Shown here: positions 1 through 33,391 of the stretch, in pieces
How the letters are laid out: every line of letters begins with the position of its first letter
Numbering within the stretch: position 1 is the stretch's first letter
Source of the DNA: Planctomycetota bacterium
GTDB taxonomy: Bacteria > Planctomycetota > Planctomycetia > Planctomycetales > Planctomycetaceae
Direction: 5' to 3'
Assembly (NCBI GenBank): GCA_021781115.1
Contig: JAJXXL010000371.1
Location: forward strand, 1-33,391
Length of the DNA stretch: 33,391 nucleotides
Position numbers and translations under genes: made by a program
Notes under the pieces: generated by a model
Seen by the model: the letters and a program-made list of their open reading frames with translations, nothing else
What the model was told of the DNA's origin: nothing
Database searches by the model: none

Positions 1-1500
1 AGGCCAGGCGTGGCCCAGGTAAATCATGGCCCCCGCGTGCGCATGGCCCCCGCCATTGGCCCCCGACCTGGCCCGGTCGGCGTCGTTCCACTGGTTGCCC
101 ACCCAGTGGCGATGCTGCGCAATTGTGGGAATATCAGCATAGGTGTACGGCTGAAAATGTTCGCCCGCCTGGCGCTGATACCGTGCCCCTTGAATCACGT
201 GAAACAGGTGTGGAATGACACAGCAGGTCAGAAAAGCATCGCCCCGGTCATTGAAATCGACGCCCCACGGGTTGCTGGTACCGTATGCAAACACTTCAAA
301 TTCCTGTCGCAGCGGATGAAACCGCCAAATGCCCGCATTGAGCGGTGTACGCTGTTCGCGCGGCATACCCGGTTTACCGACCAGCGAATGCGTGAACACG
401 CCATGACAACCATACAGCCAGCCATCGGGCCCCCAGATGAAGGAATTCAGGGTTTCGTGCGTGTCATGATACCCCCAACCGTCGAGCAGCACCTGTGGCG
501 GGCCGTCGGGTTTGTCATCGCCGTTCTGGTCAGGAATAAACAAGAGCTCGGGCGCCGCGCCGACGAACACGCCCCCGAACCCGAGCTCCAGCCCGCTCAC
601 CAGATTCAGCTTATCGGCAAAAACCGTGCGTTTGTCGAAGCGGCCGTCACCATTCGAATCTTCAAAGATCACGATCTGGTCTTTGGCCTGATCTACGGGA
701 ACCTTGTTCGGGTACGAAAACGCCTCGGCGACCCACAGCCGCCCGCGATCGTCAAGCGCCATGGCAATGGGTTGGAGCACATCGGGTTCGCCGGCGAACG
801 CCGTCACGCGAAATCCTTCGGGCACTTGCATGGCCCGCGCCGCGTCGTCGGGAGATAGACCGGCGTGCGTGAACTGATCGGCGACTGCCAACGGGGCCAG
901 TTGCGAAAACGCTGGCCGGGTTTCATAAAACCGGAAGTCGTCAAAATTCACGTGCCCCCAATGCCCGCTGTGCCTGTCGACCAGGCGGATGAAGATTTTC
1001 TTCCCCTGGTGGTCTTTCAGGTCAACCACGACAGGCCGCAGGTTTTCACGCTCGGCCCCCGAAACCCGCAAAAACACCTGCTGCGTATCCTGGCGCACAA
1101 GTTCGACACAGGTCGTGTCATGCGGCCCCCCCCCCACCAGGAATGCGGCGAACGGGTGCGTCACGACGAAAGCGGCCGAGGTCAATTCGCCCTGCGGCGG
1201 ATCCTGGTGTTTTTCGAAACCGCCAATCCAGTAGGCGCCCGCGTGCTCGCTGTGGCTGTCATTGCGGCGGGCAAAAACCGTGTCGCCTTTTATCGGCTGA
1301 CCGGCAAATGCTGAGCCCGACGCCACCCAGTCGCGCAGATCGCCAGTTTCAAAATCGAGGTTCAGCGACCGCCCGTCGGCCGCCTTGGGCAAAACGCCCT
1401 GCGGCGCGGCGGAAACCGGCGCAGCCGGAGGCACGTCAGCGGCATTGGCAACGCCGGCAAAACACTGCACGGCGACAACAAGGCAATACGTCACACGCAT
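1..1500 (-). CDS. PVC-type secreted beta-propeller 'membrane-bound dehydrogenase' protein, 3' part missing
   Basis: Reading the minus strand from an ATG at 1500 gives 500 uninterrupted codons to the left edge, so the C-terminus lies outside the window. Residues 1-20 form a hydrophobic signal peptide. Residues about 35-175 form a jelly-roll-like region opening with DFETGDLRDW and closing with VNFDDFRFYE. From about residue 200 (PEGFRVTAFAGEPDVLQP, then ALDDRGRLWVAEAFSYP) the sequence matches the Piru_Ver_Nterm/PVC propeller family, distantly related to sugar and sorbosone dehydrogenases. It contains Asp/Asn/Gly-rich loops (DSNGDGRFD, DQNGDDKPDG) that look calcium-binding. Full-length members usually continue into HEAT repeats and a cytochrome c domain; whether this one does cannot be seen. 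The gene lies 52 nt downstream of the DUF58 gene on the same strand. Substrate is unknown and the dehydrogenase name is by homology only. A run of ten G residues (coding sense) sits in the N-terminal domain. Confidence 0.9.
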   Translation of the reverse strand, partial: MRVTYCLVVAVQCFAGVANAADVPPAAPVSAAPQGVLPKAADGRSLNLDFETGDLRDWVASGSAFAGQPIKGDTVFARRNDSHSEHAGAYWIGGFEKHQDPPQGELTSAAFVVTHPFAAFLVGGGPHDTTCVELVRQDTQQVFLRVSGAERENLRPVVVDLKDHQGKKIFIRLVDRHSGHWGHVNFDDFRFYETRPAFSQLAPLAVADQFTHAGLSPDDAARAMQVPEGFRVTAFAGEPDVLQPIAMALDDRGRLWVAEAFSYPNKVPVDQAKDQIVIFEDSNGDGRFDKRTVFADKLNLVSGLELGFGGVFVGAAPELLFIPDQNGDDKPDGPPQVLLDGWGYHDTHETLNSFIWGPDGWLYGCHGVFTHSLVGKPGMPREQRTPLNAGIWRFHPLRQEFEVFAYGTSNPWGVDFNDRGDAFLTCCVIPHLFHVIQGARYQRQAGEHFQPYTYADIPTIAQHRHWVGNQWNDADRARSGANGGGHAHAGAMIYLGHAWP

Positions 1501-2417
1501 GGTCGAATTACTCGCACAACAGGAATTCAAGGTGGCACGGGACGCGTGAGTTTCATGTTCGATGCAACCGGCTGGCCCGATCGGCGAGAAACGTGCGCAA
1601 TGCGACGTCGAGCGGCGCGTCGGTGCGCAACAGGGCGTAATCAATATGCAAATCGCGGCAGCCTCGGCGCACCTCCTGCAGAAACCGTTCAAATTCGCGG
1701 CAATATGCGGCCCGCAACGAGCGCGGTTCGGTTAATTGCTCTGGCAACCTCTCAAGTCCCTTGAACAACGTCAGATCCTGGAAGGGGAAATCCTGCTCAG
1801 CGGGGTCGATGACCTGAAACACGAGCACATCGTGTCGGCGGTGCCGCAGGTGCTTGAGGCCCAAAAACATGTCGGGCAGATTGTCGAACAGATCGCTGAT
1901 GACAACGACGAGGCCGCGCTTGCGGATCCGTTCGGCCAAGTCGTGAAAAATCGGCCCCATGGCGGTTTCACCGAGAGGCAATGAGTTTTCGAGCGTGTGG
2001 CAGATCTGCTTCAGGTGCGAGGGGTGGCTGCTGGCCCGCACAAAAGTGCGCACGGCGGAATCAAACATTGCCAAGCCGACCGCGTCCTGCTGTTGCAGTA
2101 CAAGGTACGCCAGCGCCGCCGCGACATACTGAGCGTATGTCAGCTTCGACACTGGCGCTCGATCAGACTTGTACAGCATCGATTCGCTCGAATCGAACAG
2201 CAGGTGGCACGCGAAGTTCGTTTCTTCTTCGTACTGCTTCAGGTAATAGCGATCGCTTTTGCCGAACACTTTCCAATCGACGTACCGCAGGTCGTCACCA
2301 GGCGCGTATTCGCGGTGCTCAGCGAATTCGACCGAAAACCCGTGGTACGGGCTTTTGTGCAAGCCCGCCACATAGCCTTCCACAATCAACCGGGCCTTCA
2401 GGTCGAGCCCTTGCAGA

Positions 2418-3509
<1,092 letters not shown>

Positions 3510-3907
3510 TCTGATCAATCTCCTGGCATGAGGCTGCCCGCGGGGCGCTGATCGCCGCATCTGGCAGCGTCACCGCATCTTGACCGGTCGCAACATGAGT
3601 TGTCAAATCACTTTTGATCCGAAGGAACCCGCACGAACCGGCAGTCAGGTATCGCGCATCTGGGTTATTCCTATTGTAACGAAGCTGCCGGGCCGATGAA
3701 TAATACTGAGTTTGTCAACGGCGCGGCCCTTGTCTGACGTGCAGTCTCAGGAAGAACCGTGGGGCAATGCCGTGCAACCATGCCAGGGAATCGGCATGCT
3801 GCCCAACCGTGCCGGCCGGCCCCGCATGCCGCCTGCGCAGGATGTACACCGCAGGGGGCGCTTCCCGATTGCGACCCAGACCGAACGCTTTTCCAGGAGA
3901 GACCGTT
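3510..3907. other. Divergent intergenic region between moxR and the tyrosine-rich protein gene
   Basis: These 398 nt separate two genes that diverge, so they should hold both promoters. An AT-richer stretch near 3660-3715 contains TTGTAA and TGAATAATACT elements on the plus strand, but spacing and match are too weak to call a promoter. GC-rich self-complementary sequence occurs near 3805-3830. No gene could be supported here: reading frames in the region lack homology-like composition or are antisense. Confidence 0.5.
3520..3524 (-). promoter_or_regulatory. Ribosome binding site that fixes the moxR start
   Basis: The minus strand reads AGGAG here, 10 nt before the GTG at 3509. This supports the shorter MoxR start over the ATG at 3560, which has no purine-rich stretch in front. 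Confidence 0.6.
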
Positions 3908-4207
3908 ATGTTTAGCAAACCCGTCCGTTCCGGATTGGTCTTTTTGATTCTGCTGGCGTCGGTCGTTGGCCGATCGGCCGACGTGCACGCTGCGGGCCGC
4001 GGGCAACCCTACGACTGGGGCCGTTTCTACTATTACCCTTACGTCTATTACCCGCACAATTTCCAGGGCAACGAGCAATACGACAATTTGTACTACCGCT
4101 ACCCCCCAAGCCGGCAAATTCCGGTGTACAACACCAACTGGTACAATTTTTACCCGGAAGAGAAGCCTTATTATTCGGGGCACCATTTCTACCTCGACGT
4201 GTTCTGA
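3908..4207 (+). CDS. Small tyrosine-rich secreted protein (planctomycete family of unknown function)
   Basis: A 99-residue protein whose start is fixed by AGGAGA seven nt before the ATG at 3908. An in-frame upstream ATG at 3767 would give an unlikely N-terminus and is rejected. Residues 1-28 form a signal peptide with basic start, hydrophobic LVFLILLASVV and a likely cut near VHA|A. The mature part of about 71 residues holds 17 tyrosines, clustered as GRFYYYPYVYYPHNF, LYYRYPPSRQIPVYN and PEEKPYYSGHHFYLDVF, and has no cysteine. I recognise the pattern as a short exported protein recurring in planctomycete genomes, sometimes given misleading labels such as calmodulin-binding protein; no function is established. 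Aromatic clusters of this type suggest an envelope or matrix role, which is inference only. It is monocistronic: the next gene on this strand lies 590 nt downstream. Confidence 0.85.
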   Translation: MFSKPVRSGLVFLILLASVVGRSADVHAAGRGQPYDWGRFYYYPYVYYPHNFQGNEQYDNLYYRYPPSRQIPVYNTNWYNFYPEEKPYYSGHHFYLDVF

Positions 4208-4797
4208 CAAGCACCTGCTGATTCCTCCGGTGGCACGATGCTTTGCCAAACGTCGAGGGAAAATCGGCGAATCCTGATTCAGAATTGCAATGCCTGACGC
4301 CGCCGGCGCGCACGAACGCGCGGGCTCGCCGGCGGCGGCGAAGCATTAATTGCAACTGATTACTCACCAACAGGTTGCACTGAGGATTTGCGCTGTCCAA
4401 CTCCGCGAATCACAATACGGTATCCACTTCCTTTCACTGGCCGAATTCCCGGCAACAGTCGCTGAAAGCCGCCTGTACCAGGAATTGCCAGGCCGCAGGT
4501 CCATCGCAACCCCATGGGCCTGCAAGCTGATTGACGGAGTTCGCCGCCTGCGCCTTAGCGAAATCAGGTTGTGATCGCCTTTGCAAGAATCTTGACCGTC
4601 GTACCAGCGGGTAGTGAAGCGACGAGTGTTGATACCCACATTGGGGTGCAAAAAAGGGCAGTGGCTGGCGCCTGGGTCGCTGGAAAATCGGAGGAATTGG
4701 GGTTGAAAAATGGTGGCAGAGCCGTTTCAATGGGCATTGAATTTGACGGGTAGAGGTTGTGCCTTGCGGTGCAGCTTCTGGTTTCGGAGAGGCGCCG
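4208..4797. other. 590-nt intergenic region upstream of sufE
   Basis: Apart from the stem-loop at 4285-4355, I see no supportable gene. Short frames on both strands (for example near 4364-4730) have no ribosome site and unnatural composition. A more AT-rich, purine-rich part at about 4660-4755 lies close to the sufE start and probably carries its promoter, but no clear -35/-10 pair was found. Confidence 0.5.
4285..4355. terminator. Long stable stem-loop, possible terminator of the tyrosine-rich protein gene
   Basis: Arms 4298-4308 and 4327-4337 are perfectly complementary over 11 bp, all G/C. An outer stem pairs 4285-4293 with GCATT and GCAA between 4343 and 4355, leaving a four-base bulge. 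The loop itself contains CGCG pairs. The structure starts about 78 nt past the stop at 4207. It lacks the U-run of a classical intrinsic terminator, so it could instead be an RNA-stabilising or processing element. Confidence 0.4.
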
Positions 4798-5214
4798 GTG
4801 AAGTTAACTGATTATCTGGCGGAATTCGAAGGAGCCGAACCCGAAGACGCCTTGGAGATGTTGCTGGAGTTTTCCGACAAACTGCCGCAGGCTTCGGCCG
4901 GCCGCGCCTCCTTGGGTGTGTCTGCCGGTTGCCGGGTCCAGGAATGCCAAACCCCCGTTATCCTTTGGGTAGACGTTCAGGATGGGGTTGTCCGGCTGGA
5001 GGCCGAGGTTCCTGAACAATCTCCCACGGTTCGCGGTTTTGTGGCGCTGCTGGTCAACGGCTTGACCGGAGTTTCCCCACAGGATGTGGCGTGCCTTCCC
5101 GATAACTTATTGCCACAACTGGGGTTGCAGAAAACTTTGGGGATGACGCGCGAGCGCGGTTTCGCGGGGATCTTGGCACAAATCAAGCGCCGGGTTGCTC
5201 AGCACGCCGGGTGA
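4798..5214 (+). CDS. sufE: SufE-family cysteine desulfuration (sulfur acceptor) protein
   Basis: A 138-residue protein typical in length for SufE. The region RVQECQTPVILWVDV (residues 46-60) aligns with the SufE sulfur-acceptor loop and places the acceptor cysteine at C50; a second cysteine, C45, precedes it. The following acidic strand and PTVRGFVALLVNGLTG helix are also characteristic. SufE takes persulfide sulfur from a SufS/IscS cysteine desulfurase and passes it to Fe-S assembly scaffolds in the cytoplasm. The start is GTG at 4798, supported by GGAGAGG five nt upstream; a GTG at 4759 would add 13 residues without homology. No sufS, sufB, sufC or sufD lies in the window, so its partner is encoded elsewhere. 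The acceptor site reads EC rather than the GC of the E. coli protein. Confidence 0.88.
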   Translation: MKLTDYLAEFEGAEPEDALEMLLEFSDKLPQASAGRASLGVSAGCRVQECQTPVILWVDVQDGVVRLEAEVPEQSPTVRGFVALLVNGLTGVSPQDVACLPDNLLPQLGLQKTLGMTRERGFAGILAQIKRRVAQHAG

Positions 5215-5372
5215 GGTTTGCCAAAATGATGCAATTGTCAGCGCCCGCCGCTGCATCATTCAAAATGCTGTTTTTTTGAAAATTGTTACTCCAGCTTCAG
5301 GCCGAAAGTCGTTACTCTCAAGCTTGATTCACCCACTGGAATGGCCCACGGACTACATTGGAGACGCACCGG

Positions 5373-5936
5373 ATGATCGAAACGGAACGCGAAACGCCCC
5401 GTCTGCTGCCTTCGGCGGAATTGCCCCGATACACGTTTGTGCCCGGTAGCGGAACACCTCACCCGGTTCGGGATCCGCGCGGGCACAGTCACAACAAAAA
5501 GTTTCCGCCTCCCATGGCGCTCGACCCCGAATCGTGGGCCGAAAACCGCAGCTACCTGTGGGCGATCGATCTGTTCAACTTGGGCTACTACTGGGAAGCT
5601 CACGAAGAATGGGAGCGCCTCTGGCGGGCCACGGGGGCCGACACGACCGTGGGTCGGTATCTCAAAGGCCTCATCAAGCTGGCTGCTGCCGGCATGAAGG
5701 TTCGCGAAAACAGCCTGCACGGGGTGCGGCGGCATGCGGCGTCGGCCGGCGAGGTGTTCGCTGATGCGGCGGCCGAAGCCAGCACCGATGTTTATTGCGG
5801 GCTTGAATTTGTCAAATTGCAGTATGCGGCCGACCGCGCCGCCCAACTCGTTTACAAAGCCACTTACCCGGTCGGCAAGCCAGTGCGGGTTTTTCCGTTT
5901 CTGGTGCAACCAAACCCGTTGCCGCTGTCCTATTGA
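5373..5936 (+). CDS. DUF309 domain protein
   Basis: The 187-residue product carries the DUF309 helical core: [18 protein letters not shown] (about residues 69-86) with the diagnostic EAHE-W motif, followed by [17 protein letters not shown] and [13 protein letters not shown]. The first 55 residues are polar, proline-rich and specific to this protein. The start is the ATG at 5373, with GGAG nine nt upstream; a TTG 15 nt earlier would swallow that site. DUF309 proteins are small cytoplasmic all-helical proteins, and the conserved His and Glu hint at metal binding or hydrolysis, but no activity is established. The gene lies 158 nt after sufE and 97 nt before the glycosyltransferase on the same strand. 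Confidence 0.87.
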
Positions 5937-6033
5937 CCCCTGCGCGCTGGCTGTACGACCTGCCCGCACTATATTTGCCCCTATTCAATTGAACGGCCTC
6001 GCTGCGAGAATGCGGCCCAGCCGGAGTTCGCCA

Positions 6034-6873
6034 ATGCATGAGGCGTTACCTTGCGAGCCCGGTGGCAACACGCCGCGCTTCACGGCGGCGTGGTACGACT
6101 CGTACCGCAGCAGCTTGGGCGAAGGGGTTTGCCGCCAGCTTGGAATTTACGCGATTCCCGATGATTTCCTGCTGACGGTGGTGGTTCCGGTTTACAACGA
6201 AATCGACACTCTGGAAGCCCTGCTCGAAAATGTGCGGACCGTGCCGATTCGCAAACAGATCGTCCTGGTCGACGACGGCAGCACCGACGGTACACGCGAT
6301 TTGCTGAAAAGGATCGAGGCGACACCACCCGACCCGTTCAATACGCTCGTCGTCGTGCTGCACGAGCAAAACCAGGGGAAGGGCGCGGCATTGCGAACCG
6401 GGTTTCAGCACGCCGCCGGGCACGCGGTTATCGTGCAAGACGCCGACCTCGAATATGACCCTTCAGAATACCCCCGGCTGTTGCAACCGATTGTCGAAGG
6501 CAAGGCCGACGTGGTCTTCGGTTCGCGGTTTCTGGGCGATTACTCGCACCGCGTGCTGTACTACTGGCACTACTTGGGCAACCGGTTTCTGACAACGCTG
6601 TCGAACTGCTTCACCAACCTCAACCTGACCGACATGGAAACCTGCTATAAGGTGTTTACACGCGAGGTGCTGCAGGAAATCGCCCCGCGGCTTAAGCAAA
6701 ACCGCTTTGGCTTCGAGCCGGAAATCACCGCCCGTGTCGCCCGCCGCCGATACCGGATTTACGAGCTGTCCATCAGCTACTCAGGCCGAACCTACGACCA
6801 GGGAAAGAAAATCGGTTGGCGCGACGGCCTGCAGGCCCTGTGGTGCATCGTGCGTTATGGTTTGAGCGATTGA
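6034..6873 (+). CDS. Family 2 glycosyltransferase, polyprenyl-phosphate sugar synthase type
   Basis: The 279-residue product is a GT-A fold family 2 glycosyltransferase. Residues 46-57 ([12 protein letters not shown]) start the nucleotide-binding fold, VDDGSTDGT is at 79-87, and the metal-binding motif lies in VQDADLEYD (D136, D138). Later blocks [11 protein letters not shown] and [10 protein letters not shown] match the dolichol/undecaprenyl-phosphate mannosyl or glucosyl transferase branch (DPM1-like). There is no C-terminal membrane domain, so it is probably peripheral at the cytoplasmic membrane. The likely reaction is transfer of a sugar from NDP or GDP to a polyprenyl phosphate carrier; the exact sugar is unknown. 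The start at 6034 has GGAG seven nt upstream; the open frame continues upstream to 5734 but overlaps the DUF309 gene and shows no homology. Confidence 0.92.
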
Positions 6874-6898
6874 CGGCGCCCGCCTGGTGGTTGGCAAC

Positions 6899-6927
6899 TG
6901 TTCAATACGCTCGGCGCGGCGTAGAAT
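6899..6927 (+). promoter_or_regulatory. Candidate promoter for tRNA-Leu
   Basis: TAGAAT at 6922-6927 matches five of six -10 consensus bases. TGTTCA at 6899-6904 is a weak -35 at 17 nt spacing. Transcription would begin near 6934, about 20 nt before the tRNA 5' end, a usual leader length. Confidence 0.4.
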
Positions 6928-6954
6928 CAATCGGGCATAAATGCCCCTCCAACC

Positions 6955-7035
6955 GGCCGCTTGGTGAAATGGCAGACACGCAAGATTTAGGATCTTGTGC
7001 CGCAAGGCGTCGGGGTTCAAGTCCCCGAGCGGCCA
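6955..7035 (+). tRNA. tRNA-Leu (anticodon UAG)
   Basis: An 81-nt cloverleaf can be drawn by eye. Acceptor arms GGCCGCT (6955-6961) and AGCGGCC (7028-7034) pair fully. The anticodon stem is CAAGA/TCTTG with loop TTTAGGA, giving anticodon TAG, which reads CUA and other CUN leucine codons. The T arm is CGGGG-TTCAAGT-CCCCG (7011-7027). A long variable arm between the anticodon and T stems marks it as a class II tRNA, and the discriminator base is A (7035), as expected for leucine. The 3' CCA is not encoded, so it must be added enzymatically. Confidence 0.96.
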
Positions 7036-7253
7036 ATTACGCCCATGTTCCCCTGTCGGCTGGGTTATTCGCGTCCTTGGCCCGATCGGCCGGCTTACTG
7101 CGCCGCAGGCCGGCGCGGTAAATCGCTCGATTGGGGAATGACAGGCGCCGATGTTCCCGCACGAAACAATTGTACGCCGCCGATCGCTTACGGGGGGCGA
7201 CACCCAGTTGAATCGCATTGTGTTGCCGCCGTGTTCAAAAAAGAATTCTGCCC

Positions 7254-7658
7254 ATGTTTCGAGTGACACAACAAATCGATTTTTGCTACGGGCATCGCCT
7301 GCTGAACTACGATGGCAAGTGCCGATTTCTGCACGGCCATAATGGGCGGGCGGTCATTTCGCTTGAGGGCGGGCAGCTCGACGAACGGGGCATGCTCGTG
7401 GATTTCACCGACATTAAAAAGTCGTTGCGAACGTGGATCAACGACGAACTCGACCACCGCATGATCATGCACGCCGACGACCCGCTGCTGCCCCTGCTGG
7501 TCGCGCATGGCCAGCCGGTGTTTACCATTCCCGTCAACCCGACCGCTGAAAACATCGCCCGGTTGATCTTCGACCGCGCACAACGCGGTGGCTTTCCGGT
7601 CATCGAAGTCGTTTTGTGGGAAACGGCCAATTCCTGCGCGGCGTGGCGCGGCGCTTGA
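7254..7658 (+). CDS. 6-pyruvoyl-tetrahydropterin synthase / QueD family enzyme
   Basis: A 134-residue T-fold protein. The zinc ligands fit H14 (CYGHRL) and the pair H27/H29 in HGHNG. C23 is at the catalytic position of the CxxxHGH motif, characteristic of QueD-type 6-carboxytetrahydropterin synthases, and LDHRMIM and VLWETANSCA supply the later catalytic Asp/His and Glu. The family acts on 7,8-dihydroneopterin triphosphate in the cytoplasm. The start is the ATG at 7254; an upstream in-frame codon at 7218 gives a basic tail without homology, and the ribosome site is weak. Only 12 nt separate it from fhcB, so the two are probably cotranscribed. That context argues for a link to tetrahydromethanopterin-type cofactor or C1 metabolism rather than queuosine, but this is inference. 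Confidence 0.9.
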   Translation: MFRVTQQIDFCYGHRLLNYDGKCRFLHGHNGRAVISLEGGQLDERGMLVDFTDIKKSLRTWINDELDHRMIMHADDPLLPLLVAHGQPVFTIPVNPTAENIARLIFDRAQRGGFPVIEVVLWETANSCAAWRGA

Positions 7659-7670
7659 ATCGCCGCGGGG

Positions 7671-9023
7671 GTGTCATTCGGCGATGGCCCGTCGCCGGTT
7701 GTGAACGAGGTAACGAGTTTGGCTGAGCATGTCGACAATGTGGCGTGCACCGTTTGCGGGTGCGTGTGCGACGACCTGCGGCTGACGATCGAGGCGGGAA
7801 AAATCACCCGTGCCGAACGGGCCTGCGGGTTGGCCGAACCATGGTTCCTCGAACAGGGTAGCCAGCAACCGCCCGTCGCTGAAATCGAGGGTCAACCTGC
7901 CGAACTCGCTGTCGCGCTCGACCGCGCCGCCGAAATCCTGCACTCCGCACGGTCTCCGTTGATTTACGGGCTGTCGCGCAGCAGTACGCCCGGTCAGCGG
8001 GCGGCGATTGCACTGGCCGATCGGCTGGGCGCCACGATCGACACCACGGCGTCGCTGTGCCACGCGCATTCGGTCATGGCCGTACAAAATGTCGGCGAAC
8101 AGACCTGCTCGCTGGGCGAAGTGAAGAATCGAGCCGACCTCGTGATTTATTGGGGGTCGAACCCGGCGGTCAGCCACCCCCGGCACACCGAGCGGTACTC
8201 GGCCGATCCTGTGGGCGAGTTTTTGCCCGGCGGGCGGCGTGATCGCACACTGGTCGTTGCCAATCTGGCGCCGAATGAAACCAGCGCCGTCGCAGATTTT
8301 TTTCTGCCAATTGAACCCGGGCGTGACTTTGAGGCGCTGTGGACCTTGCGAAGCCTGGTGCGGGGCATCGGTCCGGCGCGGGGTTCGGTGATCGGCGCAC
8401 CGCTGGAGAAACTCGAAAGCCTTGCCGGAATGATGAAATCCTGTCGGTTCGGCATCGTGTTTTTCGGACTGGGCTTGAGCCTGACCGATGGCGGACGCCA
8501 AAACGTCGAGGCGCTGTTGCGTCTGGTGCGCGACCTGAACCAGTACACGCGATTTTACGCCCGCCGGATGCGTGTGCAGGGCGATGTCACCGGGGCCGAC
8601 CTGGTTCTGGCCTGGCAAACCGGGTACCCCTTCAGCGTGAACCTGGCACGGGGCTACCCGCGTTACAACCCCGGCGAGTTTTCGGCACAGTCGCTGCTCG
8701 AGCGACATGAGGTCGACGCCTGCGTGCTGGTCGGCAGTGAAGGCGTCGACCGCTTTTCACCCGCCGCACGACATTGGCTCGAACAAATCCCTACGATTGC
8801 GCTCGATCACCCAACGGTCCCTTCGCGCGTTCCACCAACAGTGCGATTCACAACGGCGGTGTATGGCATTCATCGCGCTGGCACGGCCTATCGGATGGAT
8901 GAAGTTCCGATCCCGCTGCGAGGCTTTCTTGCCAGTTCGTACCCCGATGATGAGGAAGTGCTTGACGGCTTGGGCCGCCGGGTGGCAATCGCCGCTGCGG
9001 GGCACGGCAGTTCAGGGTCGTGA
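7671..9023 (+). CDS. fhcB: Formyltransferase/hydrolase complex subunit B (FwdB/FmdB homologue)
   Basis: The 450-residue protein is homologous along its length to archaeal formylmethanofuran dehydrogenase subunit B. N-terminal cysteines C26, C29, C33 and C52 (CTVCGCVCDD, RACGLAE) match the [4Fe-4S] site. ASLCHAHSVMAVQNVG places C130 where FwdB has its tungsten/molybdenum ligand, and GEVKNRADLVIYWGSNP and HPRHTERYS follow. In bacteria the Fhc complex works in the tetrahydromethanopterin C1 pathway, releasing formate from formyl-H4MPT via a methanofuran-type carrier; FhcB is the presumed non-redox relic subunit. No fhcA, fhcC or fhcD is present here. The start is uncertain: GTG at 7671 is used, but GTG at 7701 or TTG at 7716 (GAGG upstream) would also precede the first cysteine motif. 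Confidence 0.9.
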   Translation: MSFGDGPSPVVNEVTSLAEHVDNVACTVCGCVCDDLRLTIEAGKITRAERACGLAEPWFLEQGSQQPPVAEIEGQPAELAVALDRAAEILHSARSPLIYGLSRSSTPGQRAAIALADRLGATIDTTASLCHAHSVMAVQNVGEQTCSLGEVKNRADLVIYWGSNPAVSHPRHTERYSADPVGEFLPGGRRDRTLVVANLAPNETSAVADFFLPIEPGRDFEALWTLRSLVRGIGPARGSVIGAPLEKLESLAGMMKSCRFGIVFFGLGLSLTDGGRQNVEALLRLVRDLNQYTRFYARRMRVQGDVTGADLVLAWQTGYPFSVNLARGYPRYNPGEFSAQSLLERHEVDACVLVGSEGVDRFSPAARHWLEQIPTIALDHPTVPSRVPPTVRFTTAVYGIHRAGTAYRMDEVPIPLRGFLASSYPDDEEVLDGLGRRVAIAAAGHGSSGS

Positions 9024-9271
9024 GCTATGGGAAAAAGGCGGAATTGGCGGAAAAAAAGCTTGCCGCGCGGTAAACCGGGTTGTTAGTATCAAGATTTCTG
9101 GTTGTACTCTCTACAACAAATCGACGAAGTTGCACGCCTTTTTTAGCTCGCGGGCTTGTGCCGGTTGCGCTTTGGTTTTGCTTTTTGCCCCCCTCAGAAT
9201 ATCGGGTGCGGGGCGGGTTGCGCGCCGGCCTGAACCGCATCAAATCTGCCTGCCACGGGGGGGATTGATTC
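9024..9271 (+). other. Spacer upstream of the first giant surface protein, with a candidate promoter
   Basis: This 248-nt spacer is less GC-rich than its surroundings. TTGTTA (9080-9085) and TGTACT (9103-9108), 17 nt apart, each match four of six consensus bases and could be a promoter for the gene at 9272. T-rich runs at 9139-9190 lie downstream of fhcB, but no convincing terminator stem was found. No gene is supported. Confidence 0.3.
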
Positions 9272-12200
9272 GTGTTGTTGAATCATTGGTTGCGAAAACT
9301 GCGGCTGGTTGGACCGCATCAAAGCCTGCTCAATCGTCGGCGGCGCTGGCGCCCTGCAGGCTGTGAAATGCTCGAACCCCGGCTGGTGCTGAGCGGCGGG
9401 CCGGTGCTGGTGAACAACACGACCGTTTCGGTTCCGCTGGGCGGCAGCACGACGATCACGCCAACCGAATTGCTGGCGAATGGTGGCACATCGACTCCAG
9501 CGACAGTTGTATTCACGCTGACAGCCGTTCCGCAAATCGGCAGCCTTGATTTGAGCGGCAACCCGCTGGTCGTGGGCGGCACGTTCAGCGAGCAGGATAT
9601 TGGCAACGGGCTGGTGACATACGTTCAAAACCCTGCAGATTCGAGTGCGCCGAGCGATAGCTTCGGGTATACAATTGCAAATGGGGGCACATCGAGTTCG
9701 AATTATCTGGCGTCGGTGAGCTTAAGCGGGGGCGAAAGCAACGGCCAATCGTATAACCCCAGCATATCAGCCGACGGCCGGTACGTAGGGTTCGCTTCAT
9801 TCGCCAGCAATCTTGTGGCAAACGACACAAATACCGCCACCGATGGTTTTATCTATGACACGACGGCGCAAACCACGACGCGGGTAACGACCGATTCCAT
9901 CAACAGCCAATTGCCGCTGGGCGGCGGAAATGTGAACGAGCAAAATTCTGTCGTCGTTTCGGGCAACGGCCAGGATGTGGTGTTCTCAACGCTGTCGTCC
10001 GGATTGCTTCCTTCAGGAACGATCAACGAAGCCAACGTGTTTGAAAAGAACCTGGCAACGAGGAAGGTATCGCTGGTTTCTGCCGTCAACGGCACCACGA
10101 CGGTCGGCAACAACTTTGCCGATATTGCCGAAAGCGGAATGTCGACATCGACCGATGGTCGCTATGTCGTTTTCACTTCGATTGCGACGAACCTGGTATC
10201 GACACCCGTGAGCGGCAACAAGCCCGAAGTCTATCTTCGCGATATGCAGACGAATACGACAACGCTTGTCTCAGAAACCTCGGCCGGCGTTGCGGCAAAC
10301 GACCAGTCCGATGAAAACGCGATTTCACCCGATGGGCGCTACATTGCCTTCCGGTCGGATGCCAGCAACCTCGCGCCGGGCACACCCGCCGGCGTATATG
10401 AAATCTACGTCCACGACATGGTGACGGGAACGACGACGCTGGTGTCCACCGATTCGAGCGGAAATGCGTCAAACGCCGATTCGTCGAATCCTTCGATCAC
10501 GCTCAACGGCGAATTGATTGCATTCGATTCGGCTGCCAATAATCTGGTCAGCGGCGACACAAATAAAGCGACGGACGTGTTCGTCCACAATACGGCGACG
10601 GGGCAGACCGTTCGCGTTTCGGTTGATTCCAGCGGCAATCAGGATTCGCAATCGCTCGGTTCCGGCCAACCCTCGATCACACCCGACGGGCGCTACGTCG
10701 CTTTCGCATCGCACGACCACGGGTTGTCTTCGGTCAGCGGGTTTTACGGCGGCATTTTTGTGCACGACATGACAACCGGCCAAACCACACTGATCTCGGT
10801 CACGTCGGCAGGACTGACCGGCAATGGCATCGAATACTACGACCCGGTGATCTCAGCCGACGGTCAAACTGTTGCATACAGCGAACTCAGCGCAACGAAC
10901 CTGGTGTCAAATTCAACGGGCGCATTTCCCGATATCATCGTGGCCCGCCAGACGCCAATTACGATCTCGGGCACGACGAACATTACGATCGACCACCCGC
11001 CCACGATTACCGCGATAGCGAATCAGTTTGTCGCCACAAGCACTCCCACGGCCGCGGTGGCATTTACCGTTGGCGATTCGCAAACGGCTGCCAGCCAGCT
11101 CAAGTTGAGCGCAGCGACTTCGAACTCGTTCGTGGTTCCCTTGTCAAACATCGTGTTCGGCGGCAACGGGGCCAACCGCACAGTGACTGTCTCGCCCGCC
11201 CTGGGCCAGGTCGGCTTTAGCCAGATTACAGTCACGGTGACCGATGGAGTGGGTTTGTCGACCAGCACCACATTTACGGTGTCGGTCAACACGCCGATCT
11301 TGTCGCCCATCGTAAACCAGTCGACGCAAGAGGCGACGGTCACGAGCGCGATCCCATTCACCGCGTCGGGCGACCAGATCACACCGGTCGATCAATTGAC
11401 TTACGCCGCCACTTCGTCGAATACAACGCTGGTTCCCAATGCCAACATCGTGCTGGGCGGAACCGGGGCGAACCGCACTGTCACGGTCACACCCGCGGCG
11501 TTTCAAACGGGCAACACGGCAATCATTATTACTGCCGCCGATGGCAATGGCACGACGGCCGTCAGCGTGTTTCTGCTGACCGTCGTGCCCGGCCCGCCGC
11601 CCACGATTACGCCCGTCAGCGACCAGTCGATTACGTCTGGGCAAACCCTGCCCCCCCTGGCATTCACGATTAACGACCTCCTGACGCCCGTTGCACAACT
11701 GACTCTCAGCGGCACTTCGTCAAACCAGGCGCTGATCTCAAACGGAGGGATCGTCTTCGGGGGCAGCGGCGCAAACCGCACGGTGACACTCTCGCCCACG
11801 CCGGGCCAGATTGGCACGTCGAAAATTACGCTGACGGTGACGGACCTCGACGGGCGCAAAAGTTCGACGTCCTTCAGTTTCAGCGTGCTGACCGCCAGCG
11901 ATGTGCCCACAATTACGCCTATCCCCAACCAGACGATTCCTGAAAACTCACTGACCGGCGGCCTCAGTTTCCAGATCGCCGATCCCGACAACCCGCTGGC
12001 GCCACTGACGGTCAGCGCCTCTTCTTCGAACCAGACCCTTGTGCCCAACGCCAACCTGACGATCGCGGCCGGTGCCGGTGGATATCGCCAGTTGTCGGTT
12101 GCCGCCACGAACGGTCAGACCGGCAATGCCACGATCACGGTCAATGTTTCGAATGGCGTGCATACCGCCTCGACGACGTTCGTGTTGACTGTCACGCCCC

Positions 12201-13606
12201 AGGGCCCGCCGGGGCCGGGGCCTGCGCCAACCGCCCCGATTCCCTCGATTTCGTCGGTGGCAAATCAAATCACATTGGTGAACACACCTGTCGGCCCGCT
12301 CGCATTCAGCGTGGCCGACCCGCTTGACCCCACCGCAACGCTTTCGGTTCTGGCGTCGTCGTCGAACCCCGGCCTCGTCGCCACGGGCGGGCTGCTGCTC
12401 GGCGGCTCAGCCAGCAACCCCACGCTGACTGTCGTTCCCGTGGCCAACCGCACCGGAACGGCAACGATTACGATGCAGGTGGCTTCGTCCTCAGGAACCA
12501 GCAGCACGACCAGTTTCCAACTTACGGTCCAACCGGCCGGGCTCGCCGCGCCGCTGCCTCCGCCCGCCACGTCGACATTCGCCGGGCAGGTGAACGCATC
12601 GCTGACGTTTGTCGCGCCGGCGATCACGTTGACCAACCCCGTCGGCCCGTTGACCTATTCGGCCATGAATTTGCCGTCTGGCGCCGCGTTCAACCCGGCG
12701 ACAAATCAATTTTCGTGGACGCCCGCTGCCAACCAGGGGCCGGCCACCTATACGGTCGTGTTCACGGCTACCGACGGCGTGCATTCGTCGAGCGAGCTGG
12801 TAACGCTCGATGTTTTCAACCCGACGCCGATGTATGTGGCATTCAATCCTGTCGCCAATGTCCATGTCTTTACGACATCGGCGTGGGAATTCCAGCAGAT
12901 TGTTCAAAACGGCCTGCAAGATCAGTCGTCCGGCCAGACGGGGTTTGCGGTCGATCAGGGGCCGGGGGCCGGTGCCGTGCCGCTGCACCGGCTGTATGAC
13001 CCGAACAACGGACTGCATTACTATACGACGAGTGATGGCGAACGGGATTCGTTGGTTAAGCAGGGCTGGAATTTTGAGGCCGACGAAGGTTATGTGTACA
13101 CCACGCAGGTTCCAGGGACTTCCCCAATTTTCCGCCTGTACAATACGCAAAACGGAGACCATTTCTACACAGCCAGCGCAACGCAGGAAGCGTCGATTCT
13201 CAGTCAGTCTCCCGGAGTGTGGCAGGTCACGACAAACCTCGGGTTCGGGTTTGCTACAACGGCGCAAGGGGCCATTTCGCTGCCGAGCACGCCTGCGCCG
13301 GAACTCTCATCATCGTCGATCACCGCCGCCGCGATTTCGGCAGCAGAACTTTCGGTCGGGCCGGGTGTCGCCGCAACGTCGGTCAATGCGGGCGCGACTC
13401 TGGCCGGCGTTCCTGTGGGCGGCATCGGCCCGAGTGGCACGAACTCTGCCAGTGGTGCGCCCACGCCGCCGGCCGCAAGCGAACCATCGGCGACCAGCGC
13501 GACTGCCGGCGCGCCACAACCTGCCCGAAGCCCAGCGGCTCTCGACACCTGGTGGAGTGCGGTGGCGGGCCAAATCGCAGCCGGGCTGGATGGCTTTTCG
13601 GCTTGA
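9272..13606 (+). CDS. Giant LEPR-motif surface protein with PD40 propeller, Ig-like repeats and DUF5648 module
   Basis: A 1444-residue exported protein starting at GTG 9272. Residues 1-43 are basic (NRRRRWRP) and end in LEPRLVLSG (34-42), the LEPR-XLL motif of planctomycete surface proteins. Residues about 45-145 resemble a CSPG/cadherin-like unit. Seven PD40/TolB-type blades follow (about 150-560), each with a version of SISADGRYVGFAS and a TTTLVS strand. Five Ig/cadherin-like repeats of about 100 residues (starting near 577, 676, 778, 880, 992) share PTIT...NQ, a Q-L-x-x-S-A-x-SSN block and GANRTVTVSP. A putative-Ig domain (about 1104-1182) and a DUF5648 module (1187-1328, RLYDPNNGLHYYT, RLYNTQNGDHFYT) come next, then a Ser/Ala/Pro/Thr-rich tail ending in ALDTWW. 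No catalytic site is evident; an adhesive or matrix role is inferred. Its C-terminal half is paralogous to the next gene. Confidence 0.92.
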   Translation: MLLNHWLRKLRLVGPHQSLLNRRRRWRPAGCEMLEPRLVLSGGPVLVNNTTVSVPLGGSTTITPTELLANGGTSTPATVVFTLTAVPQIGSLDLSGNPLVVGGTFSEQDIGNGLVTYVQNPADSSAPSDSFGYTIANGGTSSSNYLASVSLSGGESNGQSYNPSISADGRYVGFASFASNLVANDTNTATDGFIYDTTAQTTTRVTTDSINSQLPLGGGNVNEQNSVVVSGNGQDVVFSTLSSGLLPSGTINEANVFEKNLATRKVSLVSAVNGTTTVGNNFADIAESGMSTSTDGRYVVFTSIATNLVSTPVSGNKPEVYLRDMQTNTTTLVSETSAGVAANDQSDENAISPDGRYIAFRSDASNLAPGTPAGVYEIYVHDMVTGTTTLVSTDSSGNASNADSSNPSITLNGELIAFDSAANNLVSGDTNKATDVFVHNTATGQTVRVSVDSSGNQDSQSLGSGQPSITPDGRYVAFASHDHGLSSVSGFYGGIFVHDMTTGQTTLISVTSAGLTGNGIEYYDPVISADGQTVAYSELSATNLVSNSTGAFPDIIVARQTPITISGTTNITIDHPPTITAIANQFVATSTPTAAVAFTVGDSQTAASQLKLSAATSNSFVVPLSNIVFGGNGANRTVTVSPALGQVGFSQITVTVTDGVGLSTSTTFTVSVNTPILSPIVNQSTQEATVTSAIPFTASGDQITPVDQLTYAATSSNTTLVPNANIVLGGTGANRTVTVTPAAFQTGNTAIIITAADGNGTTAVSVFLLTVVPGPPPTITPVSDQSITSGQTLPPLAFTINDLLTPVAQLTLSGTSSNQALISNGGIVFGGSGANRTVTLSPTPGQIGTSKITLTVTDLDGRKSSTSFSFSVLTASDVPTITPIPNQTIPENSLTGGLSFQIADPDNPLAPLTVSASSSNQTLVPNANLTIAAGAGGYRQLSVAATNGQTGNATITVNVSNGVHTASTTFVLTVTPQGPPGPGPAPTAPIPSISSVANQITLVNTPVGPLAFSVADPLDPTATLSVLASSSNPGLVATGGLLLGGSASNPTLTVVPVANRTGTATITMQVASSSGTSSTTSFQLTVQPAGLAAPLPPPATSTFAGQVNASLTFVAPAITLTNPVGPLTYSAMNLPSGAAFNPATNQFSWTPAANQGPATYTVVFTATDGVHSSSELVTLDVFNPTPMYVAFNPVANVHVFTTSAWEFQQIVQNGLQDQSSGQTGFAVDQGPGAGAVPLHRLYDPNNGLHYYTTSDGERDSLVKQGWNFEADEGYVYTTQVPGTSPIFRLYNTQNGDHFYTASATQEASILSQSPGVWQVTTNLGFGFATTAQGAISLPSTPAPELSSSSITAAAISAAELSVGPGVAATSVNAGATLAGVPVGGIGPSGTNSASGAPTPPAASEPSATSATAGAPQPARSPAALDTWWSAVAGQIAAGLDGFSA
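12830..13255 (+). repeat. DUF5648 module, copy 1
   Basis: This block encodes residues 1187-1328 of the first giant protein and is clearly homologous to 17247-17672 in the second. Both contain the same ordered motifs: FTTS, GFAVDQG, PLHRLYDPNNGLHYYT, DEGY, YTTQVPG, IFRLYN, QNGDH, YTAS and a final VWQVTT-LGFGFA. Confidence 0.85.
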
Positions 13607-13901
13607 ACCGACGTGGATGACAAGGTTGCGGTCGTATTGAAACGTTCGATTGTAGGGGAATGTGGCCAAAAACAGACATCTGTCGGCCCGAGCGGGATTG
13701 CGACGGCTCTGGCGGTATTGCTAGGATCAATGAACCGGTCATCCGCATGGTGTTGGCTACGCGGCTTTTTCCGCCAGGAACCGCGTGACGCGCGGGCGGG
13801 TCGTGCCGGTTCTTTCGCCACCGAACTGCTGCGGGCCGCAGTTCGGCGGTCAGTTTGTGTTCGTTCGTCGAGTTATCCGTTCCAGAGGGGACATTGTTCT
13901 C
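13607..13901 (+). other. Spacer between the two giant paralogues, with a weak candidate promoter
   Basis: In these 295 nt, TTGCGA (13698-13703) and TAGGAT (13722-13727) are 18 nt apart and each match four of six consensus bases, a possible separate promoter for the S53 gene with a leader of about 170 nt. The S53 reading frame is open upstream to 13785, but translation is assigned to the ATG at 13902. I see no clear terminator for the first gene. Confidence 0.25.
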
Positions 13902-16900
13902 ATGCTGCTCACATTCTGGTTTCGGCGTGTGCGGGACCGTCAAAGGGGTCAGCAGATTCATCGGGTGACCCGGGCAGAAGGCCGCCGCGTCCGGTACAGC
14001 CGGCTGGCTGGTGTTGCGGGCGAAATCCTCGAAGTGCGATGCATGCTGAGTGGCACGCCGGCGGACCCTGGAGTGTCGCATACGACATACATCGTCGCGC
14101 ACCCGTATGGAGGAGCGGCACCGTATCAGTTTTCGACGCCAACGGGTGGATTCACACCCCAGCAAATCGCGCAGGCGTACGGCATCAATCAGATTCAATT
14201 CGGTGCGATTGCCGGCACGGGGGCGGGCCAGACGATTGCGATTGTCGATGCGTATGACAACCCAAAATTCGTGAACAGCACTGCCGCGAATTTTTTAACG
14301 AGCGACCTGCATCAGTTCGACGTGGCGTTTGGACTGCCCGACCCGCCCAGCTTCAAGAAAGTCGATGAATTTGGCGGACAGAATTATCCACCCGTCGATC
14401 CGACCGGCGGCTGGGAGGGCGAGGAGTCATTGGATGTCGAGTGGGCACACGCGATTGCCCCAATGGCAAATATCATTCTTGTTGAAACGATTGATCCACT
14501 GAACTTGTTTTCCGGAGTCAGGACCGCAAGGAATGTTCCCGGTGTGTCCGTTATCTCCATGAGCTTCGGACAGCCAGGCTTCTTGGGCGAAACCGCCCTC
14601 GACAGCGTCTTCACGACTCCGGCGAAGCACACACCGATTACGTTTCTCGCGTCGTCAGGCGACACGGGCGCACCGGGGGGGTACCCCGCCGAGTCGCCCA
14701 ACGTTGTCGCGGTCGGCGGAACGTCGCTTTACACCGACGCGACGGGTAACTATCAGAATGAAACCGGTTGGGGCAACATAAGTGGGGCAAGCGGCGGCGG
14801 CATCAGTCAGTACGAAACCAAGCCGATTTATCAGATCCCACTGAAGTTTCCCAGCGGCGGTTACCGCACGATTCCGGATGTCTCGTTCGTCGCCGATCCT
14901 GAAACCGGTGTAGATATTTACGACAGCTACAACAATGGGGCAGCGACGCCGTGGGGAGTCATTGGCGGAACCAGCCTTGCCAGTCCCTCCTGGGCCGGCC
15001 TCATCGCCATCGCCGACCAGGGGCGGGTTCTCGCCGGCGAAGCGACCCTCGATGGCGCCAAAGATACGCTGCCGATTCTGTACAAGCTGCCGGCCAGCGA
15101 TTTTCACGACATCACCACGGGCTACAACGGGTTTGGCTTCTTTCCAGGCTATAACGCCGGTCCCGGTTACGACCTCGTGACCGGCATTGGCACCCCCGTT
15201 GCGAACAAGCTGGTGCCCGACCTGGTCACCACGCCCGCGCAGGATGTGCCCCCCGTGTTGACGATGTCAACAACCACGCTGAACTATGTCATCGACGCGC
15301 CCGCCACAGTCATTGACCCCGCGGCCACGATTACCGACACGCTGCATCTGAACTACAATACGGGCACGCTGACGGTCAATTTCTCAGTGAACGGCCTGGC
15401 CGAAGACCGCTTGGCCATTCAGAACCAGGGCAACGCCGCGGGGCAAATTGGCATTTCCGCCAACGTCGTTTCGTATGGTGGTCTCCAGATCGGCACCTTC
15501 ATCGGTGGCACAAGCGGCCAAAAGCCGCTGACGATTGCCTTCAATGCCAATGCCACGCCCGCGGCTGCCCAGGCGCTGCTGGACGACATCACTTATCAGG
15601 ACGTTTCGCAAAACCCGCTGACGTTGCAGCGCACGATTCAATTCGTGCTCAGCGACGGCCAGGGCGGCTCAAGCACACCGACGACTGTTCAGGTCAATTA
15701 CGTTCCGCCACTGTCCATCAGCCCGATTCCTGACGATACCGTCGCTGAGGGCACATTGCCGCAGCCGATGTCATTTACCGTTTCCGACTTGCTGAACCCG
15801 GTCGTGAACGCTGTCGTTTCGGCGGCATCGTCGAATGGCATGGTTGTTACCAACCCGAACCTGATCATTGCGGGGGCGGGCGCAGCGCGCACGCTGGCCA
15901 TTATTCCCAATGCGTTTGGTTCGGGGACCGCAGTCATTACGCTTTCAATTACCGACCCCCCCACCGGCATTTCCTTCAGCCAGGCGTTCAAATTCATCGT
16001 TACACCCCTGGGGCCGCCCACGATTTCCACGACGACGCCCAGCCCGATTGTCCCCCTCACCGACGATCAGCAGATATTGCCCGTGCCGTTCAGCATTGGC
16101 GACCCGCTGACTCCGGTAAACCAGTTAACTGTGTCGGCCACGTCATCGAACCTGGCCCTGTTGCCGAATGCCAACCTCAGCATTCTGGGCAGCGGCGCCA
16201 ATCAGGTTCTGGCGATCAATACCCTGAACGAAATCGACGGCGTTTCGGTCGTGACGCTGACGGTGACTGATCTTGATGGCCGCACGGCGACATTGCCCAT
16301 AACGGTTGACATCAACAGCGACAACGACGCACCCACGATTTCCACCATTCCCAATCAGACCAGCGCCGAGAATTCTTCGACCGGCGGACTCGCGCTGTAC
16401 GTCGCCGACGCCGACACGCCTGCGAACCAGCTCTCGCTTTCGGCGACATCGTCGAATCAGGCCCTGCTGACGAATGCCAATTTCACATTCTTTGGCAACG
16501 GAAATTACCGCCAGATTTCGGCGTTTCCGACCCCCAATGTGACGGGCTCCACGACGATTACCGTAACCGTCGCCGACAACACGGGGGGCACCGCGCAATC
16601 GCAATTTCAACTGACCGTCATTCCGTCAAACATTCAAACCACGGTTCCCAATGTGCCCCCGTCCGGGGCGCCCACGATTTCATCGGTCGCCACACAATCG
16701 ACGGTCGAAAACACGCCCACCAGTCCGATTCCGTTCACAATTGGCGACCTGAGCAACCCCAGCGCGGTTTTGACGGTGACGGCCGGTTCTTCGAACCCCG
16801 CACTGATTCCCAACGCCAATCTGTTGCTGGCAGGCGGCGGGGCCAATCGTACGATCAGTCTTGTTCCCGCGGCGAATCAGACCGGCAGTGCCACGATTAC

Positions 16901-18038
16901 CCTGGGCGTTTATGCTTCTGACGGAACCCAGACCACGACTAGCTTCGTGGTCACCGTCACGGCCTCCAGCGGTGGCCTGGGAAACAGTAACGACAACGTC
17001 CTCGACTTTGTCAACCAGCCGCTCACGCTCATTGCGCCCACGATCAATTTGACGGGCACGGGAACCGTCGTGTACGCCGCGGCAAATTTGCCGGCAGGCG
17101 CCGCATTCGACCCCTCGACCCGCACCCTCACCTGGACGCCCGCGCCGTCGCAAGGCCCCAGCACGAACAATGTCATTGTTACGGCGACGAACGGTACGCA
17201 GTCGGCCAGTGAAACGCTGTCAATTACGGTGTACAACCCGACACGCATGTACCAGGCGTATAACGCAAGCGCCAACCTCAATTTTTTCACGACATCCTAC
17301 GCAGAATTTCGGCAGGACGTACAGATCGGCCTGCAGGACAAATCGACCGGGCAAGCTGGTTTCGCCGTCGATCAGGGTTCAGCTCTGGGCGCTTTGCCGC
17401 TGCATCGGCTGTACGACCCCAACAACGGCTTGCACTACTACACTGCGAGCAATGCTGAGGAAACCTCGCTCGTGGCCAGTGGCTGGGTGTATGAACGCGA
17501 CGAAGGCTACCTGTACACGACACAGGTGCCCGGTTCGACCGAGATCTTTCGCCTGTATAATTCGCAAAATGGCGACCATATTTACACCGCCAGTGCCGCC
17601 CAAAGCGACGCCATCGTGGCCCAGAACCCGGCGGTCTGGCAGGTAACGACCAGCCTGGGCTTTGGCTTTGCCGTGTCGAACCAGGGGACGTTTGTCATTA
17701 CGAATTCGAGTTCGTCGTCAAGCTCGTCGTCGTCGATTTCATCGGCGGCCATGTCGAGCCGTGAACTGGCCGCCGCGCCCGCGTCGTCTGGGGCAAGTTA
17801 TGCCGCCGCACCGGCGGTTGTGTCGCCCTTGGGCGGAATCGGCTCTGGCAGCACTGGGGCAACCACGGCCTCCAGCGAATCTTCACCCGGCGTCGCCGGC
17901 GCACCAGTTGGAATCGCCGGTTCGACGACCGGCAGAACGCCACCGGCTGCCGACTCGGGCGACGCGGCGCTGGATTCGTACTGGAACACGCTGGGGCAAC
18001 AACTGTTGTCGAGCGGCGCTGCGGTCTTTGCCGACTGA
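13902..18038 (+). CDS. Giant LEPR-motif surface protein with S53 (sedolisin/kumamolisin) serine-carboxyl peptidase domain
   Basis: A 1378-residue protein; AGAGGGG 11 nt before the ATG at 13902, and the match of MLLTFWFRR to the paralogue's MLLNHWLRK, fix the start. LEVRCMLSG (43-51) is a variant LEPR-XLL motif. Residues about 65-445 form an S53 peptidase with a complete catalytic set: E174 and D178 (WEGEESLDVEWAHA), oxyanion D254 (SSGDTGAPGG) and nucleophile S358 (GGTSLASPSW), plus the C-terminal calcium-site segment (FHDITTGYNG, GPGYDLVTGIG). No propeptide of usual size precedes it. A cadherin-like region (about 450-605) and four Ig-like repeats (near 605, 706, 812, 925) follow, then a putative-Ig domain, a DUF5648 module (1116-1257), a Ser10 tract and a tail ending in ALDSYW. 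S53 enzymes cleave proteins, usually at acid pH. It is probably exported and surface-attached. Confidence 0.93.
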   Translation: MLLTFWFRRVRDRQRGQQIHRVTRAEGRRVRYSRLAGVAGEILEVRCMLSGTPADPGVSHTTYIVAHPYGGAAPYQFSTPTGGFTPQQIAQAYGINQIQFGAIAGTGAGQTIAIVDAYDNPKFVNSTAANFLTSDLHQFDVAFGLPDPPSFKKVDEFGGQNYPPVDPTGGWEGEESLDVEWAHAIAPMANIILVETIDPLNLFSGVRTARNVPGVSVISMSFGQPGFLGETALDSVFTTPAKHTPITFLASSGDTGAPGGYPAESPNVVAVGGTSLYTDATGNYQNETGWGNISGASGGGISQYETKPIYQIPLKFPSGGYRTIPDVSFVADPETGVDIYDSYNNGAATPWGVIGGTSLASPSWAGLIAIADQGRVLAGEATLDGAKDTLPILYKLPASDFHDITTGYNGFGFFPGYNAGPGYDLVTGIGTPVANKLVPDLVTTPAQDVPPVLTMSTTTLNYVIDAPATVIDPAATITDTLHLNYNTGTLTVNFSVNGLAEDRLAIQNQGNAAGQIGISANVVSYGGLQIGTFIGGTSGQKPLTIAFNANATPAAAQALLDDITYQDVSQNPLTLQRTIQFVLSDGQGGSSTPTTVQVNYVPPLSISPIPDDTVAEGTLPQPMSFTVSDLLNPVVNAVVSAASSNGMVVTNPNLIIAGAGAARTLAIIPNAFGSGTAVITLSITDPPTGISFSQAFKFIVTPLGPPTISTTTPSPIVPLTDDQQILPVPFSIGDPLTPVNQLTVSATSSNLALLPNANLSILGSGANQVLAINTLNEIDGVSVVTLTVTDLDGRTATLPITVDINSDNDAPTISTIPNQTSAENSSTGGLALYVADADTPANQLSLSATSSNQALLTNANFTFFGNGNYRQISAFPTPNVTGSTTITVTVADNTGGTAQSQFQLTVIPSNIQTTVPNVPPSGAPTISSVATQSTVENTPTSPIPFTIGDLSNPSAVLTVTAGSSNPALIPNANLLLAGGGANRTISLVPAANQTGSATITLGVYASDGTQTTTSFVVTVTASSGGLGNSNDNVLDFVNQPLTLIAPTINLTGTGTVVYAAANLPAGAAFDPSTRTLTWTPAPSQGPSTNNVIVTATNGTQSASETLSITVYNPTRMYQAYNASANLNFFTTSYAEFRQDVQIGLQDKSTGQAGFAVDQGSALGALPLHRLYDPNNGLHYYTASNAEETSLVASGWVYERDEGYLYTTQVPGSTEIFRLYNSQNGDHIYTASAAQSDAIVAQNPAVWQVTTSLGFGFAVSNQGTFVITNSSSSSSSSSSISSAAMSSRELAAAPASSGASYAAAPAVVSPLGGIGSGSTGATTASSESSPGVAGAPVGIAGSTTGRTPPAADSGDAALDSYWNTLGQQLLSSGAAVFAD
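17247..17672 (+). repeat. DUF5648 module, copy 2
   Basis: Encodes residues 1116-1257 of the S53 protein and is the counterpart of 12830-13255. The two copies differ at many third codon positions but keep the protein sequence well, which points to an old duplication under selection. Confidence 0.85.
17706..17735 (+). repeat. Ser10 codon tract (mostly TCG)
   Basis: Ten successive serine codons, seven of them TCG, form a low-complexity linker right after the DUF5648 module. The paralogue has only a short serine run at the same place, so the tract may vary in length by slippage. Confidence 0.7.
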
Positions 18039-18182
18039 TCGTTGGTATGGCCTTCCAAACGGTGCCCGTCACAACCAGCCGCCGCATCAACGATGCCACC
18101 TGCTTGCCTCGGCGCGAGTCGACAAACATGGCGCCGCGGCGCTCTGCTTGACACTCGCACGCCCCCGAACTAGCATCGGGTC

Positions 18183-18782
18183 ATGTGCCCCCCCGATGCC
18201 TCAGATTCAGTCGATGAACCGTTGATTCGCAGTGGCGAACTGCTGTCGCGGGCGACCAGCCGCCTGCTGGTGATCGACGTTCAGCAGAAGCTGGTTCCAC
18301 TCATTCCGAACGCATCCCGATTGATCGCCCTGTGCCGTCGGCTGGTCGAAGCCGCACAAATCCTGGGCGTGCCGGTGTATGCCACTGAACAGTACCCGCA
18401 AGGGTTGGGGGCGACTGTCATTGAACTGGCTGAAGTGCTGGGCAAGCGCCCAGCGAAGCTGCGATTCAGTTGCGTCGAAACGCTCGACTGGGGAGTGGCC
18501 AGCGGGCAGGGTGGCGAGCGGTTTCAGGTCGTCGTTGTCGGCATTGAAGCTCACGTGTGCATTTTGCAAACCGTGCTCGATCTTTTGGCGCAGGGCTATC
18601 AGGTTTTCGTCGCGGCCGACGCCGTCGGCAGCCGCGGCGAACTTGACTGCACGCTCGCGCTCGACCGTATGGCCGGCGCCGGTGCGATCATTACGACCAG
18701 TGAATCGGTGATGTTTGAATGGTGCGAAGTCGCCGGCACCCCGGAATTCAAGAAAATCAGCCAGATGCTCAAAGGCGGATGA
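18183..18782 (+). CDS. Isochorismatase-like (cysteine) hydrolase
   Basis: A 199-residue member of the isochorismatase fold with the full catalytic triad: D32 (LLVIDVQQKL), K92 (AKLRFSC) and C126 (GIEAHVCILQT). VYATEQYPQGLG and the VFVAADAVGSR strand are typical, and overall it most resembles the ISOC1/ISOC2 and YcaC-like branch rather than true isochorismatases. These enzymes hydrolyse amide, imide or related bonds; the substrate cannot be inferred. About 22 polar residues precede the domain, so a start slightly downstream is possible. It is followed after 90 nt by the aminotransferase on the same strand, and the two are likely cotranscribed. Confidence 0.92.
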   Translation: MCPPDASDSVDEPLIRSGELLSRATSRLLVIDVQQKLVPLIPNASRLIALCRRLVEAAQILGVPVYATEQYPQGLGATVIELAEVLGKRPAKLRFSCVETLDWGVASGQGGERFQVVVVGIEAHVCILQTVLDLLAQGYQVFVAADAVGSRGELDCTLALDRMAGAGAIITTSESVMFEWCEVAGTPEFKKISQMLKGG

Positions 18783-18796
18783 CTTTCGAGATGCCC

Positions 18797-18829
18797 GGCG
18801 AATCGCCAATGATTTACAAACAATTCGCC
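18797..18829 (+). promoter_or_regulatory. Inverted repeat in the hydrolase-aminotransferase spacer
   Basis: GGCGAAT (18797-18803) and ATTCGCC (18823-18829) form a 7-bp inverted repeat with a 19-nt loop in the 90-nt gap. It could be an operator or a weak RNA hairpin; there is no U-run. Confidence 0.3.
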
Positions 18830-18872
18830 ATATCGCTGACCGCCGAACAACTTTTGAATTGATGGAAAGATC

Positions 18873-20063
18873 ATGTCGAACCCAACTTTCGCCCCGCTCA
18901 CGCCCCCGCGTCGCGTGCTCATGGGGCCCGGCCCGAGCGACACGCACCCGCGCGTGCTGGCGGCCTTGGGCGCCGCCACCGTCGGGCACCTTGACCCCTA
19001 TTTCCTCCAAGTGATGACTGAAACACAGACTATGCTCCGTCAAGTGTTTCGCACGGCCAATGAACTGACGCTGGCCGTCAGCGGCACCGGCAGCGCCGGC
19101 ATGGAAGCCTGCGTCGTCAACCTCATCGAGCCGGGCGACAAAATGGTGGTTTGCGTGAACGGTGTCTTTGGCGGGCGCATGGCCGACGTTGCCGCCCGCG
19201 CCGGGGCCCAGGTGACGGTCGTCGAGCGCCCGTTCGGCGAAATCTTCGACGCCAGCCAGATCGCCGAGGTGGTTGAGCGCGTCCGCCCCAAGGTGGTGGG
19301 CATCGTACATGCGGAAACTTCAACCGGCGCACATCAGCCACTCGAAGACATCTCGAAAGTTGTGCACGCTGTCGGCGGCCTGCTGCTGGCCGATACCGTC
19401 ACCTCGCTGGGGGGCGTTCCAGTCGAGGTCGACGCCTGGCAGCTCGACGCCGTGTACAGCGGTTCGCAAAAATGTCTGAGCTGCCCGCCCGGCTTGGCCC
19501 CGGTCACGTTTAGCCCTCGCGCTGTCTCGTCCATTGAGCGCCGAAGGACGAAGGTTGCAAGCTGGTACCTGGACATGACCCTGGTCCGAAATTACTGGGG
19601 GCAAGACCGGGCGTATCACCACACCGCGCCGATCAACATGAATTACGCCCTGCGCGAGGCGCTTTGCGTCACGCTCGACGAAGGTCTTGACGCCCGCTTC
19701 GCCCGGCACGCGCAAAATCATCGCGCGCTCAAGGCGGGGCTGGCCGCGCTCGGCATTTCCTACGCTGTCGCCGAAGGCGTGCAGTTGTCCATGCTGAATG
19801 CCGTTGTCATCCCTCCCGGCGTCGACGACGCCCGCACGCGGCGGCAACTGCTCGAAGAATTTGGCATTGAGATCGGTGGCGGCCTGGGTCCAATGAAGGG
19901 CAAGACCTGGCGGATCGGCCTGATGGGCGAAACCAGCCAGCCTCGCAACGTGCTGCTGTTTCTGGCCGCACTTGAACGCTGCCTGGGCGATCAGGGGTTT
20001 GGCTGCCCGCCCGGTGCGGGTGTCGCTGCGGCGAACGATTTTTATCGGCGGCGCACCGCCTGA
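18873..20063 (+). CDS. Class V pyridoxal-phosphate aminotransferase, alanine-glyoxylate / serine-pyruvate type
   Basis: A 396-residue fold-type I PLP enzyme. [17 protein letters not shown] opens the domain as in AGXT and archaeal/bacterial serine-glyoxylate transaminases. [10 protein letters not shown] (70-79) binds the cofactor phosphate, HAETSTG contacts the ring, [10 protein letters not shown] supplies the PLP-pyridine Asp, and K200 in SGSQKCLS is the Schiff-base lysine. [16 protein letters not shown] and a C-terminal WRIGLMGE complete the signature. The likely reaction is transfer of an amino group from alanine or serine to glyoxylate or pyruvate in the cytoplasm; which pair is not decidable here. 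With the C1 genes nearby, a role in serine/glyoxylate flux is possible but unproven. GGAAAG precedes the ATG. The C-terminal 20 residues are extra to the family core. Confidence 0.93.
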
Positions 20064-20085
20064 CACTCTCCCGCGGCAAGGTACG

Positions 20086-20931
20086 ATGCAAGACGCCGCA
20101 TTTCGTGAATTCACGCAGGCAGGCGCCACCGTCATCTGGGGCGACTGCTGCACCGTGCTGGCCGGGCGCGTGGCCGACGCCTCGGTCGACCTGGTCTTCG
20201 CCGACCCGCCCTACAACATCGGCAAGCAGTTCGCCGGTTTCGCCGATCGCTGGCCCTCGGTCGAAGCTTACTTGGCATGGTGCCACGTCTGGCTCGACCT
20301 GTGCGTCGCCAAGTTGCGGCCAGGCGGTTCGCTGTATCTGATGGCGAGCACGCAGTCGATGCCGCTGCTCGACCTGTACCTGCGTGGCCGCCTGACCGTG
20401 TTGTCGCGCATCGTGTGGCACTATGACAGTTCGGGGGTGCAGGCCAAACACAAATTTGGTTCGATGTACGAACCGATTTTGCATTGCGTGAAAGGCGGCG
20501 CGACGTACACCTTTAACGGCGATGCCGTTCGTGTCGAAGCCCCTACAGGCGCCCGCCGCCGGCTGATCGACTACCGCAAGCCCACGCCGGCGCTGTATGC
20601 GGCCACCAAAGTGCCGGGCAACGTGTGGCACTTTCCCCGCGTGCGGTACCGCATGCCCGAGTATCAGCGCCACCCGTCGCAAAAACCCGCCGCGCTGCTC
20701 GACCGCATCGTGCTGGCCAGCAGCAACCCCGGTGATCTGGTGCTCGATCCCTTTGCAGGCACATTCACCACCGCCGCTGCCGCCCAGCGGTTGGGGCGGC
20801 GCAGTATCGGCATCGAATGCGAACGCGATTATGTCGCGATCGGCCTGCGACGGCTCGGCATGAATCAGTCGCTCGATGGCGCGGCGTCGCCGCCGAACAG
20901 GTCGGCCGGGCGCAAGCCGCGCCGCGCCTGA
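20086..20931 (+). CDS. yhdJ: YhdJ-like DNA adenine N6-methyltransferase
   Basis: The 281-residue product has the motif order of beta-class amino-methyltransferases: catalytic DPPY at 40-43 (FADPPYNIGKQF) first, and the AdoMet-binding motif DPFAGTFTT (221-229) near the end. The match to E. coli YhdJ is close throughout: SRIVWHYDSSGVQAK, GSMYEPILHCVK, YTFNGDAVRVEA, IDYRK, VPGNVWHFPRVRY, HPSQKP and ASSNPGD. YhdJ (M.EcoKII) methylates the second A of ATGCAT, so the same specificity is plausible. No restriction endonuclease lies nearby, so it looks like an orphan methyltransferase. The start at 20086 follows AAGG; the frame open upstream overlaps the aminotransferase and is not used. It lies 22 nt after that gene, in the same likely operon. 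A basic 25-residue tail is extra to E. coli YhdJ. Confidence 0.93.
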   Translation: MQDAAFREFTQAGATVIWGDCCTVLAGRVADASVDLVFADPPYNIGKQFAGFADRWPSVEAYLAWCHVWLDLCVAKLRPGGSLYLMASTQSMPLLDLYLRGRLTVLSRIVWHYDSSGVQAKHKFGSMYEPILHCVKGGATYTFNGDAVRVEAPTGARRRLIDYRKPTPALYAATKVPGNVWHFPRVRYRMPEYQRHPSQKPAALLDRIVLASSNPGDLVLDPFAGTFTTAAAAQRLGRRSIGIECERDYVAIGLRRLGMNQSLDGAASPPNRSAGRKPRRA

Positions 20932-20952
20932 CCGCGGCCGCCGCGCCGGGGC

Positions 20953-21732
20953 CTACGATGAGAACTCGGGCCGCCGCTGGTGGAGCTGATCTTTGAGTCG
21001 GCTGACGATGCTCGAATGCATCTGGCTGACGCGCGATTCCGACAGCCCCAGCGTGTTGCCGATTTCCTTCATCGTCAGCTCTTCGTAATAGTACAGAATG
21101 ATGATCAACCGCTCGTTCCGGTTCAGCCCCTTGGTGACGAGCTTCATCAGGTCACGCTTCTGAATGCCGTTCGTGGGGTCGATGCCCTTGTTGTCCTCGA
21201 GCACGTCGATTTCGCGCACATCCTTATAGCTGTCGGTTTCGTACCATTTCTTATTCAGGCTCACCAGGCTCACGGCGCTGGCTTCGGCCTTGAGCCGTTC
21301 GAATTCCTCGGTCGAAATCTGCATCTTTGCGGCGATTTCGGCGTCTGAGGGCGGGCGCCCGGTTTCTGCCTCGGCGGCCTTGCGGGCGTGTTCGACCTTG
21401 CTGGCCTTGCTGCGAACCAGTCGCGGCACCCAGTCCATCGTGCGCAGCTCGTCCAGCATGGCCCCGCGAATTCGCGGCACACAGTAGGTTTCGAACTTCA
21501 CGCCCCGATTCAGGTCAAACGCCTCGATCGCGTCCATCAGCCCGAACACTCCTGCCGATATCAGATCGTTCAGATCGACTCCATCAGGCAGTTTCGACCA
21601 CACCCGTTCGGCATTGTAGCGTACGAGCGGCAGATATTTTTCGATCAGCGCGTTTCGCAGGTCTTTGTTGCCCTGATCCTGTTTATATTCCTGCCAGACT
21701 TCCGAAATATCGCGTTCGACCTTCGTGACCAT
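20953..21732 (-). CDS. fliA: RNA polymerase sigma factor of the FliA/WhiG (sigma-28) family
   Basis: A 259-residue sigma factor. Region 2 runs through YLPLVRYNAERVW, DLISAGVFGLMDAIEAFDLNRG and FETYCVPRIRGAMLDELR, characteristic of sigma-28. Region 3 includes ETGRPPSDAEIAAKM, and region 4 is LNRNERLIIILYYYEELTMKEIG with a helix-turn-helix in LGLSESRVSQMHSS. It directs RNA polymerase to late flagellar promoters. Two starts are possible; the ATG at 21732 is preferred because GGAGGG at 21737-21742 lies four nt upstream, and this site is destroyed as a signal if translation starts at 21744. It is the last gene of the flagellar operon and meets yhdJ tail to tail, 21 nt apart. An anti-sigma factor FlgM was not seen. 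Confidence 0.95.
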   Translation of the reverse strand: MVTKVERDISEVWQEYKQDQGNKDLRNALIEKYLPLVRYNAERVWSKLPDGVDLNDLISAGVFGLMDAIEAFDLNRGVKFETYCVPRIRGAMLDELRTMDWVPRLVRSKASKVEHARKAAEAETGRPPSDAEIAAKMQISTEEFERLKAEASAVSLVSLNKKWYETDSYKDVREIDVLEDNKGIDPTNGIQKRDLMKLVTKGLNRNERLIIILYYYEELTMKEIGNTLGLSESRVSQMHSSIVSRLKDQLHQRRPEFSS

Positions 21733-21736
21733 ACAA

Positions 21737-21742
21737 CCCTCC
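21737..21742 (-). promoter_or_regulatory. Ribosome binding site deciding the fliA start
   Basis: The minus strand reads GGAGGG here, four nt before the ATG at 21732 and inside the alternative ORF that begins at 21744. Confidence 0.5.
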
Positions 21743-21771
21743 ATGGTGCGGCAAGAGCAAGTCGTGACTTA

Positions 21772-22011
21772 TTAGCGGTGAGGCGCCGCGGTTGCGGCGG
21801 ACGAAACGCCGCCTGACGGCACAGTTTGAACATTTTCTTCGACGACGCGGCGGGCCAGTTCTCCGCAAAGGCAACCGAGCAGGTAAAACAGGCCGAGGGC
21901 CGCCAGTGCCCGCGTGAGCGCCGGTTCAAACGTCGACCGGGAAACCAGGCCTTCGAAAGCGGCCGTGGCAAAGGCGATCAGGGCAAGTCGAACTCCAAAT
22001 TCGTGAGCCAC
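21772..22011 (-). CDS. Small predicted membrane protein within the flagellar operon
   Basis: A 79-residue product beginning with GTG at 22011, with GAGG seven nt upstream. Two hydrophobic stretches (LALIAFATAAFEGLV at about 9-23 and ALAALGLFYLLGCLCG at about 35-50) predict a two-helix hairpin in the cytoplasmic membrane. After that comes the charged segment ELARRVVEENVQ and a polar Ala/Thr tail. I do not recognise a named family. It sits between flhG (182 nt upstream) and fliA (39 nt downstream) on the same strand, so it is probably cotranscribed with the flagellar genes; a role in flagellar placement or export is possible but unsupported by sequence motifs. Confidence 0.72.
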   Translation of the reverse strand: MAHEFGVRLALIAFATAAFEGLVSRSTFEPALTRALAALGLFYLLGCLCGELARRVVEENVQTVPSGGVSSAATAAPHR

Positions 22012-22025
22012 AGTTGCGCCTCAAC

Positions 22026-22049
22026 GGGGGGCTGCCGCGGCGGCCCCCC
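22026..22049 (-). other. Very stable GC hairpin in the leader of the small flagellar-operon gene
   Basis: Six G residues (22026-22031) pair with a C-run (22044-22049), and four further pairs (one G-U) close a CGCG tetraloop. On the minus strand this structure lies a few bases before the GAGG ribosome site (22019-22022) of the gene starting at 22011. It may tune translation, mark an RNA processing site or partly terminate transcription after flhG. Confidence 0.5.
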
Positions 22050-22193
22050 CCACGGCAGGCGGGGTTCAGTGCGGTTTGCGGTTCCCGTTGTTTAAGTATC
22101 GGCGTCCAATGGCGAATAATTGAGGAAATCTTGTCGAGACGGAAAAGTCGATCGGGACATCGCGCGGCTGGGCTGAGCAACGCCGGGCCGCGG

Positions 22194-23081
22194 TCACGCA
22201 GCCCGTTCGGGGTGATGTCGAAACCGCGAAAAAAATGGGCTGTGCACCGTTTGGCGGTGCGACAGGTTGATCACCCTCCGGGCCAATTGCTCGACGGCCC
22301 GTGCTGCGGGCGCATCGGGCGACTGCAATACGAACGGCGTGCGCTGATTTACGGCCTGAACCACCGCCGGGTCGCGGGGGACAAACCCCGCCGAACCAAC
22401 GCTGGCATACAGAAACGTGCGAGCGGTGTGCTGCACGCGAGCAATGATTTCGCGGGCCTGCTCGGGCGAGTCGGCCTGATTGACAAGCAGTTGTGGCTCT
22501 GGCAAACCGGCACAGGCTGATAGTGATTTGATCGTGGCGTAGGCGTCGGCGATAGAGGTAGGCTCGGGCGTGGTAACGATCAAAATCATGTCGGCGGCCG
22601 ACACGAACTGCCGCACCGAACGGTGAATGCCGGTGCCTGTGTCAATGATCAAAAACTCATGCGATCTCTCGAGTTCTTCGAGCTGGGCCAGGATTTCGGT
22701 CTGGGCCGCACGCGGGCAATCGGCCACATCCTGCAAGCCACTGGCACCAGGAATCACCTGGATTCCGGCAGGACCTTGCAGCAGAATCTCGCGGAGTGTG
22801 CGGGCCCCGCTGATCACATGCGACAGGTTCCAATACCCGTTCAGGCCACACAGCAGGTCGACATTGCCCAACCCCAGGTTTGCGTCGAGCAGGCATACCG
22901 AATGCCCGACTTTGCCCAAGGCAATCGCCAGGTTCAGCGCGAGGTTGCTCTTGCCCACGCCGCCCTTGCCACTGGTGATCGTCACCGTGTGCGCCCGGGG
23001 TGCCGCGGTCGTTGAATCGGCCGGCGCCGCTTCAGAGCGCTGTTCCATCAGTCCGCGCAAAATCTGTGCTTGATCGTGCAT
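22194..23081 (-). CDS. flhG: FlhG, MinD-like ATPase controlling flagellar number
   Basis: The chosen start gives 295 residues beginning MHDQAQILRGL; D3-Q4-A5 and L8-R9 match the DQAxxLR activator motif by which FlhG stimulates the FlhF GTPase. The deviant Walker A SGKGGVGKSN (38-47) with its signature lysine, LLDANLGLGNVDLL, and FLIIDTGTGIH establish a MinD/ParA-type ATPase. ATP-dependent dimers bind the membrane and regulate FlhF and the number of flagella. An in-frame ATG at 23114 would add 11 residues before the activator motif and is less likely. The gene lies 186 nt downstream of flhF on the same strand. No MinD-like C-terminal amphipathic helix is obvious; the tail is basic and aromatic (SPFFSRFRHH). 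Confidence 0.94.
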   Translation of the reverse strand: MHDQAQILRGLMEQRSEAAPADSTTAAPRAHTVTITSGKGGVGKSNLALNLAIALGKVGHSVCLLDANLGLGNVDLLCGLNGYWNLSHVISGARTLREILLQGPAGIQVIPGASGLQDVADCPRAAQTEILAQLEELERSHEFLIIDTGTGIHRSVRQFVSAADMILIVTTPEPTSIADAYATIKSLSACAGLPEPQLLVNQADSPEQAREIIARVQHTARTFLYASVGSAGFVPRDPAVVQAVNQRTPFVLQSPDAPAARAVEQLARRVINLSHRQTVHSPFFSRFRHHPERAA

Positions 23082-23267
23082 CGCTTCACCACGAATTGAA
23101 GGAATTGAGTCCATTGGTCAGGCTGCGCGTCCTCTCCAGAAAGCTCCAGTGAAATCCGGGCGCCGCGGGCCGCACTCCTGGTTCACCGTTCGAAACCGAT
23201 TCGCTGCGGGTCGGGCCATGTCGGCGGCATGACGGCCGGCTCTGTTGCAACGTCCTCTTAGAGCTGA

Positions 23268-24647
23268 CTAGGCGGCGCGCAGCGCGATTGCCGGCGTCTT
23301 TGGCGCGTACAGTCGCTCGTCGCCCATGACCAGTCGGGCAATTCGCCCCGGCTGGGCGTGTTCGATGTCATCGGGAACATCCTGCCCGGTCGTCAGGTAA
23401 CTGATAGGTAAAGGCACGCGGCGGGCAACCGACATGATCGCCCCCATGCCAACCGCCTCGTCGAGCTTTGTCAAAATCATGGCTGTCGCGCCGGCGGCCG
23501 CGAATTGGCTGGCGGTCGCTTCCAGGCTGCGCGGGCTGGCGACGAGGCTGAGCACGAGGTGCACTTCGTCCACTCGGGCCTCGGCCAGCAGGCTTTTGAG
23601 TTCCTGAATTTTCAATTCGTCGCGCGGGCTGCGCCCGGCAGTGTCGATCAGCACGAGATCCAGCCCCGACAGTTCATCGAGCGCCCGCCGCATTTCCCGC
23701 GGGCCGGTAACGACTTTCATCGGCAGGTCGATAATTTCAGCGTAGGTACGCAATTGCTCGACGGCAGCAATGCGATACGTATCGACGGTGACCAGCCCCA
23801 TTTTGATTCCGTCTCGCAGCCGGAAATTCGCGGCCAGCTTGGCGATTGTCGTTGTTTTGCCGACGCCCGTCGGTCCGACCAGTGCCACGACTTTACGCCG
23901 CCCCGGTTGGGCCGAGATCGGCGGCGCACAGCGCAGTTCGCCCTCGACCATCAAGCTCAACCGCTGGCGGACCACGGCCGGCAGGCCTAACCGCTCGGAG
24001 GGGCAGTCCTGCTTGAGGCGGCAGATCCAGTCGCGCGCGAGGTCTTCGTCGACTTCGGCGTCGATCAGTTCGGTGTACAACTGAAACAGTTCGCTGGGCA
24101 CGTCCTCGCCACCCGGGCCACCGCCCCGACTGAGCTTTTCGACCATTTTCTGAATCGACGTCAACTGCCGGGCGATTGCCGCCTGCTGCTCGACGTGAAC
24201 TGTCGGCGAGGCAACCGCCCGCGCGAACGATTCGAGCCCCAGATCACGAGCGTGCTGCGAAGCGGGAGCAGATCGCTGGCCGGTCAGCAGCGGTGGGGGC
24301 GGTGCCAACTGCTGGTCGGCAGCATGGCGGGCAACGCCGCCCACCCGCCCATTTCCGCCCGTCATGCGCTGGGGGCGGGCGGGCGGTTGCACATTCGTCG
24401 CTGTCGGCGGCGTCTGCACGACAATTCGCGGCGACCGCACATTGACGCCCGTTCCCGCGGTGATCTCCACTCGGTCTTTCGACCGCCCGAACTTCCAGAA
24501 TCGGGGGGCAGGCAGTTCGCGCGTGTGTAAAATCACGGCCTCAGCGCCCATTTCGCGCCGTACGACGTCAAGGGCTTCCTGCATGCTCGCCGCCTTGAAT
24601 GTTCGAACTTCAGTCTGACTCATTATTCGTGGCACTTTCTTGGTCAT
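23268..24647 (-). CDS. flhF: FlhF, SRP-type GTPase for flagellar placement
   Basis: A 459-residue protein with the three FlhF regions. The basic N-terminal B domain (VRTFKAASMQEALDVVRREMGAEAVILHTREL) is followed by a proline-rich linker of about 80 residues, an N domain and a signal-recognition-particle-type G domain. G motifs visible are GPTGVGKTTT (258-267), VTVDTYRIAAVEQLRTYAEI, DLVLIDTAGRS and TKLDEAVGMG. FlhF dimerises on GTP and recruits early flagellar parts to the membrane site. The ATG at 24647 is used, though MSQTEVRTF at 24623 is an equally plausible start because neither has a good ribosome site. It lies between flhA (136 nt upstream) and flhG, the standard order. Confidence 0.95.
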   Translation of the reverse strand: MTKKVPRIMSQTEVRTFKAASMQEALDVVRREMGAEAVILHTRELPAPRFWKFGRSKDRVEITAGTGVNVRSPRIVVQTPPTATNVQPPARPQRMTGGNGRVGGVARHAADQQLAPPPPLLTGQRSAPASQHARDLGLESFARAVASPTVHVEQQAAIARQLTSIQKMVEKLSRGGGPGGEDVPSELFQLYTELIDAEVDEDLARDWICRLKQDCPSERLGLPAVVRQRLSLMVEGELRCAPPISAQPGRRKVVALVGPTGVGKTTTIAKLAANFRLRDGIKMGLVTVDTYRIAAVEQLRTYAEIIDLPMKVVTGPREMRRALDELSGLDLVLIDTAGRSPRDELKIQELKSLLAEARVDEVHLVLSLVASPRSLEATASQFAAAGATAMILTKLDEAVGMGAIMSVARRVPLPISYLTTGQDVPDDIEHAQPGRIARLVMGDERLYAPKTPAIALRAA

Positions 24648-24783
24648 CGAAAAACACGAGAAAGGAGGGGGACAAACGGTTTCAATCGCCCGGGCACGAA
24701 CGGCGTCGTTCGCGTCCGATAGAATGACATTGACATTTCTTGTTCATGCCCTGTTTTTTTACTGGGGTATTGGGAGCGGGGCA

Positions 24784-26910
24784 TCAGCGTGCTCCGGCCA
24801 TCGCCGCGCGGTTTTTGTTCAGGGCTTCGACGCCGACCTGGCCCGCCGATTCGACCTGCGTGTCGCGGGTCACCTCGCTCAGGCTCAGTACGGCCAGATT
24901 CGGTATCGAAGCAAACGTGATTTGCTTGAGCGCCGCCCGGATCTGCGGGCTGCACAACACCACCGGCGGGCGACCCGCAGCGGTCAGCCGCTCAAGCTGG
25001 GCCGCAATGCCGCGCGTCACTGCCTCGGTGACCTGCGGCGACAATTTGATGTTCATGCCGCGCTCGTTGAATTCGATGCCCGCCGACAGCATGTCTTCGA
25101 CCTGCGGATCGAAGGTCACGACGTGCAGCACCCGGTCCTGATCGCGGTATTGCTGGCAAATCGACCGGCTCAGGGCATGCCGCACGTATTCCGTGAGAAT
25201 GCCCAGATCCTTGGTCCGGTCGGCATAGTCGCCGAGCGTTTCCAGGATCGTTTCGAGGTTTCTGATCGACACCTGTTCGCGGAGCAGTTTGCACAGCACC
25301 TGGTGCACCTGCGACGATTTCAACACGTCGGGAATGAGCTCGTCAACAATTTTGGGCGAATTCTGCTTCAAATTGTCGAGTAACTGGTGCACCTGCTGCC
25401 GCGACAATAATTCGTCGCTGTACTTCCGCACGACTTCACTCAGATGCGTGACCACGACCGCCGATGGCTCGACGACGTTGTAGCCCATGAGCTCAGCGCG
25501 TTCGCGCTGGGCGGCGTCGATCCAGACGGCGGGTCGTCCGAATGCCGGCTCGATCGCCGCCACGCCGGAAATGCGGCCGTTCGTGGCCCCCGTGTCAATC
25601 GCCAGCAATCCTTCCGGATGAATTTCGCCCCAGGCCACCGGAACGTCCTGGATCTTGATCTGATATTGCCGTTGATCGAGCCGAATATTGTCGCGAATCC
25701 GCACTTTAGGAAGAATGATTCCAATGTCCTGGGCGATTTTATGCCGCACCCGTGTGACGCGCTCGAGCAGGTCGCCCCCGACGGATGTATCGGCCAGGCG
25801 AATCAGCCCGAACCCGAGTTCGAGCGCCATGGGGTCGACCAGCAAGTTGTCTTCGGGTTTGGGCGCCGTCTTGTCCGGCGTGCTTTTAGCCGCCAGTTGC
25901 TGGCGTTCGGCCGCCTGTTGCTCTTTTTTGCCTCGCGACAGCATTACCGCGATCACGCACAATCCACCCCCCAGCAGCAACAGCGGCAGCTTGGGCAGGC
26001 CCGTGAACGACAGCGATGCCAGAAAGACCGCCGACACGACCATCGCTTCCGGGCGAATGAACATTTGCCCCACGATGTCGCCCGGCAGGTCGCTTTCGAC
26101 TGACGTGCGGGTCGTCAGCAGCCCGGCGGCGAGCGAAATCAGAAAAGCGGGCACCTGCGTGACCAGTCCGTCGCCAATCGTCAGTTTGGTGAATACCAGC
26201 GACGCCTCGCGCAAGGTCATGCCGTCTTCGACCATGCCAATGAAAATCCCGCCGGCAATGTTGATCAGCGTGATCACGATACTGGCAATCGCGTCGCCCC
26301 GCACGAACTTGCTGGCACCGTCCATGGAACCGTAAAAGTCAGCCTGCTGGGTCACCTCCTCGCGGCGTTGTTTGGCAACCGCCGCGTTGATGACTCCCGC
26401 GTTGAGGTCGGCGTCGATCGCCATTTGCTTGCCGGGCATGCCGTCGAGCGCAAACCGCGCCGCCACTTCGCCGATGCGCGTGGCGCCTTTGGTGATAACC
26501 AAAAACTGAATCGCGATCAGAATGATGAAAATGATCAGCCCCACCGCCACTTGCCCGCCAGCCACAAATTCGCCAAAGGCTTGGATCACCCCCCCGGCCG
26601 CACTGGTGCCATCTGCCGCGCCGCGCGTCAGAATTAGCCGGGTCGAGGCCACGTTCAACACCAGCCGTGCCAGCGTGGTGCCCAGCAGCAACGAGGGAAA
26701 CACGCTGAATTCCAAGGGCTTTCCGACGTAAATCGTGGTCAGCAAGATCACAACCGCGATCGTGATGTTTGCTGAAAGCAGCAGGTCGAGCACGATCGCC
26801 GGCAGCGGAACGACGATGACAAGCACCGACGCGGCGATCAATACGGGGAATATCAACCCCCGGCTTTGCGCCCAGAACCCGTGTCGAACGAACGACCCCG
26901 CAGGCGGCAT
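24784..26910 (-). CDS. flhA: FlhA, flagellar type III export gate protein
   Basis: A 708-residue protein of normal FlhA length. The N-terminal half contains about eight membrane helices, beginning with LIFPVLIAASVLVIVVPLPAIVL, and the family-defining FHIPEP segment (TRIGEVAARFALDGMPGKQMAIDADLNAG) on the cytoplasmic loop. After about residue 330 comes a Lys/Gln/Pro-rich linker (GKKEQQAAERQQLAAKSTPDK) and the cytoplasmic FlhA-C domain, including VTHLSEVVRKYSDELLSRQQ and the export-chaperone docking region. FlhA is the central channel and chaperone platform of the flagellar export apparatus. GGAGG five nt before the ATG gives a strong start. It is the first gene of this operon; the usual neighbour flhB is not in the window. 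Confidence 0.97.
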   Translation of the reverse strand: MPPAGSFVRHGFWAQSRGLIFPVLIAASVLVIVVPLPAIVLDLLLSANITIAVVILLTTIYVGKPLEFSVFPSLLLGTTLARLVLNVASTRLILTRGAADGTSAAGGVIQAFGEFVAGGQVAVGLIIFIILIAIQFLVITKGATRIGEVAARFALDGMPGKQMAIDADLNAGVINAAVAKQRREEVTQQADFYGSMDGASKFVRGDAIASIVITLINIAGGIFIGMVEDGMTLREASLVFTKLTIGDGLVTQVPAFLISLAAGLLTTRTSVESDLPGDIVGQMFIRPEAMVVSAVFLASLSFTGLPKLPLLLLGGGLCVIAVMLSRGKKEQQAAERQQLAAKSTPDKTAPKPEDNLLVDPMALELGFGLIRLADTSVGGDLLERVTRVRHKIAQDIGIILPKVRIRDNIRLDQRQYQIKIQDVPVAWGEIHPEGLLAIDTGATNGRISGVAAIEPAFGRPAVWIDAAQRERAELMGYNVVEPSAVVVTHLSEVVRKYSDELLSRQQVHQLLDNLKQNSPKIVDELIPDVLKSSQVHQVLCKLLREQVSIRNLETILETLGDYADRTKDLGILTEYVRHALSRSICQQYRDQDRVLHVVTFDPQVEDMLSAGIEFNERGMNIKLSPQVTEAVTRGIAAQLERLTAAGRPPVVLCSPQIRAALKQITFASIPNLAVLSLSEVTRDTQVESAGQVGVEALNKNRAAMAGAR

Positions 26911-27342
26911 CCGTGCCTCCGCTGTGTGGTTGAAACCGAAAGGGAGAGAGAGTGAAAGTTGAGGAAGTGAGTGGACGGTTCATACTGAAATCACGCTTGG
27001 CTGTCCAGACGGCTTTTCGTCTTTTTGAGCCGTTGCCCGCCGCGCATCGGCCGGTTCTGGTCACGGCGCGCAGGCACTGACCCCCGCTGTTTACAACGCG
27101 GTAATTTCGCCTTAAACTCAATTCTGGACATAGGAAATGGAACTGGTTCGCCCAGTGGTGCGCACGCTCTTCCCCTGATTCACCTCGATTGAAAATTGAA
27201 TTTGCGTGGCAGGTTGCCGCCGTGTTCGGTTGCCTTGCGGGCGTCGCGGGCAGCCTGTGCCCGTTTGTTCACGTCCTGAATCGGCTGCCTGCCGCCCGCC
27301 GTTTCGGCCGCGGATTTCTGCATACGTCTTGAGGTTCCTCGC
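26911..27342. other. Divergent intergenic region between flhA and cpaF
   Basis: The 432 nt separate divergent flhA (minus) and cpaF (plus). A GA-rich block on the plus strand (26938-26972) becomes a pyrimidine-rich flhA leader. AT-richer sequence with TTAAACTCAATTCTGG occurs near 27111-27126, and another at 27182-27205. I found no convincing sigma-28 or sigma-54 site by eye. Long frames here on either strand are shadows. Confidence 0.45.
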
Positions 27343-28452
27343 ATGACTCGTGAAGCAATTTTTGAAGCCAGCCTCGATTATTTTCTGACGCCGATCAGCC
27401 CGTTCCTCAAGGACGATACGATCACCGAAATCATGGTGAATGGGTTCAACGAAGTGTATATCGAGCGCCGGGGGCGGCTCGAACAGACGCCGGCCCGGTT
27501 TCCCAGCGAAGATGCCCTGCTGTCGGCGGTGCACAACATTGCGCAATACGTGGGCCGCGAAATCGACGACAGCCGCCCTGTGCTCGACGCCCGTCTGCCT
27601 GATGGATCCCGCGTGCACGCGATTATTCCGCCCAGCGCCCGCCGCGGCACCTATCTCACGATCCGCAAATTTACGCGAGACATCATGAACCTCGACGAAC
27701 TCACCCGGCTGGGCAGCATTTCGCCGCCTGCCCGCGAGTTTCTGGAAATCTGCGTGCGGCTGCACAAAAACATCATCGTCGCCGGGGGAACGGGTACCGG
27801 CAAAACGTCGTTGCTCAACGCGCTGTCGACCGCCATTCCTGAAGAAGAGCGAATTATCGTCATTGAAGACAGCTCCGAATTGCGGCTCAACCAGCCCCAC
27901 ACCTTGTATATGGAAGCCCAGCAGTCCGACGCCCACGGCCAGGGGGGGCTGTCAATTCGTCAGTTGTTCAAGGCGTCGCTCCGCATGCGGCCCGATCGAA
28001 TCGTTGTCGGCGAAGTCCGCAGCGGCGAAGCGCTCGACATGATTCAGTCGATGATCAGCGGTCACGCCGGCAGTTTGACTACCGTCCACGCCAGTACGCC
28101 CCATGACGCCCTCGTCCGCCTCGAAACCCTGTCGCTGATGTCAGATGTGGAAATCCCCGTGCACGTGGCCCGGGCCCAGGTCGGGTCGGCGGTGCATCTG
28201 ATCGTACAGTTGGCGCGGTTTTCAGAAGACGGTTCACGGCGGATCACACGCATTGCCGAGTGTTGCGGCCTGGACGGCGAAAAATATGTTCTGCAAGACC
28301 TGTTCATTACCCAATTGCACGGCAAAACGCGCGGCGGCAAGATCATCGCCGAACTCGCGACCGCCGGCAACCTGCCCACTTTTTCTAAAGAAGCTTACGA
28401 GCAGGGAATGGACAATCGCATTCAATTGACCCGCGACTTGTGGCGGAAATGA
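27343..28452 (+). CDS. cpaF: CpaF/TadA-type secretion ATPase
   Basis: A 369-residue AAA-type secretion ATPase of the type II/IV (GspE/VirB11) superfamily, closest to CpaF/TadA. Walker A is GGTGTGKTS (148-156), the Asp-box follows as VIEDSSEL, the Walker B region is DRIVVGEVRSGEALDM, and the His-box GHAGSLTTVHAS is complete. The N-terminal ITEIMVNGFNEVYIERRG is the usual CpaF entry strand. Such ATPases power assembly of Flp/Tad pili or related secretion. None of the membrane (tadB/tadC), secretin (cpaC/rcpA) or pilin genes is nearby, so either it serves a locus elsewhere or has an independent role. The next gene, 146 nt on, is a TPR lipoprotein. Compared with full-length CpaF it has no long N-terminal extension. 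Confidence 0.93.
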   Translation: MTREAIFEASLDYFLTPISPFLKDDTITEIMVNGFNEVYIERRGRLEQTPARFPSEDALLSAVHNIAQYVGREIDDSRPVLDARLPDGSRVHAIIPPSARRGTYLTIRKFTRDIMNLDELTRLGSISPPAREFLEICVRLHKNIIVAGGTGTGKTSLLNALSTAIPEEERIIVIEDSSELRLNQPHTLYMEAQQSDAHGQGGLSIRQLFKASLRMRPDRIVVGEVRSGEALDMIQSMISGHAGSLTTVHASTPHDALVRLETLSLMSDVEIPVHVARAQVGSAVHLIVQLARFSEDGSRRITRIAECCGLDGEKYVLQDLFITQLHGKTRGGKIIAELATAGNLPTFSKEAYEQGMDNRIQLTRDLWRK

Positions 28453-28568
28453 CGCGCCCTGGCTCGGGCCAACCACCGGCACCGGTTTGCCAGGCCACCC
28501 GGCCCAATGCTTCATTTTGCCGCCAAGCTCGCCTATCTGCAAATCAGCGTTTCGAGTACGATGCACCC

Positions 28569-28591
28569 CCTTGAGGTGGGCCTTCTCAAGG
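28569..28591 (+). promoter_or_regulatory. Hairpin that covers the ribosome site of the TPR gene
   Basis: CCTTGAG (28569-28575) and CTCAAGG (28585-28591) form a perfect 7-bp stem with a 9-nt loop, followed by TTTT. The AAGG at 28588-28591 is the only candidate ribosome site for the ATG at 28599, so folding would hide it. The same element could act as a short intrinsic terminator after cpaF. Confidence 0.5.
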
Positions 28592-28598
28592 TTTTGCC

Positions 28599-29597
28599 AT
28601 GTCTATTCCTGTGCCGCGAATTCAATCTCCACGACGGGCTGTTCGCCGGGCAATCCTCCGGTGTGCGCTGGTCGTCGGTTGCGTTCAGGCCGGTGCGCTG
28701 GCCGCTGGTTGTGCCGGGCTGCGACACGCCTGGTTAAACAAGACCGAAGATGAATCGCAACGGCTGACGCAAGAGGCCCGACAAGCCCAAGACCGCGGCG
28801 ATTCGCGTCAGGCCGAATCGCTGATGGCGGCAGCAGTTCGGCGTAACCCACGTGATTGCGAAGCGCGGCTCGAACTTTCAGACCTGCTCGTACAGCATGG
28901 CAGCCTCGATGCTGCTGCCGCCCACCTCCAAAAACTGACGGCCGACAGTCCCGACGACCCTCGCAGCCACTTTCGACTGGCCCAGGTGCGGTACCATCAG
29001 CAGCGCTACGACGACGCCGAACACGCCGTCAACGCGGCACTCGAGCTCGATCCGGCACACACCCAGGCGTTGTTGCTGCGCGGCAGGCTGCAAGAGTTGC
29101 GGCAGCGCGATAACGAAGCACTGGCCACTTATTACCGTGCGCTCGCCGCCGATGCTGACCAAGTCGAAGCCCCTTTGCGAATCGCTGAAATCCATATCCG
29201 TCACGGGCGGCCGCAACTGGCCGCGCCGCTGTTGCGGACTGTGCTCGAAAGTCACAAGGCGTGCGCTGCGCAACAGGCAGCGGCAAATTGGGCTCTCGGC
29301 CAGGCGTACGCCACCGAGAACCGGTGGGACGACGCGGCCCAGTCGCTGACACTGGGCAGTCAGGGCCGCGTCATGAACGGCCGCGACTGGTACCAGCTCG
29401 CCTATGCCTGCTACCAATCGGGCAACTCTGCCGGTGCGAACGAGGCGCTTGCTGAATCGCTGCGGTTGGCCCCCCAGGATGAATCTGCCACGGCGCTGTT
29501 CGCACTGTTGAACAGCGCTCCACCAGCCGCCGTTGTACATCAGGCGGGCGGGACGGTGCCGCCCGGCGACGCGCGGAACGCAGTTCGCGCCAATTGA
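28599..29597 (+). CDS. TPR-repeat protein, probable lipoprotein
   Basis: A 332-residue protein. A basic N-terminus and hydrophobic stretch (CALVVGCVQAGALAAGC) end in a lipobox-like LAAGC with C38 as the acylation site; the residue at -3 is Ala instead of Leu, so lipidation is likely rather than certain. From about residue 55 onward there are five to seven tetratricopeptide units, seen in repeats such as HFRLAQVRYHQQRYDDAEHAVNAALELDP and TYYRALAADADQVEAPLRIAEIHIRHGRPQLA. TPR arrays mediate protein-protein contacts. The start ATG has AAGG seven nt upstream. Its position after cpaF recalls TadD, a TPR lipoprotein of Tad pili, but no specific TadD signature was seen. Confidence 0.85.
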   Translation: MSIPVPRIQSPRRAVRRAILRCALVVGCVQAGALAAGCAGLRHAWLNKTEDESQRLTQEARQAQDRGDSRQAESLMAAAVRRNPRDCEARLELSDLLVQHGSLDAAAAHLQKLTADSPDDPRSHFRLAQVRYHQQRYDDAEHAVNAALELDPAHTQALLLRGRLQELRQRDNEALATYYRALAADADQVEAPLRIAEIHIRHGRPQLAAPLLRTVLESHKACAAQQAAANWALGQAYATENRWDDAAQSLTLGSQGRVMNGRDWYQLAYACYQSGNSAGANEALAESLRLAPQDESATALFALLNSAPPAAVVHQAGGTVPPGDARNAVRAN

Positions 29598-29637
29598 CGC
29601 CCGCTCCGCCGCTCTTTGCCTGGTGGCCGACATCGTG

Positions 29638-30219
29638 TTACGCCGATCGTGCGCCGATCAGCGCGGCTTGAATGGCCAGTTGACGGCAGGTGAATTCAGT
29701 GTCGGCGAGCACGGGAGCAAGGTGTGCGGTTGGCACGGCGGTGGGCAGTTCGACCCAGGAACGGCATCCGGCAAAGTGCGGCGAATCGGGCAGAACGATT
29801 GCGGGCATGGTGCGATAAACCCGCACGATCAGAACGAACAACCCGGGGCGACAGTAATGAAACCGCTCCGAAAGCGTGCGGTGCGACCACAGGTGCATTC
29901 CGCTCAGCCCTGCCAGCACGGTTTCATCGGCCAGTTCGAACACGTCGGTAACTGCCGCGGCAACCGAAAGCCGCAATTCGCCGGCCGGCGGACGGTGCGC
30001 CTCAACCTGGCGAATCAGCGGGGCGGCGTCTTCGACCAACCCGCCTGCCGCCTCGTGCATGTAGGTGGGAAACAACCAGAATTCGCGGTGGGCGACGCGA
30101 AAACCGGCCTGGCCCTCGTGAATGCCCCCCTTGCGTACGATCAGCGTTTGCCGGCCCGATTCGAGCGCGGCACAAATCACCGCCCAGTCCTTGAAAGCCA
30201 TCGAAAGCGCGGGTTGCAT
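29638..30219 (-). CDS. DUF1802 family protein
   Basis: A 194-residue protein with the DUF1802 pattern: MAFKDWAVICAALESGRQTLIVRKGGIHE at the start, then FRVAHREFWLFPTYMHEA and a central LWSHRTLSERFHYCRPGLFVLIVRVYR with the conserved His, Arg and Phe residues. The function of this family is unknown; its members are single-domain cytoplasmic proteins found in cyanobacteria, planctomycetes and others. I take the start at 30219 because an upstream in-frame ATG at 30270 encodes Cys/Arg-rich residues with no homology; an ATG at 30201 is also possible. It diverges from the dioxygenase gene and converges with the TPR gene. Confidence 0.87.
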   Translation of the reverse strand: MQPALSMAFKDWAVICAALESGRQTLIVRKGGIHEGQAGFRVAHREFWLFPTYMHEAAGGLVEDAAPLIRQVEAHRPPAGELRLSVAAAVTDVFELADETVLAGLSGMHLWSHRTLSERFHYCRPGLFVLIVRVYRTMPAIVLPDSPHFAGCRSWVELPTAVPTAHLAPVLADTEFTCRQLAIQAALIGARSA

Positions 30220-30559
30220 TGACCAACATTTTCCGGCCGGGTATCGAAACGCGCAGCGCCGCACACACACTGTTGCATCGCGCCCTTTATACGAACGTTT
30301 ATAAGGAGCGTATCACACTCGACCGCAAAACTGCAGGTCGACCGCAATGGCCTCGCACGCCGGCCACGCCGTCGTTGAATGAGGGCCGGCAGCGGCGTTC
30401 ACTGGCCCGCTTGCGGTTTCCGCGGCGTTCGTCAAAATGACCCCTGAGACGCCGACGAACGCACGCCGCGGTCGTCAGCGCAATTTGCGAAAAAAAATCG
30501 TCTGCTGGCGGCGCGACGCGGTCGACGTCCGAATTCACGCCTTGACGGATTTCAGCACC
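30220..30559. other. Divergent spacer between the DUF1802 and PhyH genes
   Basis: In these 340 nt an AT-rich block at 30287-30306, containing TTTATACG and TTATAAGG, stands out in GC-rich sequence. It is imperfectly palindromic and offers TATA-like -10 boxes in both directions (TATAAA on the minus strand), so it may be a shared promoter/operator. The rest has no supportable gene; a plus-strand frame opening at 30437 is just the upstream extension of the dioxygenase frame. Confidence 0.4.
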
Positions 30560-31348
30560 ATGCCCGGATTTCAGCTCCATCCCGACCAGAAGGACCAGTT
30601 TCACGCCGACGGCTATTTTGTCGTCGACCAGTTGCTCGACGCCGAAGAGGTCGACCTGCTCCGCAACATCGCTCGGGCTGATCAGGAAATCGAACAGCGG
30701 GCAGCCAGCCGCGGCGACGGTGAAGGCGGCGCGATCAAGCTGGTCGTCAGCAATGACCTGCCCGACGATGTTTACACCGCAATCGTTCGCAGCCGCCGCA
30801 TTGTCCACACGATGGAAGCCTTGCTCGACGGCGAGGTTTACCATTACCACCACAAGATGATTCTGAAGCAACCCCTGGTCGGCGGCGCGTGGGCCTGGCA
30901 CCAGGATTACGGCTATTGGTACAACAACGGTTGCCTGTTTCCACTACTGGCCAGTTGCATGATTGCAATCGATCGCGCCACGAAACACAACGGTTGCCTG
31001 CAAGTTGTCAAGGGTTCACATCGGATCGGGCGCATCGACCACGGCCCCGTCGGCGACCAGACCGGCGCCGATCAGGAGCATGTCGCGGCGGCTCTCGAAC
31101 GGCTCGAACTTGTGCATTGCGAACTCGAACCGGGCGCCGCGATTTTCTTTCACTGCAACCTGTTGCACCGTTCCGACCAGAACAAAAGCCTCGACCCGCG
31201 CTGGGCATTTATCTGCTGCTATAATGCCGCCCGCAACGACCCTTACAAAGACTCGCGCCACCCTCGCTATTCGTTTCTCGAAACCTGGGCCGACGAACGG
31301 GTACGCGAAATCGGCCGTCGGCAATGGGCGCAGATCCGCGGAAATTGA
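30560..31348 (+). CDS. Phytanoyl-CoA dioxygenase (PhyH) family protein
   Basis: A 262-residue Fe(II)/2-oxoglutarate oxygenase of the PhyH superfamily. The facial triad is H114 and D116 (WAWHQDYGYW) with H203 (LLHRSDQN); R214, eleven residues on, is the expected 2-oxoglutarate carboxylate ligand. FHADGYFVVDQLLDAEEVDLLR near the start and CLQVVKGSHRIGRIDH are typical. Members hydroxylate varied substrates such as ectoine, phytanoyl-CoA and small natural products; the substrate is unknown, and no ectoine genes are nearby. The start at 30560 is preferred to 30437, whose added 41 residues are basic and unlike the family. The ribosome site is poor (GGAT). Confidence 0.92.
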   Translation: MPGFQLHPDQKDQFHADGYFVVDQLLDAEEVDLLRNIARADQEIEQRAASRGDGEGGAIKLVVSNDLPDDVYTAIVRSRRIVHTMEALLDGEVYHYHHKMILKQPLVGGAWAWHQDYGYWYNNGCLFPLLASCMIAIDRATKHNGCLQVVKGSHRIGRIDHGPVGDQTGADQEHVAAALERLELVHCELEPGAAIFFHCNLLHRSDQNKSLDPRWAFICCYNAARNDPYKDSRHPRYSFLETWADERVREIGRRQWAQIRGN

Positions 31349-31461
31349 ACGACAGATATACGAATCACTGCCACAGGTTTCTGTTATCGGTGCAGTCTGT
31401 GTCATGCGTGGCGTCAACAATCCGTGATCTGACTTGAGGCGCCCGGTTCCCGCAGTTCGTT

Positions 31462-31773
31462 TCACCCCGCGCTGTCGACGTGCCCGTCGCCCGTCGGGGC
31501 AAAGTTGCCAATGACCTGCCCCCGCACGACGGTAAACGACAGATTGCCTTCGTGACGGCTGACTTCCGGCAGAAGCATTTCATCAATCGCTTCCAGAAGG
31601 TTGGGTGCATCCTGATCGGTGATCGCATTGTCCCATACAATCAGGGTGCCCGCGACGCGGTGGTCGACAAGATAATGCAGTTCCAGCGCGGCGAAATCCT
31701 TGCCCGCCGCGGTTTGCAACAGGAACCGTTCAGACGACGGTGTTCGCAGTGTGCGCACAAAGCGTAAATCCAT
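31462..31773 (-). CDS. Small hypothetical protein
   Basis: A 103-residue cytoplasmic protein with GGAG nine nt before its ATG, which supports translation. Composition is natural and it has a hydrophobic-strand pattern (FAALELHYLVD, GTLIVWDNAI) followed by an acidic helix LLEAIDEMLLPEVSR and a strand LSFTVVRGQVIGNF. I do not recognise a family. It lies 31 nt downstream of the DUF4236 gene and on the same strand, so they probably form a short operon read from 32092 to 31462. Confidence 0.7.
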   Translation of the reverse strand: MDLRFVRTLRTPSSERFLLQTAAGKDFAALELHYLVDHRVAGTLIVWDNAITDQDAPNLLEAIDEMLLPEVSRHEGNLSFTVVRGQVIGNFAPTGDGHVDSAG

Positions 31774-31804
31774 GTTGCGTCACTCCATCAAGAGTCAACC
31801 CTGG

Positions 31805-32092
31805 TCAAGTCCCGCCCAATAGACGCAGGGCCGCACACAGCCCGCACCCAGCCCCCGCACCGCACGCCGCGAGCGCTGCAACCACCATGATCAGGCACCC
31901 GGCCTGCGGCTTACCCGGAGAACTTGTGTATCGCAAACCGGTGCCGGGAATGCTGACCGACGTGTAGCTGCGGCCCCGGCTGTTAATTCCCGCACGGAAC
32001 CCCTTTACGCCAACCGAATAGCCGACGCCCGAACGGCTGAAGTTGACGCGAAACGGCCCGATCCTGGTGCTTTTGCGAAAAGACCACCCCAT
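31805..32092 (-). CDS. DUF4236 protein with C-terminal membrane segment
   Basis: A 95-residue protein. The first 58 residues match DUF4236: MGWSFRKSTRIGPFRVNFSRSGVGYSVG followed by GINSRGRSYTSVSIPGTGLRYTS. The remainder (LIMVVAALAACGAGAGCGLCAALRLL) is a hydrophobic, cysteine-containing transmembrane helix, so the small domain is probably anchored to the membrane. DUF4236 has no known function. An AAAGGG stretch lies a little before the ATG. It precedes the small hypothetical gene by 31 nt. The last residues (GGT) are short, and no signal peptide precedes the domain. Confidence 0.82.
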   Translation of the reverse strand: MGWSFRKSTRIGPFRVNFSRSGVGYSVGVKGFRAGINSRGRSYTSVSIPGTGLRYTSSPGKPQAGCLIMVVAALAACGAGAGCGLCAALRLLGGT

Positions 32093-32489
32093 GGGTCAAT
32101 CGCCCTTTCTTTTACCGAACTGCAACCCGCACACTGCACGCCAACACACGGCCCCCCCAATGTCCGATGACCTGAGACGATGACACGCCAACGCTTCTCA
32201 CCGCAGAATAAACCAACGAGTGCACTTTGTCGATCCTGCGATCTGAGGACATGTTCTAAAGTCCGTCACGACAATTGCCTACCGTGCCTGGTTCGGGGGA
32301 TTGGGCCACTCCGGATTTTCCGGTTGAGACTGGGGTTCGCCGGCAGGATCCGCTAAAATCTGGATTTGTGATGAACGACCAGCGATGCCAATGCGGGTTG
32401 CGCTGCGCCGGGTATTCCGCCGGCAATTCTGCCGCTGGCTGACATACAGGCGACATGAGCAGATTTTGAATTTACAGGAGAGGCTCCAG
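32093..32489. other. Divergent spacer between DUF4236 and the PQQ-like propeller gene
   Basis: In 397 nt I see no gene. TAAAAT at 32354-32359 is a good -10 match on the plus strand, but no -35 was found at proper spacing. An AT-rich stretch at 32460-32476 leads into GGAGAGG (32477-32483), the ribosome site of the next gene. Confidence 0.4.
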
Positions 32490-33391
32490 ATGATGCGATT
32501 CGGATTGCTGTTGTGGATGGTATGCGCGGCCGCCCCGGTATTGGCAAACGATTGGCCCCAGTGGCGCGGGCCTGAACGCAATGAGATCTCGAAAGAAACC
32601 GGGTTGCTCAAGGAGTGGCCCGAAGGCGGGCCCAAGAAACTGTGGATGTTCGAGAACACAGGGCTCGGGTATTCGGGGCCGGCTGTCGTCGGCGATACGC
32701 TGTACATTATGGGCGCCCGCGATGACAAAGAATATCTGATGGCCCTCAATGTCACCGACGGTTCTGAAAAGTGGGCCACTGCCGTCGCCCCGCTGCTGAC
32801 GAACAACTGGGGCGACGGCCCTCGCGGCACGCCCACGATCGACGGCGAACATGTCTACGCCCTGACCGCCCAGGGCTACCTGGTTTGCGCCCGCACGAAC
32901 GACGGCGGCGTGGTTTGGTCCGCCGTCATGAAGGATTTTGGCGGTGGAACGCCCGGTTGGGGCTATTGCGAAAGCGTACTCGTTGACGGCCCGAGAGTCG
33001 TCTGCACCCCCGGTGGAGGCAAGGGGGCGATTCTGGCACTCGATAAAACCAACGGCCAGGCAATCTGGCAAAGCAAGGACTTCAAGGAAGGCGCCCAGTA
33101 TGCATCAGTCACCATCGCCGAGTTGAACGGCAAACGGCAGTACATTCAACTCACGCAAAAGAAACTCGTGGGTGTCGATGCTGAGAACGGCAACGTGCTG
33201 TGGGTCGCCAGTTGGGATCAAGGCAGCACGGCGGTCATTCCCACCCCCGTTCATCAGGGCGACTACGTGTACATTACGAGTGGGTACGGCGCGGGCTGCA
33301 AACTTGTCAAAATCGGGCCAGACAACGCCGTTAGCGATGTCTATGCCAACAAGGAAATGAAAAACCACCACGGCGGCGTTGTGCTCATCGG
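32490..33391 (+). CDS. Secreted PQQ-like beta-propeller protein, 3' end missing
   Basis: About 300 codons are visible and the frame runs off the right edge. A signal peptide (LLLWMVCAAAPVLAN, cut near residue 20) is followed by DWPQWRGPERNEISKETGLLKEW, the standard opening of planctomycete PQQ-like propellers, and then by repeated blades containing variants of SGPAVVGDTLYIMG, GSEKWA, GTPTIDGEHVYALTAQGYLVC and ILALDKTNGQAIWQ. These seven- or eight-bladed propellers resemble quinoprotein dehydrogenases, but most planctomycete members are thought not to bind PQQ; the function is unknown. GGAGAGG six nt before the ATG at 32490 fixes the start. Confidence 0.9.
   Translation, partial: MMRFGLLLWMVCAAAPVLANDWPQWRGPERNEISKETGLLKEWPEGGPKKLWMFENTGLGYSGPAVVGDTLYIMGARDDKEYLMALNVTDGSEKWATAVAPLLTNNWGDGPRGTPTIDGEHVYALTAQGYLVCARTNDGGVVWSAVMKDFGGGTPGWGYCESVLVDGPRVVCTPGGGKGAILALDKTNGQAIWQSKDFKEGAQYASVTIAELNGKRQYIQLTQKKLVGVDAENGNVLWVASWDQGSTAVIPTPVHQGDYVYITSGYGAGCKLVKIGPDNAVSDVYANKEMKNHHGGVVLI

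Follow-up and report, generated by a model that had tools for sequence, protein, structure and literature searches.

The window, i.e. the whole stretch of 33,391 nucleotides that was analysed from a Planctomycetota bacterium (contig JAJXXL010000371.1), contains two large neighbouring ORFs, P0001 and P0002, of 1444 and 1378 residues, both lying where the initial annotation had placed them. Their features are as follows.

9272..13606, + strand: P0001, 1444 aa, GTG start; LEPR leader, Cadherin_3, PD40 propeller, Ig repeats, He_PIG, DUF5648, LDxxW tail
9272..9397, + strand: P0001 leader (MLLNHWLRK...EMLEPRLVLSG), a putative planctomycete LEPR-type export leader
9401..9721, + strand: Cadherin_3 (PF16184), P0001 residues 44-150; profile E 5e-13, kept in protein L141 of genome G309
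9749..10951, + strand: predicted PD40-type beta-propeller head of seven repeats; PD40 profile, pattern search and low-confidence model
10997..12544, + strand: five Ig/cadherin-like repeats of P0001; repeats 4 and 5 (11903-12544) have their specific partners in repeats 3 and 4 of P0002
12563..12814, + strand: He_PIG of P0001, residues 1098-1181; profile
12827..13225, + strand: DUF5648 of P0001, residues 1186-1318; profile E 4e-29, predicted three-fold beta-beta-alpha-beta module
13535..13603, + strand: P0001 C-terminal tail (AALDTWWSAVAGQIAAG...), predicted helix, after a linker of 77% A/S/T/P/G
13902..18038, + strand: P0002, 1378 aa, ATG start; leader, S53 protease, 150-aa module, Ig repeats, He_PIG, DUF5648, LDxxW tail
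13902..14051, + strand: P0002 leader (MLLTFWFRR...EILEVRCMLSG); sequence
14148..15242, + strand: S53 (sedolisin/kumamolisin) catalytic domain lacking a propeptide domain; Glu174, Asp178, Asp254, Ser358
15246..15701, + strand: M160, a ~150-aa beta module of P0002, from comparison with relatives; the chimera junction follows it
15705..16973, + strand: four Ig/cadherin-like repeats of P0002; repeat comparison
17019..17231, + strand: He_PIG of P0002, residues 1040-1110; profile
17247..17624, + strand: DUF5648 of P0002, residues 1116-1241; profile E 2e-26
17964..18035, + strand: P0002 C-terminal tail (AALDSYWNTLGQQLLSSGAAVFAD); sequence

The mechanical ORF of P0002 begins at GTG 13785. However, we favour ATG 13902 as the start because GAGGGG lies upstream of it and an M-L-x-x-W leader is found throughout the family. 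The genes are 295 bases apart, a distance that says nothing for or against an operon, and promoter and terminator scans for operon signals scored no better than shuffles. Behind a basic stretch, both N-termini carry an LExR-LL type motif, comparable to the LEPR-leader motif RRLxxExLExRxLLA (Studholme et al. 2004, as cited in PMC8567305). The LEPR-type motif proposed for both proteins is present as such in P0001 (LEPRLVL), whereas P0002 has the variant LEVRCML; NCBIfam model NF012209 gave P0001 15.2 bits, below the cut-off of 17, and P0002 was not listed. The shared start MLLxxWxRR is indeed found in both, but it is family-wide rather than specific to the pair. The common leader was therefore ruled out as evidence for the pair, as MxxxW...LExR leaders occur throughout the DUF5648 family. 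Export and anchoring of both proteins are predicted from motifs. The LExR-LL leader, large size, Ig/cadherin repeats and paralogous families are shared with planctomycete LEPR-leader surface proteins; the present members differ from these by the addition of DUF5648 and an LDxxW tail, a combination that is numerous in only three of the genera sampled.

The two heads differ as had been proposed. In P0001, PF07676 (PD40) matched with 47 bits and a pattern search identified 6/7 propeller repeats (residues 168, 232, 295, 354, 412 and 472), whilst the seventh (DGQTVAYSE, residue ~530) was picked out by eye. The head model has low confidence (pLDDT 51), showing seven strand groups at a spacing of ~58 aa, and was too weak for a fold search. 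A P0001 pattern scan of named genomes returned no match. A full-length counterpart of P0001, with a head 40% identical, is found in another genus (G309 L141). In P0002, matches to kumamolisin and sedolisin confirm the S53 domain (kumamolisin-As, E 3e-28), with the catalytic tetrad of Glu174, Asp178, Asp254 and Ser358 intact and aligned along the kumamolisin catalytic domain. No S53 activation propeptide was found in P0002. Since only ~35 aa separate the LEPR-type motif from the catalytic domain, and the kumamolisin precursor 1t1e aligns only from its residue 187 onward, P0002 contains an S53 catalytic domain and not a complete classical S53 precursor. It shares with S53 sedolisin/kumamolisin peptidases the subtilisin-like catalytic domain with Glu-xxx-Asp, Asp and Ser (GTS), but differs from them in lacking the propeptide domain and in its fusion to M160, Ig repeats and DUF5648.

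Downstream of the heads, He_PIG (the putative-Ig domain) and DUF5648 were recovered in both proteins by profile, as annotated, with PF18885 (DUF5648) scoring 101.8 and 93.1 bits in P0001 and P0002 against a cut-off of 25. P0001 and P0002 are 46% identical over 799 aa and 48% identical over 663 aa. Giant proteins from other planctomycetes contain repeats of the same type, 38-46% identical, and the shared regions could in principle be generic Ig repeats whose similarity is convergent or background. The first Ig repeats of each protein would fit such a reading, having no specific partner in a comparison of 51 repeats that included four other genomes. However, in the same comparison repeat 4 of P0001 pairs with repeat 3 of P0002 (99/90) and repeat 5 with repeat 4 (96/87), in register and with starred support, which rules out the generic reading for repeats 4-5. 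Moreover, the two DUF5648 domains, independent of the Ig repeats, are sisters in a tree of 64 domains (support 100/99), a DUF5648 clade of P0001 and L141 is rejected (p-AU 0.009), and a tree of the block from repeat 4 through DUF5648 pairs P0001 with P0002 at 100/100. We therefore regard the generic explanation as highly improbable. The in-register repeats, the block from repeat 4 through DUF5648 and DUF5648 itself pair specifically, which contradicts the refuting case named in the initial annotation (generic Ig repeats with no closer mutual relationship). The last ~570-670 residues are common to P0001 and P0002 by descent; in P0001, the descent-specific similarity starts with Ig repeat 3-4. 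The common display stalk of the initial annotation therefore holds for the C-terminal half, but extends neither to the whole Ig stalk nor to the leader.

Because the full-length counterpart of P0001 exists in another genus in which no S53 was found, it is P0002 that is the chimera: its front of S53 protease and M160 is joined to a C-terminal half that came from a protein of the P0001 type. Searches for S53 in G309 and G337 found none, and the G309 counterpart has no S53 neighbour. The head and M160 of P0002 match another gene of the same genome, L039:2966-5533, which encodes S53-M160-DUF5648 without an Ig stalk and is 42% identical to P0002 over S53 and M160. The presence of such a gene is in keeping with a route in which an older S53-M160-DUF5648 gene beside P0001 received the Ig-He_PIG-DUF5648-tail half of P0001 by recombination (gene conversion or unequal crossover), in which case P0001 was never duplicated and given a new head. 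M160 also directly precedes DUF5648 in six other family members, but in P0002 the Ig block separates them. Replacement of the 5′ part of a duplicated P0001 would give an identical end product, and the event dates back too far for its breakpoints to be traced, tail identity having fallen to ~48%. We give capture of the 3′ half slightly less than an even chance; it differs from our best explanation only in the route to the chimera. The claimed duplication and module exchange is thus sustained by the sister domains, the block tree and the in-register repeats, whereas a copied P0001 gaining a new head cannot be told from an S53 gene gaining the 3′ half of P0001.

A search for DUF5648 proteins revealed a lineage-specific set: three genera belonging to a single planctomycete family have ~26, ~20 and ~17 such genes, and each of the remaining 167 genomes gave 0-1 DUF5648 matches. 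A DUF5648 pattern scan was run with a five-member alignment, the 50-member alignment being too diverse. The heads include S53, M10, M36, peroxidase, cyclophilin, CAP and several propellers, and the P0001/P0002 pair is one case in a ~26-gene family built on a DUF5648 and LDxxW-tail chassis. The tail motif is present in 46/57 complete members, compared with 7% of shuffles, and in a profile search of the own genome, which served as the test of specificity, the best matches to it fall on DUF5648 proteins. The tail could be inherited passively along with DUF5648. As in PEP-CTERM and GlyGly-CTERM proteins, one short motif recurs at the C-terminus of many different proteins, preceded by a flexible linker. 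Unlike those signals, the P0001 tail (AALDTWWSAVAGQIAAGLDGFSA) does not clearly contain a transmembrane stretch that ends in basic residues, and NCBIfam C-terminal models searched against 50 family members gave no match to the LDxxW tail; a known sorting signal of the PEP-CTERM type was rejected on both counts.

An AlphaFold2 model of DUF5648 consists of three beta-beta-alpha-beta units (pLDDT ~96 over the domain). Glycan binding is suggested by analogy, because no significant structural match and no sequence match to DUF5648 was found in the PDB. The literature proposes a glycan role for DUF5648, as the C-terminal receptor-binding domain of BSAPs targeting O-antigen (PMC12853789), as an auxiliary domain of GH70 (PMC11299179) and as a binding-domain candidate in an endolysin (PMC13379245). 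These proteins have the same domain of three beta-beta-alpha-beta units with a variable partner, C-terminal in BSAPs and the endolysin as it is here; in contrast, the present family has 17-26 genes per genome, many heads, and a linker and tail helix.

Taken together, we consider it probable that P0001 and P0002 are tandem members of a lineage-specific secreted modular family with interchangeable heads on a shared, putatively glycan-targeting chassis. Each protein starts with an N-terminal LEPR-type leader, predicted to direct export, and continues with a head that can be exchanged, beta-sandwich repeats as a spacer, a C-terminal DUF5648, a flexible A/S/T/P linker and the short, conserved LDxxW tail helix. 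DUF5648, with the tail, would fix all members to the same glycan target, be it the own cell surface, a matrix polysaccharide or an external polymer, such that an exchanged head would bring a different activity to one and the same site. We infer that P0002 may function as a tethered protease and P0001 as a tethered binding propeller.

The proposed pairing of a sensing or binding arm with a proteolytic arm is conjectural, but support for it came from an unexpected side. G309 has an independent tandem of a BNR-propeller followed by an M36-protease, with a common C-terminus of 774-868 aa and repeats that differ from those of P0001/P0002, and a second S53/propeller tandem is found in the same genome as P0001/P0002. 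The two S53 heads among the tandems may be related. These recurring tandems suggest that propeller and protease neighbours may act on the same material. Yet the P0001 counterpart in G309 stands alone, LEPR genes are often arranged in tandem here (C77, C80, C376), and paralogization and domain shuffling have been described in Planctomycetes (PMC8567305). Ordinary paralogy and shuffling of surface proteins, with neighbours functionally unlinked, is an account that we judge slightly more likely than not. It is less easily reconciled with propeller/protease combinations making up 3/5 DUF5648 tandem pairs against 0.36 expected (P~0.002, in a test framed after the data were seen), and with two propeller/protease tandems having independently shared stalks. 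In a stronger version, DUF5648 and the LDxxW tail would make up a novel kind of C-terminal signal, a cassette by which this planctomycete lineage docks proteins or delivers them to the surface, and propeller and protease heads would repeatedly be placed on it as tandem partners that co-act on one substrate; this seems unlikely to us.

In summary, this locus clearly illustrates how heads are exchanged in nature on a secreted chassis that stays the same, and another genus provides a second, independent case. It moreover defines a testable unit of DUF5648, linker and LDxxW tail that occurs with propellers as well as with proteases, a peroxidase and a cyclophilin. Should this cassette indeed target the cell surface or a glycan, it would explain how these planctomycetes place a large, mostly unannotated exoproteome and would put a modular targeting domain on offer.

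Two adjacent ORFs at 9272-18038 were claimed by the initial annotation, and both are present. We refer to them by their heads as P0001 (propeller) and P0002 (S53), and list them with the conserved helix at their C-termini.

9272-13606, plus strand: P0001, start GTG; Pfam matches to Cadherin_3, PD40, He_PIG (a putative-Ig domain) and DUF5648
13902-18038, plus strand: P0002, start ATG; Pfam matches to He_PIG, Big_9 and DUF5648
13535-13603 (P0001) and 17964-18035 (P0002), plus strand: LDxxW tail helix, conserved in the C-termini of most family members

For the seven-bladed PD40 propeller proposed for P0001, seven repeats were counted in the sequence, six found by pattern search and the seventh by eye. 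The head of P0002 gave no Pfam matches. Against PDB chains, phmmer matched its catalytic domain to kumamolisin-As (E 3e-28), kumamolisin and sedolisin. These matches and the presence of the expected tetrad (Glu174, Asp178, Asp254 and Ser358) agree with the proposed S53 head, which would be proteolytic. The stretches containing Glu174, Asp178 and Asp254 are conserved in an alignment of an S53 sequence set, and the GGTS motif lines up with kumamolisin in the phmmer alignment. No propeptide precedes the S53 domain, alignment with the kumamolisin precursor 1t1e starting only at residue 187 of the latter. LEPR-type S53 proteases (window 14148-15242; genes in G008, G025, G036 and G038) have a short leader and too little space for the usual propeptide. 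Upstream, at 7671-9023, lies a molybdopterin-oxidoreductase-like ORF (weak Pfam match), possibly a formylmethanofuran dehydrogenase subunit B. Flagellar-type genes adjoin at 20953-26910 on the minus strand, encoding FHIPEP (FlhA-like), an SRP54-type GTPase (FlhF-like), a ParA-type ATPase and a sigma-70 family factor.

BLASTP aligns the two proteins at 46% over 799 residues, or 48% over 663 with low-complexity filtering; their heads are unalignable. P0001 has five Ig repeats and P0002 four, as delimited by a repeat profile that matches no other protein in the retrieved family loci of the window genome. In a tree of 51 Ig repeats, including proteins from G311, G238, G037, G050 and G309 (other planctomycete genomes), repeats 4 and 5 of P0001 pair with repeats 3 and 4 of P0002, respectively (99/90 and 96/87). 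Repeat 3 of P0001 clusters with repeats 1-2 of P0002 at 94/82, which was not marked as supported, and repeats 1-2 of P0001 are without a specific partner. The DUF5648 domains are sisters among 26 domains of the window genome (99/91), as they are when 64 domains from three genomes are compared (100/99). Moreover, the block from repeat 4 through DUF5648 joins P0001 and P0002 at 100/100. The suggested duplication and module swap on a common stalk is therefore supported for the paired repeats, DUF5648 and the block, and not for the first two repeats of P0001.

A G309 protein (L141:1295-6199:-) comprises a leader, Cadherin_3, PD40 propeller, Ig repeats, He_PIG, DUF5648 and an LDxxW-like tail, and shares its head with P0001 at 40% identity. 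A DUF5648 grouping of these two was rejected (p-AU 0.009), and therefore the tail common to P0001 and P0002 is more recent than that of P0001 and L141. S53 was not found in G309 or G337; as a positive control, full-length P0002 recovered S53 genes in G008, G025, G034, G036 and G038. As read from sequence, P0002 is the chimera of the pair, because the propeller head is shared by P0001 and L141, the common tail is the more recent and S53 was not found in G309 or G337. Its S53 domain and the following beta module, M160, resemble the S53-M160-DUF5648 gene L039:2966-5533 of the same genome, and an S53 tree places both with one G025 gene, weakly (84/93). Since M160 directly precedes DUF5648 in several family members, a route in which an S53-M160 gene acquired P0001's Ig-He_PIG-DUF5648-tail half is as plausible as a duplicated P0001 given a new head.

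The chimera belongs to a larger family. The window genome gave 29 DUF5648 matches, which reduce to 26 such genes once one unrelated 222-aa ORF is set aside and double matches are merged. Across 170 same-family genomes, matches numbered at least 22 in the window genome, 21 in G309, 18 in G337 and one each in four others. The DUF5648 chassis carries propellers (PD40, DUF5122 delta-60, BNR/Vps10, NHL), peptidases (S53, M10, M36, reprolysin-like M12) and animal haem peroxidase, CAP, cyclophilin, DUF5649, Calx-beta and CarboxypepD_reg heads; L114:4256-7405:- in G337 has a haem peroxidase head (E 1.7e-155). DUF5648 is followed by a linker of low complexity (A/S/T/P/G) and then by a predicted helix that bears an LDxxW-type motif close to the C-terminus. 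Within the last 40 residues, 46/57 complete members match the pattern D.[AFLVWYI][FWY], compared with 7% in shuffles. Searched against the whole window genome, a tail profile had DUF5648 genes as 17 of its 19 best matches; the other two were a contig-cut fragment on C202 starting at a DUF5648-like end and the second frame of a broken DUF5648 gene on C70. As far as this profile search can tell, the helix is limited to DUF5648 proteins in this genome. DUF5648 proteins of more distant planctomycetes mostly stop at the domain or shortly after, and no NCBIfam model covers the tail. It may be a signal, or alternatively may have been inherited passively along with DUF5648.

Another tandem occurs on G309 contig C297. 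Here a gene with a BNR/Vps10 head (L144:8098-14226:-) has as its immediate same-strand successor L144:1793-8071:-, an M36 fungalysin that carries a propeptide motif and a P-domain. The two share 774-868 C-terminal residues at 45-48% identity, including stalk, DUF5648 and tail. Because BLAST does not match its stalk to that of the window pair, this tandem is by sequence comparison a separate event of the same kind, in which the propeller again precedes the protease. On contig C413 of the window genome (L039:2966-7964), an S53-M160-DUF5648 gene without the tail precedes a delta-60 propeller DUF5648 gene, DUF5648 being their only common part. Overall, 3 of 5 DUF5648 tandems in two genomes combine propeller and protease (0.36 expected, P about 0.002). 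This excess is only suggestive, since the classes were chosen after the pairs had been seen and the two S53 heads may share ancestry. On G309 contig C359, an M10-headed giant ORF (L136:1892-19999:-, 6588-aa frame) adjoins L145:1845-7184:-, whose head is truncated where the contig ends; their C-termini are 64% identical.

The predicted DUF5648 structure has three beta-beta-alpha-beta units at high confidence, and no significant relative was found in the PDB copy searched. In published work the domain has this same fold and is proposed to recognise glycans (PMC12853789, PMC11299179, PMC13379245). There, DUF5648 forms the C-terminus of the largest group of BSAPs, some of which target O-antigen (PMC12853789), serves as an auxiliary domain of GH70 (PMC11299179) and is a candidate binding domain of an endolysin (PMC13379245). 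In Tuwongella immobilis, 8 of 20 detected proteins with the planctomycete-specific leader were confined to SDS-soluble material, a fraction that the authors linked to the outer membrane and surface (PMC8567305). Based on these glycan proposals and fractionation data, we infer that family proteins would be exported via the predicted leader and anchored to one common glycan. P0001 and P0002 may act jointly there, and across the family heads would be swapped on a common, glycan-held chassis.
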